In this document: piece by piece, positions 1 to 54,214 of the stretch
Layout of the letters: every line of letters begins with the position of its first letter
Numbering within the stretch: the first letter of the stretch is position 1
Source: a virus
Reading direction: 5' to 3' (one strand)
Virus record (IMG/VR): IMGVR_UViG_3300044612_000941
Span: 1-54,214 of that record
Length of the DNA: 54,214 bases
The notes under the pieces: model-generated
Told to the model about the DNA's origin: nothing
The model's input: only the letters and a program-made list of their open reading frames with translations
Database searches by the model: none
Translations under genes and position numbers: made by a program

Positions 1-1
1 C

Positions 2-361
2 AATGAGATATCATATGCAAGAGGACTAAAGACAATCTCTGTTGAGAATGAGGCTGGAAGGTTTATCCAACCAACAGTAAGTGCAGCGTCAGTATTCCTT
101 GGAGACTTTGTTCCAGATAAGAGTGGCGTAGTTAAAATTAATTACAAGAACCCAAACAAACTATCTTATAACATATCTACTTTTACCTACGGTATAGCAT
201 ACAAAGAAAAGAACTCAAAGAATGATTCAGTTAAAAAGTTCTTTAACTTCATGCTTGACACTTGTGGGAAGAAGGCTGAAGACCTTGGCTACTCTCCAAT
301 CAGAAGTGCTATGCTCAAGTTTTCAAAGGCAAGGGTAGCAGAAATAAGTTCAAAACCATAG
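2..361 (+). CDS. pstS: PstS-like phosphate-binding protein, C-terminal part
   Basis: The frame is open from the left edge and ends in TAG, giving 119 residues of the C-terminal half of a periplasmic-type substrate-binding protein. The pattern fits PstS: a stretch reading RFIQPTVSA, a TFTYGIAYK strand, and a closing helix region with VKKFFNFMLD and LGYSPI, which in PstS form the last part of the second lobe. PstS binds phosphate outside the membrane for the PstABC importer. Phages of marine and freshwater bacteria often carry pstS as an auxiliary gene, so this probably boosts phosphate uptake during infection. The N-terminus, signal peptide and ligand residues lie outside the window, so the ligand is inferred from the fold. 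Only this gene and the next run rightward. Confidence 0.7.
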   Translation, partial: NEISYARGLKTISVENEAGRFIQPTVSAASVFLGDFVPDKSGVVKINYKNPNKLSYNISTFTYGIAYKEKNSKNDSVKKFFNFMLDTCGKKAEDLGYSPIRSAMLKFSKARVAEISSKP

Positions 362-386
362 GATAATATATAACATTCCGCTAATA

Positions 387-395
387 TGGTATAAT
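387..395 (+). promoter_or_regulatory. Extended -10 promoter (TGGTATAAT)
   Basis: TGG at 387-389 is followed by a perfect TATAAT at 390-395, 24 nt before the ATG at 420. No good -35 is seen 17 nt upstream, which is acceptable for an extended -10 element. GAAAGG at 405-410 is the likely ribosome binding site. The same 9-mer recurs before several leftward genes in this window. Confidence 0.65.
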
Positions 396-419
396 TTAGT
401 TAACGAAAGGCTATACAAA

Positions 420-1139
420 ATGGATCAAGGAAAATTAGCAGACAAAGAAAATAGTGTAACGTCAAGCAGAAAAGGCAATAAGTTTAGGTATGAAAGCCCT
501 TTTCCAGGAATGCATATCTATAGCGATGTTTGGCCAGATTCAATGGATTTCTTTAGAAAAATTGAAGAAGATACATTTTGGGAAAAGGCTGGAAGTAATG
601 GAGTTAAGTGGCAAAGAGAAGACTATCTTGATGCTGAGGTAGGTAAAAAGGCATATACCTGTTGGGTATGGCATGATCAAGATGTTCAAGATAACCTTGA
701 AGAGGTTATAGACTCTTACCTTTGGCATTGGGACCTTGATCCACACAGTCGTGAGTCTTTAAGAATTACAAAGTATTCTCCAACTGGTGAGTTTTTTGGT
801 ATGCACCCTGATGATTCTTTTGCTACCCCTCGCACTACTGCATTAGTCTATTATCCAAATGATGATTACGAAGGTGGAGAACTTGAGTTCTTGCATTTTG
901 ATGTAAAGATAAAGCCAAAGGCTGGGCAACTATTTTTGTTCCCTGCTGCATATAGTTATGAACATAAGATTCACCCAGTTACTGGTGGCAACCATAGATA
1001 TACACTCGTTACCTTTTTTAATCAGGCAACAGAAAAAGAAAGACAAACAAGAAACAGAATGATAAGCAAAAACAAATTTTATACTGCAAACCTTAAATAT
1101 GTTCTTTCTCCAGAGTTTGGTGGACTTGGAGAAGACTAA
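420..1139 (+). CDS. 2OG-Fe(II) oxygenase, prolyl 4-hydroxylase-like
   Basis: This 239-residue protein has the full set of iron and 2-oxoglutarate ligands of the double-stranded beta-helix oxygenases: H129 and D131 (MHPDD), the distal H182, and R193 in GNHRYTLVTF. The strand before the distal histidine reads AGQLFLFPA, and a DDYEGGELEF turn precedes it, both typical of the phage P4H-like family. Such enzymes hydroxylate proline or other side chains using O2 and 2-oxoglutarate. It follows pstS on the rightward strand with its own promoter. The DDYEGGE signature is shared almost exactly with the protein at 11758-12429, so the two are probably paralogues. The target is unknown. Confidence 0.85.
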   Translation: MDQGKLADKENSVTSSRKGNKFRYESPFPGMHIYSDVWPDSMDFFRKIEEDTFWEKAGSNGVKWQREDYLDAEVGKKAYTCWVWHDQDVQDNLEEVIDSYLWHWDLDPHSRESLRITKYSPTGEFFGMHPDDSFATPRTTALVYYPNDDYEGGELEFLHFDVKIKPKAGQLFLFPAAYSYEHKIHPVTGGNHRYTLVTFFNQATEKERQTRNRMISKNKFYTANLKYVLSPEFGGLGED

Positions 1140-1144
1140 AAAGA

Positions 1145-1164
1145 GGGCAGAAATTAATCTGCCC
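1145..1164. terminator. Bidirectional hairpin terminator
   Basis: GGGCAG at 1145-1150 and CTGCCC at 1159-1164 form a 6-bp GC-rich stem around an 8-nt AT loop, between two convergent genes (stop at 1139, stop at 1179). On the leftward strand the stem is followed by TCTTTTTAG, a good U-run. On the rightward strand the tail is only moderately T-rich. Confidence 0.7.
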
Positions 1165-1178
1165 CCTAAATAGTTTTA

Positions 1179-1454
1179 TTACTTCTTTGCTGCTGACTTC
1201 TTTACAGGAGCCTTCTTTTTTGCTGGCTGGCTTGCCAACTTCTTAAGTTCTGAATCTACAACATCTGCAACCAAACCAAATGCTGGATCATTTTTTCTAA
1301 CTGCTCTTAGTGCTGGTCCTGCTACTGCAATTAAACCTGCGACTAGCATTGACTTTATGTCAACGTTATTTCCAGATGCGTAATATGTAGCGCCTGCTGC
1401 AACAACAAATGCTCTTGCATAAGACTCTAGCATTGCTTTCATTTTTTCATTCAT
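1179..1454 (-). CDS. Holin-like small membrane protein
   Basis: This 91-residue protein has an amphipathic start (MNEKMKAMLESYARAF), two short hydrophobic segments at roughly residues 15-28 and 36-52, and a strongly basic Lys/Ala/Pro tail (KKKAPVKKSAAKK). Size, topology and charged tail fit actinophage holins, which permeabilise the inner membrane so that endolysin can reach the wall. The tail resembles that of the endolysin at 8696-9316. AGGAGG lies 6 nt before the ATG and overlaps the stop of the XapX gene upstream. It is the last gene of the long leftward array, ending at the hairpin at 1145-1164. Two other holin-like genes occur at 17.7-18.2 kb, so which one triggers lysis is not decided. 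Confidence 0.55.
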   Translation of the reverse strand: MNEKMKAMLESYARAFVVAAGATYYASGNNVDIKSMLVAGLIAVAGPALRAVRKNDPAFGLVADVVDSELKKLASQPAKKKAPVKKSAAKK

Positions 1455-1464
1455 TTTATTCCTC

Positions 1465-1623
1465 CTAGGATATGAATTTTGTTAGTACTGTAAAACCAAT
1501 CCATAAACCAATAATTCCTGCGACTCCCGCAAAAACTGGTGGTGCTGGTACTGGCAATTTGAATGCAGCAAATACTACGCCACACCCAAAACCTGTTAGT
1601 ATTGATAGGACAACATCTTTCAC
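1465..1623 (-). CDS. XapX domain protein, GTG start
   Basis: A 52-residue protein begins at GTG 1623 (KDVVLSILTGFGCG) and ends at TAG 1465. It has two hydrophobic helices separated by KLPVPAPPVFAGVAGIIGL, which is the signature of the XapX/DUF1427 family of tiny integral membrane proteins. The start is supported by AAGGA 7 nt upstream and by a GTGA overlap with the stop of the gene before it. There is no ATG, so automatic callers may miss it. Function in the family is unknown. Its place directly before the holin-like gene suggests a membrane or lysis accessory role, which is inference. Confidence 0.75.
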   Translation of the reverse strand: MKDVVLSILTGFGCGVVFAAFKLPVPAPPVFAGVAGIIGLWIGFTVLTKFIS

Positions 1624-1784
1624 TGGTATTCCTTTTCTGTTAACTCTTTATAATGGTTTAAGCATACATCAACAATCTTAGTTGATGCTCCGTATATTTT
1701 TTCTGCTTCAAGTTCACAACCCAAAACATGGCAAGAATAGAAAGCATCATATGCCAGATCTTCGTATGACTTAAATCTTATCAT
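1620..1784 (-). CDS. Small Cys/His protein, 54 aa
   Basis: ATG at 1784 overlaps the TGA of the gene upstream (ATGA), and its own TGA overlaps the GTG of the XapX gene, so it sits in a tightly coupled chain. The product starts MIRFKSYEDLAYDAFYSCHV and contains two Cys/His clusters, C19-H20 with C24 near the N-terminus and C43 with H46 near the C-terminus, which could hold a metal ion. It belongs to no family I recognise. Confidence that it is a gene comes from the two perfect overlaps. Confidence 0.6.
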   Translation of the reverse strand: MIRFKSYEDLAYDAFYSCHVLGCELEAEKIYGASTKIVDVCLNHYKELTEKEYQ

Positions 1785-2188
1785 GTATCTATTTTACCAT
1801 AGTCTTCTGGTATTAGAGCCTTTATCTTTTTGTACCCAACGACAAGCCTGTCGGTTGCCTCTTCAGAAATAATTGGAGGCTTATATGATTCAAGATATTC
1901 TATGTCTGGACCTACAATAGTAATAAAACTACTAATCTCTTCTTGAACAGATTCGATATAAGCATAAGCCCAGTCTCTTGAATCTGAAACAAATTTTAAA
2001 AATCCATCACTCTCTTCTATTTTTTCAGCCTCTTGTGAAACTTTTTTTTCTAAAACAATATTGTAGTTAATAAAAGATTTCAGCAACTCTTCATTAAGTT
2101 TCATGTTAGCAAATCTTAAAGTTATATTATTAAGCATTAAAGAAAAAAATGCTACTGATACAATTGAAAAAATTATAAATTTTAACAT
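1781..2188 (-). CDS. Hypothetical protein with N-terminal membrane anchor
   Basis: This 135-residue protein has a single hydrophobic segment at residues 3-25, preceded by one lysine, so it is probably anchored with the rest on one side of the membrane. A Lys/Glu-rich helical stretch follows (residues 30-60), then a conserved-looking block reading FVSDSRDWAYAYIESVQ. I recognise no domain. It shares 1 bp (TAATG) with the gene upstream and 4 bp (ATGA) with the one downstream, so it is translated as part of the chain. Confidence 0.6.
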   Translation of the reverse strand: MLKFIIFSIVSVAFFSLMLNNITLRFANMKLNEELLKSFINYNIVLEKKVSQEAEKIEESDGFLKFVSDSRDWAYAYIESVQEEISSFITIVGPDIEYLESYKPPIISEEATDRLVVGYKKIKALIPEDYGKIDT

Positions 2189-2418
2189 TATTTCATTACC
2201 TCTCTGACCAATAAAACAATTGCTCCGTTGTCTTCAAGTGCTTTCTTAACTTTAACCATGTACTCTACTGCTGTTCTTTTATCTGCGTCAGGCAGTCTAA
2301 AGAATTCAACTTCGTCTGCCTGAACAGCAATGTAGTGTTCATGGTCAACAATTTTTAATTTAAAATCAATTGGGCATGTAACAGATCTAAATGCACGTTT
2401 CATTTCATTTGTATACAT
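2188..2418 (-). CDS. Hypothetical protein, 76 aa
   Basis: This small soluble protein (MYTNEMKRAFRSV...) has predicted alternating strands and one long helix near residues 45-65 (AVEYMVKVKKALEDNG). No signal peptide, metal motif or known domain is visible. Both ends overlap neighbours by one base in TAATG junctions, typical of translationally coupled phage accessory genes. Confidence 0.6.
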   Translation of the reverse strand: MYTNEMKRAFRSVTCPIDFKLKIVDHEHYIAVQADEVEFFRLPDADKRTAVEYMVKVKKALEDNGAIVLLVREVMK

Positions 2419-3035
2419 TATTCTTTAACTCCAAAATTTCCCCACTTAGAATATCTTATCACACGATACTCTTCAATATCTGGGAGTATTGTTAGATGGT
2501 CCCAGGAATGTTTTGGAAGAGCCTTTGCTTTATCAATTGCTTCTTCTTTTGTTCTTGCTGCAACATCTACAGAGTACTCATCAATACACTGTGCCGTTAC
2601 AGTAAATATTTTTTCTCCTTCAGATAAAATAATATTTTTCTTAGAGAAACCAAATAAGTATTCTTTTGTAAGTCCTTTATGATTGCTTAAGATTCTATGA
2701 TTTCTATCATTTGGAAATATAATAAAGTCTCCTGGGAAAATATCAACTGGACCATTAGAAAAATCTACCATGGCTTTTGATCCGTCTGGCCCATAGTAAA
2801 CAACACATTTAACATTACTGTCTGGATTATCAGATGAGGTTTGTGCCAGTGTCAAACTGTTAGGGTTTGCATATTTAGCATTTGCTGATCCAAAGATAAT
2901 ACCTCCATGCACTAAGAATAGCATCTCTACATCTTCTGGATTCATGTTGTCTAAGTCATACCCGTGCTTGCTTGGCAAGACGCCAACACAGTGTATTACT
3001 GGATCATTGCTTAGTTTGTTGTTAGTTGAGTCCAT
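2418..3035 (-). CDS. Hypothetical protein, possible cupin-like fold plus DpnD/PcfM-like tail
   Basis: The chosen start is ATG 3035 (MDSTNNKLSND), with GGGGAG 4 nt upstream. A TTG four codons earlier is less likely. The 205-residue product has a beta-rich first part with DIFPGDFIIFPNDRNHRI, which resembles the strand, turn and histidine pattern of cupins or 2OG-type folds, but I cannot find a complete HxD...H...R set. The C-terminal 65 residues (VTAQCIDEYSVDVAARTKEE) resemble small DpnD/PcfM-like domains. It overlaps the WhiB gene by 25 bp. Function unknown. Confidence 0.55.
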   Translation of the reverse strand: MDSTNNKLSNDPVIHCVGVLPSKHGYDLDNMNPEDVEMLFLVHGGIIFGSANAKYANPNSLTLAQTSSDNPDSNVKCVVYYGPDGSKAMVDFSNGPVDIFPGDFIIFPNDRNHRILSNHKGLTKEYLFGFSKKNIILSEGEKIFTVTAQCIDEYSVDVAARTKEEAIDKAKALPKHSWDHLTILPDIEEYRVIRYSKWGNFGVKE

Positions 3036-3292
3036 AATTCTCCCCAATTCTTTTTATCTTTGTGATTGTTAAACTCCCTGGATATTTTGCCTTCATCAAG
3101 GAAAACACCGCCCCACACTCCATACTCTTTGCCACCAATTCCAGCAGCAAAGCACTCTCTTTTGACTGGGCATGCAAGGCATACCTTGTCTACGGCAGGC
3201 CTTAATACAACATCTTCCTCATATTTATCAAAGAATATATTAGTATCATAATCAAGACATGCAGCATCGTCTTTCCAATAGAACTTTGGCAT
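3011..3292 (-). CDS. WhiB-like iron-sulfur transcription factor
   Basis: The 93-residue product has the four WhiB cysteines, C12, C38, C41 and C47 (C-x2-C-x5-C), followed by the GVWGG turn at residues 58-62. WhiB proteins bind a 4Fe-4S cluster and act with the primary sigma factor. They are confined to actinobacteria and their phages, so this gene is a main reason to place the host there. Phage copies in mycobacteria can repress host whiB2 and affect superinfection; a similar role here is inference. GAGGTAG lies before the ATG. The basic C-terminal stretch (NNHKDKKNWGEL) is short for a DNA-binding tail. Confidence 0.9.
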   Translation of the reverse strand: MPKFYWKDDAACLDYDTNIFFDKYEEDVVLRPAVDKVCLACPVKRECFAAGIGGKEYGVWGGVFLDEGKISREFNNHKDKKNWGELWTQLTTN

Positions 3293-3295
3293 AAT

Positions 3296-3505
3296 CTACC
3301 TCACATACTTGTCAGGTATATCCCATCCATTTTCTGAAACGCTAAAGACTTTTTTAAGATTCCACTTACCATTTTGATAAGCGCCATACTTTGATGTTGC
3401 TCCTTTTTCTGATGGATATAGTTCAACTACATTCCATCCATCCCAAGACAAAACCTTGTTTTTATTTACAAGATCTTCCATTTCTTCTAATGATTTGATA
3501 TTCAT
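3296..3505 (-). CDS. Conserved phage hypothetical protein, 69 aa
   Basis: The start at ATG 3505 (MNIKSLEEMEDL) is supported by GGAG 6 nt upstream and by an ATGA overlap with the stop of the protease gene. An ATG four codons earlier has no spaced binding site. The product carries LSWDGWNVVELYPSEKG and YQNGKWNLKKVF, a pattern I associate with small uncharacterised actinophage proteins. Function is unknown. It is followed 3 nt later by the WhiB gene. Confidence 0.6.
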   Translation of the reverse strand: MNIKSLEEMEDLVNKNKVLSWDGWNVVELYPSEKGATSKYGAYQNGKWNLKKVFSVSENGWDIPDKYVR

Positions 3506-4638
3506 TTCTTGCTCCATCCTTTAGGACATGCAGGACTATATCCGTATATAGTTCTCTGATACTTTGCTTTAGTACATACAATCTTAACACGTTTCTGTGC
3601 AGATTGCAATACTGGCTTTGGGTTTATTACTTCTGTTGCAACGACTTCTTGCTTTACTACTGGAATAGGTGTTGGAGTTGGTGTTGCAACAACTACTGGT
3701 TTTTGTTCAAACAATATTCTTTGAGATAAATATTTTTCTGCATCACTAAAAATATTTTGATGCCCAGCAATTGTATAATATGTCGCACCTACAACACTGA
3801 GTTCAAATGGATCTGTCCATCTTGGTGAAGAAGGTTCTACATTACCTGCTACTGGACCTTGTGCAGCCCCTGCAGCCCCTACATAGACCCACTCTGTGCC
3901 AATCTTAATCCATAGTGGAGACCCAGAGTCTCCGCCACCATGAAAGACTCCTCTTGGTAGAACTGTTTGAACAAGTCCATAGGGATTATCTTTTGACCAT
4001 TGCTCTACCTTTTTACCTGCACAACAAAAATTAGTTCTTGTTACCGCTTCTGACTTAGTTGGCTTGCCGTCTTGTCCAATCCCACTCTTTGCATTTTGCC
4101 AGTCTTGCTCACTTTTAAGACCATACCCAATAGCAAGAACAGAAGTTGAAATGTTTTTCATTAACAAGATTTCTTCTTTAGTTGCATATCTAAATGTTTT
4201 ATTACTTAGTTCTTTATCTAAAATTAATATTGCTACATCACTCATTCCAGCATTACAGTCCGTGCCTTCGCACATAGAGTCTGTATAGGTTTCTGGAACA
4301 TACTGAGCAAGAACCTTTGCCTTATTTGAAGTTCCACCCTTTGGAATATCTACGCCAGGAGCAGAGACATATAGTTCTGATGTAATTGGCAATTCACCAT
4401 TCAAATGTTTTTCTTTTGAGAAAACTCCACCATCAATTCTTATTACGCAGTGGCCAGCAGTTGCAACAATTCTTGGTGCAATCAAAGCCCCAGAGCAATG
4501 TCTCTGTGAGTTTTGACCAAATATGATCCCTACAACTCTTTCATCTCCCAATGCGTCCTGACCATTTTGCATGGCGTAAGCATTTGTGGATACAGTAAAC
4601 GAAAATACAACAAGCAATGCTACAATAATTTTTTTCAT
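3502..4638 (-). CDS. Secreted trypsin-like serine protease
   Basis: A signal peptide (MKKIIVALLVVFSFTVSTNAYA, cut near residue 22) leads into a chymotrypsin-fold protease with H63 in TAGHC, D134 in SDVAILILD and S238 in GGDSGSPLW, so the catalytic triad is complete. The 378-residue protein then has a Thr/Pro linker (TPTPTPIP) and a C-terminal Cys-containing module reading VKIVCTKAKYQRTIYGYSPA then CPKGWSKK. I associate that kind of tail with secreted proteins of small freshwater actinobacteria. The protein should be exported and may process envelope or surface proteins of the host. A secreted trypsin is unusual in a phage and looks host-derived. Confidence 0.85.
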   Translation of the reverse strand: MKKIIVALLVVFSFTVSTNAYAMQNGQDALGDERVVGIIFGQNSQRHCSGALIAPRIVATAGHCVIRIDGGVFSKEKHLNGELPITSELYVSAPGVDIPKGGTSNKAKVLAQYVPETYTDSMCEGTDCNAGMSDVAILILDKELSNKTFRYATKEEILLMKNISTSVLAIGYGLKSEQDWQNAKSGIGQDGKPTKSEAVTRTNFCCAGKKVEQWSKDNPYGLVQTVLPRGVFHGGGDSGSPLWIKIGTEWVYVGAAGAAQGPVAGNVEPSSPRWTDPFELSVVGATYYTIAGHQNIFSDAEKYLSQRILFEQKPVVVATPTPTPIPVVKQEVVATEVINPKPVLQSAQKRVKIVCTKAKYQRTIYGYSPACPKGWSKK

Positions 4639-4649
4639 ATCTACCTTAA

Positions 4650-5012
4650 TTAATAACTGAATAAGTCAGACTCAATATTTTTGAGTTTTGCTGTTTTTAA
4701 AAGTGTTGGTGCAGGTTCAGATCCTGAAGAAAGAAAAGCACAATAGTCTACTTGCTCTATGTTTTCTTCTATCCAGGATGGGGCAACTTTAAAAAATTTG
4801 ATCTTTCTTTTTCTTGCCTTCATTCCACGCTCTGATAGGTTTACAAACTCAGACACCATGTCATTTACTTTTCCTGGGCCAGCAGAGTATATATAAAATT
4901 CTCTATCAGTTTCAGATAGATTAGACATAGCAACACCCATTGACCGCAAGAATACCTGATAGTCATGAAACGTATTAGTTCCTTGGACCGCCACTATCAT
5001 CTGTTTTCCCAT
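4650..5012 (-). CDS. SLOG-like nucleotide-binding fold protein (putative)
   Basis: The 120-residue product begins MGKQMIVAVQGTNTFHDYQV, a beta-strand followed by a GTNTF loop as at the start of SLOG/DUF2493-type Rossmann-like domains. A second strand with YIYSAGPGKVNDM and a third near the C-terminus with AFLSSGSEP fit the same alternating layout. Proteins of this kind are frequent small genes in actinophages. SLOG domains bind nucleotide-derived ligands, but no ligand is evident here. The start may instead be the second methionine (codon 5), which is better spaced from GGG. It overlaps the gene upstream by 38 bp. Confidence 0.5.
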   Translation of the reverse strand: MGKQMIVAVQGTNTFHDYQVFLRSMGVAMSNLSETDREFYIYSAGPGKVNDMVSEFVNLSERGMKARKRKIKFFKVAPSWIEENIEQVDYCAFLSSGSEPAPTLLKTAKLKNIESDLFSY

Positions 5013-5394
5013 CTCTAAGTTTGTCCATTATGAACAACATCTTATCTAATTGTACCTTACTCATACTCATCGTGTCAACTATCTTTGCAGACTCACGATC
5101 TATGTTTGCCCCGTCTATATCAGCAACATAAAAAGCGCCATCTCTAATAAAATAAGCCTTGTTTTCTAATATGATTACTTTTATATTTGTTCTTTCTTCA
5201 TGAATACTGGACTGAGTAGGCTTTCTTTTTTTAAAAATATCATGTGCTGGAAGAAGTGGTTTTACTATTGAATAGATATGTGATTGACTATATCTAAAAG
5301 GATTACTTCTCTTACCAACATGTCTATCTTTAACCATCTGAGTAGTTAAAAACATGAGGATAAATGTAGTAATTGATCCAATAAAATATTCCAC
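4975..5394 (-). CDS. Hypothetical protein with N-terminal membrane segment, GTG start
   Basis: Translation starts at GTG 5394, with GGGAG 4 nt upstream. Residues 2-20 (EYFIGSITTFILMFLTTQM) form one transmembrane helix followed by a basic stretch, so the body is probably cytoplasmic. Residues 70-95 look like a small beta-sheet (IKVIILENKAYFIRDGAFYV). The C-terminal part carries a helix (SKVQLDKMLFIMDKLRD). No known domain is seen. Confidence 0.55.
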   Translation of the reverse strand: MEYFIGSITTFILMFLTTQMVKDRHVGKRSNPFRYSQSHIYSIVKPLLPAHDIFKKRKPTQSSIHEERTNIKVIILENKAYFIRDGAFYVADIDGANIDRESAKIVDTMSMSKVQLDKMLFIMDKLRDGKTDDSGGPRN

Positions 5395-5406
5395 TATTCT
5401 CCCAAA

Positions 5407-5748
5407 TTATTCTTTATCTAAGGCAAAGATTCTTATTAATTCTTTTAATGTGTACTGTCTATCTTTACTTAACTTTGCAATAGCATTTTGATCTAAGGCT
5501 TTTTGAGTTAGTCTTATAATAGGATTTTTTTCTGTAACATCCATCTCCAAAAAACCTTCTTCCCAAAGAGCCATAGTCTCTTGTGAAAAATATGTAGAAA
5601 TTTCTGTGTGTAGTTCTGGACTAACATCAATAAGTTTCTCTGTAAAATTATACAGAGGCTCTCCAGTTTCCATATCTATACCAGCAACCTCTAAGGCTCC
5701 ATTTAGAATTAGTTGCTCAATAGCATCATCTTCATCTTTAAAGTTCAC
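5407..5748 (-). CDS. Hypothetical protein, tandem paralogue A, GTG start
   Basis: GTG at 5748 overlaps the TGA of the preceding gene (GTGA). Residues 10-50 (LILNGALEVAGIDMETGEPL, ending near VSPELHTEI) align with the start of the upstream 74-residue protein (LLQGAVEFQGIDEQTGEMLY, VSPGVYEQL), so the two arose by tandem duplication. This copy has about 40 further residues predicted to be helical. Function unknown. Confidence 0.6.
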   Translation of the reverse strand: MNFKDEDDAIEQLILNGALEVAGIDMETGEPLYNFTEKLIDVSPELHTEISTYFSQETMALWEEGFLEMDVTEKNPIIRLTQKALDQNAIAKLSKDRQYTLKELIRIFALDKE

Positions 5749-5969
5749 GCTCTAAGTCTCCAAGTCATTCGTGTTGGCCCTTGATCTATAAGTTTAAACA
5801 TATGATGTTCATACTGATCTTTTAATTGTTCATATACACCAGGACTTACCTCTTTTAACTTATCGGTTATTGTGTACAACATTTCTCCAGTTTGCTCATC
5901 TATGCCCTGAAATTCTACGGCACCTTGAAGAAGCAAATGCTCAAGCATTGCATCTGTTTGTAAACTCAT
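5745..5969 (-). CDS. Hypothetical protein, tandem paralogue B
   Basis: A 74-residue helical protein that is the shorter member of a tandem pair with the gene at 5407-5748. The shared core is G-x-V/L-E-x-x-GID-x-x-TGE, then K-L-x-x-VSP. It overlaps the nuclease gene stop region by one base (TAATG junction at 5969) and the next gene by 4 bp. No known domain; the pair may form a heterodimer, which is only a suggestion. Confidence 0.6.
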   Translation of the reverse strand: MSLQTDAMLEHLLLQGAVEFQGIDEQTGEMLYTITDKLKEVSPGVYEQLKDQYEHHMFKLIDQGPTRMTWRLRA

Positions 5970-6376
5970 TATTTTCCTGACTTGGCTCTTGCCTTAGCAA
6001 GTGCCTTAAAGTCCTTAACCTTGGTATCTCCAAGGTATCCCCATGCATAACCATCATTAATCATCATATCGTTAAGAGATACTGTGTTTCCATCTACATA
6101 TACCCAGCCTAAAATACGACCATACTTTTCAGATGAGTCCATCTTCTCAGTCTTGATCACAACAGACTTAGCATCCTTTAAAGACTTCTTTAGGTACTCC
6201 TTGGCTTCAAGTCCAAGAGCCTTCTCTGCAAGATCCTTTGTGCGAGACTCAGGGGTATCAATACCAGCCAATCTAACACGGGATGCAAACAAGATATCAA
6301 ACCCTAAATCAATAAGAACGTCAATGGTATCTCCATCTACTACGTTCTCTACTTTTCTTACATAGTATTCATACAT
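5969..6376 (-). CDS. Thermonuclease (SNase/TNase-like)
   Basis: With ATG 6376 as start (GGGGGAG 8 nt upstream, TAATG overlap) the protein is 135 residues and its catalytic residues fall at R35, E43 and R87, the same numbers as in mature staphylococcal nuclease. VDGDTIDV at 13-20 and RLAGIDTPE at 35-43 are the two family signatures. The enzyme should cleave DNA or RNA in a calcium-dependent reaction. No signal peptide is present, so it acts inside the cell, perhaps in degrading host nucleic acid. A start five codons earlier is possible but has no binding site. Confidence 0.85.
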   Translation of the reverse strand: MYEYYVRKVENVVDGDTIDVLIDLGFDILFASRVRLAGIDTPESRTKDLAEKALGLEAKEYLKKSLKDAKSVVIKTEKMDSSEKYGRILGWVYVDGNTVSLNDMMINDGYAWGYLGDTKVKDFKALAKARAKSGK

Positions 6377-6588
6377 TATTTTCTCCCCCATTTAACTTTA
6401 TTCCAACCACGCTCATGGAAGTAATAAAGGATTGTCTTTGTAAATACCTCGAAACTTGCGATTGCACCAGCCGTAACTGGCTCTTTGGTTATTGCCCAAG
6501 ATATTACAAAAGTGTCTGCCGTGCCTATTATACGCCAAGTGATTGCTTTTAATGCTGATCTTTGTTTGGTTACATTCATGATGGCCAC
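6376..6588 (-). CDS. DUF2061 family membrane protein, copy 1
   Basis: The product (70 residues from GTG 6588, or 67 from ATG 6579, MNVTKQRSALKAITWRIIGT) has two hydrophobic helices and ends FHERGWNKVKWG. The family core is a TWR-x-x-GT-x-DT segment, then a second helix ending YY-FHER-W. A second copy lies at 8495-8695. DUF2061 proteins are predicted two-helix membrane proteins of unknown role. The 36 nt between this gene and the one upstream contain no obvious promoter. Confidence 0.7.
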   Translation of the reverse strand: MAIMNVTKQRSALKAITWRIIGTADTFVISWAITKEPVTAGAIASFEVFTKTILYYFHERGWNKVKWGRK

Positions 6589-6624
6589 TCAATGTTACTT
6601 GGCTTAGTAATGAAGTTCCAGACT

Positions 6625-7392
6625 TTAGATGCCCATCTCTTTACGTTTTTGCGTAGCCGATATAGCATGAATGTCTGCCCCCAAATCTACTTGTTCAATC
6701 TTATAACCTACATCACGACCATAAACAATGTTAGTAATGTTAGGTACCTTAATTACATTTGCTGTTGGCATATCTTTCTGAATAAAATTTCGAACCTGCT
6801 CAAAGTGTAAAGGATCTTTTTCAGTCATTCCAACTGTATGTCGAACTCCTATTACAACCTGTGTATTTCTCTTTGCTGCCTCATCAAAAAGAGCACGATG
6901 GCCTTCATGCCATGGTTGGTAGCGACCAAGAAGAAGAACGGTGTTTTCTTTCCAATCAAACATCCCAAACTTTCTGATAACTGTTATTGCTCGTGTTGCA
7001 ATAGCATCTTCGTGATCATCTCCAGTTACAACAATTCTATGGTCATAATGCTCTGGATCTTCCCAAAGTTTATTGGTGTCATCAAAGCGACCCTCTTTAA
7101 TTGTGTCTACCCAAACAACTACATCTGCTTCTCCAAATGCCTTGCGTGTTTCCTCTGTTGGACAAACAAAGTCTACAAGAACTGGCTTGTCCTGAATTTG
7201 CTCAAGAAGTCTTGCAAGTTCTCCCATGCGTCGTGCTTGTTCTACTCTGTCTTCTGGACTAAAGCCAAGATCTTTATTTAATCCAGCACGAACCTGATCT
7301 GCGTTGATATGAATTGCGTTGGTTCTGTCTCTGACAGCGTCTGCAATCGTTGTCTTGCCAGAGCCTGGAAGACCAAGGAATTGTATAATCAT
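6625..7392 (-). CDS. Bifunctional APS-kinase-like / HxGH nucleotidyltransferase fusion
   Basis: Residues 1-140 are a P-loop kinase with GLPGSGKTT at 7-15 and NADQVRAGLN at 30-39, closest in style to adenylylsulfate kinase (CysC). Residues 150-255 are a Rossmann-type nucleotidyltransferase with the H162-x-G-H165 motif in GRYQPWHEGH and the closing ISATQKR at 244-250, as in NMN or phosphopantetheine adenylyltransferases. The protein therefore probably phosphorylates a small molecule and joins a nucleotide to the same or a related one. NAD-related or sulfur-related chemistry are both possible; the substrate cannot be read from sequence. It shares an ATGA overlap with the oxygenase gene upstream. 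Confidence 0.75.
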   Translation of the reverse strand: MIIQFLGLPGSGKTTIADAVRDRTNAIHINADQVRAGLNKDLGFSPEDRVEQARRMGELARLLEQIQDKPVLVDFVCPTEETRKAFGEADVVVWVDTIKEGRFDDTNKLWEDPEHYDHRIVVTGDDHEDAIATRAITVIRKFGMFDWKENTVLLLGRYQPWHEGHRALFDEAAKRNTQVVIGVRHTVGMTEKDPLHFEQVRNFIQKDMPTANVIKVPNITNIVYGRDVGYKIEQVDLGADIHAISATQKRKEMGI

Positions 7393-7955
7393 TTGTTACT
7401 CTTTTCTATTGTTTGGTTTGGAACTATGTCAAAAATAAGATGAATTCTATCTTGTGAACCATTGTTCTCTACAGAATGAACCTTTGCATTATTAATTTCC
7501 CAACACTCTCCTTCTTGCATTCTAACGGTTTCTCCATTTACGGTAAACTCTGTAAGACCATCAGAAGATATAGGCAAGTGGTGTCTTCTTGAGTTTAGCA
7601 AGTAGTAGCCACTATCTGAATGCTTTGGTATTGATTTTCCATTAGGAAGTTTTACAAGTAGTGCTTGTCCAACTGTTCCATTATGTATTTTTTGAAAATC
7701 AAAAATTATTGGATCTATAAGAGTCTTTAACTCTGTATCATCTAAAACCTCAGAAACCTGATATGGTGTTTGACCATCCCAGCCTAAATCGGTTTTGTAC
7801 AAGAATATAGACTTTGTTTCTTTGTGTGTTGAAAACCTTTGTCTTGAAGTATCTGCATCCCATTCAGAAGAATATCTAGTAATATAGTTTTTGATTTGAG
7901 ATATGTCGTATTTTTTGTGCAGCAAAAGATTAAATGTTTCAGAAACTTTATTCAT
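7389..7955 (-). CDS. Aspartyl/asparaginyl beta-hydroxylase-like 2OG oxygenase
   Basis: The 188-residue protein carries H112-x-D114 in IPKHSDSGYY, distal H160 in NNAKVHSVENNG and R170 in SQDRIHLIFDI. This order and the WEINN-x-x-VH box match the Asp/Asn beta-hydroxylase branch of the 2OG-Fe(II) superfamily, distinct from the P4H-like copies elsewhere in the window. The substrate could be a protein side chain or a free amino acid or peptide. It is coupled by ATGA to the kinase-nucleotidyltransferase gene, which suggests a shared pathway. Confidence 0.8.
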   Translation of the reverse strand: MNKVSETFNLLLHKKYDISQIKNYITRYSSEWDADTSRQRFSTHKETKSIFLYKTDLGWDGQTPYQVSEVLDDTELKTLIDPIIFDFQKIHNGTVGQALLVKLPNGKSIPKHSDSGYYLLNSRRHHLPISSDGLTEFTVNGETVRMQEGECWEINNAKVHSVENNGSQDRIHLIFDIVPNQTIEKSNK

Positions 7956-7969
7956 TTGCTCTCCAGACT

Positions 7970-8197
7970 TTACTCTAGTTTTGATCGTTCGTCTAATATA
8001 GTTATTGCAAATTCCATCATTTTTTTGTAGCCGACAGAATTATCCATAATCTTATTATAATGATGTCCGCAAAACATTAAATCGCCTAGTAGGCCAGTGA
8101 CTTGTACAAGGGCCTCAGCATTACACCTATCGCATCTATCAAGAGGAGATAAAGTCCACTGCTTTGCTTCTACTACTTCATCAATCATCGTATTCAT
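7970..8197 (-). CDS. DUF7455-like zinc protein
   Basis: The chosen start is ATG 8197 (MNTMIDEVVE), with AAGGG 6 nt upstream and the stop of the previous gene 1 nt away. A frame-open ATG 12 codons earlier would overlap that gene. The 75-residue protein has C22-x2-C25 and C43-x2-H46 (RCDRCNAEALVQVT, MFCGHH), the metal-binding pattern of the actinobacterial DUF7455 family, which often sits near sigma-factor genes in host genomes. Role here is unknown; a transcription-related function is a guess. Confidence 0.7.
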   Translation of the reverse strand: MNTMIDEVVEAKQWTLSPLDRCDRCNAEALVQVTGLLGDLMFCGHHYNKIMDNSVGYKKMMEFAITILDERSKLE

Positions 8198-8198
8198 A

Positions 8199-8384
8199 TT
8201 ATACCCTTCGATTATCAGTGGAATAAAATCCACTACCGTTAAAAACTGCTCCTACATTAGAGTATACACGAGTTAGATCAGTATTGCAAGTATCACACTT
8301 GTAACCTGGGTCGTCCTCTGAAATTGATCGCTGTTTAATAAAGTTATCATTGCAAGTACTGCAATTATATTCATAAATAGCCAT
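8199..8384 (-). CDS. FmdB-like zinc ribbon protein
   Basis: This 61-residue protein begins MAIYEYNCSTCNDNFIKQRS and continues with KCDTCNTDLTRVYSN, giving two CxxC knuckles as in FmdB-family regulatory proteins. The ending GSGFYSTDNRR also fits that family. FmdB proteins are small zinc ribbons often annotated as regulators, with little direct evidence. It is one of several mini zinc proteins in this phage. Confidence 0.8.
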   Translation of the reverse strand: MAIYEYNCSTCNDNFIKQRSISEDDPGYKCDTCNTDLTRVYSNVGAVFNGSGFYSTDNRRV

Positions 8385-8387
8385 AGA

Positions 8388-8495
8388 TTATTTCTTCTTT
8401 TTTGCTTTTACTGTCCAGATTGGTGCATTGAGATTATCTCCACCCCATTCATAACCTAAAGCCTTTACAACAAATCTAATAATTTTGATACGCAT
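8388..8495 (-). CDS. Micro-protein of 35 aa
   Basis: ATG 8495 overlaps the TAA of the DUF2061 gene upstream (TAATG), and the TAA at 8388 is 3 nt before the next ATG. The product (MRIKIIRFVVKALGYEWGGD... ending VKAKKKK) is basic with a short hydrophobic start. No family is known to me. The tight fit between two genes, which would otherwise leave the only unexplained 100-nt gap here, is the evidence. Confidence 0.5.
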   Translation of the reverse strand: MRIKIIRFVVKALGYEWGGDNLNAPIWTVKAKKKK

Positions 8496-8695
8496 TATTT
8501 TACCTTACTTCCAAACTTAGCCCAAACTCTTTCATGTAAGAAGTATCCAAGTGCTTCCCAGCCAATATAAATAAGAGCGCCAAGACTTGCATACTCCCAT
8601 TCACCAGTAAATAAATATATTACTCCAGCAACTCCAACAAGGTGAAATGTTTCCCAACTTGCTGTCTTTAGTAGCGTTCTCTTTGTTGACTCCAT
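8495..8695 (-). CDS. DUF2061 family membrane protein, copy 2
   Basis: A 66-residue protein with two membrane helices, sharing with the gene at 6376-6588 the pattern TLLKTASWETFH at the start and LGYFLHERVW at the end (compare ILYYFHERGW). The hydrophobic segments fall at about residues 17-30 and 36-52. It follows the endolysin stop directly, so a lysis-associated role is possible but not shown. Confidence 0.7.
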   Translation of the reverse strand: MESTKRTLLKTASWETFHLVGVAGVIYLFTGEWEYASLGALIYIGWEALGYFLHERVWAKFGSKVK

Positions 8696-9316
8696 TTACT
8701 TTGCCTTCTTAACTGCTGGCTTCTTTGCAGGAGCCTTCTTAGCAACTGGTGCTGGGGATTCAGGTGTTACAGATGCTGCGATCTTATTTAGTAGTGGAGC
8801 ATTTTCTTCACCAGCATAAACTGGTCTACCCCAACCAACTACAGCATTAATTAACTTCTTCTTATTATTTTTTACATAACCACGAGTCTTCTCAACGCAC
8901 ATTCCACCATTGCGCTGATCTCCCTTTGCAGTTCCTGAAGTGTTTCCTTCAATAACTTGGATTGTTCCATCACCATTATTCTTAATGCAAAGACCAACAT
9001 GTGAAATACGATTTACACCATCATCTGGGAAATCAAAATAAATCCAGTCTCCTGCTTGTGGATCATCATTACGGGCGTCTGACCAACGACCTTCCTTTTT
9101 AAACTGATCTGATGCTGCTACTGTTGATGCAGACTTTGGAAACTTTGCTACGCCTGCAGTATGTGCACACCAAGAAACGAACGATTGGCACCATGGTTGG
9201 AAATTAACCTTCATCCATGCACCATACTTTGTTTCATTATCCTTTGGGCCTTCAATTGTGCCCACTTCTTTCTTTGCAACTTCAATGATTGCTTCTAAAC
9301 TACCTTTTACTGCCAT
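8696..9316 (-). CDS. CHAP-domain endolysin
   Basis: The true start is ATG 9316 (MAVKGSLEAI), with AGGAGG 7 nt upstream and a promoter at 9342-9370. An in-frame ATG at 9337 would be at or before the transcription start. The 206-residue protein is a CHAP amidase/endopeptidase with C43 in QPWCQSFVSWC, H106 in ISHVGL and E123 in VIEGNTSG, so it should cut peptidoglycan peptides or amide bonds. A Pro/Ala/Lys tail (APVAKKAPAKKPAVKKAK) probably binds the cell envelope; a similar tail ends the holin-like protein at 1179-1454. No signal peptide is present, so release needs a holin. Confidence 0.85.
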   Translation of the reverse strand: MAVKGSLEAIIEVAKKEVGTIEGPKDNETKYGAWMKVNFQPWCQSFVSWCAHTAGVAKFPKSASTVAASDQFKKEGRWSDARNDDPQAGDWIYFDFPDDGVNRISHVGLCIKNNGDGTIQVIEGNTSGTAKGDQRNGGMCVEKTRGYVKNNKKKLINAVVGWGRPVYAGEENAPLLNKIAASVTPESPAPVAKKAPAKKPAVKKAK

Positions 9317-9341
9317 GTTTGCCTCCTTTAAGGACATATCT

Positions 9342-9370
9342 ATTATACCAGTTTACCTACATATTGTAAA
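9342..9370 (-). promoter_or_regulatory. Promoter for the endolysin gene
   Basis: On the leftward strand TTTACA (9370-9365), a 17-nt spacer ending in TGG, and TATAAT (9347-9342) make a near-consensus sigma-70 promoter with extended -10. The predicted start is near 9335, giving a short leader before the ATG at 9316. The -35 lies inside the last codons of the carbamoyltransferase gene. Confidence 0.75.
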
Positions 9371-10783
9371 GTTATACTCTTTTTCCCATTTAATAATATC
9401 ATTTTCATCATTTAAAAGTGGCTGTCCTTTTATATTTAAACTTGTGTTTAATAATATAGGTACTCCAGTTTTTAGATAAAATTTATTTAATACCCTATAT
9501 AGGCCTGGATGTTCTTCTCTTGTAACTGTCTGGACTCTTGATGTACCATCTGCATGTACCACAGAAGGGATCTTGTCAGGCTGTAAGCATTTAACCGTAT
9601 ACTGCATGTAAGGGCTTTCAAAGTCCATATCAAACCATTTAGAGGCATGCTCTGCCATAACCACTGGAGCAAATGGTCTAAACAGTTCTCTCTGTTTAAT
9701 TAGATTAACTTTATCTTTAATTAACGGATCTCTTGGATCAGCAAGTATACTTCTATTTCCTAACGCTCTTGGGCCATACTCTGCTCTGCCTGATGCTACT
9801 GCTACGATTCCATCTTTTAATATACCGTCCACAATTTGCTGAACAGGATACTCTCCTCCAAGATCGTAGCCAAGATAAGGAGTCTTCCAATCAAGATGCT
9901 TTCCGTATAGGGCTGCTGCTGCACCCAAAGAACTACCAGCATCTCCAGGGTTAGGCATGATCCAAATCATATCAAAAATATTCCAGAGCAGTGTATTTGC
10001 GGATGAGTTTAGAGCACATCCACCCATGAATACCAAATTATTTTTGCCAGTTAAACTTTTTGCCATACGCATGAATTGATTTAGCCTTTGCTCGTATACC
10101 ATTTGTACTGCTGCTGCTATATCAAATTTATCTTGTTCTGAAATCCATCCCCAATCAGTAATTCCTTTATGAAAATTATATTTTTGTTTATCATAACTTG
10201 GAAAATATTCGTCTACTTTTTTATAATACTTTTGCCAGTCTCCATAGGCAGCCATACCCATCATAATATATTCTTCTTGGTTTGGCATTAAGCCTATTAG
10301 TTGTGTGAATGCTGAATAAAATAGTCCAAAACTTATTGGATAGTTTTGTTTATACTTTAGTTTAATCTTGTCGCCTTCACCAACCCAAATTGTTGAGGTA
10401 TTAAATTCTCCAATTGCATCTAAAACAACAATGCAGGAATCATTGAATGCGCTTGTATAGTAGCCAGCAGATGCGTGGGAGTAGTGATGTCCAAAGTTTT
10501 TTCTTGGCAAATCTCCAAGTTCTGTAGATTCAAACCAAGGTTTCCCTCCACCAAATCCACCCTTAGTCTTTACTCTAAGTTTCTTAAGTAAAGGCTTTTC
10601 ATAGTATGCAACTTGGTCTGGGTATCCATATTGTAATGCGTCTTTAATTAGTTCTTTATTGGTAAACCAGTCGTTTTTTTGTTTGCTATATCTTTCTGAA
10701 TGCCCTGCAAAAAGTATTCTTCCATCCTGTATCAAAGAAACAGATGCATCGTGAGTAGTCTCGTTTACTCCTAAGATTATCAT
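9353..10783 (-). CDS. NodU/TobZ-type carbamoyltransferase
   Basis: From ATG 10783 (MIILGVNETTHDASVSLIQD; ATGA overlap with the gene upstream) the protein has 476 residues. It shows H11 in THDAS, the HHYSHAS metal box at 99-105, D122 in VVLDAIGEF, and the C-terminal YrdC-like signatures EYGPRALGNRSILADPR and TSLNIKGQPL. These enzymes make carbamoyl-adenylate from carbamoyl phosphate and ATP and move the carbamoyl group to a hydroxyl, as on nodulation factors or tobramycin. Relatives usually run to about 570 residues; this one ends about 15 residues after the last conserved strand. A hydroxylated protein or sugar made by the neighbouring oxygenases and glycosyltransferase is a plausible acceptor. 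Carbamoylation of hydroxymethylated DNA is an alternative. Confidence 0.85.
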   Translation of the reverse strand: MIILGVNETTHDASVSLIQDGRILFAGHSERYSKQKNDWFTNKELIKDALQYGYPDQVAYYEKPLLKKLRVKTKGGFGGGKPWFESTELGDLPRKNFGHHYSHASAGYYTSAFNDSCIVVLDAIGEFNTSTIWVGEGDKIKLKYKQNYPISFGLFYSAFTQLIGLMPNQEEYIMMGMAAYGDWQKYYKKVDEYFPSYDKQKYNFHKGITDWGWISEQDKFDIAAAVQMVYEQRLNQFMRMAKSLTGKNNLVFMGGCALNSSANTLLWNIFDMIWIMPNPGDAGSSLGAAAALYGKHLDWKTPYLGYDLGGEYPVQQIVDGILKDGIVAVASGRAEYGPRALGNRSILADPRDPLIKDKVNLIKQRELFRPFAPVVMAEHASKWFDMDFESPYMQYTVKCLQPDKIPSVVHADGTSRVQTVTREEHPGLYRVLNKFYLKTGVPILLNTSLNIKGQPLLNDENDIIKWEKEYNFTICR

Positions 10784-11754
10784 TCTTTTCCAAACAGTTC
10801 TATGTACCAAGAGTACATCTTATTTGCGTAATATCTTTGTACTGCATGACCAGCATGTTTTTGATCTCTAGCCTGATTCTCATATTTAGATTTTGGTAAA
10901 TTGATCATTTTTTCTTCTGACTTGTAAAACATTTTTTCAGATAATTCTGTGTCAGATCTAAACTTTTTAAAGTCAAGCATTCTATAAAACGCATCTTCTG
11001 GACCCCAAGTGTTCCAAATTAATTCTATGTTGTTGGATATACAAAAAATTTCAAGCATTCTAAGAACTGAAACAGCCCTTAAAATTGATGCCTCTGCAGA
11101 CATAACTTGCTCAACCTTTCCAGAGCCAAGTTCTTCCTTAGTTACTGTTCTCATATTAACATGATCAATAAAATTAACATCATTAATTTCTTTTGCTCCA
11201 GGATACTCTAGCAATCCGTACCCAATTTGACGATCAATATCTGGTGCCAGCAAATATATTATATTTGGATTTCCAAAGGTATAACAATATTTAAAAATAT
11301 TATTAACTATTTTTTCTATTGAGCCTCCAGTAAAAGACAATGCTTGATACGGTCCAAGGTTTATATCTGGATGGTTGGATTTCATTAAATCATAAGTAAT
11401 TGCTGGCCAAGTTTCCTCGAAGGGAAGTCCTAGTCCAAATGTTTCAGAGCATCCAGCAAATAAGACATTAGTTTTGTCTTTATCTATTCTTTTAAACTCA
11501 TCAGATCTATGTCCAAAAGAATTGCTAACATATGAAATTCTTTTATCTTCAGTAACGGAACTATTCATTTTTGGACTATCGTCTAAAATAAACAATAATG
11601 GATCTTGCTTGTATGATTCCAACATTGCAACAGCGCAAGATTCAATATTGTAGGTCATTGCATTCAAAGAAATAATCCTAAGATCGATCTTGTCTAGACC
11701 AAATCTGTCATAATAATATTCTTTGTCGCTATACTTAAAAAACCTACCAGTCAT
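10780..11754 (-). CDS. SGNH/GDSL-like hydrolase, copy 1
   Basis: The 324-residue protein has the block I serine S103 in LFAGCSETFGLGLP, glycines 143-144 in SFTGGSIEKIV, and D297-x-x-H300 near the C-terminus, giving a likely Ser-Asp-His triad. Before block I both copies share a GHR-x-D-x-FK element (SNSFGHRSDEFK here). SGNH enzymes are esterases or acetyl-xylan/acyl hydrolases acting on lipids or sugar esters. A second copy lies at 16212-17081, so the pair brackets the modification cluster. It overlaps the carbamoyltransferase by 4 bp. No signal peptide is seen, so it acts in the cytoplasm or on virion parts. Confidence 0.7.
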   Translation of the reverse strand: MTGRFFKYSDKEYYYDRFGLDKIDLRIISLNAMTYNIESCAVAMLESYKQDPLLFILDDSPKMNSSVTEDKRISYVSNSFGHRSDEFKRIDKDKTNVLFAGCSETFGLGLPFEETWPAITYDLMKSNHPDINLGPYQALSFTGGSIEKIVNNIFKYCYTFGNPNIIYLLAPDIDRQIGYGLLEYPGAKEINDVNFIDHVNMRTVTKEELGSGKVEQVMSAEASILRAVSVLRMLEIFCISNNIELIWNTWGPEDAFYRMLDFKKFRSDTELSEKMFYKSEEKMINLPKSKYENQARDQKHAGHAVQRYYANKMYSWYIELFGKE

Positions 11755-11757
11755 AGA

Positions 11758-12429
11758 CTACTCTCTTCCGTCAGAAAGTATTGGCTTCTCCATGTTGTGA
11801 TACCAGTGTGGCAGTGAGTATCTTGTTCCAGATGTTATTTCTTTTACTTCATGAACATACAAGAAGTTTGATGGGAAAAACACAATGCTACCTGGATCTG
11901 GCTCAAGAATAATGTCTGAGTTTTGAAACTCAATCTCTCCACCTTCATAGTCATCATTAAAATATGATACTACTGATAAGACACGGCTACTAATTCCATG
12001 ATCTTGATGTGCTGGAAGAAATCCGCCAGACTCATATCTTAGCATATTTACACCAAACTCTCTTGACTTTATATTTGCATGAGCAAATGGGTACAGTTCT
12101 TTTGCGTAATGGTCGTATGCAATTTCAAGAGGATCGTAGATTCTTTTTGATAAATCAGACAACTCTTTGTAGTAATAGTCTTGTTCTGTTACAGTTCCAG
12201 GCTTTGGAATAAACTTTTGCCAACAAAATGTTTCCATAGTCCCAGCACTTTCGTTCTGCCATGGCATCCAGTCTGTTTGAACTGTAAATGCATCTCCATG
12301 CTCTTTATTAATAAATCTTTCATGCATAGACTTAATATCATCAATAATTAACTGAGGATTTTTTATTATGTTTGTGTAGTAAACTAGCCCAAGGTCAGCA
12401 ATTTCAAAATCAAACGGAAGTGAGTTCAT
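11758..12429 (-). CDS. 2OG-Fe(II) oxygenase, prolyl 4-hydroxylase-like
   Basis: Ligand residues are H141-x-D143 (LPAHQDHG), H193 (YVHEVKEIT) and R203 (GTRYSLPHWY) in a 223-residue protein. The DDYEGGEIEF box and GSIVFFPSNFLYVHEV are textbook for P4H-like phage oxygenases. GGGAGG lies 9 nt before ATG 12429, which overlaps the end of the next oxygenase gene by 20 bp. The two oxygenases, made side by side, could hydroxylate the same target at different sites or act as partners. Confidence 0.9.
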   Translation of the reverse strand: MNSLPFDFEIADLGLVYYTNIIKNPQLIIDDIKSMHERFINKEHGDAFTVQTDWMPWQNESAGTMETFCWQKFIPKPGTVTEQDYYYKELSDLSKRIYDPLEIAYDHYAKELYPFAHANIKSREFGVNMLRYESGGFLPAHQDHGISSRVLSVVSYFNDDYEGGEIEFQNSDIILEPDPGSIVFFPSNFLYVHEVKEITSGTRYSLPHWYHNMEKPILSDGRE

Positions 12430-13015
12430 GGAACTGAGCCTCCCATCTTAAGTTAGACTTTGGAACATCGATAAAGTCTGGATCAACATGTCCTGGCAAA
12501 CTTGTATGCATATATAATGCAGTATATCTGTCACCCCTTGTTACTGTTGTTATTCCATGAATGTATTCGCTTCCAGCCCCTGGAAAAAATACGGCAGAGT
12601 ATTGCTTTGGTTGATATACAAAGTTTTGATTTGGAAAATAAATCATTCCACCATCGTACTCAGATTCATGGTTTAAATACATGATTGTGCTCCACTCAAT
12701 AAATGGTTCAGGATCTTGAGCATCTATGTGTAGCCCACCCTTTGTTCCTTCTGTCCAATGCGAACCAAATCCTTTAAAAACATAAATTGGATTTACAAAA
12801 CCATTTAATTCTTTGTGAACATTGTTTGCTTTGTGTCCGTACTTTACCATTATGTCCATTACTGTTGGGTTATATGGCAAAGATGTTCCGCCATATCTTT
12901 CCTTGTAGTACTCTGGGTATGGAAGTTTGATACCATTTGGATCTTGCTGCTCACGTATCAGTGTTGCTGCATCCTCTGGGGATATAAAGTTTTCTATAAT
13001 GTGTATTCTATGCAT
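12410..13015 (-). CDS. 2OG-Fe(II) oxygenase
   Basis: A 201-residue protein with H96-x-D98 in GGLHIDAQD, distal H153 in EYIHGITTV and R163 in RGDRYTALYM. It has the YDGGMIYFP turn equivalent to EGGE in the neighbour but is otherwise diverged. It starts with MHRIHIIENFISPEDAATLI, the usual entry strand and helix of this fold. Its own promoter lies at 13032-13040 and GGAGGA precedes the ATG, so transcription of the oxygenase, SGNH and carbamoyltransferase block can begin here. Confidence 0.88.
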   Translation of the reverse strand: MHRIHIIENFISPEDAATLIREQQDPNGIKLPYPEYYKERYGGTSLPYNPTVMDIMVKYGHKANNVHKELNGFVNPIYVFKGFGSHWTEGTKGGLHIDAQDPEPFIEWSTIMYLNHESEYDGGMIYFPNQNFVYQPKQYSAVFFPGAGSEYIHGITTVTRGDRYTALYMHTSLPGHVDPDFIDVPKSNLRWEAQFHELTSV

Positions 13016-13031
13016 GTTTTCCTCCTTGTTA

Positions 13032-13040
13032 ATTATACCA
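13032..13040 (-). promoter_or_regulatory. Extended -10 promoter (TGGTATAAT)
   Basis: TGGTATAAT reads leftward from 13040 to 13032, 17 nt before the ATG at 13015, with AAGGAGGA between. No clear -35. It falls in the only gap between the glycosyltransferase stop (13041) and the oxygenase start, so it appears to restart transcription of the downstream block. Confidence 0.65.
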
Positions 13041-13901
13041 CTAGCGAATAGACCTTGTTATTCCAATAAATCTCTCGCCTTGTACCGCTTGGAAGGCTAA
13101 CTGATCATGGTTATAATTTGGGTCATTTTTTTCAAATGGCAACTCATATATTTTATCTATATCTAATCCGTGAAAATCTATAAAGTCTTTAATAGTTCTT
13201 TTATTATGGTTTGCTATATTGATAAGTTTTGAGTTGCCATGTTTAATTAATCTAATAAACTCATTATAGTTATGAATTAATGAGAATGGAGTGTATATTT
13301 TTTCAATCTGATTTTCTGATGCCAAAGAGTATAAATTTGAGCAATAAGAGTATATGTCTATTCCACTACAATACATAAGAATACTTACCGTTTCATTTTC
13401 TCCATGATATTTTAGATGTCTTGGATATTCAAACTGTTTTAACATTTCTGCTTTACCAAATGCAAAATCTCTATTAAATATATTAGAAATTTTTGGAGAC
13501 ATAGAGTGGTTAGATTCTATTTCAAAAGAAAAATTATCTTTTATCTTAAAATAATTATCCCCAATACCTGAAACAATTGCTTTTTTGTTATCTAAAAATC
13601 CTATCAACTCTGTATCCCAAGACTTTTTGACCATAGTACTATCACCAAGCAACAGAATGTAGTCAGATGCAGATGAGTGTATGGCATTAAGTTTCATATC
13701 GCATGGACTTTCATGAGAGTCCCAAATCACATGCCTATATCTAATATTTTTCCTATCTTCAAAAATATAATCTTTTGTCAAAGGACTCTGATCAATAACG
13801 GTAATAAAAATTTTATTGTCGGTATTTTCTATAAGGTTATCAATGACATCTTTTAATTGCTTTCCTTTATAAGAATAAATTATCGCTTCTATGTTAGTCA
13901 T
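13041..13901 (-). CDS. GT-A fold glycosyltransferase-like protein (GlcNAc-transferase type)
   Basis: The start is ATG 13901 (MTNIEAIIYSYKGKQL), overlapping the gene upstream by 8 bp. The 286-residue protein opens with the strand pattern of a GT-A domain, has a Cys-containing stretch at 64-80, then YILLLGDSTMVKKSWDTELI at 81-100. The last element resembles the LQ-x-DSH...WD-x-x-LI box of the PF11397 family, which includes the Dictyostelium enzyme that adds GlcNAc to hydroxyproline on Skp1. The usual DxD is replaced by GDS, so metal use is uncertain. It sits between oxygenases and DUF6065-like genes. The family call is by eye and tentative. Confidence 0.5.
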   Translation of the reverse strand: MTNIEAIIYSYKGKQLKDVIDNLIENTDNKIFITVIDQSPLTKDYIFEDRKNIRYRHVIWDSHESPCDMKLNAIHSSASDYILLLGDSTMVKKSWDTELIGFLDNKKAIVSGIGDNYFKIKDNFSFEIESNHSMSPKISNIFNRDFAFGKAEMLKQFEYPRHLKYHGENETVSILMYCSGIDIYSYCSNLYSLASENQIEKIYTPFSLIHNYNEFIRLIKHGNSKLINIANHNKRTIKDFIDFHGLDIDKIYELPFEKNDPNYNHDQLAFQAVQGERFIGITRSIR

Positions 13902-14661
13902 CTGAATACTCTTCTTTTGTATTGGTTTTAGAGCCAAACAATTTCTTTCTCCATGCTGTTTTTTTATAATATCCATACAGCATTGATCTTCTATTTTCTG
14001 CACGGAACTCATGCTTATCTAGTTCTTCTGGAGTTTCTATTACTTCAAGTTCCCAGTTATCTCTTTTAAATGGTATTATTTGAAATATTGGGGTTCCTTT
14101 TTTTATTGTGCCCCTAAAGTCTTTTTGTAGAAAGAAAGCGGTAAATACTGGAAGTCCCCAAATATCTGACTCAACGATACCTGACTGCGTATAAAAAGGT
14201 AGATCAAACCTGTTCATTGGGTGAGTAATTAGTACTGAATACCCTGGAGGAGTTTCATAATACCAGTTCATTCTCCATCCATAGTGCACAGGGTGGCAGT
14301 TATTTGGTATTGGCATATCGATGATTGGTCTTTTATCAACAAGCATTACATCCCCATCCCACCAAAGAATAGGTTTGCCAGTCTCTGGCTCAACGTCAAC
14401 ATGAAGGTCATCTTCTAAAACATATTGGTATCCCGCAGTTAAAGAATCTAAGAATGGCATACACATCTTAGTAGAAACCTGAGCGCCATCGGTGCCTATA
14501 TGATTTACAGGATTTAGATGTTCGTCACTATTCCAATAGTCATGTCTTGATAAAGATTTATACCATTCTGGAACATGTTTTGCTGATGGTTCTGGTGGAG
14601 ATAGCCTACCTTCATGATGCAAAAATGCTGGAGTAAAAGTAATTTTAAGCGGATCACTCAC
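13894..14661 (-). CDS. DUF6065-like protein, copy 1, GTG start
   Basis: Begins at GTG 14661 (GTGA overlap; AAGGA upstream). The 255-residue protein shares with the next gene upstream the series P-EP-x-PA/SAK-x-x-P-WYK, the box KMCMPFLDSLTAGYQYVLEDD, VLITHPMNR, SGIVESD, and the box KKGTPIFQIIPFKRDNWELE. This is the pattern of DUF6065, an uncharacterised family that I recall from bacteria and phages. The conserved PFKRD end suggests a binding or catalytic core. No signal peptide or membrane segment. Position next to the glycosyltransferase implies a role in the same modification pathway. Confidence 0.6.
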   Translation of the reverse strand: MSDPLKITFTPAFLHHEGRLSPPEPSAKHVPEWYKSLSRHDYWNSDEHLNPVNHIGTDGAQVSTKMCMPFLDSLTAGYQYVLEDDLHVDVEPETGKPILWWDGDVMLVDKRPIIDMPIPNNCHPVHYGWRMNWYYETPPGYSVLITHPMNRFDLPFYTQSGIVESDIWGLPVFTAFFLQKDFRGTIKKGTPIFQIIPFKRDNWELEVIETPEELDKHEFRAENRRSMLYGYYKKTAWRKKLFGSKTNTKEEYSDD

Positions 14662-15380
14662 TTATAATCCTTTTTTGACCTCATCTTATTCTTGTATCCA
14701 AATTTAAATGTGCTACGTAAAAACATTCTTTGTTTGGTTATAAGTTTATTTGCAATTATTGGATCAACTAGTTCCATCTCATAGTCATCTCTTTTAAATG
14801 GAATTACCTGTACTAGTGGCATTCCTTGCTTTAAAACACCCTTAAAATCTTTTTCTACTAGGAATGAGAAGTGCCCGTCAACAATAAACTTATCACTATC
14901 AACTACTCCACTAATTGCTTGAAGTGGAGATGGGTCTCTATGTATTGGGTTAGTAACTAGTACGCTGTGACCTTCTTCTGTTTCTAATGCCCAGAATGGC
15001 ATAATTCTAAATAGATCACGATGATATCTTGTTTCATCTATTGGATATGTGCTGTACTGCTCTCTTGAATGACTAGAGACAAGGTCATTTTTAATCATAC
15101 TTAGTGGGTTTGGAATACTCCATGTTATCTTTGCTGGATTTGTTGCATCGACATAAATATCACAAGGAAGACTTAATATATATCCTGCTGTGATTGCATC
15201 AAATATTGGCATACATCTTTTTACGGTGCTTGTTGATGTTCCCTGTGGAAGTGCCATCTCTTCATTTATATCTGAAGGCATTTTTTTGTACCAGTCTGGC
15301 ATACTTTTTGATGCTGGGATTGGCTCAGGGGTAAATGCTGGTGTTCTATCGTTGAATGGATAGAATTTAATTTTGCTCAT
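14658..15380 (-). CDS. DUF6065-like protein, copy 2
   Basis: A 240-residue paralogue of the protein at 13894-14661, with TPEPIPASKSMPDWYKKMP at residues 16-34, RCMPIFDAITAGYILSLPCD, SVLVTNPIHR, SGVVDSD and LKQGMPLVQVIPFKRDDYEM. It starts at ATG 15380 with AGGAA upstream and a TGGTATAAT promoter 25-30 nt before, inside the end of the third copy. The basic C-terminus (KNKMRSKKDYK) is specific to this copy. Confidence 0.6.
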   Translation of the reverse strand: MSKIKFYPFNDRTPAFTPEPIPASKSMPDWYKKMPSDINEEMALPQGTSTSTVKRCMPIFDAITAGYILSLPCDIYVDATNPAKITWSIPNPLSMIKNDLVSSHSREQYSTYPIDETRYHRDLFRIMPFWALETEEGHSVLVTNPIHRDPSPLQAISGVVDSDKFIVDGHFSFLVEKDFKGVLKQGMPLVQVIPFKRDDYEMELVDPIIANKLITKQRMFLRSTFKFGYKNKMRSKKDYK

Positions 15381-16038
15381 AAAAGTTCCTAACTCTCTCT
15401 ACTATTATACCATTAGCCCGAATAACCATGTTAAACATAGGAGACTGCCTTGGAATTTTCCCAAAACCATCTTTTATCATATGGCTTCCAGTATTTTTAA
15501 AGTGAAAGTTTACAAAAGGTGGTTCTATATACTGTGTCATTGGATCAATTCTTCTTGCTTCAAAAGATGTTGGATAGATGTAGAATGGAGAATTTTCTGC
15601 TTGCTCTATAGAAATGCTTGCATTCTCATCTATGATCCAAGGTATGTAGAATTTATAGGTCCCTGGAAAACATCCTTCTGGAAGAGAATCGCTTTCTTTA
15701 GCCTTATAATATTGTCTCATCCAAGGTCTATCAACATTATAAAACTCTTCTTCTTTTTGTTGCACAAGCATCTCAGCATGATTGCCTTGCTGCAAAACAA
15801 TCTTCTCTTGATCAACAGAAATTAGTTTTGGTTTAATATAAAGGTTTTCTACATATCTATTGATTGGCTTCAAGATACTGTGCATATATTTTCCAGCAAG
15901 AACATTTTGATAATTTAACCATTTATCTGGAAGCCTTGAGTCTTTAGAAATATCAATAAATGATGGATCTATTGTCTCATACCAGACCTCGTAGTTAAAG
16001 CCTGACTTTGCATTCATTTCTGGCAAGTCTTTATTCAT
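15367..16038 (-). CDS. Divergent DUF6065-like protein
   Basis: A 223-residue protein starting MNKDLPEMNAKSGFNYEVWY (AAAGGA upstream). The end, GFGKIPRQSPMFNMVIRANG, aligns in outline with KQGMP-x-x-Q-x-IPFKRD of the two paralogues downstream, and the LPDKWLNY segment resembles their PDWYK. It lacks the CMP-x-x-DA-x-TAGY box, so it is a distant copy at best. Having three related genes in a row suggests a substrate family or a hetero-oligomer. Confidence 0.5.
   Translation of the reverse strand: MNKDLPEMNAKSGFNYEVWYETIDPSFIDISKDSRLPDKWLNYQNVLAGKYMHSILKPINRYVENLYIKPKLISVDQEKIVLQQGNHAEMLVQQKEEEFYNVDRPWMRQYYKAKESDSLPEGCFPGTYKFYIPWIIDENASISIEQAENSPFYIYPTSFEARRIDPMTQYIEPPFVNFHFKNTGSHMIKDGFGKIPRQSPMFNMVIRANGIIVERVRNFYEQN
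15404..15412 (-). promoter_or_regulatory. Extended -10 promoter (TGGTATAAT)
   Basis: TGGTATAAT reads leftward from 15412 to 15404, within the last 50 nt of the gene at 15367-16038 and 24 nt before ATG 15380. It could also be chance coding sequence (NGIIVERV), but spacing to the next start matches the other sites. Confidence 0.5.
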
Positions 16039-16039
16039 T

Positions 16040-16222
16040 TTATTCCTTTATTTTTAAAACATACATACACGGATCTCCGCCATCTTCCCACTCTTGTGCT
16101 TCTTCTTCAGTCATGTATGGATCACCTGTATGCGTATTACAAAATGGCTCTGTTACCCATCCTCTTTCTATGCCATTACTTAGCCAGATATTAAACTCTA
16201 GTCCATCATTATCATCTATCAT
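16040..16222 (-). CDS. Conserved small phage protein, 60 aa
   Basis: MIDDNDGLEFNIWLSNGIER leads to FCNTHTGDPYMTEEEAQEWE and a DPCMYVLKI end. The C-NTH...DPC pattern is one I associate with small actinophage proteins, where Cys and His may bind a metal. It overlaps the SGNH gene upstream by 11 bp and ends 2 nt before the next ATG. Function unknown. Confidence 0.6.
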   Translation of the reverse strand: MIDDNDGLEFNIWLSNGIERGWVTEPFCNTHTGDPYMTEEEAQEWEDGGDPCMYVLKIKE

Positions 16223-17081
16223 TATTTATCCATTCTATAAAGAAGTCAGAGAACATAATGTTTGGAACAATACCTGGATGAGAGTTATCTGTTCCAATTC
16301 CAAATATATCTTGATGCTCAGAATAATCTGGGTCATCATATATTTTTTTAATTATTTCTTCTGGCTTAACTGTTTTGATTTTTTTAAATGTTTTTAGTCC
16401 TAGGGTTTCTCCAAAATTTCCAGTGTGGATATCCCAAGATGTAGAGTAAAGTTTTATTTTATGAGAAGCACAGTATGTTTCAAGAAGTGAATAGAACTGT
16501 TTAAATTTTACAAGTAATCTATATGCAATTTCTTTTGACTCTACTGTCAACTTCCAGTAGTCTTCGTCTCCATATTTTGCATGATTCTTAAGCATAAACA
16601 TATCGTTATCGTAATCATACAAAGTTTCTCTTGTAAAGTCTGCAAAAGAAATACAAATGATGTTTGGATTTCCAAACTCAGCACAATATTTTATTATATT
16701 TGTAACAAGTATTTCAACGCTTGCACCCATAATTCCAAGACAATGAAAATCTCCTTTATTTTCAAAATCTAAAGAATTATACACTATCCTAGACCATCTA
16801 AACCTATCAGGAAGGCCTTGTCCAAAAGTTGCTGAGCATCCAGCAAAAAGAATATTTGTTTTATTTTGGTCTAAAACTTTAAAATCATCGCATCTATGTC
16901 CATAATTATTAGTCTTATATGAAACTCTTTTGTCAATATTTTCTTCTGGATATGAGAGTGTGCTGACTTCATTGTTTTCAAATAATGATTTATCTGCCTT
17001 GTCTATTTTATAAGACATTTGTGAATGAGCATACAGGTTTTCATTTGAAAGTATTTCTACAATCATTGGTCTTTCAGTCAT
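16212..17081 (-). CDS. SGNH/GDSL-like hydrolase, copy 2
   Basis: The 289-residue paralogue of the protein at 10780-11754: S83 in LFAGCSATFGQGLP, a conserved NNYGHRCDDFK before it, MGASVEILVTNIIKYCAEFG in the middle, and D265-x-x-H268 (DNSHPG) at the end. The Ser-Asp-His set is therefore intact. Two copies with similar layout in one cluster could act on two acyl positions, or one could be a transferase rather than a hydrolase. It begins 2 nt after the proteasome-like gene stop, with a weak binding site. Confidence 0.7.
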   Translation of the reverse strand: MTERPMIVEILSNENLYAHSQMSYKIDKADKSLFENNEVSTLSYPEENIDKRVSYKTNNYGHRCDDFKVLDQNKTNILFAGCSATFGQGLPDRFRWSRIVYNSLDFENKGDFHCLGIMGASVEILVTNIIKYCAEFGNPNIICISFADFTRETLYDYDNDMFMLKNHAKYGDEDYWKLTVESKEIAYRLLVKFKQFYSLLETYCASHKIKLYSTSWDIHTGNFGETLGLKTFKKIKTVKPEEIIKKIYDDPDYSEHQDIFGIGTDNSHPGIVPNIMFSDFFIEWINNDR

Positions 17082-17082
17082 G

Positions 17083-17607
17083 CTACATGCTCACTATGTC
17101 AACTGGTCCCATACATGATGGGTTAAACTTTATAGCAGCATTAACTGCTTGCATTACTCTGTTCCTTGCATTTTTCTGCTTATCTGTTGCGTACAGAACC
17201 CCATAAGCATACTCTGCGCCAGAACCCATGGCAAGGTATGGAAGTGTGTACTTAGATAAAGACATGTCAGCAGAACTGTGCTCATATATTTGTCCACGCA
17301 CTGCAATAATCAAACCAAGATCTCCGTCTTTAGATGTGTCTACCCAAAACTCATTATAGAATTCACGAAGTTCTTTAACAAACCTTGTCTGCATAAACTT
17401 GTCTGTATCTTTAATATTTGGAGCAGTTGGCCTAAAGTTGTATCGGATTCTTTCTCCGTCCATTGCGCCAGCATACCCAATAAGGTATGGACCTATCTTC
17501 CAAACCTTTGGTGCTTCAAGTGCTAAAATAGTACCATCATCTGATGCTCCACGATCTCCAGCCATGTAAATCTTATCTTCATGGCGTACAACAGCAATAC
17601 AAGTCAT
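17083..17607 (-). CDS. Proteasome beta / HslV-like Ntn hydrolase
   Basis: From ATG 17607 (GGAGAGG upstream) the protein starts MTCIAVVRHEDKIYMAGDRG. After Met removal the catalytic set falls at T1, D17 and K33, the proteasome/HslV numbering, with LIGYAGAMDGER and MGSGAEYAYGVL as the usual glycine turns. The length, 174 residues, matches HslV. It should self-assemble and cleave peptides with the N-terminal threonine. No HslU-type ATPase is seen nearby, so it may use a host unfoldase or act alone. An open frame 24 codons longer exists, but a consensus promoter occupies that stretch. Roles in virion protein processing or host protein turnover are inference. Confidence 0.85.
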   Translation of the reverse strand: MTCIAVVRHEDKIYMAGDRGASDDGTILALEAPKVWKIGPYLIGYAGAMDGERIRYNFRPTAPNIKDTDKFMQTRFVKELREFYNEFWVDTSKDGDLGLIIAVRGQIYEHSSADMSLSKYTLPYLAMGSGAEYAYGVLYATDKQKNARNRVMQAVNAAIKFNPSCMGPVDIVSM

Positions 17608-17613
17608 GGCTAA

Positions 17614-17664
17614 AGCCCTCTCCAGATAGGTGATACTCAAGTATACCATTGCCCAGAGAGGGCT
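17614..17664. repeat. 9-bp inverted repeat around the peptidase promoter
   Basis: AGCCCTCTC at 17614-17622 and GAGAGGGCT at 17656-17664 are perfect inverted arms 33 bp apart. One arm covers the ribosome binding site of the proteasome-like gene, and the other lies in the promoter spacer next to the -35. Only the first arm would be transcribed, so a DNA operator is more likely than an RNA hairpin. Confidence 0.45.
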
Positions 17665-17669
17665 GTCAA
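17640..17669 (-). promoter_or_regulatory. Strong sigma-70 promoter for the proteasome-like gene
   Basis: Leftward: perfect TTGACA (17669-17664), 18-nt spacer ending in GGGCAATGG, TATACT (17645-17640). The predicted start is about 25 nt before ATG 17607. The spacer end and -10 are nearly identical to the promoter at 37326-37354 (GGGCGATGGTATACTT). Confidence 0.85.
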
Positions 17670-17685
17670 CTACCGTCAATAATGA

Positions 17686-17970
17686 CTAATTAGCCTTTTT
17701 ATCTACCGTCTTAAACGCATCATTGATCTCTGCCAATGTGAGTTTTCCATCGTCCAAAAAAGCCCTTGCCAGTCTTTCAATGACTGTTGCTACACCTAAT
17801 AGTCCTGCTAAGAATACTGCCTGCATAGTATCAATTCCTACTACTGCTCCTGCTCCTAGAACTGATAGACCAGATGCTGCAAATACTGCAAGAATTCTCA
17901 TCAAGATATTTGTTATTGCTTTCTGTGGATGCTCTTTCTTTGGGGGTTCTACTATTTTTTTAGTTGCCAT
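17686..17970 (-). CDS. Holin-like membrane protein
   Basis: A 94-residue protein with a basic, Pro-containing start (MATKKIVEPPKKEHPQK), two hydrophobic helices at about 20-45 (ILAVFAASGLSVLGAGAVVG) and 48-62, and a charged C-terminus. This resembles the r1t/actinophage holin type. AAGGAG precedes ATG 17970. It lies 1 nt after another two-helix membrane gene, so the pair may be holin and antiholin. The endolysin is 8 kb away. Confidence 0.6.
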   Translation of the reverse strand: MATKKIVEPPKKEHPQKAITNILMRILAVFAASGLSVLGAGAVVGIDTMQAVFLAGLLGVATVIERLARAFLDDGKLTLAEINDAFKTVDKKAN

Positions 17971-17971
17971 T

Positions 17972-18199
17972 TTATTTCTCCTTCCTTAGCGGGATTGTGA
18001 TTAGCCAAATAATTGTTGTTGCCATTACAGCAATACCAACAATGTCTCTTGCTGATCCCGTCAAAGTTAGCCATGCGATAAAGAAGCCCAGGAGGGTGAA
18101 TGCTTGTGCAATTAATTCCATACCTGCGTCTTTAAACCATTTAGTTAATCCCTTTAGCATTTTGCCTACCAGGTTTATGGCCTTATTGATTATTTTCAT
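17972..18199 (-). CDS. Two-helix membrane protein, holin-like
   Basis: This 75-residue protein has an amphipathic, Lys-rich N-terminal 25 residues (MKIINKAINLVGKMLKGLTK) followed by two membrane helices (FTLLGFFIAWLTLTG and IVGIAVMATTIIWLITI) and a basic tail. It overlaps the PA14 protein stop by 4 bp (ATGA). A holin or antiholin partner of the gene downstream is likely from order and size, not from a specific signature. Confidence 0.55.
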   Translation of the reverse strand: MKIINKAINLVGKMLKGLTKWFKDAGMELIAQAFTLLGFFIAWLTLTGSARDIVGIAVMATTIIWLITIPLRKEK

Positions 18200-20325
18200 T
18201 TGTTCCTCCTTATCATTGCCCCTGCAATTTGTGATACGATGATCACTGGGACAATTACTTCTTGCGCTTTCTCTCTCTGATCATCTGTCATATCCATACC
18301 TAATTCAGAGAAATTAGATAGGAGTTCTACTGGATCAACTTCAAATACTGCTCCAAGTGGATCTGCTAAGAATGCTTCTGTTTGTACTTCTGTTACGGCA
18401 TCTGCTAATGTAAATGGCATTGGGGTATCTCCTGCATCCCCTGCTCTTTCTGCAAACTCAACAAATGCTTCTGCAAGTTCTGGATTAGACTTCATCTGCT
18501 CAGCAATCTCTGCAACTTCTGAAGGCTTAATACCAAGATCTTCTGCAACCTCTTGCTTTGCTTCTTGCGTTAATGCTTTAAGTGTTTGACTAACCGCTGT
18601 GATTTGTTCAGCAGAAAGAACAACCAACTTATTATCCTTGCTTGTAAGGTTAGCAATAACTCCAGATAAATCTTCTTCTGTTCCAGTTCCCTTTTCAGGA
18701 ACCAGGGCTGCTAATACCTCATCAGTAATTTCTACATCTGGTTCATTCCAAGGGTTCTCTTCTGGTTCTGGCTCTGGCCCAGGTTCTGGTGAAGGTTCTG
18801 GAGCAGGCTCTTCAGTTGTCTCTGGAATTGGTTCTGGAGAAGGCTCAGGGGTTGGGGGTTCCTCTGGGGTAGGCTCAGGTGTAGGCTCCTCTGTAGGGTC
18901 TACTGTAGGCTCTGGAGAAGGCTCTGGGGTTGGAGGCTCTTCTGCTGTAGGTTCTGGACTTGGTTCTGGTGTTGGTGGTTCCTCAGCAGTTGGTTCTGGG
19001 GAAGGCTCTGGGGTTGGTTCTGGGTCTGGACTAGCCTCTGGTGTTGGTTCAGGACTTGGCTCTGGGGTAGGCTGATTGTTTGCAGCGTTGGCTGCTGCCT
19101 GTGCAATAGCAGACTGAATTTCTCTTTGTAATTGTTCGTCATAGTAACGCCATGCGTTATCAATTGCGCTGTTAACATTACTAATTGCTTGATTGTATGC
19201 GCTGATTGCATTATTTTTATTTTGGAGTGCCGTTGCAACATTTAAAACTGAGTTGTTATACTCATTTGTTTTATTAGTTAGTGTTTGATTGTAACCATTT
19301 AATGTTGAAACTGCTTGATTATAAACATTTAGTTTGTCATTATATACATCTTGTGCTGAGTTCTTTGCAGCAAGAGCGTTGTTGTAGGCGTTTGTTTGTT
19401 CTTGGGTTGCTCCAGATCCATGAGAAAATGTATTAAGATTGCAACTAAAGTCTTGTCCCCATACTCTTGGGTTGCCAGCATAGTCACAACCTGCACTAGT
19501 CCACCCTCCAGGGATTCCCCAGCCAAGAAGGTAGGATCCAGGGCCTCCTCCGTTGTACCACCATATTTCTACATCAAAAACCTTATCACTTGTTACATCA
19601 TATACTGGAGAGTAATCACTCCAAATTGTTCCTTGCTCTACCCAGTTATCAACAGCAAGTTGACCATCAATATACATTCTAAAACCATCATCTGTATAAC
19701 CAGCAAAGTATGCTTGCGTAAACCATGATGGAACAGTTATCTGTCCAGTAAATTTAACTATAAAGTTTTCATATCTATTACCACAAACTGGGCGGGTCAT
19801 ATAGTTTCCATTTAGCGTTCCACTACATAAGAATTCATCTGTGGCTGCAAGTCCATTAACTCTAATTAGACTATAAACATCGTATGCCAAACCAGCAGAA
19901 CCAGCACTGTCTAATGCTTGCTGAGCGTTTGAAAGATTAATGTTTGCTGCTCCAAGGGCATCGTAGGCATCATTTTTATTGTCTAAAGCAGTGGCTACTG
20001 TTACTGTTTGTCCGTCTACTGCTGATTGGGCTAAGTCTTTTTCTTCAAGTGCCGTGGCTTCTGCGTCAATGGCATCATCGTATAGGTCAGAGGTTTGAGA
20101 CTGGACTGATTGTGCAGATACTGCAAGGTCATACTTGTCTTCTGCCTGTTCAATTAAGGATATGAATTCATCCTTGTATCCAAGGTCGTCGATGCTATCG
20201 TTAAGATCTTGTATTTCTTGTGCTGCAACTGTGAGGGGGTCATCAGAGTGGGCACCTTCTGGGGACATAAGAAGCCAGCCAAATGCTAATAGTGTGGCTG
20301 CTAGTATGCGTATTAGTCTTTTAAT
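18196..20325 (-). CDS. Secreted PA14-like, Pro-rich surface protein, apparent ATT start
   Basis: The frame is blocked by TAA just before ATT 20325. Starting there gives KRLIRILAATLLAFGWLLM and a cleavage site near GAHS, a complete signal peptide, with a GGGGG-rich ribosome site 8 nt upstream. The first in-frame ATG (20268) lies after the hydrophobic core and has no binding site. The 709-residue protein then has Ala/Asp/Asn-rich coiled coil (30-140), a PA14-like beta domain (about 165-270: YTDDGFRMYIDGQ, WWYNGGGPGSY), a second coiled coil (300-400), about 110 residues of PEPSPEPT repeats (418-527), an acidic helical part and a C-terminal hydrophobic helix with RRNK. It is probably exported and anchored. 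PA14 domains often bind carbohydrate. Confidence 0.75.
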   Translation of the reverse strand: MKRLIRILAATLLAFGWLLMSPEGAHSDDPLTVAAQEIQDLNDSIDDLGYKDEFISLIEQAEDKYDLAVSAQSVQSQTSDLYDDAIDAEATALEEKDLAQSAVDGQTVTVATALDNKNDAYDALGAANINLSNAQQALDSAGSAGLAYDVYSLIRVNGLAATDEFLCSGTLNGNYMTRPVCGNRYENFIVKFTGQITVPSWFTQAYFAGYTDDGFRMYIDGQLAVDNWVEQGTIWSDYSPVYDVTSDKVFDVEIWWYNGGGPGSYLLGWGIPGGWTSAGCDYAGNPRVWGQDFSCNLNTFSHGSGATQEQTNAYNNALAAKNSAQDVYNDKLNVYNQAVSTLNGYNQTLTNKTNEYNNSVLNVATALQNKNNAISAYNQAISNVNSAIDNAWRYYDEQLQREIQSAIAQAAANAANNQPTPEPSPEPTPEASPDPEPTPEPSPEPTAEEPPTPEPSPEPTAEEPPTPEPSPEPTVDPTEEPTPEPTPEEPPTPEPSPEPIPETTEEPAPEPSPEPGPEPEPEENPWNEPDVEITDEVLAALVPEKGTGTEEDLSGVIANLTSKDNKLVVLSAEQITAVSQTLKALTQEAKQEVAEDLGIKPSEVAEIAEQMKSNPELAEAFVEFAERAGDAGDTPMPFTLADAVTEVQTEAFLADPLGAVFEVDPVELLSNFSELGMDMTDDQREKAQEVIVPVIIVSQIAGAMIRRNK
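18747..19074 (-). repeat. Degenerate PEPSPEPT-coding repeat
   Basis: About 330 bp of short degenerate repeats encode Pro-Glu-Pro-Ser/Thr units, including two copies of TAEEPPTPEPSPEP in a row. Such a run is rigid and extended, suited to spanning a cell wall. Slippage in the repeat could vary its length between strains. Confidence 0.8.
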
Positions 20326-20363
20326 TTACCTTTCCCCCTTACAGACTGATGTCTGATAGGATG

Positions 20364-20372
20364 ATTATACCA
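20364..20372 (-). promoter_or_regulatory. Extended -10 promoter (TGGTATAAT) for the PA14 protein
   Basis: TGGTATAAT reads leftward from 20372 to 20364, directly after the terminator of the upstream exoprotein gene. The predicted start near 20357 gives a leader of about 32 nt before ATT 20325, consistent with translation starting there and not at 20268. Confidence 0.65.
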
Positions 20373-20383
20373 TTTTATTGCAC

Positions 20384-20416
20384 AAAAAAGGGGCTACCGT
20401 AATTGGTAACCCCTTT
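20384..20416 (-). terminator. Intrinsic terminator after the exoprotein gene
   Basis: AAAGGGG-containing arms at 20405-20416 and 20387-20398 form a 12-bp stem with one mismatch and a 6-nt loop. On the leftward strand the stem runs into TTTTTTG. It lies 14 nt after the stop at 20430, so the exoprotein message is insulated from the next unit. Confidence 0.85.
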
Positions 20417-20429
20417 AATGTTGGACGAA

Positions 20430-21623
20430 TTACTTAAGCAAAGCAACCTTTGCCTTTGGGTTCTTCTTGTTCCATTGAAGAGCCAACTTATTGAATGCAG
20501 CCTTTACAGACTTAAGTGCAGCAGCATTATCTGCTGTTAACTTAGCAATTGTTGCATCCTTAGCAAGAACAACTGCATCTGAAGCAGTCTTTGCATCGAG
20601 TGCAGCCTTATCTGAAACAGCCTTTGCATCAGCAAGTGCCTTAGCAGAAGCAGCCTTCTCTGCTGTAAGGGCAGCGTCTGAAGCAGTCTTTGCGTCAGCA
20701 AGTGCCTTATCTGAAGCAACCTTAGCAGCAGCAGCATCTGCAGCAGCCTTTACGACTGCAGCATCTGAAATTGCTTTAGCAGCAAGGGCTGCATCCTTAG
20801 CAGCAGTTTGTGCTGCAAGTTCTGATACTAGATCACGAACTGTGATTTCTGCAAACGGTGCAAGTGCACGAGCAGGAAGACCAACTACATCTGCAGTTGT
20901 TGCATCTGATGATGTTGTAGGTGAGAATGTGATTAGTGATCGTGTTCCAGTTGCTGGAAGTGTTGCAACAAACTTTGCAACTCCAAAATCTGAAAGTGTA
21001 GCACCAGTTGTTACTGTTGCTGTATCCATAACTGCTGTTGAAGCAAAAACTGTTGCAGTAATTGACTTAGCAGATACCTTGTTACCAAATGTATCTGTTG
21101 CAGTTACTGAGATGTCTTGCTTTGTACCAGCAGCACCTGTAGCAGGAGCGGATACTGTGAGAGTATTAATCTTACCAGCAGTTCCCTGTACATAGTATGT
21201 AAATGTAGTTCCCTGATTGGTAACTGTTACTGTTCCAATTGCTGTGGTCTTTGTATATACCCAGAATGTTGCAGTTGTTCCTGTACCAGTTGCAATTGTC
21301 AAGGTTGAAGAACCTGATGATGCTCCTACTGGTGCAGCAGATGTGTGTAGTGCAGACACGATTGTTGCGTTTGTTGCTACTACAGAAACAGTTGTTCCTG
21401 TGTCAACAGTTGCGACGAACTTAAGTGCGTCTGCAGCGTCAACTGTGTTGTCTGCAGGGACTGGTAATGCAGCAGGTGTTGCGATTGCTGAGGCAGTTGT
21501 GTTAGCCGTTCCAGCGAGATCGACAGCGACTGTCATTACAGCAGCGTTTGCAGGCGTTGCTACGATTGTGCCAATAGTCATGGCTGCAACCATGGCTAGG
21601 GCGATTTTCTTGAATGAATTCAT
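20430..21623 (-). CDS. Secreted host-type Ala-rich exoprotein
   Basis: A signal peptide (MNSFKKIALAMVAAMTIGTI, cut after ATPANA near residue 27) is followed by about 240 residues of Ala/Thr/Val-rich beta-strand repeats with Ig-like spacing, then an Ala-rich coiled coil (270-360, many AKxASDAALxA units). The C-terminus reads LALQWNKKNPKAKVALLK. I associate that signal, coiled coil and WNK-x-NP-x-KVAL tail with abundant exoproteins of acI-type freshwater actinobacteria. The gene has a good AAGGAG site and its own terminator. It may be an S-layer-like or decoy surface protein acquired from a host. Function unproven. Confidence 0.7.
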   Translation of the reverse strand: MNSFKKIALAMVAAMTIGTIVATPANAAVMTVAVDLAGTANTTASAIATPAALPVPADNTVDAADALKFVATVDTGTTVSVVATNATIVSALHTSAAPVGASSGSSTLTIATGTGTTATFWVYTKTTAIGTVTVTNQGTTFTYYVQGTAGKINTLTVSAPATGAAGTKQDISVTATDTFGNKVSAKSITATVFASTAVMDTATVTTGATLSDFGVAKFVATLPATGTRSLITFSPTTSSDATTADVVGLPARALAPFAEITVRDLVSELAAQTAAKDAALAAKAISDAAVVKAAADAAAAKVASDKALADAKTASDAALTAEKAASAKALADAKAVSDKAALDAKTASDAVVLAKDATIAKLTADNAAALKSVKAAFNKLALQWNKKNPKAKVALLK

Positions 21624-21640
21624 TACTTATTTCTCCTTGT

Positions 21641-23425
21641 TTATAGTGTTTTTAGTCTGTCCAAATAATCTTTTATATCTTCTATTTGGCTAGGTTTATA
21701 TTGTATCACGTTCTCAGGTAGAGTGTCAAACTGCTTAGGTCTATCCCTAAATGTATGAATATCTATCTCTGCATTATTATCTTTTGGGGTATGTGATATT
21801 GCCCCAAATATTGCTCCACACACAGCATCCGCCAAGTCCTTTGACTTTTTGCGTGGGTGGTCAACTCTATCATTTTTCATGATTTTTAACTGTGTCAATT
21901 CATCGAACAAAAGTTCGATTGCTGGCATGACTAATCTTTCCTCATACACAAGCATTGCCATATCCTCATAATGTTTTTTAGCAACAGAAACAGTATCAGT
22001 TCTCATTCCTACTTGCTTTAACTCATTTTGAATATCAAAAGATTGCCAACGGTCAAATGAAACCATTCCAATATCAAACCCAAGCCTTCTGAGGTTTTGG
22101 ATCCACTGCTTTACCTCTGAGAGATTTACTGGGCCTTCAACCTTTGGCTCCCACCAAACAACAGCATCTACTATGACAATTGGAGCAACCTGTTCGTAAT
22201 TATTGATAACTTGTATGTTTACCCATTTTTCTACATGAGCAATAGCAACAGCACACTTATCGTGTTTCTGTGCAAGGTCAGCATGTACATAATATTTCTT
22301 AGTTGGATCTGGCTTAAATGATTCATCAAACCTTTTAAATGTATCTATTGGGTTTCTTGATGTCATACAGGCTCTAACCTTTTCATGCTGTTTAAAGAAT
22401 GCATCGGATGCAAATGTTGGAACACATGCAAAACGCATCATCGCATCTCCAAGGTCGGTATAAAAAGCAATCTTAAAATCATCAATCTTTCTTGTTGGGT
22501 TTACTTCCCATGTAGGTCTTTTTAGTGCGAAGACTCCTGGGTATTTGTATGAGATGATGTGGTCTTCATCCCAGGAAATTTCCAAAGAATTGTTTGGGTC
22601 ATCATCTGGAAGATCTGGATTAAGAACAAACTTGTGAGTTCTTTCAATTGATTCTTTTTCAAGAATTACGTCATCATACTTTTCTGAAATAAAGTCACCT
22701 GGATATCTTGGAAATGAAAGCAAAACAACTTTGCCAAGGTCAGGAAAACGAGAGTCTACTGATCCACGGAAAGCCTTATAGATGTTGTCAGCAGTCTTTC
22801 CTTGTTCGTTTCCTGTTCCAACCTCAGATGCAAAGCCAGAAATCTCATCAAGAACGGCAAGAAGAAGGTTCAAGCCCTCATGAGATTCACGCTCTGAGTG
22901 ACCAGAGTAAACGGTGATTGACTTATCAAACTCAATTGAGTCAGCCTTTGCATAAAACTTTCCTGCAAACCAGGGAGATTTTTCAATCTTTGTTTTAAAA
23001 CCTTTAAAGAAAACATTCTTAGCCTGCTGTGCGTTAATAGCAACATTGATTAGGTCAATCGCATCTCCAGAAGGCTTACCAAAGTACTTTGCTGGGTCTT
23101 TAAGGCATAGAAGTTTGTATACGATATATGAGCATGCTACGGTTGATGTGAAGTCTTTTCCAGATCCCTTGCCAAGTTGCAGGATGATTTCATTCTTTGT
23201 ATACTTGTCAAAGTATCTTGATCCTTCTTCTTCGCCCATAATCTCCATAAGATCTTCTTTACGATATATTTGACTCATTGCCTCGACAATGTCGTATTGA
23301 ATATCAGAAAGTCCAGGTTGTCCAAGATACGCCTCGCCCTCAACAAATGTCTTAGCATCTACTGGCATCTCTTCAAAATGATTATCTTTTAGTACCTCAA
23401 GAAACTCATTGAACATCGTGGACAA
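21641..23425 (-). CDS. terL: Terminase large subunit
   Basis: The ATPase domain has a P-loop at 84-91 (LGKGSGKD, with Asp where Ser/Thr is usual) and Walker B D193-E194 in LLLAVLDEIS. The nuclease domain shows YVHADLAQKHD, VSFDRWQS and KSKDLADAVCGA, the three acidic clusters of the RNase H-like fold. The enzyme packages DNA into proheads. The likely start is TTG 23425 with GAGGTG 7 nt upstream; ATG 23416 is possible but badly spaced. It overlaps the small-subunit candidate by 20 bp. Length (594) is normal for the family. Confidence 0.93.
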   Translation of the reverse strand: MSTMFNEFLEVLKDNHFEEMPVDAKTFVEGEAYLGQPGLSDIQYDIVEAMSQIYRKEDLMEIMGEEEGSRYFDKYTKNEIILQLGKGSGKDFTSTVACSYIVYKLLCLKDPAKYFGKPSGDAIDLINVAINAQQAKNVFFKGFKTKIEKSPWFAGKFYAKADSIEFDKSITVYSGHSERESHEGLNLLLAVLDEISGFASEVGTGNEQGKTADNIYKAFRGSVDSRFPDLGKVVLLSFPRYPGDFISEKYDDVILEKESIERTHKFVLNPDLPDDDPNNSLEISWDEDHIISYKYPGVFALKRPTWEVNPTRKIDDFKIAFYTDLGDAMMRFACVPTFASDAFFKQHEKVRACMTSRNPIDTFKRFDESFKPDPTKKYYVHADLAQKHDKCAVAIAHVEKWVNIQVINNYEQVAPIVIVDAVVWWEPKVEGPVNLSEVKQWIQNLRRLGFDIGMVSFDRWQSFDIQNELKQVGMRTDTVSVAKKHYEDMAMLVYEERLVMPAIELLFDELTQLKIMKNDRVDHPRKKSKDLADAVCGAIFGAISHTPKDNNAEIDIHTFRDRPKQFDTLPENVIQYKPSQIEDIKDYLDRLKTL

Positions 23426-23942
23426 CTGTAATCACCTCATTGTCTTTTGCAAATGAAGATAGTCTACGCATAATCTCATCACGAACCTGTGGATACTCAG
23501 AAGCAATATCTTTTAATATTGAAACAAGAACTTCTTGACGGCGCTCAATCTCCATCATTTCTTCTGCTAACTCTTTATTCTCAAGAAGACCAGCCTTTTG
23601 TAGCATGTCTATACGCTTAGACTCAATGTCCATAACAAGTTTAATTGCTGCGGTCTTTGCACCAAGATTATTAGTCATTGATGCCTCATCAATAACCTCA
23701 TATGTACGAGATACTAACTTACTATAGTGAGTATCTGCTGCTGCTAAGGCTTCTTTAGCACGGGCACGGATCGCATCATTTGCAGATGCCATAACTTTCC
23801 ACTCATTAATAAGTGTAACAACTTTTGTTCTTGGTATGTCCAACTGCTTTGAAATTACTGTAGGATCATTTCCTTTTAGGTATTCTTCTACAACAAGATT
23901 GACTTGATCAAGGTGCTTAACTAAATCATCTTCAGTTGACAT
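23406..23942 (-). CDS. Terminase small subunit-like protein
   Basis: The 178-residue protein has an N-terminal helix-turn-helix (residues 20-48, VISKQLDIPRTKVVTLINEW) followed by long helices with heptad character (ARAKEALAAADTHYSKLV onward) that would form the oligomer core. Order directly before terL, and the DNA-binding plus coiled-coil layout, fit a small terminase that recognises the packaging site. No direct family signature is visible, so the call leans on context. Confidence 0.7.
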   Translation of the reverse strand: MSTEDDLVKHLDQVNLVVEEYLKGNDPTVISKQLDIPRTKVVTLINEWKVMASANDAIRARAKEALAAADTHYSKLVSRTYEVIDEASMTNNLGAKTAAIKLVMDIESKRIDMLQKAGLLENKELAEEMMEIERRQEVLVSILKDIASEYPQVRDEIMRRLSSFAKDNEVITVVHDVQ

Positions 23943-24174
23943 ATTTTCCTTCTAACCTATTAATCTCATCTTTAATATAAAAGATTGCCTTTTCTAAATC
24001 CTGAATAGTTTTAGACTCATCTTTAAGTCCTGCTCTCCACAGATACTTAAATGCATTGCCAATATTAAAATTACGATGACGAGTTATTTCAATGCACTCA
24101 ATACCAGATGGGTCTGACGTGTAGTGTAAAGGATTATTAACTTGATCAACTGTTATATTTAAATTGTCACTCAT
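23932..24174 (-). CDS. DUF3310 family protein
   Basis: From ATG 24174 (MSDNLNITVDQVNNPLHYTS; AGAGGAA upstream) the 80-residue product has NPLHYTSDPSGIECIEITRH, then NAFKYLWRAGLKD and a closing helix with DLEKAIFYIKDEINRL, the DUF3310 pattern often labelled nucleotide kinase-like in phages without proof. It overlaps the genes on both sides by 8-11 bp. Confidence 0.8.
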   Translation of the reverse strand: MSDNLNITVDQVNNPLHYTSDPSGIECIEITRHRNFNIGNAFKYLWRAGLKDESKTIQDLEKAIFYIKDEINRLEGKYVN

Positions 24175-24301
24175 AAGATTCCTCTTCATCAAGTTCCCAA
24201 TCAAATGATTCTGGAATTCCTTTTAGCGCAGCAAACGCAAAAGCAAAACCTACCATGCCTACTACGGCCATGGCTACCAACGTTTTCTCAAATTTACTCA
24301 T
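24167..24301 (-). CDS. Micro-protein of 44 aa with one membrane helix
   Basis: ATG 24301 overlaps the TGA of the HTH gene (ATGA) and its TGA overlaps the DUF3310 start by 8 bp. The product has a membrane helix (LVAMAVVGMVGFAFAFAAL) and an acidic tail, KGIPESFDWELDEEESYE. I recall similar KGIP-x-x-FDWE mini-proteins in actinophages. Function unknown. Confidence 0.65.
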   Translation of the reverse strand: MSKFEKTLVAMAVVGMVGFAFAFAALKGIPESFDWELDEEESYE

Positions 24302-24453
24302 CGCTTTGACTTCCTTAATCCAAATTTAGCAAGGTATACATAAATAGTTTCCACGCTCACTCCACACTCCTTAGCGATATCTTCTGGAGTTTTCTTGTCC
24401 ATATGATATCTTTTCTTAAGCCATAGTTCACTTGTATATAGTTTAGCAGCCAT
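24298..24453 (-). CDS. Small helix-turn-helix protein, 51 aa
   Basis: The product (MAAKLYTSELWLKKRYHMDK) contains a clear HTH: TPEDIAKECGVSVETIYVYL at residues 22-41, followed by a basic LRKSKR end. It is probably a mini DNA-binding regulator placed just before the packaging genes. A TTGACA/TAAACT pair overlaps its start codon, so the message may start inside it and the true start could be the second methionine (residue 18). Confidence 0.65.
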   Translation of the reverse strand: MAAKLYTSELWLKKRYHMDKKTPEDIAKECGVSVETIYVYLAKFGLRKSKR

Positions 24454-24468
24454 AAGGTTATTTGTCAA
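24440..24468 (-). promoter_or_regulatory. Candidate promoter before the packaging genes
   Basis: Leftward: TTGACA (24468-24463), 17 nt ending in TGC, TAAACT (24445-24440). The layout is like the site at 34321-34350, including the shared GCTAAACTA. It spans the end of the RuvC-like gene and the start of the HTH gene, so it could instead be chance coding sequence. Confidence 0.4.
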
Positions 24469-25024
24469 CCCCTATCGCTTTGTTCCAGTTTGATAACGCC
24501 CAATGGCCAATACCGCAAGCATCTGCTACATCGTTATCAGTAATAGTTCTATCATATATAGTATTAATATATCTTATTGTTCTCTGTTTTCTTAATTCTC
24601 TTTCGTGTGTTTTAAGCCATGACTCTGATTTCCCTGGATTTTGTGATTTAATTATTAATTTTTCCTCTTTGCTTATTTTTTTATTACCAATAAAATTCTG
24701 CCAAGTAATGGGAGCAACCTTGCCAATAACTTTTGTACCAACCTGACCAGCCGATCCAAGGATTGCTCCCTGAACTAAAGCAAGATCGGCAGCAGTTTTT
24801 GGGCTATTCATAAACACAGTGTGTTCAATTATAATTGCTTCAAAGCCACCATAGTAATCAAAAAAGGCTCTTACCTTTTGACCAGCATCCATAACCTTCT
24901 CGTATGTATCCTTACCCTGAAAATTAATCTTTCCAACAGCACCCAATGTTTTTTGTTGGGTATCAAACAAAGCAAAGGCAAGATTGTTTGTACTAGCATC
25001 AATAGCACATATTATCTTTGGCAT
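24458..25024 (-). CDS. RuvC-like Holliday junction resolvase
   Basis: From ATG 25024 (MPKIICAIDASTNNLAFALF) the 188-residue protein shows D9 in AIDAST, E67 in AIIIEHTV, and D165/D168 in NDVADACGIGHWA, the RuvC carboxylate set on an RNase H fold. The middle part (QGAILGSAG, PITWQNFIG) also matches. It should cut four-way junctions before packaging. A basic stretch (HERELRKQRTIRY) may bind DNA. An ATG 10 codons earlier overlaps the upstream gene and is less likely. Confidence 0.85.
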   Translation of the reverse strand: MPKIICAIDASTNNLAFALFDTQQKTLGAVGKINFQGKDTYEKVMDAGQKVRAFFDYYGGFEAIIIEHTVFMNSPKTAADLALVQGAILGSAGQVGTKVIGKVAPITWQNFIGNKKISKEEKLIIKSQNPGKSESWLKTHERELRKQRTIRYINTIYDRTITDNDVADACGIGHWALSNWNKAIGVDK

Positions 25025-25040
25025 AACCTCAAACCCCCAT

Positions 25041-25322
25041 TTATTTTTCATCAAACATTGCCTTTATTTCTTTTAGTGTAAGATTAACTTCTTTTGGGCT
25101 GGCAATGCAAAAACTGCAAAGCGGGTCGTCATTATATATTGACAACTGTACTTGGCAGTTTGAGCAAAGTCTTACCTTGCCAATTCTTTTTTTACGCTTT
25201 GTGTAAACGTATCTTTGTGCAATGTTTTCTTTTGTTGCAGAGTTTCTACATTCTGCAGAACAATATATCTGATAAGATATTTTTGTTTCAAAGTTTACAT
25301 CACACCATTTGCAATTCTTCAC
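25041..25322 (-). CDS. Zinc-finger protein, GTG start
   Basis: GTG 25322 lies 6 nt after GGAGG. The 93-residue protein has two metal sites: CKWC with YCSAECR (residues 4-26) and CSNC with CSFC (about 53-72), with a basic middle (YVYTKRKKRIGK). This is the form of small phage zinc-ribbon DNA or RNA binders. It overlaps the Cas4-like gene by 23 bp and precedes the RuvC-like gene. Confidence 0.7.
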   Translation of the reverse strand: MKNCKWCDVNFETKISYQIYCSAECRNSATKENIAQRYVYTKRKKRIGKVRLCSNCQVQLSIYNDDPLCSFCIASPKEVNLTLKEIKAMFDEK

Positions 25323-26124
25323 CAAGAACCTCCAAGGATTTGAGTTTTACAACCCCTGTCCCTGCAGACTCACATGCCTTTTTAATTGGGCATGACTTGC
25401 AAATTTTTGAATTAGATCGATAATTTTTTGTTGGCAAAGTTTGATTTTCCCAATTTTTTCTTACCTCTCTCATCCAATCAAATGCCTGGTCTACCCACCG
25501 ACGGTAATGATCGTTTACTTCTACGGGCAAAATAAGAAGTTCATGATTGTTTTTATTTTCATAAATCAATACTCCCTTTGCCTTTTTAAAAATTTTCATA
25601 TAAATTAACAACTGCATAAGGTGACCGCTCTTTGCCTTATTTTTTGTTTTTCTATACTCAAATCCTTCATTCATCATTGTCTTAATTTCACCAATGAGTT
25701 CTTCTCCTTGCCAGTCAAGCATCACATCGCCATATCCAAAGATAGGAGGATCATCATATCTAACCTTAAACTCTGTAGTATCTTCGCCTTCATCATCTTT
25801 ATAGATTTTTGCAATTTTAGAATTCATCATTGCTGCCTGAATTCTTGCATGAGAAAGACTTCCAGCAGTCATATTTGCTGCGCTGTATGCATCTGCATTA
25901 TCTTCAAACATTTGACCATCAAAAGCCAGATACCAGTACCTTGGACACTCTCCATGACCAAAAGCAATAGTTGATGGTGCAAACGTTTTCTTTGTTGTAT
26001 GCTTATCAACTCTTTTTATAGTATAGCCTTCTTGAATTTTTTGAATCAACCCAGCAACATCCATAGGGTGGACTGGCTGCTCTTCTGGCTTTATCATAAT
26101 CGTGTGCAATAAATTTTTTGTCAT
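25300..26124 (-). CDS. Cas4/RecB-like PD-(D/E)XK exonuclease with Fe-S cysteines
   Basis: The 274-residue protein has C60 in HGECPRYWYLAF and C242, C245, C251 in CKSCPIKKACE, the four-Cys arrangement that holds a 4Fe-4S cluster in AddB and Cas4. H92, D133 (YGDVMLDW) and E146-x-K148 (IGEIKTM) give the nuclease core. No CRISPR array or cas1 is present, so it is a phage recombination or end-processing nuclease, working with RecA and the RuvC-like protein. Its own promoter is at 26153-26161. Confidence 0.85.
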   Translation of the reverse strand: MTKNLLHTIMIKPEEQPVHPMDVAGLIQKIQEGYTIKRVDKHTTKKTFAPSTIAFGHGECPRYWYLAFDGQMFEDNADAYSAANMTAGSLSHARIQAAMMNSKIAKIYKDDEGEDTTEFKVRYDDPPIFGYGDVMLDWQGEELIGEIKTMMNEGFEYRKTKNKAKSGHLMQLLIYMKIFKKAKGVLIYENKNNHELLILPVEVNDHYRRWVDQAFDWMREVRKNWENQTLPTKNYRSNSKICKSCPIKKACESAGTGVVKLKSLEVLGEELQMV

Positions 26125-26152
26125 TGTTATTATTCTCGTTTCTGTTAATCTA

Positions 26153-26161
26153 AGTATAGCA
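26153..26161 (-). promoter_or_regulatory. Extended -10 promoter (TGCTATACT)
   Basis: TGC then TATACT reads leftward from 26161 to 26153 in the short gap before the Cas4-like gene (ATG 26124). AACGAGAA may be the binding site. A -35 is not evident. Confidence 0.5.
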
Positions 26162-26166
26162 GAAAA

Positions 26167-26472
26167 TTACTTTGTTGTGTACTTTAATGCAGAAACAAGA
26201 TTGTTAATTGCTTCGGCTGCGGTGTAGTATAAGTTCTTCTTTCCACGATCAGACTTATCTACATTTGCCATCCAGGTAGCCTTTAGGGCCATTTTTGCTG
26301 CAATTGCCTGAAGTCTAACTATCTCAACTGTTACAACATTTAAAGGAATATCTGGCTTTAATATAACCTTGGCAATAAATGTAAGAGCAGTAGTAAGTTC
26401 TTCATCTTCCATGTAGTCTGCAATTTCAGACAGACCATTAATCATACTAATAGTGGTTGTATTTTCTGACAC
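26167..26472 (-). CDS. Conserved phage hypothetical protein, 101 aa
   Basis: An all-helical protein (SMINGLSEIADYMEDEELTT, AEAINNLVSALKYTTK). The composition and the NLYYTAAEA motif are ones I recall from actinophage proteins of unknown function near replication genes. No metal or catalytic motif is seen. It lies 9 nt after the oxygenase trio. Confidence 0.6.
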   Translation of the reverse strand: MSENTTTISMINGLSEIADYMEDEELTTALTFIAKVILKPDIPLNVVTVEIVRLQAIAAKMALKATWMANVDKSDRGKKNLYYTAAEAINNLVSALKYTTK

Positions 26473-26481
26473 GTCTTACTC

Positions 26482-27267
26482 CTAGTAACCAGTTGTCGGA
26501 GGTACAACATTATCACGAATAGCATCTTCATTATATTTCTGCCATGCTTTTTTAAAATCTTCTCGTTCATTTAATGTCTTTGAGTAGTTTGCTCTTGCTT
26601 CACCATTTTTAACTGGATCAATTGGATTAGTTAGTCCAGTAAATCTATAGTTTGTGGTTGGGCAATAGTCAAGACTTAGAATTTCAAGAAATTCTCCTTC
26701 TTTCCAATTTCTTTGTGGTCTCCAGTGAATTTGATTCACAGCAGAAAAAATAATTGTTTGTCCAGGAGCAAGTGAATACGTTTTGCCATCAATAATTAAG
26801 TCCCAGACAATATTAGAGCCAAAATTAGTATTTACTGTAATAAGATTTTCATCTGCATCAATATGTGGTGGTAGCATAGGATTGTGCTTGCCCTCAGAAA
26901 AATCTAAGTTATATTCAATATAGTTATAGTGACATAAAGCAATGTCTCCATTATAAAGTGGTTTAACAATACGATCAATTTTTTCTTCAATATGTTTTGG
27001 CATTATAAATTCAATAAGTTGTCTAGACATATGAGTAATATTTTTTGGTCTAAATCTTCCTGCAGGAGTTGGATCTTCTTCGTGCTGCTCGTTTGGTCTA
27101 TAGAATACTGGCTCAAGAGATTTTCCATGATCAAAAATTGCACGAAGTTCTTCTGCATCTTCTAAACTATAAATATCATCTGCATAAAAAGGAAGTTCTT
27201 TATTATATTTTTCCATTGTTGTTAGGTATTGGTGCATTGGTGCATTTTCTCTTTGATTATTTTCCAT
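26482..27267 (-). CDS. 2OG-type oxygenase, trio copy 1
   Basis: The 261-residue protein has H135-x-D137 in LPPHIDADEN, distal H181 and R183/R186 in QIHWRPQRNWKEGEFLEI. The box HWRP-x-R-x-x-x-x-GE-F/Y-x-E/K-x is shared by the next two genes and marks a separate subfamily from the P4H-like copies. It probably uses Fe(II) and 2-oxoglutarate; the arginines after the second histidine are candidates for 2OG binding. Extra N- and C-terminal segments (residues 1-60, 205-261) are unique to this copy. Confidence 0.7.
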   Translation of the reverse strand: MENNQRENAPMHQYLTTMEKYNKELPFYADDIYSLEDAEELRAIFDHGKSLEPVFYRPNEQHEEDPTPAGRFRPKNITHMSRQLIEFIMPKHIEEKIDRIVKPLYNGDIALCHYNYIEYNLDFSEGKHNPMLPPHIDADENLITVNTNFGSNIVWDLIIDGKTYSLAPGQTIIFSAVNQIHWRPQRNWKEGEFLEILSLDYCPTTNYRFTGLTNPIDPVKNGEARANYSKTLNEREDFKKAWQKYNEDAIRDNVVPPTTGY

Positions 27268-27271
27268 TATT

Positions 27272-27991
27272 TTATCCCCTTATCTCGTTTTCTACAGAAT
27301 TTCTTTCTTTTTCAAAACTATTATTTGAGTTCTTATCTTGATATCTCATTTTGTCAATTGATCTATCGTCTGAATTTGATGTCCAAGGTTCATTGTTTTT
27401 TGACCACTCGTTCCATCTTTGCAAACCAATTTGTCTCATATTGTTAACATGCTCTATAGTTAGTGGATCTTCCATACCAACTACTTTAAAATGACAAAAA
27501 ATCATTTCCATATATTCGCCTTCTAAAAATTCCCTTGCTGGTCTCCAGTGGACTTGATGAGTGCCTGAAAAAGTAACCGCTTGATTATCTTTTAGTGTAT
27601 ATGTTGATTCATTGCCAGCATTGTCTACAGAGATACCCCAATCAGTATTTGCTTTTAACTGTATGTCTAGTGTTATTCTTGGTGAATCAAATGCTTCATC
27701 TGTATGAGGAAAGAGTAAAGGCCAGTAGGTATATTTTTGACAATTTGATTTTGTCTTTTCATATCTAGAAAAGTTGTACTCTGATAAAACTACTTGTCTT
27801 CCATACATGTTGCTAACTAGGTCTTCAAGTTTCTTTTCAATTTCTTTAGGGAGTTCTATGTGCCACGTATTATATCCAAGGCTTTTTACAAAGTCTGTCT
27901 TTGTTGTTGATGATACCAAATTGTAGATATCAGAAATTTCTTTTTCCGTAAATACAGTTTTTACTACTACGTTTGCCAAGTTATTAAGCAT
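27272..27991 (-). CDS. 2OG-type oxygenase, trio copy 2
   Basis: Starting at ATG 27991 (GGGGA 6 nt upstream; 8-bp overlap) the 239-residue protein has H96-x-D98 in FPHTDEAF and H148, R150, R153 in QVHWRPAREFLEGEYMEM. The DWGISVD strand matches the VDWAIGVDD of the third copy. A longer open frame reaching 28078 would overlap the neighbour by 95 bp and is rejected. The C-terminal 60 residues are polar and probably flexible. Confidence 0.7.
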   Translation of the reverse strand: MLNNLANVVVKTVFTEKEISDIYNLVSSTTKTDFVKSLGYNTWHIELPKEIEKKLEDLVSNMYGRQVVLSEYNFSRYEKTKSNCQKYTYWPLLFPHTDEAFDSPRITLDIQLKANTDWGISVDNAGNESTYTLKDNQAVTFSGTHQVHWRPAREFLEGEYMEMIFCHFKVVGMEDPLTIEHVNNMRQIGLQRWNEWSKNNEPWTSNSDDRSIDKMRYQDKNSNNSFEKERNSVENEIRG

Positions 27992-28598
27992 GTTGTTCCC
28001 CATTTCTATTTTGTAATCCATTATAAATATCACTAATCTTTTTTCTATGATACTCTTTCGTATCAAGTCGTAAATCAAAGTATAGCATTTTTACATATTC
28101 TCCGTTGTTCCAAACACGCTTTGGTCTATAGTGGCTATAGTCTAATGGTCTTAAAAGTAGTGCAGAGTTGTCTTTGATTATGTGTAATTCATCATCTACA
28201 CCAATAGCCCAGTCTACAGTAGACTCTAATTGGTAATCTAAGATTAAAGATGCTTTGCCACCATCATAGTGTGGGGACAAATCTGGCGTTCCAAATTTTG
28301 GATTGTACTCTCCATACGTAACTGTATTATTCATCAATACATACTCATTTGTTGACTCTTCTTTATTTACAATAGAGTAAACCTTTTCAACAATATTATC
28401 TGGTAATTTAATTCCAGAGCAGGTAGATCTTCCAAGTTGTTCTTGAATTTTTACAATTGTGTCTACATAGGTATACTTGCCATGGATCTCATCTACCCAC
28501 TCAACATGCTCTCTGCTCGATAGTTCTTCGTTGATGGTAGCATAAAGTTGATCAATCTCTTCTTTAGAGAAAACATCATCGATAATAATAGAGTTCAT
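27984..28598 (-). CDS. 2OG-type oxygenase, trio copy 3, leaderless start
   Basis: A 204-residue protein with H110-x-D112 in LSPHYDGGKA and H156, R158, R161 in YSHYRPKRVWNNGEYVKM. It starts like the other oxygenases with an entry helix (IIDDVFSKEEIDQLYATI). The -10 TATAAT ends 6 nt before ATG 28598 and no ribosome site is present, so the message should begin at the start codon. As first gene of the trio it may set its timing. Confidence 0.7.
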   Translation of the reverse strand: MNSIIIDDVFSKEEIDQLYATINEELSSREHVEWVDEIHGKYTYVDTIVKIQEQLGRSTCSGIKLPDNIVEKVYSIVNKEESTNEYVLMNNTVTYGEYNPKFGTPDLSPHYDGGKASLILDYQLESTVDWAIGVDDELHIIKDNSALLLRPLDYSHYRPKRVWNNGEYVKMLYFDLRLDTKEYHRKKISDIYNGLQNRNGEQHA

Positions 28599-28604
28599 AG
28601 TTCT

Positions 28605-28612
28605 ATTATACC
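28605..28612 (-). promoter_or_regulatory. Leaderless -10 promoter (GGTATAAT-N6-ATG)
   Basis: GGTATAAT reads leftward from 28612 to 28605, overlapping the stop codon of the resolvase-like gene. ATG 28598 follows after exactly 6 nt, where transcription should start. Leaderless messages are common in actinobacteria. Confidence 0.6.
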
Positions 28613-28890
28613 TTATCCACTAATTGTTCTAGAATAGACATTTCTATGACAGCAAGCCTCACCTTTGAGTTCCCCTCGCCAAGGGCAATAACAATGGCTG
28701 GATCATTGCCATTTCTAATAGCATCAGTAGTGGCCTTTGCCCAAATCTCTTTATTTAAAGTAAAGGACTTTCCAACTTCTTTAAAGTCAACTGTAAAGTT
28801 TTCCCAGGTGGCATCTCCTTTATGTGTGCCACGGCCAGAGTTCTTGTGCTGTTTAGCACCTATTCTCTTGGACTCACTCTTCTCTGTCAT
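28606..28890 (-). CDS. PD-(D/E)XK resolvase-like protein (putative)
   Basis: From ATG 28890 (GGAAGGG upstream) the 94-residue protein has a basic start, NSGRGTHKGDATWENFTVDF, then KEVGKSFTLNKEIWAK and IVIALGEG. The layout GD...D-x-K...K resembles small phage Holliday-junction-resolvase-like nucleases of the PD-(D/E)XK class, though the acidic pair is not certain. Its place between RecA and recombination genes agrees. Confidence 0.5.
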   Translation of the reverse strand: MTEKSESKRIGAKQHKNSGRGTHKGDATWENFTVDFKEVGKSFTLNKEIWAKATTDAIRNGNDPAIVIALGEGNSKVRLAVIEMSILEQLVDKV

Positions 28891-29050
28891 TGCCCTTCCA
28901 TTTCTGCTTACCAAATTTAACGGTACTTAGATGCTTATCTTTACACATCCAAGTCATCTCTTTAGTTTCTGCATAAAGCCTTAATGTTTTTACTTCTATC
29001 TTACAAGTATGGCAAACAAATTTACCTTCATAAATTGTATAGTTAGGCAC
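28874..29050 (-). CDS. Small zinc protein, 58 aa, GTG start
   Basis: GTG 29050 overlaps the end of recA by 8 bp; TGA at 28874 overlaps the next gene. The product starts (M)PNYTIYEGKFVCHTCK and has WMCKDKH further on, so C13-x2-C16 and C36-x3-H40 can bind zinc. A basic C-terminus (KFGKQKWKGND) follows. I recall similar PNYTIYEG proteins in actinophages. No ATG start exists. Confidence 0.7.
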   Translation of the reverse strand: MPNYTIYEGKFVCHTCKIEVKTLRLYAETKEMTWMCKDKHLSTVKFGKQKWKGNDREE

Positions 29051-30053
29051 TTAGTTTAGCCTTGATTGATTCCTGCAAATCAAGATCCTCTCTTACACGA
29101 TTAACAAATGCTTCTTTACCCTGAACCTTTGTGCCGTCAGGAAGTATATACCAAGCACCTGTGCGTTCTACAATGCCATTTAGTTCTGCGGTAGTAACCA
29201 AATCACCAATGGTATCAAGACCAATATCGTCACCTCTGAAATAAAAATCATACTCACCAGACTGGAACCCTGGAGAGGTTTTGGAGAACTGGAGTTCCCA
29301 CTTAATAGTTCTACCAATCTTTTCTTCAATTAATTTATCTCCTACCTTGATCTTTCCCTTAATCGCTTGATTGTCTGACTCTGAAGAAAAGAGTTTAACA
29401 ATACATGAGGAATAAAACTTAGTAGCCTGACCACCAGAAGGCTGCTGGCTAGTATACATAGCATTAATGTTATTACGAGACTGAGAAATGAGAACAAGCA
29501 AAGTTGGCTTAACCTTATTGTTTGCATAGTTAAGCATTTTCCATGCGTTACTAAAGTCACGGGATTCGGCTCCAATCTGTTTAGTGTTTTCTAATGCTTT
29601 CATTTCATCTGTATCTTTTTCAAAATAGATTGCAGGAAGCATTGATGTAATAGAGTCTACCACAATTAGGTCTACTCCAGCATTCATTAGTGCAACGCCA
29701 ACATCTACCATGTCACTAATAGTTCTTGCTTGTGAGTAGATTAATTTTTCTGGATCTACCCCAAGAGTTCTAGCCCAGTCTTCTGAGTATGACATTTCTG
29801 AATCAATCCATGCACACAACTTTCCTTCGGCTTGGGCTAGAGCAATCATTTGAAGGCACATGGAGGACTTTGCAGAGGACTTGGATCCCCAGATAAGAAC
29901 TTGTCTACCATAAGGAAGACCACCACCTAGTGCACGGTTTAGGCCATAACTAGGTGTTGGTTGATACTCATAGTTAACCCCTACCCCAGTGCCCAACTTT
30001 TTTCTTAACTTTGGATCAAGTGATGCCATTGCTTCTTCTACTGTAACTGTCAT
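29043..30053 (-). CDS. recA: RecA-like recombinase
   Basis: The 336-residue protein follows the RecA layout: YGLNRALGGGLPYGR, Walker A at 56-63 reading GSKSSAKS (Ala replaces the usual second Gly), a catalytic-type Glu in AWIDSEMSYS, Walker B in LIVVDSITSMLP, an LVLISQSRNNI strand, and a glycine-rich loop PSGGQATKFYSS. It should form filaments on ssDNA for recombination and repair. The C-terminal segment (about 280-336) is a short winged-helix-like tail. It overlaps the MazG-like gene by 1 bp. Confidence 0.9.
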   Translation of the reverse strand: MTVTVEEAMASLDPKLRKKLGTGVGVNYEYQPTPSYGLNRALGGGLPYGRQVLIWGSKSSAKSSMCLQMIALAQAEGKLCAWIDSEMSYSEDWARTLGVDPEKLIYSQARTISDMVDVGVALMNAGVDLIVVDSITSMLPAIYFEKDTDEMKALENTKQIGAESRDFSNAWKMLNYANNKVKPTLLVLISQSRNNINAMYTSQQPSGGQATKFYSSCIVKLFSSESDNQAIKGKIKVGDKLIEEKIGRTIKWELQFSKTSPGFQSGEYDFYFRGDDIGLDTIGDLVTTAELNGIVERTGAWYILPDGTKVQGKEAFVNRVREDLDLQESIKAKLSA

Positions 30054-30370
30054 TAGAATCTTACTCCATGCTTCTCTGGTCTAGTCTTGTTAAACTTTGT
30101 CTTTTCATCAAAAGCATAATCAAGTGAAATCTTAGTATACCCTGCCTCAACCATTCCTGCATAAAGGTCAAGGGTACGAATAAGAATATCTGCAAATTCT
30201 TTAGCAATTTCTTCTTCGCCCTTATCTTTTCTAACAGCCTCAAGCACCTCAACAACTTCTGAGACAATCATCATTAGTTGCTTAGACACAAATATATCAT
30301 CAACATCCTGATCCCAGAAACCTTTTTCTATTGCTACTTCATGCAACTTAATTGCTAAATCATCAAACAT
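30053..30370 (-). CDS. MazG-like nucleotide pyrophosphohydrolase
   Basis: A 105-residue all-helical protein with SKQLMMIVSEVVEVLEAVRK and, further on, FADILIRTLDLYAG: the E-x2-E and E/D-x2-D metal pairs of MazG. It should hydrolyse NTPs or dNTPs, perhaps cleaning the pool or lowering alarmone levels. It overlaps the polymerase by 8 bp and recA by 1 bp, so it is made with the replisome. Confidence 0.8.
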   Translation of the reverse strand: MFDDLAIKLHEVAIEKGFWDQDVDDIFVSKQLMMIVSEVVEVLEAVRKDKGEEEIAKEFADILIRTLDLYAGMVEAGYTKISLDYAFDEKTKFNKTRPEKHGVRF

Positions 30371-33300
30371 TTATATCCTCCAATGTAACTGTGCCGTCTT
30401 TTGTTTTTCCAAAACTGAACTTATAAGACTTTCCTTCTTCAATATGCATATAGGCTTTTGCAAATGATGTTGGAAATACTGTTATGGAATGCAACTCTCT
30501 TGATGTATCTGCCAAAGTTAGCGATGCCATCTTCTTTCCAGTCTTTGTAATCCTTGGTTTAAAAGATACAACAAACATTTCTTCATCAGTGTATGGTAGT
30601 TGCTTATAGCCTAAGAACTTAACAAGAGCGTTAGTTGACCCCTTTATCTCATCAGAAGGAACTGCAGAAACAATCCTATTGTCATTAACAAGAATGAGGT
30701 AAGTACGACCAGTCTCAATAGTGGTATTTTCATCATCAAATATGCCGACACTGCCAGTTTTGTCCAAAACTTCAACTCGTGACCATCCTGTTCCTCGCTT
30801 AATTGATTTTACCATACCCATAAAAATGTATGATCCTTTTTCTTCAAAGTCAACAATATCCTGAATGAATGCGTAGTAGTGAGAAGGAATAGTAATATTA
30901 AACTCTGGAAGGTTTAAATACTCATATAGGTTTTCTTTAATCTCTGTATCATTTCTTGGATTATCATTAAATGTTGCTGCGCCGATTGCATTTAAGGCTT
31001 GTAGTGCACGACTATTTACTCCGTTACCTTTGGTAAAGGTAAACTCTTCAAGTTCTTTGTACGAACCAAATGGTCGTGATTCAATATATCTTTGACCAAT
31101 CTTGTCAGATATGAACTTGATAGCACTGAGTCCGAACCGAATGCCCTTACCCTCAATCTTAAAATCAATATCCGAATCGTTAATATGAGGTAGTTTGATG
31201 CTAATCCCCATTCTTTTTGCTTCAATAAGATATTCAGTTCTTGCATCTTTATCCTTTTCATTTTTTAATATTGAGTACATGAACTCTAGTGGGTAATGAT
31301 ACTTTAACCACGCCGTCCAATACGAGAGCGTAGAATAAGCAACCGCATGAGACTTGTTGAACGAATATCCTGCGTGTGCTTCGAAGTCATGCCAAAGATC
31401 TTTAGCATCATTAGGCGAAATATAAGCAGATGCACCAGATACGAACCTATCCTTAAAAATGTCAAACTCTTTAGCATCTTTTTTCTTTCCAATGATCTTT
31501 CTAACTTTATCTGCTTCCGACATGGACATTTGTCCAAGGTGTACGCATGCTTGCATAACTTGTTCTTGGTAAAGAATACAGCCATAAGTGTCCTCCGTAA
31601 ATTCTTTTAGTATTTGATGGATATATGATATGTTTTTGCGACCATGCTTTCTGTCAACATATTCTTTTCCAATAGTATTCATTGCGCCTGGACGAACTAA
31701 GGCATTAGATGCAGCAAGTTCATCAAGATTTTTTACACCCATTTTAATAAGAAGGTTGGTATATGGCGCTGCTTCACACTGAAACACACCCTTTGTAAAA
31801 CCACTTGATAGCATTTCATAAACATTTGCATCGTCCATCTTAATCTTAAGAAGATCTATTTTCTTTCCATCTCGTTCTTTAATGATATCAATAGTGTCTT
31901 TTAATACAGATAATGTTTTTAATCCTAATGCATCAATCTTTATAAGCCCGATGCGTTCAGCCTCTTCCATGTCGACACCAACAACAGGTATACGTTCATC
32001 AGACCCAGTAGAAGATCTTGTTTCCAACGGAGCAAACCTAAAAATCGGATCTTTGCTAGTGACCACACCAGCAGCGTGTATGCCAGTACCACGAATACGA
32101 CCACGTAATTGTTCACCATAGACCTCCACCTCTGGATATTTTTCTCTAAACTCTCTTGTTGATTTTGATGTGCAATAATCATCCCATGAATCAACTGTCT
32201 TTAAAACTTTGTTAACATCTGACAATGGTATATTTAATACTCTTGATACATCTCTAACAATTCCTTTTCCAGTAAACTGTAAGAATGTAGCAATTGATGC
32301 AACATGTCGATACTGTCTAACTAAATAATCTTTTACTTCTTCACGACGAGTGTCTTGGATATCAGTGTCAATATCTGGAAAGTCATTGCGGTCTGGGTTG
32401 ATAAATCGGAAGAAAAGAAGTTTGTGCTTTATCGGGTCAATGTCAGTAATCCTTAGAGCATAACAAACCAAAGAACCTGCAGCCGAACCACGACCTGGGC
32501 CTACCATGATCTCTTCCTTTTTAGCCCAGTTAATCATGTTACTCACAACAAGGAAATATGGGGCAAACTTCTTGTCCTTAATAATCTGCAACTCTTCTTC
32601 AAGTCTGTCAAGGTACTCTTGATTTTCTGCCAAACCTCTTTCGACCAAACCTTCCATAGCAATCTTTGCAAGTTCTTTGTCAGGACTCTTATACTGCACT
32701 GGTAGTAAATTTAGTCCTTCTTGTATATCATAGTCTTCTACTGTATCTGCTAATAGGATTGTGTTTGAGTATATGTCAGGTCTGTCTATCCCCTGCGATT
32801 CCATCGCTGCCTTCATCTCTTCATAAGATAAAAGATGGATGTCAAACTTATTAAAAGTTATCTGACGGTCTTCGCCATAAAGATAGTCAAGTCTCTTCAT
32901 CATGTCTGGCTGCTTCTTGGACTTATCATATGTTGTATCTTTTTGAATCTTTGCATGAGTATTCATAAGAAGTTTAAATTCTTGAATCTCTATCTGAGAC
33001 TTATCTGCATGGTGACAGTCTGGAGTCACAATAGCCTTAATTCCAAACTCATCTGCTAAATCAAGAAGATGCTTATTAATATGAGGTTCGTTATGCGGCA
33101 TTACCTCAATATAATAGTCTTGACCAAATCGTTCTTGGAACCAGGATATATATTTCTTTGCAAGTGCAAACTCTTCTTCTTCAAGTGCTTTAACCAAAAC
33201 ACTGCTTGGACAAGCAGAAGAAACAATAATACCTTCTTTATACTTATCTAATATTTCAAAATCAAATCGTGGCTTCTTAAAGAAACCATCTGTCCAAGAT

Positions 33301-33635
33301 AGTTCACTAATCTTGTTTAAGTTTTCTAAACCAATTTTATTCTTGGCTAGAAGGATAATGTGGTTGTAGACAAGATCTTGCTGACCTTCTCTTTCAGACT
33401 TATCTCTTGTATCAGATATGTCTGCACACATATATCCTTCTAGACCGAGAATCGGCTTAATGCCCTTTGCTTTTGCAACTCGGTACAGTTCCCGATGCCC
33501 AGACAATGTTCCGTGATCAGTGATAGCCAATGCTGGCATACCAAGACCAACTGCTCGGTCTACTAATTCTTCTGGAGTAGCAATCCCATCAAACAAACTA
33601 AAATGGGTATGGACATGTAAGCCTACGTAGTTCAT
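30363..33635 (-). CDS. dnaE: DNA polymerase III alpha subunit (DnaE-type)
   Basis: The 1090-residue protein starts with a PHP domain (VGLHVHTHFSLFDG at 4-17, ITDHGTLSGH at 38-47). The palm follows with VGPGRGSAAGSLVCYALR and FPDIDTDIQDTRR, whose aspartates are the catalytic pair. A tandem HhH and finger region (AHAGYSFNKSHAVAYS) and a C-terminal OB-fold (YIFMGMVKSIKRGTG) complete the DnaE order. It is the phage replicative polymerase. The C-terminal tau-binding part of bacterial DnaE seems shortened. Confidence 0.95.
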   Translation of the reverse strand: MNYVGLHVHTHFSLFDGIATPEELVDRAVGLGMPALAITDHGTLSGHRELYRVAKAKGIKPILGLEGYMCADISDTRDKSEREGQQDLVYNHIILLAKNKIGLENLNKISELSWTDGFFKKPRFDFEILDKYKEGIIVSSACPSSVLVKALEEEEFALAKKYISWFQERFGQDYYIEVMPHNEPHINKHLLDLADEFGIKAIVTPDCHHADKSQIEIQEFKLLMNTHAKIQKDTTYDKSKKQPDMMKRLDYLYGEDRQITFNKFDIHLLSYEEMKAAMESQGIDRPDIYSNTILLADTVEDYDIQEGLNLLPVQYKSPDKELAKIAMEGLVERGLAENQEYLDRLEEELQIIKDKKFAPYFLVVSNMINWAKKEEIMVGPGRGSAAGSLVCYALRITDIDPIKHKLLFFRFINPDRNDFPDIDTDIQDTRREEVKDYLVRQYRHVASIATFLQFTGKGIVRDVSRVLNIPLSDVNKVLKTVDSWDDYCTSKSTREFREKYPEVEVYGEQLRGRIRGTGIHAAGVVTSKDPIFRFAPLETRSSTGSDERIPVVGVDMEEAERIGLIKIDALGLKTLSVLKDTIDIIKERDGKKIDLLKIKMDDANVYEMLSSGFTKGVFQCEAAPYTNLLIKMGVKNLDELAASNALVRPGAMNTIGKEYVDRKHGRKNISYIHQILKEFTEDTYGCILYQEQVMQACVHLGQMSMSEADKVRKIIGKKKDAKEFDIFKDRFVSGASAYISPNDAKDLWHDFEAHAGYSFNKSHAVAYSTLSYWTAWLKYHYPLEFMYSILKNEKDKDARTEYLIEAKRMGISIKLPHINDSDIDFKIEGKGIRFGLSAIKFISDKIGQRYIESRPFGSYKELEEFTFTKGNGVNSRALQALNAIGAATFNDNPRNDTEIKENLYEYLNLPEFNITIPSHYYAFIQDIVDFEEKGSYIFMGMVKSIKRGTGWSRVEVLDKTGSVGIFDDENTTIETGRTYLILVNDNRIVSAVPSDEIKGSTNALVKFLGYKQLPYTDEEMFVVSFKPRITKTGKKMASLTLADTSRELHSITVFPTSFAKAYMHIEEGKSYKFSFGKTKDGTVTLEDINV

Positions 33636-33636
33636 A

Positions 33637-34293
33637 TTACCAATCAGCGTTGGTTGATGAAGTTACAGATGGACTATCAAAGCCCAAATAGAAGGCTTCT
33701 TGTTCAGCATAAGGAATCTTCTTTAGTGCTGACTCAAGAGGATAAGGCTCAACTGTTCCCCAGTTAAATGGTTCCTTATCTGGTGCTGATGGAATCAATG
33801 TGTAATTTGTTTCAGTTCCCTGACCATTACGCTTTAACTTCCATAGTACATTTGAGATGCTTCCTGTTTCAAGAGCATACTCACGAATTGTATTAAATGA
33901 TGACTGCTTGCTGATACCCATTGACCAGATTGCAACATATGGTGCTTCGATACCGTCATCTACAAGAACGTTACAATAGAAACGAAGACGACCTCTCCAG
34001 CCAGCCTTTGGATCTTTACGGTGCATTTCTTCTGCCCAGTCACGTCCTTCTGTGTCCATAGTATCTACAGCCTTGCGCTTATAGTCCTTTGGATTAACGT
34101 GCTCCTTAACAACTAGTGCAAGTCCGCGCTTTTCATTATAGTTTGCAGAGTCCTCATCAAGTTCTTCAATGAATCGGATCTTTACTGATTGGCCGTCGGC
34201 AAGTTTAAGCCACTTTACCTTTGGTCCTGACTCGTCATACTTTGGCTTGTCGAGCAGGGCATTGATTGCTTTTAGTCCCTTTACTACGCTCAT
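33637..34293 (-). CDS. Probable ssDNA-binding protein
   Basis: The 218-residue protein (MSVVKGLKAINALLDKPKYD) has a WLKLADGQSVKIRFIEELDE strand, HRKDPKAGWRGRLRFYCNVL and YALETGSISNVLWKLKRNG, a conserved actinophage pattern usually placed in the gp32/ssDNA-binding group. The end is Ser/Thr-rich with a final DW. Position before the polymerase supports the role. AAGGAG precedes the ATG, and a TTGACA promoter lies 30-55 nt upstream. Confidence 0.6.
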   Translation of the reverse strand: MSVVKGLKAINALLDKPKYDESGPKVKWLKLADGQSVKIRFIEELDEDSANYNEKRGLALVVKEHVNPKDYKRKAVDTMDTEGRDWAEEMHRKDPKAGWRGRLRFYCNVLVDDGIEAPYVAIWSMGISKQSSFNTIREYALETGSISNVLWKLKRNGQGTETNYTLIPSAPDKEPFNWGTVEPYPLESALKKIPYAEQEAFYLGFDSPSVTSSTNADW

Positions 34294-34318
34294 ATTATTT
34301 CTCCTTTGTGTTGTTGTA

Positions 34319-35263
34319 TTAGTTTAGCATAAGTGATATGGAGTTGTCAAATCGAAACTCTAAGTTTTTTATTGATTCATCATCCATATCACCTATGTCT
34401 TTATATTTGCTATTAAGTTGTATAACGGAAACACGAGATCCAAGTTTTTCAATTATCCTGTCTTTCATATTTCCTCCTGCTTCATCGTTATCAGCAACAA
34501 CAATAATGTTATTGAAATACTTCTGAAGCAATTCTATTTGTGAGTTTGATACGTTAGCGCCAAGGGTAGCAACGGCTGGTAGACCAACTTGGTCAAGCCT
34601 CATAACATCAAAAGATGATTCTACCACATAGACTCTATCTGCTGTCTTGACTCTGTGTAAATTAAATAATGTTTTTGATTTTGGAAGTCCTGGAGTATTT
34701 TTAAATTCTTTGCCTTCGATTGATCTGCCAACAAAACCTAAAGCAATTCCATCTGGGCTATGTACTGGAACAGTTACCATATCTTGTTTTTCTGAATAGC
34801 CTAAAGAAAATTTTAATGCTGACTCTTTAGTAATTTTCCTATAGTTAAAATAATCTTTTGCTCTATCTGATGCTGCAAGGTTATTGTAAAGTCTTTTTAA
34901 AACTAGTTCGTCAAACTGTTTAAACTCTTCTTTTTTAATTAGTGTCTTGTCTATTTCAGAGATAATACTTCCTATTTTTTCTTTGCTCTTTATAAAACGA
35001 GCAGCCTCAAAATATGTTCTTCCAGATGTATGCATTACAAGTTCAATTAAGTCTGCAGATTTTTGACAAGAAAAACAGAAAAACATTCCGCTATCTTTTT
35101 GAACTTCTCCTGCTGGTGTTCTATGGTTATTATGAAATGGACAGAATATTATAAAGTCTGCATCAAGTTCAGACTCAACGTCTACACCCGATCCTGCGAG
35201 AACTCTTCTAACTTGCTCTTGACTGTATAAATCGCCTTTGACCCGTCTATTCCTTCTATCCAT
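34319..35263 (-). CDS. dnaG: DnaG-type DNA primase
   Basis: The zinc-binding domain has C41-x2-H44 and C63-x2-C66 (CPFHNNHRTP, FFCFSCQ). The core shows TVPVHSPDGIALGFVGRSIE and the Toprim signatures VVESSFDVMRL and VVADNDEAGG. The enzyme makes RNA primers for the DnaB-type helicase encoded two genes upstream. The 314-residue length lacks a long C-terminal helicase-binding domain. The start at ATG 35263 overlaps the upstream gene by 82 bp, but the residues there (DLYSQEQVRRVLAGSGVDV) belong to the conserved N-terminal helix, so the overlap seems real. Confidence 0.9.
   Translation of the reverse strand: MDRRNRRVKGDLYSQEQVRRVLAGSGVDVESELDADFIIFCPFHNNHRTPAGEVQKDSGMFFCFSCQKSADLIELVMHTSGRTYFEAARFIKSKEKIGSIISEIDKTLIKKEEFKQFDELVLKRLYNNLAASDRAKDYFNYRKITKESALKFSLGYSEKQDMVTVPVHSPDGIALGFVGRSIEGKEFKNTPGLPKSKTLFNLHRVKTADRVYVVESSFDVMRLDQVGLPAVATLGANVSNSQIELLQKYFNNIIVVADNDEAGGNMKDRIIEKLGSRVSVIQLNSKYKDIGDMDDESIKNLEFRFDNSISLMLN
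34321..34350 (-). promoter_or_regulatory. Promoter for the ssDNA-binding protein and polymerase
   Basis: Leftward: TTGACA (34350-34345), 18 nt ending TGC, TAAACT (34326-34321). The start lies near 34314, giving a 20-nt leader to ATG 34293. It covers the last codons of the primase gene. Confidence 0.65.
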
Positions 35264-35508
35264 TCGCTTTGTCTTCTTCCCGTGTATACTCCGTGTATTG
35301 ATATCTCAAATTCAAAATACTTCTTGTTCTCATTATAGTCTATCGTAAAATCTATGTCTATGTCAAGCCTTGGCACATATCCGCTAAGTCTCATTTCCAA
35401 GATTATTAGTCTTTTATACTCAGCCCTAAGTCTACCTATGGCAGATTCATCATGGATGATTCCGCTAAGGTTGAACCTTTTAATCGCCTTGTGGTGATAG
35501 TTTGACAT
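35182..35508 (-). CDS. Hypothetical protein, 108 aa
   Basis: Starts MSNYHHKAIKRFNLSGIIHD. A basic helix (IGRLRAEYKRLIILEM) precedes a beta-rich part with YFEFEISIHGVYTGRRQ. No known domain. It lies between helicase and primase genes and overlaps primase by 82 bp, so a role in primosome function is possible. Confidence 0.55.
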   Translation of the reverse strand: MSNYHHKAIKRFNLSGIIHDESAIGRLRAEYKRLIILEMRLSGYVPRLDIDIDFTIDYNENKKYFEFEISIHGVYTGRRQSEWIEGIDGSKAIYTVKSKLEEFSQDRV

Positions 35509-35520
35509 ATCATATTATAA

Positions 35521-36741
35521 CTACTTATCTTCAAAATCTTTATATCTATAGTATCCCTTGTCAAAATCGCACTGAACAAGGAAGTCTCCCATAAATCCAT
35601 TACGGTTCTTTCTAAAAGCGCATTCAATAATATCACTATTATTACCACGGCCTAGAGCAAGCACCCAGTCAGCATCGTAGGCAATCTGTCTAGACCAAGC
35701 AGTCTGACCCAGTGTAGGTACCGTAGAAAGATCGTTAACGTCATCTGGTGTAGCAGACGAGATAGCAATAATAGGAACTTCTTCGCCAATAGCCATTAGT
35801 TTAAGTTCTCTTGAAAGGTTCTTCATTCGTACCGTTTCATTATCTGACTTCTGATTAGGAGCCATCAATTGTAAATAGTCGACAATTACAAAGTCTGGCT
35901 TGTACTGATCAATCTTTCCACGAAGGACTGAAGGGTTGATTTCTCCACCTTGATCATTTGAGATAATATGAAACTCTGGCTTACCTTGTAGATTCTTTGC
36001 ATGCCATTCTTTCAGCATATCCATTTCAATCTCGCCATTACTCAACTTTCTATGAGACCAACGCCCTTCTCCCATGATAGTAAATACACGGTTACGGACT
36101 TCTGTCTCTGACATCTCAAGAGAGATTACAAGGGGTGTCTTACCCTGTTTCCAGGCCTGTACAGCGAAGTACAGGGCTAACCAAGACTTTCCTATACCTG
36201 GGTATGCTAAGAAGACTCCTAACTGACCTGGCATAATTCCAGACGGTAGGTAGTTGTCAAATCCTGGTAGACCAGTCTTGATACCAATGTGACCTAGTTC
36301 TTGCTGCTTTTTAACATTTTCAAAGTAGGCAATAGCAGACTCCAAGTCCGTAACATCAATATCACGAATAGCAGAAGTATTTTTCTTTAACTCCGATGTC
36401 TGTGTAATTAAATCATTAAGAGCAATTGTTCCTTGACCATTTTGAACATTTCCTGCTGCTGATCTTAAAATATCTTTTAGGCTATCTGTTAAGTATTCTC
36501 CTTGCAACTCTTCAAGGTGGTGTTTAGTTGCTCCAATATTTGCTACAGGAGAGAAGTCTCTAAACTTTTCTGTAACAAGTTCTGCTGGTGGAAGGGTTGA
36601 GTTGTTCTCAAAATAGAGTCGTATAAAATTCCAAATGTCTCCGTGAGTTCTCAGAAGGTTATCTACGTTTGCTTGTAGCAGTACATGGATTTGTTTATCC
36701 TGAAGAACTGCTGTTATAAGTTTAGCCTCTGTATTATTCAC
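35521..36741 (-). CDS. dnaB: DnaB-like replicative helicase
   Basis: The 406-residue protein has a helical N-terminal domain (1-110), a linker helix, and a RecA-type ATPase with Walker A at 179-186 (AYPGIGKS), VISLEMSETEVRNR, Walker B in FVIVDYLQLM, and a closing RKNRNGFMGDFLVQCDF arginine-finger region. It unwinds DNA ahead of the DnaE-type polymerase. It overlaps by 8 bp with the gene upstream, a possible loader. Confidence 0.93.
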   Translation of the reverse strand: MNNTEAKLITAVLQDKQIHVLLQANVDNLLRTHGDIWNFIRLYFENNSTLPPAELVTEKFRDFSPVANIGATKHHLEELQGEYLTDSLKDILRSAAGNVQNGQGTIALNDLITQTSELKKNTSAIRDIDVTDLESAIAYFENVKKQQELGHIGIKTGLPGFDNYLPSGIMPGQLGVFLAYPGIGKSWLALYFAVQAWKQGKTPLVISLEMSETEVRNRVFTIMGEGRWSHRKLSNGEIEMDMLKEWHAKNLQGKPEFHIISNDQGGEINPSVLRGKIDQYKPDFVIVDYLQLMAPNQKSDNETVRMKNLSRELKLMAIGEEVPIIAISSATPDDVNDLSTVPTLGQTAWSRQIAYDADWVLALGRGNNSDIIECAFRKNRNGFMGDFLVQCDFDKGYYRYKDFEDK

Positions 36742-37042
36742 TTAGCCACTCCTTTGCCATCCGTCTACGCTCTTCTCTTTCTTCATCGTCTCTTTTTTTA
36801 TCTTTTTGTGCCTGTAATATTTTCTCTGCATTGTACGCAAAGTAATTCCAAGATGGGTGCTCTGCAACTTTAAAATAGTACTCAAGTATATCGTAGCATC
36901 CAGAGATACCGTATGATTCTACAAGAGCGTCTGAAGCCCATTGCTCTACATTTAAATTAAGTGATGGCTTTTGCTCATACCTTGCAGTATGGAACTTGCT
37001 GTAGCGTGAAAGCAAAGCCATTCGGTCTTTGCGTTCGGCCAT
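36734..37042 (-). CDS. Helicase-associated protein, possible loader
   Basis: A 102-residue helical protein (MAERKDRMALLSRYSKFHTA) with NLNVEQWASDALVESYGISG, WNYFAYNAEKILQ and a highly charged end (KKRDDEEREERRRMAKEWL). I recall this W-x-x-DxLVESYG pattern in actinophage replication clusters, always beside the helicase. The loader role is inferred from position and from the helical, charged layout. Confidence 0.5.
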   Translation of the reverse strand: MAERKDRMALLSRYSKFHTARYEQKPSLNLNVEQWASDALVESYGISGCYDILEYYFKVAEHPSWNYFAYNAEKILQAQKDKKRDDEEREERRRMAKEWLSE

Positions 37043-37248
37043 TACTTTTCGTCTGCCTCCGCTTGGGCTTCAACAATCTTTGCAGTTAGTTTGTCTTCAA
37101 CAAACTTATAAACTCTTTCAAAAGCCTGATCTGTATTTTCTCCATCACGCTTGCTATCAATGATTCCAAGATCCAGCCTCAAAGACTGAAAATTTCCAAG
37201 ATTTAATGTATACCCCAGCGTTACTGATACTTTCGTTTCTTCTGCCAT
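37042..37248 (-). CDS. Conserved phage protein at the head of the replication unit
   Basis: ATG 37248 follows GGAGGGG by 2-3 nt and a strong promoter (37326-37354). A frame extending 29 codons upstream would cover the promoter and is rejected. The 68-residue protein (MAEETKVSVTLGYTLNLGNF) has a beta-hairpin start, RDGENTDQAFERVYKFVEDK and an acidic end. Function unknown; first gene of the leftward replication unit. Confidence 0.65.
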   Translation of the reverse strand: MAEETKVSVTLGYTLNLGNFQSLRLDLGIIDSKRDGENTDQAFERVYKFVEDKLTAKIVEAQAEADEK

Positions 37249-37264
37249 TACCCCTCCAAGGGAC

Positions 37265-37810
37265 TTAGTTAATAGATTCATTCCAAATCGGAATGTATCG
37301 TCCATCTTCTGTTCTCGTATATGTAAGTATACCATCGCCCATTCTGCGTGTCAACTCTTGTTTTGTTGGCGTGATATCGTTTGTTATTAAATTATCTTTT
37401 CTTGGTCTTCCAATATGGTGAGTTGCAAGTATATCACGTATCTCTCTTACTTGCGATTCTGAGTAGTATGATCGTACTTGCCATCCTCTATCCCCGCCTT
37501 TTTGAGATCCCGTTGGAAATGGAATGACTCCCCGTTTCATTAGTGATGGCATATATTTTTTATGACGATTAACTAAATCAGCAGTCTGGCCTACTGTATA
37601 TGCTCTTTCTCTTTTATTTTTAAAATCATTAATTAAACAACTTTCAATCTGATCTTTTGTAATATTATAAACAGACATTATTCCGTTAGATTGATTATAA
37701 TGATGTACACGAACAAGGCATCCGTTTAAAAACCATACCTTCTTACTTCCAGGTATTACAGGGAGGAGATTGTACCCTTCGCTCTGAGTTGTTCCTTTTT
37801 TAGTAGCCAT
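37265..37810 (-). CDS. MerR-like DNA-binding protein with AT-hook-like end
   Basis: The 181-residue protein has a winged-helix segment (residues 70-135) starting AYTVGQTADLVNRHKKYMPS, with FPTGSQKGGDRGWQVRSYYS as the wing and SQVREIRDILATHH as a closing helix, as in MerR/excisionase-type domains. HIGRPRKDN then resembles an AT-hook. It overlaps the zinc-ribbon gene by 55 bp and holds the replication promoter in its 3' end, so it may regulate that promoter. That link is inference. Confidence 0.65.
   Translation of the reverse strand: MATKKGTTQSEGYNLLPVIPGSKKVWFLNGCLVRVHHYNQSNGIMSVYNITKDQIESCLINDFKNKRERAYTVGQTADLVNRHKKYMPSLMKRGVIPFPTGSQKGGDRGWQVRSYYSESQVREIRDILATHHIGRPRKDNLITNDITPTKQELTRRMGDGILTYTRTEDGRYIPIWNESIN
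37326..37354 (-). promoter_or_regulatory. Strong sigma-70 promoter for the replication unit
   Basis: Leftward: perfect TTGACA (37354-37349), 17-nt spacer ending GGGCGATGG, TATACT (37331-37326). It lies inside the 3' end of the gene at 37265-37810 and is a near copy of the promoter at 17640-17669. It is well placed to drive helicase, primase and polymerase early in infection. Confidence 0.85.
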
Positions 37811-37947
37811 CTTCCCTCTTCCGAATTGTTAGGTGGATTAAAAAATTTTCTATTACCACACAAAACACAATAGACTTCAAGATGATTGATTGCACTATAT
37901 ATCCTGTCTATAAACATTCTGCCAGAGCACTTGTTGCATTTGATCAT
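37756..37947 (-). CDS. Small zinc ribbon protein
   Basis: A 63-residue protein: MIKCNKCSGRMFIDRIYSAI followed by LEVYCVLCGNRKFFNPP, so C4-x2-C7 and C27-x2-C30 form a zinc ribbon. The end is Lys/Arg-rich. It starts with a TAATG overlap after the structural gene upstream and probably binds nucleic acid or a regulator. Confidence 0.75.
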   Translation of the reverse strand: MIKCNKCSGRMFIDRIYSAINHLEVYCVLCGNRKFFNPPNNSEEGRWLLKKEQLRAKGTISSL

Positions 37948-38384
37948 TATGAAGGTATGCCAACTGCTATTATATTAATCCCAACCGATACTTCTCCTGC
38001 CGAGTTAAACTTTACAATACCCTCTACGCCTGTAGTAGTTATTGCTTTAATTACAACCGTAACATTTTTGCCAGCGGTTGTATCTTTAATTGTTACTGGT
38101 GTCGCAGTTACAATTGGTGCATAAGCAAAACCAACTCCAAATGGATATGTCCATGACTTTTCTTCGCCTGCAATGATTGAAGTAGAACTAACGATTTCTT
38201 TATACCCTCCAACAATACGGGCTTCTGAGGTTTTTCTACTTTGAGGCCCCGCTGTTGTTGTATCTACAGTGACATATTTGTTTGCTGATGTTGAGGCACT
38301 TTTTTGCAACTGAATAATTGCCTGAGCCATATCATAAATATATGCAACGTCTAATGGCTGTCCTTTATCTGGAACTGATATCAT
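37947..38384 (-). CDS. Small virion structural protein, leaderless start (putative)
   Basis: A 145-residue, Thr/Val/Ser-rich beta protein (MISVPDKGQPLDVAYIYDMA, FGVGFAYAPIVTATPVTIKD), with a short helix containing AQAIIQLQKSA. The composition suits a tail-fibre or collar component and it ends the tail gene run. A -10 box ends 6 nt before the ATG without a ribosome site, so the message is predicted leaderless and could give this gene separate timing. Confidence 0.55.
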   Translation of the reverse strand: MISVPDKGQPLDVAYIYDMAQAIIQLQKSASTSANKYVTVDTTTAGPQSRKTSEARIVGGYKEIVSSTSIIAGEEKSWTYPFGVGFAYAPIVTATPVTIKDTTAGKNVTVVIKAITTTGVEGIVKFNSAGEVSVGINIIAVGIPS

Positions 38385-38390
38385 AATATA

Positions 38391-38399
38391 ATTATACCA
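38391..38399 (-). promoter_or_regulatory. Leaderless extended -10 promoter (TGGTATAAT-N6-ATG)
   Basis: TGGTATAAT reads leftward from 38399 to 38391 over the stop of the upstream gene. Six nt (TATATT) separate it from ATG 38384. This is the same geometry as at 28605-28612. Confidence 0.6.
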
Positions 38400-38868
38400 G
38401 ACTCAAAGGAGTTATGGACTCAAACAGAGTTGCTGAAGGATATCTTGTTTTTGGAAAAGTTGATGCCTGGATTGCAAGCATTACGCTTGTTTTACCAGTA
38501 TCTGTTACTGCTCTAAATTCGTTACCAGTAATAGATCTTACAAACTTCCAATCTGTTTCTCCATTATATTTTAAATATATATCAAATGTTTCAATGCCAT
38601 TAATATCTTTTGACCAAACTGCAGATATTGTTTTTTGTTGAATAGGGTCTAATGGAATTTGCGCTGTAAAAGAAACATTAAGACCGACTAAGATATTAGT
38701 AATAGGATCTTTTTTTAGATTTACTGGAATATTGTATATTGGAGACCAATGAGAAACTCTGTTATTGTCATCAGTAATTATTCTATATCTTACTTTGTAG
38801 GCCCCAGATGCGCCTGCAAAATTTGTTAACTGCGCTTTTGGAATTATAACTTTTTTAACTTGTGGCAT
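38392..38868 (-). CDS. Tail-associated beta-sandwich protein (putative)
   Basis: The 158-residue protein (MPQVKKVIIPKAQLTNFAGA) contains YKVRYRIITDDNNRVSHWSP and FDIYLKYNGETDWKFVRS, typical of fibronectin type III-like modules in phage tail proteins. It is coupled by TAATG to the gene upstream. Likely an exposed decoration of a tail fibre or baseplate. Confidence 0.55.
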   Translation of the reverse strand: MPQVKKVIIPKAQLTNFAGASGAYKVRYRIITDDNNRVSHWSPIYNIPVNLKKDPITNILVGLNVSFTAQIPLDPIQQKTISAVWSKDINGIETFDIYLKYNGETDWKFVRSITGNEFRAVTDTGKTSVMLAIQASTFPKTRYPSATLFESITPLSLV

Positions 38869-39980
38869 TATTGTATTCCAAGCCCAAACCTAAACTCTAT
38901 ATAGTTTGTTGTATTTGGCGTTTTGATAATTGGAAGAGACCCTGTATTTTTAATTACAGAATATCCAGTCATTCCATATATAGGGTTTGCTTTACTTGTA
39001 TTTTCAATCCTTACCCCGTCAAAACATACATAGTGGTTCGCACTTGTAGTAGTATTTTTAATAACAGAAGCATATACTCTAACTGTATCTGTCATAGACC
39101 AAGACCAGCCAGGACTTCTTATTGCTGTGTCAATAGAACCAGTCATAACTCTATATCTATTTGAGGAAAAAGAAGCGCTATCTGTAATCTGAACTTGTGC
39201 AGACTTTCCTGTGTTTACTCCAGTTGTACATAGAAATTCTACAATTATTTTTACTGATGTTGGATTATCTTCAAGGTCTTCTCCATTTTTGTTTATAACT
39301 GAATAAGCAACCTTGATCAAATCAGATTGAGAATAGTTATCTAGATTAAGAGATGTGTTAGATAATTTTATATATTCTGATGTGTTGGATGGAACCCATT
39401 TTGCTGCTGCCGTTGATATTTCAGAAGAGTCTCCACGAAGTGCAATAAAAGAATTTAAATATCGACATCTTTCGTTTCTTGTAACACGTGGCTCTGTAGA
39501 AAAAACTTTATTATCAGCATTTGTTCTAAAAACTTTAGAGGTTGTTGCAATAATATTGTCTCCATCATTGCCATCTAATGGGTCTGGAATATATGGAATT
39601 GTCGAAGAGGCTCCAGAGTACTCCCAGTTTTCAGAAAATGTATAAAGAATTTTGCTATCATATGCTCCTGCTGTGGTGTTTGATCCTGCAGAAAATACGC
39701 CAACCTCTGTAATTTCATATCTTTCTTCTGTTGGTAACTCTGCAGTAAACACAATCTTTGATACTCCATTTTCAGAAACATATCCTCTGGATGTTATTGG
39801 AACACGAAGCATTTCAAAATCTAATCTTTCTTTTTCTGCAAAAGATGCTGCATAGTCAGACAAGTTAGCAGAAGAACCAAGAGGGGTTGGTCCACAGCCA
39901 ATAGCAATGTGTGACGCATAGGCAGAAGCCTGACCAATCAAATACTTGGCTATAATGTTTTTACCGTTTGTAGTTATCAT
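38868..39980 (-). CDS. Minor tail / baseplate protein
   Basis: The 370-residue protein starts with MITTNGKNIIAKYLIGQASA then YASHIAIGCGPTPLG and ERYEITEVGVFSAG. These signatures occur at the start of phage tail-fibre or baseplate wedge-like proteins. The rest is Ser/Thr-rich beta structure with repeats such as VIKNTTTSANHYVCFDGVRI. It is coupled to the genes on both sides by TAATG and ATGA overlaps. Confidence 0.6.
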   Translation of the reverse strand: MITTNGKNIIAKYLIGQASAYASHIAIGCGPTPLGSSANLSDYAASFAEKERLDFEMLRVPITSRGYVSENGVSKIVFTAELPTEERYEITEVGVFSAGSNTTAGAYDSKILYTFSENWEYSGASSTIPYIPDPLDGNDGDNIIATTSKVFRTNADNKVFSTEPRVTRNERCRYLNSFIALRGDSSEISTAAAKWVPSNTSEYIKLSNTSLNLDNYSQSDLIKVAYSVINKNGEDLEDNPTSVKIIVEFLCTTGVNTGKSAQVQITDSASFSSNRYRVMTGSIDTAIRSPGWSWSMTDTVRVYASVIKNTTTSANHYVCFDGVRIENTSKANPIYGMTGYSVIKNTGSLPIIKTPNTTNYIEFRFGLGIQ

Positions 39981-40474
39981 ATCTCATCCACCTCATATAT
40001 TGTACCATTATACTGACTTCCTTTTGTTTGAATGTTAACCTGCACTAACTCATTTGGCTCCATATTTATTACGTTAATAACTAAATCCCCTGTTTCTGGA
40101 TCAATATATACAATTTCCTTGTTGGGTCCAGTTCCTTCTGAAGGAACGTGAGCATCTAATTTAATAGGAAAGTTATCAAAAAACTCTTTTGATGTGTCTT
40201 GTAATCCTAAGACTCTTTGTGGGCTGTACTGATAAGCAAGCATTGTTAGATTTTTGATTGGTCTATAAAGAACATCTTGGCCATTTATAATATCAGATCT
40301 TGTAATTGTAATTATTTCTTGACCACCAATATCTTCAAAGATTAGATCTGTCATTATTTCAATTGGAACAAGTTCTGAACTCTGAATAATTAAATTAGGA
40401 GTCGCAACTTTAATATCTGCTTTTGCAGCAACTGATGATGTCGATGCTGGGACTGATGCTACTGGATCTACCAT
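39977..40474 (-). CDS. Minor tail protein
   Basis: A 165-residue beta-rich protein with an Ala/Ser-rich N-terminal arm (MVDPVASVPASTSSVAAKAD), a central DDIGG-like strand pair (IFEDIGGQEIITITRSDIIN), and IVYIDPETGDLVINVINMEP near the end. It lies between the large hub-like protein and the baseplate protein with 1- and 4-bp overlaps. No family is certain. Confidence 0.55.
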   Translation of the reverse strand: MVDPVASVPASTSSVAAKADIKVATPNLIIQSSELVPIEIMTDLIFEDIGGQEIITITRSDIINGQDVLYRPIKNLTMLAYQYSPQRVLGLQDTSKEFFDNFPIKLDAHVPSEGTGPNKEIVYIDPETGDLVINVINMEPNELVQVNIQTKGSQYNGTIYEVDEI

Positions 40475-43400
40475 TACACTACCTCGCTTAGATAAATTTC
40501 CATACTAGGTCCATCTGTGGACTTTGAATATGAAATACTATAAACAACAAATTTCTTTCCACTGGTTCCAGAGTAATCTAAATCTCCTTCGTAATAGTCA
40601 ACTTCAGCAATATCTCCAAGTTGTACTGTAGGATTAGCAAAAATCTTTAACCCTATAGACTTTCTTGGCTTAATAATTTTACCAGTTAGCCAAGACATCA
40701 AAGCATTTGCTTCATCTTTTGATTGAATATATGGAGTGTCAAGACTAAAATCTTTTTTACCATGTGTCATTCTGCTAATCTTTATATCTTCATATTGTCT
40801 TGAAACTTTATTTGGATATGAAACCAGGGTATCTCCGCTGTATTGTGGATTTGAAAAGTCACTATTCTTTGAATAATATTCATCTACACTAAGAGACTCG
40901 TCTGTTTCCTGTGTAAATGTTACGCCCTGAATTCTTAAATAGTTTCCTGATGCAGAGTCAAGAGTAATGGCTTTATCAGTTGCATTAAAAATTATAAACT
41001 CTGCCCCATATGCTCCTGCTCTAAAGCCAGAAACTGAGTAACCTTTTATAGAATTAAAGGTTGGAGATAGTTGAGCATAAATTGCTGGGTATGCTTTTTC
41101 ATATTTAATCTTAAAGACTGAAGCCTCTCTCATGATAGTTCCAAACTCCTCAAAATATAAATTGCTTTGAGGTGGCTCATAAGAACTAATTCCTGTTAGG
41201 TATGTTGACTGAATGATTCCACTCATTGCATATTTTCTCATGGATTCGCTAGTATTAATTTCTCCATCTTCATCAAAAACAGTTGATGCTGGAGTATTTA
41301 AAATATACTTGCTATTTTGTCCATAGTTTGCTCCGATTGCATATATGTTCTCAAACATTATACGAGAAGACCCTCTTGTAAAAAGAGCCATATTATTATA
41401 AACTGGTAAAGGATCCTTATCTATTACGCTTGCAATAAACTGGTTATTTATATAAATATAGAACTTTCTTTCATTTCCAATGTTTTCGTACTCTATAGAT
41501 ATATCATATACTGTTGGAGTCTTCTCTGCTACCATGCGGTATTGACCAGTAAACTTGCCATCATCTACAACAATGTTTGCTAATCCAGCATAGAGTTTCT
41601 CTGGTATTGCTTCTGATGTGACTGAGTCTTTCTTTACCTTGTAAAAAATAACATTATTAACATCTGGTGATTTTGTTTTATCTATAGTAGTTTTACCAAG
41701 AGCAACTAGTTCTAAAAAGTATCCATTGTTAGTATCTGGATTAACCATTATACCAAGACCACCTGAGCCACCCACTATACTGACATCTTTGTCTGGAGTT
41801 GTTCCAGGAATCAAATAATATGATGTAGCACCAACAGCAGTTTGTCCACGATCAGCATTGTTTTCTATCTTGCCAACGATTCTCATTCTAGTCCCAAAAT
41901 GAGTAAACTTATTTGTCATTGGCTTGTATACATAAGATATAAAATCAAGAGGAGATTCTGAAGTCTTAAATGCTGGGCCAGCCATAATTAGTGCTGACGA
42001 CTGGATTGTTCCAGTGCTTGTTGATTGCATGTTTGAAACATCTGCTTCTTTATAATATTGAGTTGAAAGAAAATTCTTTATTACACCATTTCTTGTTGTA
42101 TTTTTTGCTAATTCAGGAGTAACTCCTGCTGCACCAAGTGCTGTTGCAGGGGTTGTTAGTCCTGTTTGAAAAAGATACTTTGATTTCATAGTACAACCTC
42201 TTACGTTATTATTATCAGACCAATAAGGAGATAGCCCTGCAAAGTGAGAAGTGATTGCTGTATTAAATTGTCCTCTGCCGTGTTTTGCAACTGCTCCATT
42301 TTGCAAATATTCTTTTCCATTTAGTTCAATGTAGTTTGGCTCTGCATAAATTCTAACTAATCCTGTTGGGAATATTGAACCACCAAACTTTAACTTAGAA
42401 AAATAGTTTTGATATTCTTGAACACTTGTTATCCAAACATTTCCATATCCAGATACAGAGAACTCGACAGCATCAAATCTAATAACTTCTCCATTTGAAT
42501 AGAAGTATCCATTGTATCTTGCAAGCCAATAAATTCCTTCGCCAAAGTTCATAATATTATTTACAATTTTATTTCCAGATACATATGGGACAGCATCTGT
42601 AAGATTTGAGTTTAAAGGTATTGCGCTTAAAACATAATCAGACATTTCTGATAGTTGATTATTTACTGACTTTGTTGTCTCTGTTCCAGAAACTTCCCAA
42701 AGTAATACTGGCTTATACACCCAAGTCTTTTCATTATCAATTAAACTTGCTTGTTTGATACTTCCAAATGTTTTTTGAATATACCTTGATGTAAAATTAA
42801 TTTTTCCATCATTATAAACCTGATTGTCTTCTGATGTAACTTCAATAATATTTGATAGGGTGTCAGATGTAGAAAGGTTGCTTATTGCTTTATCTTTAAC
42901 TAGATCATTTGTTCCTATAAACTTTATATCAGTTTGTCTTTGATTATTAGAAGGCATAAAGTAGTCTTTGCTCATCATAACAAAGTTATTGTATTCATCA
43001 AAGAACATTGCTGTTTGTGTTGATACCGCTATATCCTGTAAAACTTCTGCAATGGTTTTATTTGAATTACAAAAAAAGAAAGGAATAACTGATTCAGTTT
43101 CTCCAGGCAGTCTTTTAAATACATAGTTTGAAAAACCAATATAGTCTAGTAACATGCATACAGCAGTGCTTACTGAAACATTTGGTACAAGAAGTTCTGG
43201 AGCAGTCATTGATTCAAAATAAAAGAACATGTCTCTTAGAGATAAAGATACGGTTCTTTCAGAAATATTACTTGTTGGAAATCCTTCAGAGTACATTGTC
43301 TTCAGTGGAACAAAATAATCATATCCATCCACATCTACTATAATGTCATAAAATTTAATTTGAATATTTCGTGTCATATACTTGCTAACAATACTTAAAG

Positions 43401-44802
43401 AATTATTAGGATTAAAAGCAGAATCATAATCAAACAAGTTTAATGTTCCAGTTGAAGCAAGAAGTTGGCCTACTGGCAAACCACTTATACCAAGATCAGA
43501 AGCAGATTTTGCAATAGAAAAATCTAATGTCTTGTCTGAAAGGTTTACACAAAGCCTAGGAGATATTTCAATTAAATCAAAAGAAGACTGTGGAGTATTC
43601 ATGCTATCAACGACTATTCTTATTCCCTTTATATAATCAAACTCACGGTATTTGTCTGCAAGGTTTACTTGATCACGAAACTTTATTGGGTCTGTAAGGT
43701 CTGTTACAAAGTTGGTAACACGGTCTATAGTTTCTTCTTCTAACTGCCACGCATACTCTGGTTTAAAAGTAGCATACTGGCCAGTGTTGTTTGCTCCAGT
43801 TTGCCAAATATGAAAAGTACCTATATCGGTTTTTGAAGATTGGATTAAGTAGGCATAGCCATGGATATTCTTCTCTGGCAAGAATGATGCATTTGTATAT
43901 GTCTCTGCAAAAATAAAAGAAGATCTATATGCGTCTGGAACCTTTAGGCCATAGGACAACTCGACATATCCATCATGTTTTATTACTGGAGTTCCGTCTC
44001 TTCTTGTTGTTCCTTCATTAAACGAATACAGGTTTGTCCAGTTACCATTCTGAAGCCCCTGGATTTTCCATCGCTTTGGAGTTTGGCTTTTAGAGTTGCC
44101 GTAGAATGGATCTGAAAATGTTGAATCATTTGAAGAGAATGTACCAAGATCAACATTGCCAACATGTGTTTGCATTTTAACGACTACTCTGTTTGCTGGA
44201 ACATTTTCTTTATAAACAATAAATGGACAGGCATCTTCAATTGGATAAGCAGCATCAACTGTAGAAGATGATATTCCGTATTCAACCCCATCCTCTGTTC
44301 TATATGAAGACCAATATTTAAACAGATCATCTTTATGACCCATATAATATCTAGGTCTTCTTGCCATGTCAACATTCGAATGATGTAAGTATTTGCCACG
44401 TATAAATGAAGATTTATTGATTCCAGATCTTGGTCTAAACTTTGAGAAACAACTTTCTAAAGAGTAAAGCATTCCAATTTTTTCTTTTTTTGGAGACATT
44501 GTAAACGGAGCACCAAACGGTGAGACATCAGAGTATGTAAACCCTCCATCGATTACGACATCGGCATCTGTTGCATTTGTATAATATTTTACTGCAGAAG
44601 CAGAAGTGCCAGAATCATAGGGGTCGTAGGATCCTGGTAAATTTTTATATGGAGAAGTTTCTTTCTTTGGTCTATATCTATAGTTTCCAATTCTTTCAAT
44701 ATTTTCTGGAATGTTCATATTCCATTCAGCAATGATTGCAGACTGTGTTCTTATTACAGAAGACTCTTGAAGGTGTTTCTGTAGTTCGGCATTCTCAAAC
44801 AT
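40474..44802 (-). CDS. Large minor tail protein / baseplate hub with lectin-like domain
   Basis: This 1442-residue protein occupies the place of the tail hub in actinophages. An N-terminal third has RPRYYMGHKDDLFKYWSS and a galactose-binding-like region (RWKIQGLQNGNWTNLYSF). Residues about 470-620 carry hub-like sequence (ERTVSLSLRDMFFYFES, AEVLQDIAVSTQTAMFFDEY). Residues about 930-1160 look like a concanavalin A-type sandwich (GLGIMVNPDTNNGYFLELVA, KFYIYINNQFIASVIDKD), suggesting carbohydrate binding. The C-terminal 120 residues resemble the tail-tip closing domain (VQLGDIAEVDYYEGD). It should contact the cell surface. Confidence 0.7.
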   Translation of the reverse strand: MFENAELQKHLQESSVIRTQSAIIAEWNMNIPENIERIGNYRYRPKKETSPYKNLPGSYDPYDSGTSASAVKYYTNATDADVVIDGGFTYSDVSPFGAPFTMSPKKEKIGMLYSLESCFSKFRPRSGINKSSFIRGKYLHHSNVDMARRPRYYMGHKDDLFKYWSSYRTEDGVEYGISSSTVDAAYPIEDACPFIVYKENVPANRVVVKMQTHVGNVDLGTFSSNDSTFSDPFYGNSKSQTPKRWKIQGLQNGNWTNLYSFNEGTTRRDGTPVIKHDGYVELSYGLKVPDAYRSSFIFAETYTNASFLPEKNIHGYAYLIQSSKTDIGTFHIWQTGANNTGQYATFKPEYAWQLEEETIDRVTNFVTDLTDPIKFRDQVNLADKYREFDYIKGIRIVVDSMNTPQSSFDLIEISPRLCVNLSDKTLDFSIAKSASDLGISGLPVGQLLASTGTLNLFDYDSAFNPNNSLSIVSKYMTRNIQIKFYDIIVDVDGYDYFVPLKTMYSEGFPTSNISERTVSLSLRDMFFYFESMTAPELLVPNVSVSTAVCMLLDYIGFSNYVFKRLPGETESVIPFFFCNSNKTIAEVLQDIAVSTQTAMFFDEYNNFVMMSKDYFMPSNNQRQTDIKFIGTNDLVKDKAISNLSTSDTLSNIIEVTSEDNQVYNDGKINFTSRYIQKTFGSIKQASLIDNEKTWVYKPVLLWEVSGTETTKSVNNQLSEMSDYVLSAIPLNSNLTDAVPYVSGNKIVNNIMNFGEGIYWLARYNGYFYSNGEVIRFDAVEFSVSGYGNVWITSVQEYQNYFSKLKFGGSIFPTGLVRIYAEPNYIELNGKEYLQNGAVAKHGRGQFNTAITSHFAGLSPYWSDNNNVRGCTMKSKYLFQTGLTTPATALGAAGVTPELAKNTTRNGVIKNFLSTQYYKEADVSNMQSTSTGTIQSSALIMAGPAFKTSESPLDFISYVYKPMTNKFTHFGTRMRIVGKIENNADRGQTAVGATSYYLIPGTTPDKDVSIVGGSGGLGIMVNPDTNNGYFLELVALGKTTIDKTKSPDVNNVIFYKVKKDSVTSEAIPEKLYAGLANIVVDDGKFTGQYRMVAEKTPTVYDISIEYENIGNERKFYIYINNQFIASVIDKDPLPVYNNMALFTRGSSRIMFENIYAIGANYGQNSKYILNTPASTVFDEDGEINTSESMRKYAMSGIIQSTYLTGISSYEPPQSNLYFEEFGTIMREASVFKIKYEKAYPAIYAQLSPTFNSIKGYSVSGFRAGAYGAEFIIFNATDKAITLDSASGNYLRIQGVTFTQETDESLSVDEYYSKNSDFSNPQYSGDTLVSYPNKVSRQYEDIKISRMTHGKKDFSLDTPYIQSKDEANALMSWLTGKIIKPRKSIGLKIFANPTVQLGDIAEVDYYEGDLDYSGTSGKKFVVYSISYSKSTDGPSMEIYLSEVV

Positions 44803-45464
44803 TATACCTCTTCCAAAGTAAGAGATACATTCCAGTAATCAAAGTTCTTTCCACGCTTTTCTACAGTGTAAGAAAAATCTGAAAAGAACATTTCAACTAG
44901 TTGGCTGTACTGTGGTAAGTGTGCATATTTGTTTATGCTTGGTTGACCAACATTATTAAAGTTAGAGTACTTGTCGTATGCTAAGAATACCCAGAAAGAA
45001 CCCTTGTGATTTTCATACCAATCAAGCATTTCAACCCCGCCTGCTCCAGCATCAGTTGTAAACTGTAATGGCTGATTTTTATTTCCAACTAGATCAGTAG
45101 TAGCCAAACCAGTAGTCATGTTAAAATCTGGAGAATCTAAAAATGATCTTGAAGGAATCATATTCCAAGATGTGGAGATAGTTAGTTTATCTGCAATGTG
45201 ATATGAACGTGTTCTGCCATTAATCATTCTTTCTTTCTTTTCAATTCTTGTTGTTTTAAAATCCAGAGGCCCTCTATTATCGTCTGTTAGAATTAAAAAG
45301 TTATCGTAAAGGTTTGCATCTGTTACATCTCCATGCAAGGAGTCTACCTCTAGACCATTTGGTATATAAACTCCATTGCTTAGGGTTCCAGAATTCTCTG
45401 ACCATAGCATAGCCTGTGGTCTGTTGTAGTACTTTCTACCTAGCATGTATGATGATGATGCCAT
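44802..45464 (-). CDS. Distal tail-like minor tail protein
   Basis: A 220-residue protein directly after the tape measure gene (TAATG), the usual slot for the distal tail protein. It contains YHIADKLTISTSWNMIPSRS, KGSFWVFLAYDKYSNF and a final YTVEKRGKNFDYWNVSLTLE strand, consistent with a ring-forming beta protein. The call rests on position and general style. Confidence 0.6.
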   Translation of the reverse strand: MASSSYMLGRKYYNRPQAMLWSENSGTLSNGVYIPNGLEVDSLHGDVTDANLYDNFLILTDDNRGPLDFKTTRIEKKERMINGRTRSYHIADKLTISTSWNMIPSRSFLDSPDFNMTTGLATTDLVGNKNQPLQFTTDAGAGGVEMLDWYENHKGSFWVFLAYDKYSNFNNVGQPSINKYAHLPQYSQLVEMFFSDFSYTVEKRGKNFDYWNVSLTLEEV

Positions 45465-48400
45465 TATAATCTATTCCCCCGAATTTTCTGTGCGTCAATG
45501 CCCTTTATCTGAGCAATAACTGTCTTTGCAATTTCATCTGGGTTTGAATCAGACTTAACATTTACATTGATACTATAATTATACACTGAATCCCCAATAG
45601 AATCTCCATTATTTATTGCCTTCATTCTATCAACTCCATAAGAATCAACCGCATACTTGCTCATAACAAACTCACCTGGAGTAAGCATTGCTGGAACCGT
45701 ATCAGTCCCCTTGGCAAATCCACCAACCGACATGTACTTTGGAACTATTCCGCCCTTAGCAAGTCCATACCAGCCAAAGTCAGTTGCAAATCGATCTGCT
45801 TTTAGTTCGGCTGCTTCTTTTGCTTTTAATAGTGCAAGGGCTTCTGCTGCTGCTTTTGCTTCTGCTTCTTCTTTTATTCTTCTTGCTGTTTCTGCAATTG
45901 CAGCATCTCTTGCATTCTTTTCCGTACCAGAGGAATTGTCACTAAAGTCCCAATCATTGGCAGAACCAGGACCACCCTTTACCCAACCCTTAGCATTATC
46001 CCATCCATAATCTCCAGCAGGTTTTTCTGGCTTCACGCAATTACCCTTACCATCAGATACAAGTGGTGCTGTACATACTGTTGGATTTGTAGTAGTAGTT
46101 GTAGTAGGGGCTGTAACAGTTGTTGTAGTAGCGACTGTATTAACATATACAGTTTTATATTCTTTTGTAAATATTTCAATAGTTTTCGAAGATGGTAGAA
46201 GATTAATGTCTCTAAGAATATCTGCCATAGACTTTGCGCCCTTTGCAGTAGACTCTGCAACTGCTGCGATAGCGTCCTTCATTCTCTTTTCCATAGCCTC
46301 AGAAGTTGCTTCTGCTGCTAGAGCAATACGTTCCCAATCATCTGCTGTAAGGCCAGCAAAAGTTTCTACATCATCAAGTTCTGCATTGATGGCAATCAGT
46401 GCTGCTTCTTGTGTAGCAAGAGATGCATCTTGTTCTGCTAACGCAGTGACAATTGCTTGCTGTGCATCCATTTCTGCCTGAACTGCTTTTAGTTGTGCTT
46501 CAGTCGCTGCTTTGGCAGCAGCAATCGCTGCCTGACGGGCAGGTTCAAGGGCATCTTGCTCTGCTTTTGCAGCCTTAAGATCTGATTCAAGTTTTGTTTT
46601 AATGTCTGCTATTTGTTGTTCTAGCAAGACTCTTTCTGGATTGTTCTCTAATGCATAAATTTGTTCTGAAATAATATACTGCTCTTCAAGAATCTGAGTT
46701 CTTGTTTTTCCATCTTTGTTTGTTAAAGCATTAACATCATTTTCTCTTGACTGATTAAGTCCGTCCATCTGTGCATTTCCAAAATCACCAGCATTAGCAG
46801 AACGAATATCTTGAACGGCTGCTGCTGCAGCAGAAATATCTCCAGATGATAAAGCATCTGCCAAACCTAGTTGCTGTTGCTGCTCTCTTGATATTCTTTC
46901 GTTAATGGATAATACATTTTGTAATGCTTCTGCTTGAAGGTCATACTTTTTGTTTATGTCTTCTGCTGCTTTATCAATTAAAGATAGGTCATGGCTAAGA
47001 ACATTTGACTTATCTTGATATTTTTTAATTGGGTCATCAAAGTCTTTCTTTATTTTATCTTCTTTTGCAGAGATAGCGGTATCTGCATCAGACTGAAGTT
47101 TATTAATTTTATCTTGTACAGCCTTTTCTCTAGCATCATAATCGGCATTAACTGCATCAACAGCATCATTCATAGACTTACTAATATTATCAAACTTTGT
47201 TTGGATCTGTGCCATATTTGCATTAGCAACATTCATTTGTGAGGCAACCAAAGATCTTTCTTTTCCAACACTTGCTTGGGTTTTATTTCCAAGTAAACTA
47301 GTTAATGCTTCTGGGGTGTAAGCCTTTTTCGTTGTAGGATCAATCATTCTTGATGCTACATTTGCTACAGCCTTTGCTCCAACGTTAACTCCACCGTAGG
47401 TAGTACCATCTGGCCTTGTTCCCTTTTCACTAACATACCCTGCAAGTTCTGACCCAGTCATTCGTGATCTTAGTCTTGATTTTATTCCAAGGGCTTCTTG
47501 AGCAGCAGATGCACCACCCATAATAATTTCTGACACTGTCTTTGTAATATTTACTTTAATGTCTGAATTCTTTTTAATTTCATTTAAAGAATCAACTACA
47601 TCTTGTAGTGATGCATTTGCACCAGCAGTCTTATTTTTAACTGCATCCATTGCTGCAAGTAGGGTGCTAAGTTGTTCTGGATCTCCAAGGGCATCTGTCA
47701 TTGCTCCTTCTGATATTCCACGGGACAAACCAGATGATGCTAGGAAAGCCTGAAGTTCTTGTCTTCTTGCCATATCTGCATTTTCTTGTCTTGCTCTTGC
47801 TCCTTGAGAAACTATGTTGTTAATCTTGTCTCTTGTGTCTGCTTGAACAGCAAGAGCATTGTTAATCCTTAGTTCTTCATCAGTAATCTTTCCTGTAGCA
47901 ATTGCAGTTGTATATGCCTCATCACTTAATACTCTTTGGATTTGAGTATTTGTCATTCCCAGTCCTGCTAATTTTTTCATAACAATTGATTGTTGATCAA
48001 AGTTTCTAATTGTCTGAATTTGTGCTACATTGAAGTCACCAATAATTGCTTTGTCAAATCCAGCCGCAACTTCTTTACCTTTTGTATTTAGTGCAAGGTC
48101 TCCAACCTTAGCACCCTTTGCTAAGAATTTTTTACCTTTAGGATCGTTTGGGTCAAGTACTCTGCCTTTATTCTTGCCACTCTTAACCTTTTTAGTTGCC
48201 ACCTTGCCATACTTAGCCTGCTCTGTTTTGTCAAGGCCAGTAAACCAATCAATGAACTGTCCATTATAACCTTTAGTAGGATCTGTTGCCTGAGTAGGCT
48301 TGCCAGATTTCATACCCATTAGTTGTTGTTGTATACCGTTAAATTTATTACCAATCTGTCCACCAGAGACAGCCTTAAACAAAGCCTTGATTCCACCTTC

Positions 48401-51400
48401 AGCATCAATTGCTGCAAGGCGAACATTCTTAAGTCTTGTCATCAAGTCATCAATTGGGGTTGCTGCTCGTTCTGCTTTTTCTACAGGAGTAGTCACGCCT
48501 GGAATTACTGGGCCTTTATTTGCTGCCTTAGAATTTCCAACATTCCATGCTTCGGCTTCACCAGTCTTAGCAATTGCTGCTCTTTGCTCTACTCCACGAT
48601 CTCCAGTAAGCCTTGCTATTCCCTTTGCAGCCATGTAAGCATCTATAACATTTGAATCACCAGAAGCAACAAAGTCCATCATCATACTTGTTGTTATTTG
48701 TTTTCCATCTGCTCCGACAAGCATATTCCAGTTTGCAAGAATGGCTTGCATTGTAGGGTCACCCGCTTTTGCAGCGTCTTGAACCTCAATTTTTGTTAAT
48801 ATACTTTTTGCTTTACCATCTTTAGTTTTAAAACCATCAAGCACTTTTTTAAATGCTGCAACTTTTTTAATTTTATTAATACCATCAACATTTATATCAA
48901 CAGTTGTTCCGTACTTAGCCTTCATGTTTGAAAGAATATTAATTGCTTCTGTATTTTCTTTAATATTTACTTTATTGTCTGGATGAGAGATATACGCAAC
49001 AGTTGTTTGTATTGTATTATCTGTTGCTCCACCCTTCATAAGCATTTGCATAACAACATTTGCTTCTGCTGTACTACCAGTAGCAGCAACAAGCAGTTCA
49101 AAGTCTGCAACAAATGTTCCACCTGATTCAGCAAGATCTGCTAATCTTATTGCAACAAGTGGATCAATAGACCCTGCTGCAAGATCTAGTTGAAGAACAG
49201 TTTTAAAACTACTGTCTTTCATTCCTTCAAGTCTTGTTACAGAATTATCAGCAAAAGTCTTCATAGCACTTGAAGAGTCTTTATATCTTTCTCCTACTGA
49301 AAGTTTTATTGCATCATTAAAGGCATCGCCTCCAACATTTGCTTTAGCAGCAACCAAAGAGTCTAGGTCTGCCTTGTTCTGAGCAGTAAGTAGTCCAAGA
49401 TCCCTTGCTCTGTCTTTTTCAATTTGTGCTCTTTCTGCATCGGTTTTTGCCATTGCTAGTTTGATGTCGTACTGCTTATTAAGAGCATCTACAGCATTAT
49501 TTCCACTCTCTACCGCAGAAATTGCCATCTGAACTGCTGCTGAATCAAGTTTTGCTTTTTCTTGTCCTGCTTTATTCCAGTCCCAAAGAAGTTTTGCACC
49601 AACTGCAATTGTGGCAACTGCTGCTGCCCAGCCAACTGGATTCCAGAAGTTTGTTGCTGCTGTGGCTGCAAGAACGCTTGCTGTTCCTGCTGTGGCTGCT
49701 GTGGCTGCTGCAGCACCTCCTGCAATTCCAATACCTAGTCCAACTCCTCCTGCAACAGCCCCTGTTTTTAATAGACTTCCAGCATCTTTACCAGGTTGCT
49801 TACCCCAAAGTTCCCCTCTAGAAGTATCTCCTGTTTTTTCAAGAGCATCTGTTGCACCCTTAACTGTTCTTGCTTGAATTTCTGCAATTATTTGTAATGG
49901 ATTGTTTAATAAATCTTGTCCATTGGGGCCTAGTAGTTCTGACAGTTCTCCAGTAATTACTGCTGGTATTTCATAACTACCTAGTTGTTCTCCAAGTGCA
50001 GAAGCAATACTTCTTGCTTGATCCATACTCAATACACCTTGGCTTATTGCTGTTCCAAGTTGTAGTGCTATATTTTTTCCTATATCTGTTTGAGATGCTC
50101 CAGTTTTTGCTTGAACATTAATATCTTCTAAAAGTGCTTTTCCTGGACCAGAAGTTAAATAAGTTTGTCCAGACTTTCTTGTTTCTGCATCTACTCCCGA
50201 AGCCATGTCTGCTCTTCGTTTATTTGCAGACTCTGTAGCACTTACTGTTTTTGTTATTTTAGAAATTTCTATAAGTTTATCTGTTGTCATGGACATAGAG
50301 TTACCTAAAGCAACGCCTTCTTTTCTTGCATTGTCCATAGCCTTTCTATAAAGCCATATTGCTCCGATCACGGCTGTTAGTGCAACTCCAGCAGCAATCC
50401 AAGGATTCATAAGCATTGGAAGCATGCCTGCTACTGCTGAGGCTGCGAATAAGCCTGTTGTAACCTTTGCGTCTGCTCCTCCCATCATGGCACCCATTGC
50501 AACTGCGCCAATCGCTCCTGCTGCAGGGCCTGCTATCTTGCCAACTTTTTCTTGTCTTGCTGCTAAATTTAATTTGCGAGTTTGTTTATTCTCTGCCTTT
50601 TGCTTTCTTGCTGCTGCTTCTTCTTCACGCTGTTTAGTTAGTTCAGCACGACGCTCACGATCTGCCCTATTTTTTTCTTCATTGGCACGGATCTCTGCAG
50701 TTCTTGCTGCTTTTGCTTCTGCTGCTGCTTTGTCTTGTGCTGCTTTAAGACTTGCTGCTCTTGCTTTTTCTTGTAATTTTTCATGGTCACGAAGAGCCTG
50801 TGCTAACTGTGCTTCTGTTGCACCAGCCTTTTGTAGTGCAACTCTTTTTTCAATCCAGGTATCGCCCTTAGCCTTGGCTCGCATAGTTTGTCTTGGCATA
50901 TCTTTCTTTGCAACAACTGAGGTTCCTGCTGGCTGATTAATAACTCTTGTATCATCTGCTGTTCCGCCAACTCTTTTTACCTTACCAGTTTTTGCTTTTC
51001 CAGAAGTTGCTTTTATTTCTTTTATTTTACCAGTTTTATTATCTCGAAGTCCTTCTCCAGGAGTAGCAAGAATAAATTCACCAGTTCTTTTGTTTAAACG
51101 TAAATCAATAAGTTGCTTATATTTTTTTATGTCATCGTAAAAAGTCTTGCCTTTTCCAGTTCTTTCATCTATAATAAACTTTGCTGCCTCGGCTGCATAT
51201 TTTGTTTCTGGGTTGATCATTCCAGACAATCCTGGTGGTGCCTTTTTAGTTTCTAGAAGTGCATGGGCTTTTAATTCTAACTCTGCTGCTTTAGAAACCA
51301 GCATTGCTTCTTGTGCTGTAATTGGATGTCTTCCAGAAGCAAGGAATTTTGCAGCAGCGTTATACTCTCCATTTTTTGTGCCTAAAAGATTTCCATTTTT

Positions 51401-54214
51401 CTTATCCCAGGCTATTAAATTTGATGTTCTTTTTTCGGTTAAATAGTTGTTTACTGCACCTAAATCACCAAAAGCGTAACCCTTATTCCATTTCTCTGCA
51501 GCCCTTGCAATTGAACTTTGTCCCTTTTCTGCTTTTCCTGGTTCTACGTGTGCTGCTTCTATTTGAACAAGTCTTGCTATTTTTCCAGAATCTAAGTTTG
51601 GATACTTCTCTTGCATATAAGCCTTTAACTTAGAAACTTCTCCTTGTGCTCCAAGGGCTTTGTTCTTTGCCTCTGTCTCTGCTAATACTGCCTTATACTC
51701 TTTGTACCCTTCAATATTATTAGACTTGAATCCACCAGCAGCCTTTGTTGGTCCACCAATTGTTAAACGCTCTTTTAGTTTGCTCCAATTAGCAAACGAT
51801 CTGTCTGATACTCTTTTACCCTTTTGAGAATCAACATCAAAAAGATATCTCATGCTTTGCTTTAGATGATCAGCAGTTGCGCCCTTTTCTCCTTTACGGC
51901 CAGTAAAGATTAGTCCATCTGGGCCTTGAACTGTTTGGGCTGCCAGGTTCTTAAGAAATAGGGGTTTCTTTTTTCTCCAGGCTTCTCTTGTTTTTTCTGT
52001 AATTTCTGGGCCACGAACAACGTCGTCCATATATCTTTCAAGGTCAACTACGTGTGGAGGCATAGCCTTTGCTTGTGTTGGGCCATCTGGAATAACTCCA
52101 GCCATGTGACCACTTACCCAGAAATCTTGATTAGCGTGTCCAGCCTGTCTTTGCTTTAACTGTTGCTCTTCAAACTTTTTAATAATCTCTGCTGCTGTTG
52201 CTTGTTTTGGTGTTGAAGGTTTGACTGCAGAATGAACTGCATGATATTGCGACCAGTCAACCTTAAGACCTTGTTCAAGTCTTTTAATCATTCCATTGTA
52301 GACAACTTTTTCGTCTTTATTTAATCCGAACCCCTTTACAGTTTGTCTTAGTTTTGGAAGAACTGTTTCAATCTCTGTTCGCATTGCAGTGTTATATTCT
52401 GCTGCGGACATACCCTTTGGAATTGGTAATGTTGATTCAGCAAAGAACCTTCTTGCCCCACCCTTTTCTCCCAACAGATTAATATTGGCCATCTTTTCCA
52501 TTGAAAGCATATCTTTTGGTTTTGCATAATCTCTTCCAAGTTTCTGGGTGGCTGCCTGAAATACTCCCATGGTGCCAGCATCTGCAAGTTTATTTCCAGA
52601 TAGATTACCTCCATGAAGGTCTCTATCTCCTCTTAGATTTGCTGCTACTAACTGTCTAAAATATTCTTCCTTGCTAAACTTGCCACCCATATTCTTTTCA
52701 GCAAATTTAGCATCAAATGGGGATTCAAGAACAATAATTTTTCTTTTTCCAGAAGGATCTAAGGGATCACGCATTGTTCTAATTGTTTGCATTGGTGCAT
52801 CAAGGCCGTGTGCCTGTCTTGCTATCACCGTTGCTCTTTGTTCTGCAAGAGCAGCCTTTTCGTCTACCATTGGCTTTACAAATACTTTATCTCCATTTGG
52901 CTTTTGATACATACCGCCAATACCAGGAACTGGGAAACTTCTTCCAGATGAGTCTGCAATTTTTCTACCAAAGTCAGTTGGGGCCATTGATCCAAATCTA
53001 CTATTTTTTGCTGCTTCTGCAACTTGCTTTAGTGTTAACTCTTGCTGCATTCTCTTTGTTACTGCATCAAAAGACTTTGGCATTCCTAAAAATAGTGGTT
53101 GAGAAGAAGATTGAGATTTTCTATATGCATCAATTTGTGGTTTAATCCAAGGATACTTGTCCAAGTTTCTTTGACGTTGTTCAGCACGTCTTGCATCTTG
53201 TGCTTTTCTAATTGATTCTAATTGAGGAGAAAGCGTTCTTGATACCTGTGCTCCCTTTGCTGCTGGCAACTTTCCAGCCATATGTCCTGGAACACTATCG
53301 GTAAATATTGCCTTAAGAAGTCCATGATGCTTTTCAGTTAACTTTGCTGGAATAACTGCTTCACCTGGAGCAAGCATTGCTGGTTGAATATCTCCAGCAC
53401 CCTTTGGTCCTGGAACTGTTAGAACTCCGTCTTTATACTTTTTTACTTTTAGTCCAGCCTTGGCTGCCGTTGCTCCTGCTTTACCACCTGTAAATAGCCC
53501 AGGGCTTGATGCTGCAAGAGTTCTTGCTTGAGATGCTGCTGTCTGATAAGCCCTTCCAAGTGCTTCTACGGATGCTCTTTCTACTCCAAATACCTGAATA
53601 AGTTTTTGATGAGCACCGTGAAGTGCATTAGACTGTACTGTATTTTCAAGTTGATCTTGAGTTAAATAGTCAAACCCTGAACCAAGTAACTTAGTCTGCC
53701 CATTTAGTTTAGCAATTCCACCACGAAGCATTGCAAAGAATTTGATTACGTTTGCAACACCGTTAGCAAGCAAACCAAATGTCATAAGAACTACTGGTCC
53801 TATTCCGCCAAGTACTGCAAGCATAATGGTTACAAACTTCTTTGTTCCATCACTAAGATTATTGAACTTCTCCATTAACCCGCCAAAGAATTTAACTACT
53901 GGAGTAAGGGCTTCTAGGAATGCCTTTCCTAAAGGCATTATTTCTACTTTAAACTTTTCAATTGCTGCCTGGAATTTTACTCCGACTGCATCTTCAACTT
54001 TTCCTAATTCTCGCTCAGATAGGATTGCAAGATCTTGAACAGATGCTCCAGCAAGTGCTAATGTTCTACTTGCTTGAGATCCATCTGCTGTTATATTCTG
54101 AAATAAAGTTGATAGACGAGCAAACTGGAACTTACCGAACATCTGCTCAATTGCTCTTGCACGGTTAAGTGGATCAAGAGTATCAAGTGCTTGTGCAAAA
54201 CCAATAACAGTATT
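45464..54214 (-). CDS. Tape measure protein with a kinase-like insert, N-terminus outside window
   Basis: The frame stays open through the right edge, giving at least 2,916 residues; numbers here count from the methionine at 54142. It has membrane-like helices near 100-135, 1250-1310 and 1460-1520, long Ala/Lys/Glu coiled coils (for example 1175-1235 and 2450-2600), and a C-terminal TMP box GTDTVPAMLTPGEFVMSKYA. A second such box, IQPAMLAPGEAVIP, occurs near 250-267. Between about 400 and 530 a segment has KVFVKP, an ALAEQRATVIARQAHGL helix, VLESPFD, then RGDRDLHGGNL and ADAG, like the catalytic and metal loops of phosphotransferases. The protein sets tail length and is probably ejected with DNA. 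Confidence 0.85.
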   Translation of the reverse strand, partial: NTVIGFAQALDTLDPLNRARAIEQMFGKFQFARLSTLFQNITADGSQASRTLALAGASVQDLAILSERELGKVEDAVGVKFQAAIEKFKVEIMPLGKAFLEALTPVVKFFGGLMEKFNNLSDGTKKFVTIMLAVLGGIGPVVLMTFGLLANGVANVIKFFAMLRGGIAKLNGQTKLLGSGFDYLTQDQLENTVQSNALHGAHQKLIQVFGVERASVEALGRAYQTAASQARTLAASSPGLFTGGKAGATAAKAGLKVKKYKDGVLTVPGPKGAGDIQPAMLAPGEAVIPAKLTEKHHGLLKAIFTDSVPGHMAGKLPAAKGAQVSRTLSPQLESIRKAQDARRAEQRQRNLDKYPWIKPQIDAYRKSQSSSQPLFLGMPKSFDAVTKRMQQELTLKQVAEAAKNSRFGSMAPTDFGRKIADSSGRSFPVPGIGGMYQKPNGDKVFVKPMVDEKAALAEQRATVIARQAHGLDAPMQTIRTMRDPLDPSGKRKIIVLESPFDAKFAEKNMGGKFSKEEYFRQLVAANLRGDRDLHGGNLSGNKLADAGTMGVFQAATQKLGRDYAKPKDMLSMEKMANINLLGEKGGARRFFAESTLPIPKGMSAAEYNTAMRTEIETVLPKLRQTVKGFGLNKDEKVVYNGMIKRLEQGLKVDWSQYHAVHSAVKPSTPKQATAAEIIKKFEEQQLKQRQAGHANQDFWVSGHMAGVIPDGPTQAKAMPPHVVDLERYMDDVVRGPEITEKTREAWRKKKPLFLKNLAAQTVQGPDGLIFTGRKGEKGATADHLKQSMRYLFDVDSQKGKRVSDRSFANWSKLKERLTIGGPTKAAGGFKSNNIEGYKEYKAVLAETEAKNKALGAQGEVSKLKAYMQEKYPNLDSGKIARLVQIEAAHVEPGKAEKGQSSIARAAEKWNKGYAFGDLGAVNNYLTEKRTSNLIAWDKKNGNLLGTKNGEYNAAAKFLASGRHPITAQEAMLVSKAAELELKAHALLETKKAPPGLSGMINPETKYAAEAAKFIIDERTGKGKTFYDDIKKYKQLIDLRLNKRTGEFILATPGEGLRDNKTGKIKEIKATSGKAKTGKVKRVGGTADDTRVINQPAGTSVVAKKDMPRQTMRAKAKGDTWIEKRVALQKAGATEAQLAQALRDHEKLQEKARAASLKAAQDKAAAEAKAARTAEIRANEEKNRADRERRAELTKQREEEAAARKQKAENKQTRKLNLAARQEKVGKIAGPAAGAIGAVAMGAMMGGADAKVTTGLFAASAVAGMLPMLMNPWIAAGVALTAVIGAIWLYRKAMDNARKEGVALGNSMSMTTDKLIEISKITKTVSATESANKRRADMASGVDAETRKSGQTYLTSGPGKALLEDINVQAKTGASQTDIGKNIALQLGTAISQGVLSMDQARSIASALGEQLGSYEIPAVITGELSELLGPNGQDLLNNPLQIIAEIQARTVKGATDALEKTGDTSRGELWGKQPGKDAGSLLKTGAVAGGVGLGIGIAGGAAAATAATAGTASVLAATAATNFWNPVGWAAAVATIAVGAKLLWDWNKAGQEKAKLDSAAVQMAISAVESGNNAVDALNKQYDIKLAMAKTDAERAQIEKDRARDLGLLTAQNKADLDSLVAAKANVGGDAFNDAIKLSVGERYKDSSSAMKTFADNSVTRLEGMKDSSFKTVLQLDLAAGSIDPLVAIRLADLAESGGTFVADFELLVAATGSTAEANVVMQMLMKGGATDNTIQTTVAYISHPDNKVNIKENTEAINILSNMKAKYGTTVDINVDGINKIKKVAAFKKVLDGFKTKDGKAKSILTKIEVQDAAKAGDPTMQAILANWNMLVGADGKQITTSMMMDFVASGDSNVIDAYMAAKGIARLTGDRGVEQRAAIAKTGEAEAWNVGNSKAANKGPVIPGVTTPVEKAERAATPIDDLMTRLKNVRLAAIDAEGGIKALFKAVSGGQIGNKFNGIQQQLMGMKSGKPTQATDPTKGYNGQFIDWFTGLDKTEQAKYGKVATKKVKSGKNKGRVLDPNDPKGKKFLAKGAKVGDLALNTKGKEVAAGFDKAIIGDFNVAQIQTIRNFDQQSIVMKKLAGLGMTNTQIQRVLSDEAYTTAIATGKITDEELRINNALAVQADTRDKINNIVSQGARARQENADMARRQELQAFLASSGLSRGISEGAMTDALGDPEQLSTLLAAMDAVKNKTAGANASLQDVVDSLNEIKKNSDIKVNITKTVSEIIMGGASAAQEALGIKSRLRSRMTGSELAGYVSEKGTRPDGTTYGGVNVGAKAVANVASRMIDPTTKKAYTPEALTSLLGNKTQASVGKERSLVASQMNVANANMAQIQTKFDNISKSMNDAVDAVNADYDAREKAVQDKINKLQSDADTAISAKEDKIKKDFDDPIKKYQDKSNVLSHDLSLIDKAAEDINKKYDLQAEALQNVLSINERISREQQQQLGLADALSSGDISAAAAAVQDIRSANAGDFGNAQMDGLNQSRENDVNALTNKDGKTRTQILEEQYIISEQIYALENNPERVLLEQQIADIKTKLESDLKAAKAEQDALEPARQAAIAAAKAATEAQLKAVQAEMDAQQAIVTALAEQDASLATQEAALIAINAELDDVETFAGLTADDWERIALAAEATSEAMEKRMKDAIAAVAESTAKGAKSMADILRDINLLPSSKTIEIFTKEYKTVYVNTVATTTTVTAPTTTTTTNPTVCTAPLVSDGKGNCVKPEKPAGDYGWDNAKGWVKGGPGSANDWDFSDNSSGTEKNARDAAIAETARRIKEEAEAKAAAEALALLKAKEAAELKADRFATDFGWYGLAKGGIVPKYMSVGGFAKGTDTVPAMLTPGEFVMSKYAVDSYGVDRMKAINNGDSIGDSVYNYSINVNVKSDSNPDEIAKTVIAQIKGIDAQKIRGNRL

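Follow-up and report, generated by a model that had tools for sequence, protein, structure and literature searches.

Which molecule would a phage decorate with a carbamoyltransferase, SGNH hydrolases, oxygenases and a glycosyltransferase-like protein encoded side by side? The locus that raises this question lies in a window of 54,214 nucleotides (the whole stretch of DNA analysed; IMG/VR virus record IMGVR_UViG_3300044612_000941), where a first-pass annotation had described a leftward block at positions 9353-17081 as a candidate hydroxylation, glycosylation and carbamoylation cluster. All ORFs of the block are present on the minus strand in the ORF list, the gene content that had been claimed is confirmed, and in five adjacent gene pairs the reading frames share 4-20 bases (Table 1). 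We tentatively favor the interpretation that the block is a translationally coupled late-gene cassette of tailed phages, gained and lost as a unit, which decorates a protein, most likely of the virion (tail) or of the host surface.

Table 1. Features of the cassette and its flanks in the window
Feature	Coordinates	Strand	Basis
Endolysin, cassette flank	8696..9337	-	PHROG 21357, E 1.5e-24
CARB, O-carbamoyltransferase, NodU/TobZ/NovN superfamily	9353..10783	-	PF02543, PF16861, PHROG 1601
SGNH/GDSL-like hydrolase or acyltransferase, second copy	10780..11754	-	Invariant Ser103/His300; profile match to GDSL enzymes
2OGb, 2OG-Fe(II) oxygenase, P4H-like	11758..12429	-	PF13640; profile match to P4H 3itq
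2OGa, 2OG-Fe(II) oxygenase	12410..13015	-	PHROG 61/2297; profile match to prolyl 3-hydroxylase 1
GT, GT-A-fold glycosyltransferase-like protein (PF11397), GDS in place of DxH	13041..13901	-	Pfam, predicted model
D3, DUF6065-related	13894..14661	-	PHROG 7084; Pfam DUF6065 below cut-off
D2, DUF6065-related, dUTPase-like fold in model	14658..15380	-	PHROG 7084, predicted structure
D1, conserved cassette protein, perhaps a distant D2/D3 relative	15367..16038	-	D1-D2 synteny, hhalign
SGNH/GDSL-like protein, first copy; accessory, varies among relatives	16212..17081	-	Catalytic residues, profile
HslV/proteasome-like peptidase, cassette flank	17083..17607	-	PHROG 1040, E 2.2e-23; start picked by eye
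PA14-domain protein with (T/S/E)P-rich repeats	18196..20268	-	PF07691

Predicted enzymes encoded by the block

The carbamoyltransferase assignment is borne out by matches to both Pfam domains over cut-off (PF16861, 182 bits; PF02543, 112 bits) and to PHROG 1601 (E 2.5e-104). We preferred by eye the ATG at 10783, which overlaps the stop of the preceding gene, over a TTG at 10810. The solved relatives of CARB are NovN, GdmN and TobZ. Its motif GRAEYGPRALGNRS corresponds to GRSEFGPRALGNRS in NovN and GRSEFGPRALGHRS in GdmN, and it shares GRxE(Y/F)GPRALGNRS with NovN. CARB differs from the NodU/TobZ/NovN enzymes in being shorter (476 residues), and it falls below the NCBIfam equivalog cut-off for NodU proper (158 vs 1000 bits).

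Both oxygenases reported at first pass were recovered, at about 25 (2OGa) and 611 (2OGb) bases from GT, in agreement with the 0.03 and 0.6 kb given there. 2OGb scores 59.8 bits against PF13640 (cut-off 27), and its profile matches the solved P4H 3itq (E 1.2e-8) as well as P3H1, PKHD hydroxylases, LH3 and PHD2; the iron triad H141, D143 and H193 is invariant in 26 aligned rows and the 2OG-binding Arg nearly so. 2OGa has no Pfam match and belongs with PHROG 61, 2297 and 274; its HxD...H...R residues (H96, D98, H153 and R163) are invariant in 22/22 aligned rows, and its profile reaches prolyl 3-hydroxylase 1 at E 2.8e-7. For both proteins the nearest solved relatives are prolyl hydroxylases; belonging to the 2OG superfamily leaves the substrate unfixed. 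Outside the block, the window also holds an Asp/Asn-hydroxylase-like ORF (7389-7955) and a PHROG 61 oxygenase (420-1139), and all eight fetched relatives carry one or two other 2OG genes between a class II RNR gene and a large tail-fibre-like gene.

GT had been likened by eye to PF11397, which we take to be the GT60 family that includes the hydroxyproline GlcNAc-transferase of the Skp1 pathway. Its score of 25.7 bits exceeds the Pfam cut-off of 21, with a match confined to residues 125-185, and PF11397 is matched at E ≤0.01 by 20 of the 39 aligned GT family members, second copies included. The predicted model (pLDDT 88.9) retrieves solved GT-A enzymes with Foldseek (E 1.2e-11) and superposes best on polypeptide GalNAc-transferases (Z 21.9, r.m.s.d. 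2.6 over 239 residues), which occupy ranks 1-29 (Z 18.4-21.9; next family 17.0). The model points to a GT-A fold nearest to that of protein O-glycosyltransferases. The likeness to the GT27 GalNAc-transferases resides in this domain, whereas GT has ~10% identity to them and, in its 286 residues, neither the DxH motif nor the lectin domain that are features of that family.

The DxH metal-binding motif also defines PF11397 and GT60 enzymes. It is kept in 0/34 cassette GT representatives, being GDS in the window and TPG in 6/34, and the catalysis required by the Skp1 analogy is therefore uncertain; DxH is present in 5/5 second GT copies. Nearly all cassette GTs retain a G-E-(N/E)-E acidic stretch, in 27/34 an Asp persists somewhere in the three columns of the motif, and dN/dS is 0.06-0.21 across six pairs. 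A search of 50,697 phage records returned no GT match at E 0.01.

No SGNH model in Pfam or NCBIfam matches either window SGNH protein directly, and one NeuB match stays below cut-off. The claim of two SGNH hydrolases is nevertheless upheld by the family profile, whose 11 PDB matches at E ≤1 comprise only GDSL esterases and thioesterase I, a single match (4rw0, E 3.5e-4) falling below 0.01, and by Ser103 and His300, which are invariant in 37/37 alignment rows. The first copy is found in some loci only, and loci with all seven core families carry 0-3 SGNH genes, counted over the whole locus. The first SGNH gene is separated from D1 by a 60-codon ORF (16040-16222).

Conservation of the gene set

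The gene set is a genuine conserved block common to many uncultured tailed phages. Across a synteny set of 81 loci, the order D1-D2-D3-GT-2OGa is fixed, with 2OGb and CARB nearby but able to swap place. In untruncated loci, adjacency holds for D1-D2 in 78/78, D2-D3 in 76/79 and D3-GT in 73/73, and GT and 2OGa lie within 600 bases of each other in 69/70. All seven core families occur in 56 of the 81 loci; CARB is found in 60, and the remaining 21 have <7 kb of sequence after D2. Among 19 loci selected by their terminase, D1, D2/D3 and GT are jointly present in five and jointly absent in 14. Strong matches to D2/D3, to GT and to 2OGa pick out an identical set of 16 among 21 records, 14 of the 21 having been fetched through D2 searches.

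A few loci (L080-L082 and L128) hold partial gene sets; L128 has CARB and two SGNH genes, and the 6.5 kb of sequence that follow its terminase lack D1, D2/D3 and GT. Barring these few, the genes travel as a unit and GT has a predicted GT-A fold, so that neither the independent occurrence nor the non-glycosyltransferase fold that would have spoken against the first-pass proposal was observed. The cassette genes are under purifying selection (dN/dS 0.01-0.17, window vs the related locus L002), the highest dN values among them being those of GT (0.107) and of the second SGNH gene (0.137).

The DUF6065-related proteins

Of the three proteins initially called DUF6065-like, D2 and D3 retain that assignment through PHROG 7084 (E 6.9e-43 and 1.2e-30, respectively), whereas D1 is doubtful. 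Pfam DUF6065 (PF19541) scores below its cut-off of 26.6 for D3 (17.6) and D2 (12.5), does not match D1, and is matched at E ≤0.01 by 18 of 45 aligned relatives. D1 has no match in any family collection searched; hhalign aligns its profile to D2/D3 with a probability of 48, which falls to 7 with a broader DUF6065 profile, and an unrelated profile reached up to 17.5.

The predicted D2 model (pLDDT 87.7) superposes on dUTPase (Z 9.9, r.m.s.d. 2.4, 119 residues; Foldseek E 1.9e-3). We tried and rejected sequence homology between DUF6065 and dUTPase: the motifs fall into register both by eye and in hhalign, yet a score of 18.5 is unremarkable beside the 13.6, 16.9 and 20.1 of three unrelated profiles (the dUTPase profile comprised seven sequences, picked from 11 inspected loci with a motif rule). 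The dUTPase family profile (PF00692) has no match at E 0.1 in 21 records, hhalign gives a probability of 0.8, and a D2/D3 profile search of the PDB returned no dUTPase at E 10. D2 may thus be said to resemble dUTPase in predicted fold, without sequence support.

DUF6065 relatives occur in bacteria, mostly Alphaproteobacteria, and in haloviruses. None of the 80 bacterial stretches examined contains another cassette gene. In two haloviruses the neighborhood of these relatives includes class II RNR or a thymidylate synthase gene, and in G010 and G014 they adjoin class II RNR. A literature search found no paper on DUF6065.

Proposed protein decoration and competing explanations

The scheme that we infer for the substrate, the modified residue, the order of steps and the role of GT would run as follows. 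The two P4H-like oxygenases would hydroxylate one or more side chains; GT, as a divergent cousin both of the polypeptide GalNAc-transferases and of the family to which the Skp1 hydroxyproline GlcNAc-transferase belongs, would place or help place a sugar on the hydroxyl; CARB would cap the sugar or a side-chain hydroxyl with a carbamoyl group; the SGNH proteins, in variable number, may add or trim acyl groups; and D1-D3 could form a scaffold or binding assembly. Against protein decoration stand the loss of DxH, the lack of a link to a Pro-rich protein (see below), the resemblance of the D2 model to a nucleotide enzyme, the RNR and thymidylate synthase neighbors of DUF6065 relatives, and the gene content of L128. 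The cassette, five of whose seven core genes keep a fixed order across many phage groups, is compact and lends itself to cloning. Should a virion protein be its target, phage glycobiology would extend to hydroxylation-dependent and carbamoylated linkages, and the function of the DUF6065 relatives would become testable.

The closest parallel is the Skp1 pathway of prolyl hydroxylation and GlcNAc addition by P4H and Gnt1, as described in excerpts of PMC3515798 and PMC11570480. The cassette likewise has a P4H-like 2OG oxygenase adjoining a PF11397-related GT-A protein, but it has two oxygenases, no DxH and a partial HMM match, and it adds a carbamoyltransferase, SGNH proteins and DUF6065 relatives. 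A full phage counterpart, in which dedicated oxygenases would first hydroxylate the phage's own late proteins, a GT-A enzyme lacking the usual metal motif and held by an assembly of dUTPase-like D1-D2-D3 subunits would then O-glycosylate them, and carbamoyl and acyl caps would make the product a surface coat that can change, is a speculative extension to which we give little weight. Virion glycosylation in mycobacteriophages, to our knowledge, involves no oxygenase or carbamoyltransferase partner, in which it differs from the cassette. The likeness is that the phage itself encodes glycosyltransferases, for which decoration of a capsid protein has been proposed (PMC11256854). In the excerpt of PMC10202952, two phages of freshwater Actinobacteriota are described as having glycosyltransferases, and no carbamoyl, hydroxylase or oxygenase terms appear; a literature search found no paper joining phage, carbamoyltransferase and hydroxylase.

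A Pro-rich protein, in the window the PA14-domain protein with (T/S/E)P-rich repeats (18196..20268), was considered as substrate and dropped. ORFs with (T/S/E)P-rich stretches occur in 35/81 loci; a Pro-rich ORF is present in 5/5 loci with the cassette and in 13/14 without it, and being equally common in both provides no link to the cassette. A collagen-like tail fibre was also rejected. The protein gave a weak match to Pfam Collagen (E 0.0019, 18.3 vs 27.2 bits), which we discarded because its sequence consists of GAF repeats.

Alternatively, the cassette could build or remodel a surface glycan, a glycolipid or a small glycosylated metabolite, O-carbamoylated and acylated as nodulation factors are, with the oxygenases acting on lipid, sugar or free amino acid and the infected cell or virion evading rival phages. 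We consider this possible but unlikely. It would suit the kinship of CARB with antibiotic-tailoring enzymes, whose solved members carbamoylate antibiotics and their sugars, the variable number of SGNH proteins, which are common O-acyl tailoring enzymes, and the elevated dN of GT and the second SGNH gene, as expected for surface variation. However, the block of the window encodes a single GT, none of the ten proteins scanned is a sugar-nucleotide or polymerase gene product, protein O-glycosyltransferases are the closest matches to the fold of GT, and a pair of P4H-like oxygenases is not known as a typical feature of glycan operons.

Hypermodification of nucleotides or phage DNA against restriction, in which a base would be hydroxylated and then receive carbamoyl or sugar, with the DUF6065 relatives as dUTPase-like nucleotide-binding subunits, is disfavored and appears improbable. 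Its precedent is a phage O-carbamoyltransferase with both Pfam domains of CARB, which makes 5-carbamoyloxymethylcytosine from 5hmC according to the excerpt of PMC8670742 (MetaGPA); CARB is 24% identical to that enzyme and differs in its motif. The D2 model and the RNR and thymidylate synthase neighbors of DUF6065 relatives agree with such a role, as do sub-threshold Tet_JBP (PF12851) matches in 13/13 records (best E 3.3e-6, 22.5 vs 34.9 bits). Against it, Tet_JBP exceeds the cut-off in 0/13 records (17.2 vs 34.9 for the window 2OGb), and we found no thymidylate synthase homologue or dCMP hydroxymethylase of that type in 13 records and no C5 methyltransferase in 21, records that may be fragments. 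Moreover, the cassette sits between peptidase and endolysin genes and GT resembles protein glycosyltransferases.

That GT is a non-catalytic subunit of a system without glycosylation, in which the newly made hydroxyl would itself receive the carbamoyl group, strikes us as quite improbable. Loss of DxH in every cassette GT representative but in none of the second copies, while the gene is under purifying selection, would fit this explanation, and 5hmC offers a precedent for carbamoylation of a non-sugar hydroxyl (PMC8670742). The acidic stretch and the Asp retained near the motif argue for catalysis. Some GT-A enzymes work without metal.

Finally, chance assembly of unrelated auxiliary genes, suggested by gene families common as phage auxiliary genes, by other 2OG genes elsewhere in cassette-bearing records and by the partial sets, is extremely improbable and already contradicted by synteny, since the five-gene order is kept although D2 spans 25 groups at 85% identity and the genes are present or absent together.

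Gene content and order of the cassette

The window spans one entire virus record of 54,214 bases and includes terminase, DNA polymerase, primase, helicase and tail genes. All of the genes named in the first-pass annotation exist in the window; that observation is confirmed and strengthened. Five adjacent gene pairs share 4 to 20 bases. Family searches identify CARB as a carbamoyltransferase and 2OGb as a PF13640 member, whereas 2OGa is recognised by PHROGs only. The proposed resemblance of GT to PF11397 holds, at 25.7 bits versus a cut-off of 21. The description of three DUF6065-like proteins applies to D2 and D3, which are detected via PHROG 7084 and fall below the Pfam cut-off, but is doubtful for D1, which has no match in Pfam, PHROGs, NCBIfam or PDB sequences. 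The two SGNH proteins are recognisable as a family but not singly.

Cassette genes, neighbouring features and dN/dS between the window and the closest long relative found (L002, a 111.9 kb contig); the ratios are rough because dS is high in many pairs
Feature	Position	Strand	dN/dS
SGNH1	16212-17081	minus	0.17
D1	15367-16038	minus	0.05
D2	14658-15380	minus	0.01
D3	13894-14661	minus	0.02
GT	13041-13901	minus	0.12-0.13
2OGa	12410-13015	minus	0.07
2OGb	11758-12429	minus	0.04
SGNH2	10780-11754	minus	0.12-0.13
CARB		minus	0.04
Kinase (PHROG 10255)	6625-7392		
PA14-type protein	18196-20268		

Five further GT pairs yielded similarly rough values of 0.06-0.21, and a 14 kb contig (L083) is identical to the window across the compared genes.

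We fetched 83 loci with cassette proteins (one search contributing the best 80 of 131) and scanned 81 after removal of two duplicates, using untruncated cases as denominators for gene order. The D1-D2 and D3-GT orders are kept in 78/78 and 73/73 loci, respectively, and D2-D3 in 76/79, the exceptions (L080-L082) lacking D1, D3 and GT but having a 2OG gene. 2OGa follows GT within 600 bases in 69 of 70 loci, and 2OGb directly follows 2OGa in 43/65 and is within 6.5 kb in 58/62. CARB was found in 60 of the 81 loci, the remaining 21 extending for less than 7 kb beyond D2. Some places vary, with CARB ahead of D1 in 13 loci and 2OGb behind CARB in 6. The seven core families are complete in 56/81 loci, which contain, over the whole locus, no (14), one (18), two (19) or three (5) SGNH genes. 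At 85% identity, 80 D2 sequences collapse into 25 groups and 84 GT sequences into 38.

Joint presence or absence

Because these loci had been chosen by cassette genes, we took an independent terminase-selected set (the top 80 of at least 599, with identities of 83% and above), 19 of which extend at least 8 kb after the terminase. Five of the 19 carry D1, D2/D3 and GT together and 14 carry none of these, several of the latter having other 2OG genes. One shorter terminase-selected locus (L128) has CARB and two SGNH genes, with D1, D2/D3 and GT absent within 6.5 kb. Strong matches to D2/D3 (at least 240 bits), GT (at least 160) and 2OGa (at least 220) coincide in 16 of 21 whole virus records. D2 searches had supplied 14 of the 21 and the terminase the other 7, these last partly picked for absence of the block. 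Among the five block-free records, distant DUF6065 relatives occur in G013 and G016, and other 2OG genes in G015 and G016. D2 is separated by about 60 kb from the rest in G010 and G014, where it is flanked by tail-fibre-like genes on one side and a class II ribonucleotide reductase (RNR) on the other. Order in the 81 loci and joint presence or absence indicate that the genes form a real unit.

Glycosyltransferase and oxygenases

The predicted GT model (pLDDT 88.9) ranks polypeptide GalNAc-transferases first with both Foldseek (E 1.2e-11) and VIA-align (Z 21.9, r.m.s.d. 2.6 over 239 residues), the best VIA-align row of another family being heparosan synthase (Z 17.0). The GT sequence profile found one PDB sequence, GalT1 5hea (E 2.8e-4). 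The DxH motif is replaced in 34/34 cassette GT representatives (SDN in 12, TPG in 6, SDD in 4, others), in MAFFT columns that are gap-free yet could be shifted by one residue, and is kept in 5/5 second GT copies. Owing to this replacement, we do not assign the cassette GT to GT60 as an enzyme whose chemistry is known. The second copies, with a canonical DxH (DAH), follow CARB in L018, L031, L039, L044 and L075; they may provide the catalytic activity apparently missing from the cassette GT.

The 2OGb profile best matches the bacterial prolyl 4-hydroxylases 3itq/5hv0 in the PDB (E 1.2e-8), along with prolyl 3-hydroxylase 1, PKHD hydroxylases, LH3 and PHD2, with Tet-like enzymes ranking lower (E 0.0015). 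2OGa matches prolyl 3-hydroxylase 1 (E 2.8e-7) and P4H (E 0.0014). These closest relatives favour, without proving, that both enzymes would hydroxylate a protein or amino acid.

These phages carry additional 2OG genes elsewhere: in 8/8 fetched relatives, RNR is separated from a large tail-fibre-like gene, which has a weak Laminin_G match only, by a stretch that includes one or two of them. The conserved module in L339-L346 (compare L335 and L336) comprises an Mtd-like tail fibre, an FN3-like protein, ~220-residue unknowns, class II RNR, one or two 2OG oxygenases and the large fibre-like protein. In the tail-fibre region of L334 (2993-9672; record G016), two DUF6065 relatives are interspersed with seven P4H-like 2OG ORFs, and a short-chain dehydrogenase and class II RNR come after them.

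Possible roles of the cassette

The pathway put forward in the first-pass annotation is partly supported. The genes form a real unit with plausible chemistry, and the involvement of hydroxyproline and of the virion is a hypothesis. A surface-glycan role is the strongest rival. As for DNA modification, PMC8670742 describes a phage carbamoyltransferase whose product is a modified cytosine and which is found together with thymidylate-synthase homologues. In our records, which may be fragments and could hide genes, thymidylate-synthase homologues were found in 0/13, C5 methyltransferases in 0/21 and TET over threshold in 0/13, with weaker Tet_JBP matches in 13/13. The cassette CARB resembles NovN in carrying a NovN-like motif.

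The D2 model (pLDDT 87.7) retrieves dUTPases only among the 50 VIA-align rows shown, at Z 8.5-9.9, against the 7 to 8 that is usual for models with no clear match; the best Foldseek E is 1.9e-3, and sequence profiles did not confirm the likeness. In the two haloviruses looked at, one lone DUF6065 gene lies in the vicinity of tail genes, close to RNR in HRTV-16 and to thymidylate synthase in HSTV-2. The other cassette families were found in 0/80 bacterial DUF6065 stretches; these were the top 80 of 163 and reached at most 10 kb to either side, some less. These bacterial relatives (L168-L247) are mostly in Alphaproteobacteria.

Outside the cassette, the second half of the kinase is cytidylyltransferase-like, with relatives in 27/81 loci, and the PA14-type protein has (T/S/E)P repeats. 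Of 19 long-enough relatives (terminase-selected loci L098-L165), 18 have an ORF with a proline-rich stretch after the terminase, cassette present or absent, and the repeat letters vary from locus to locus.
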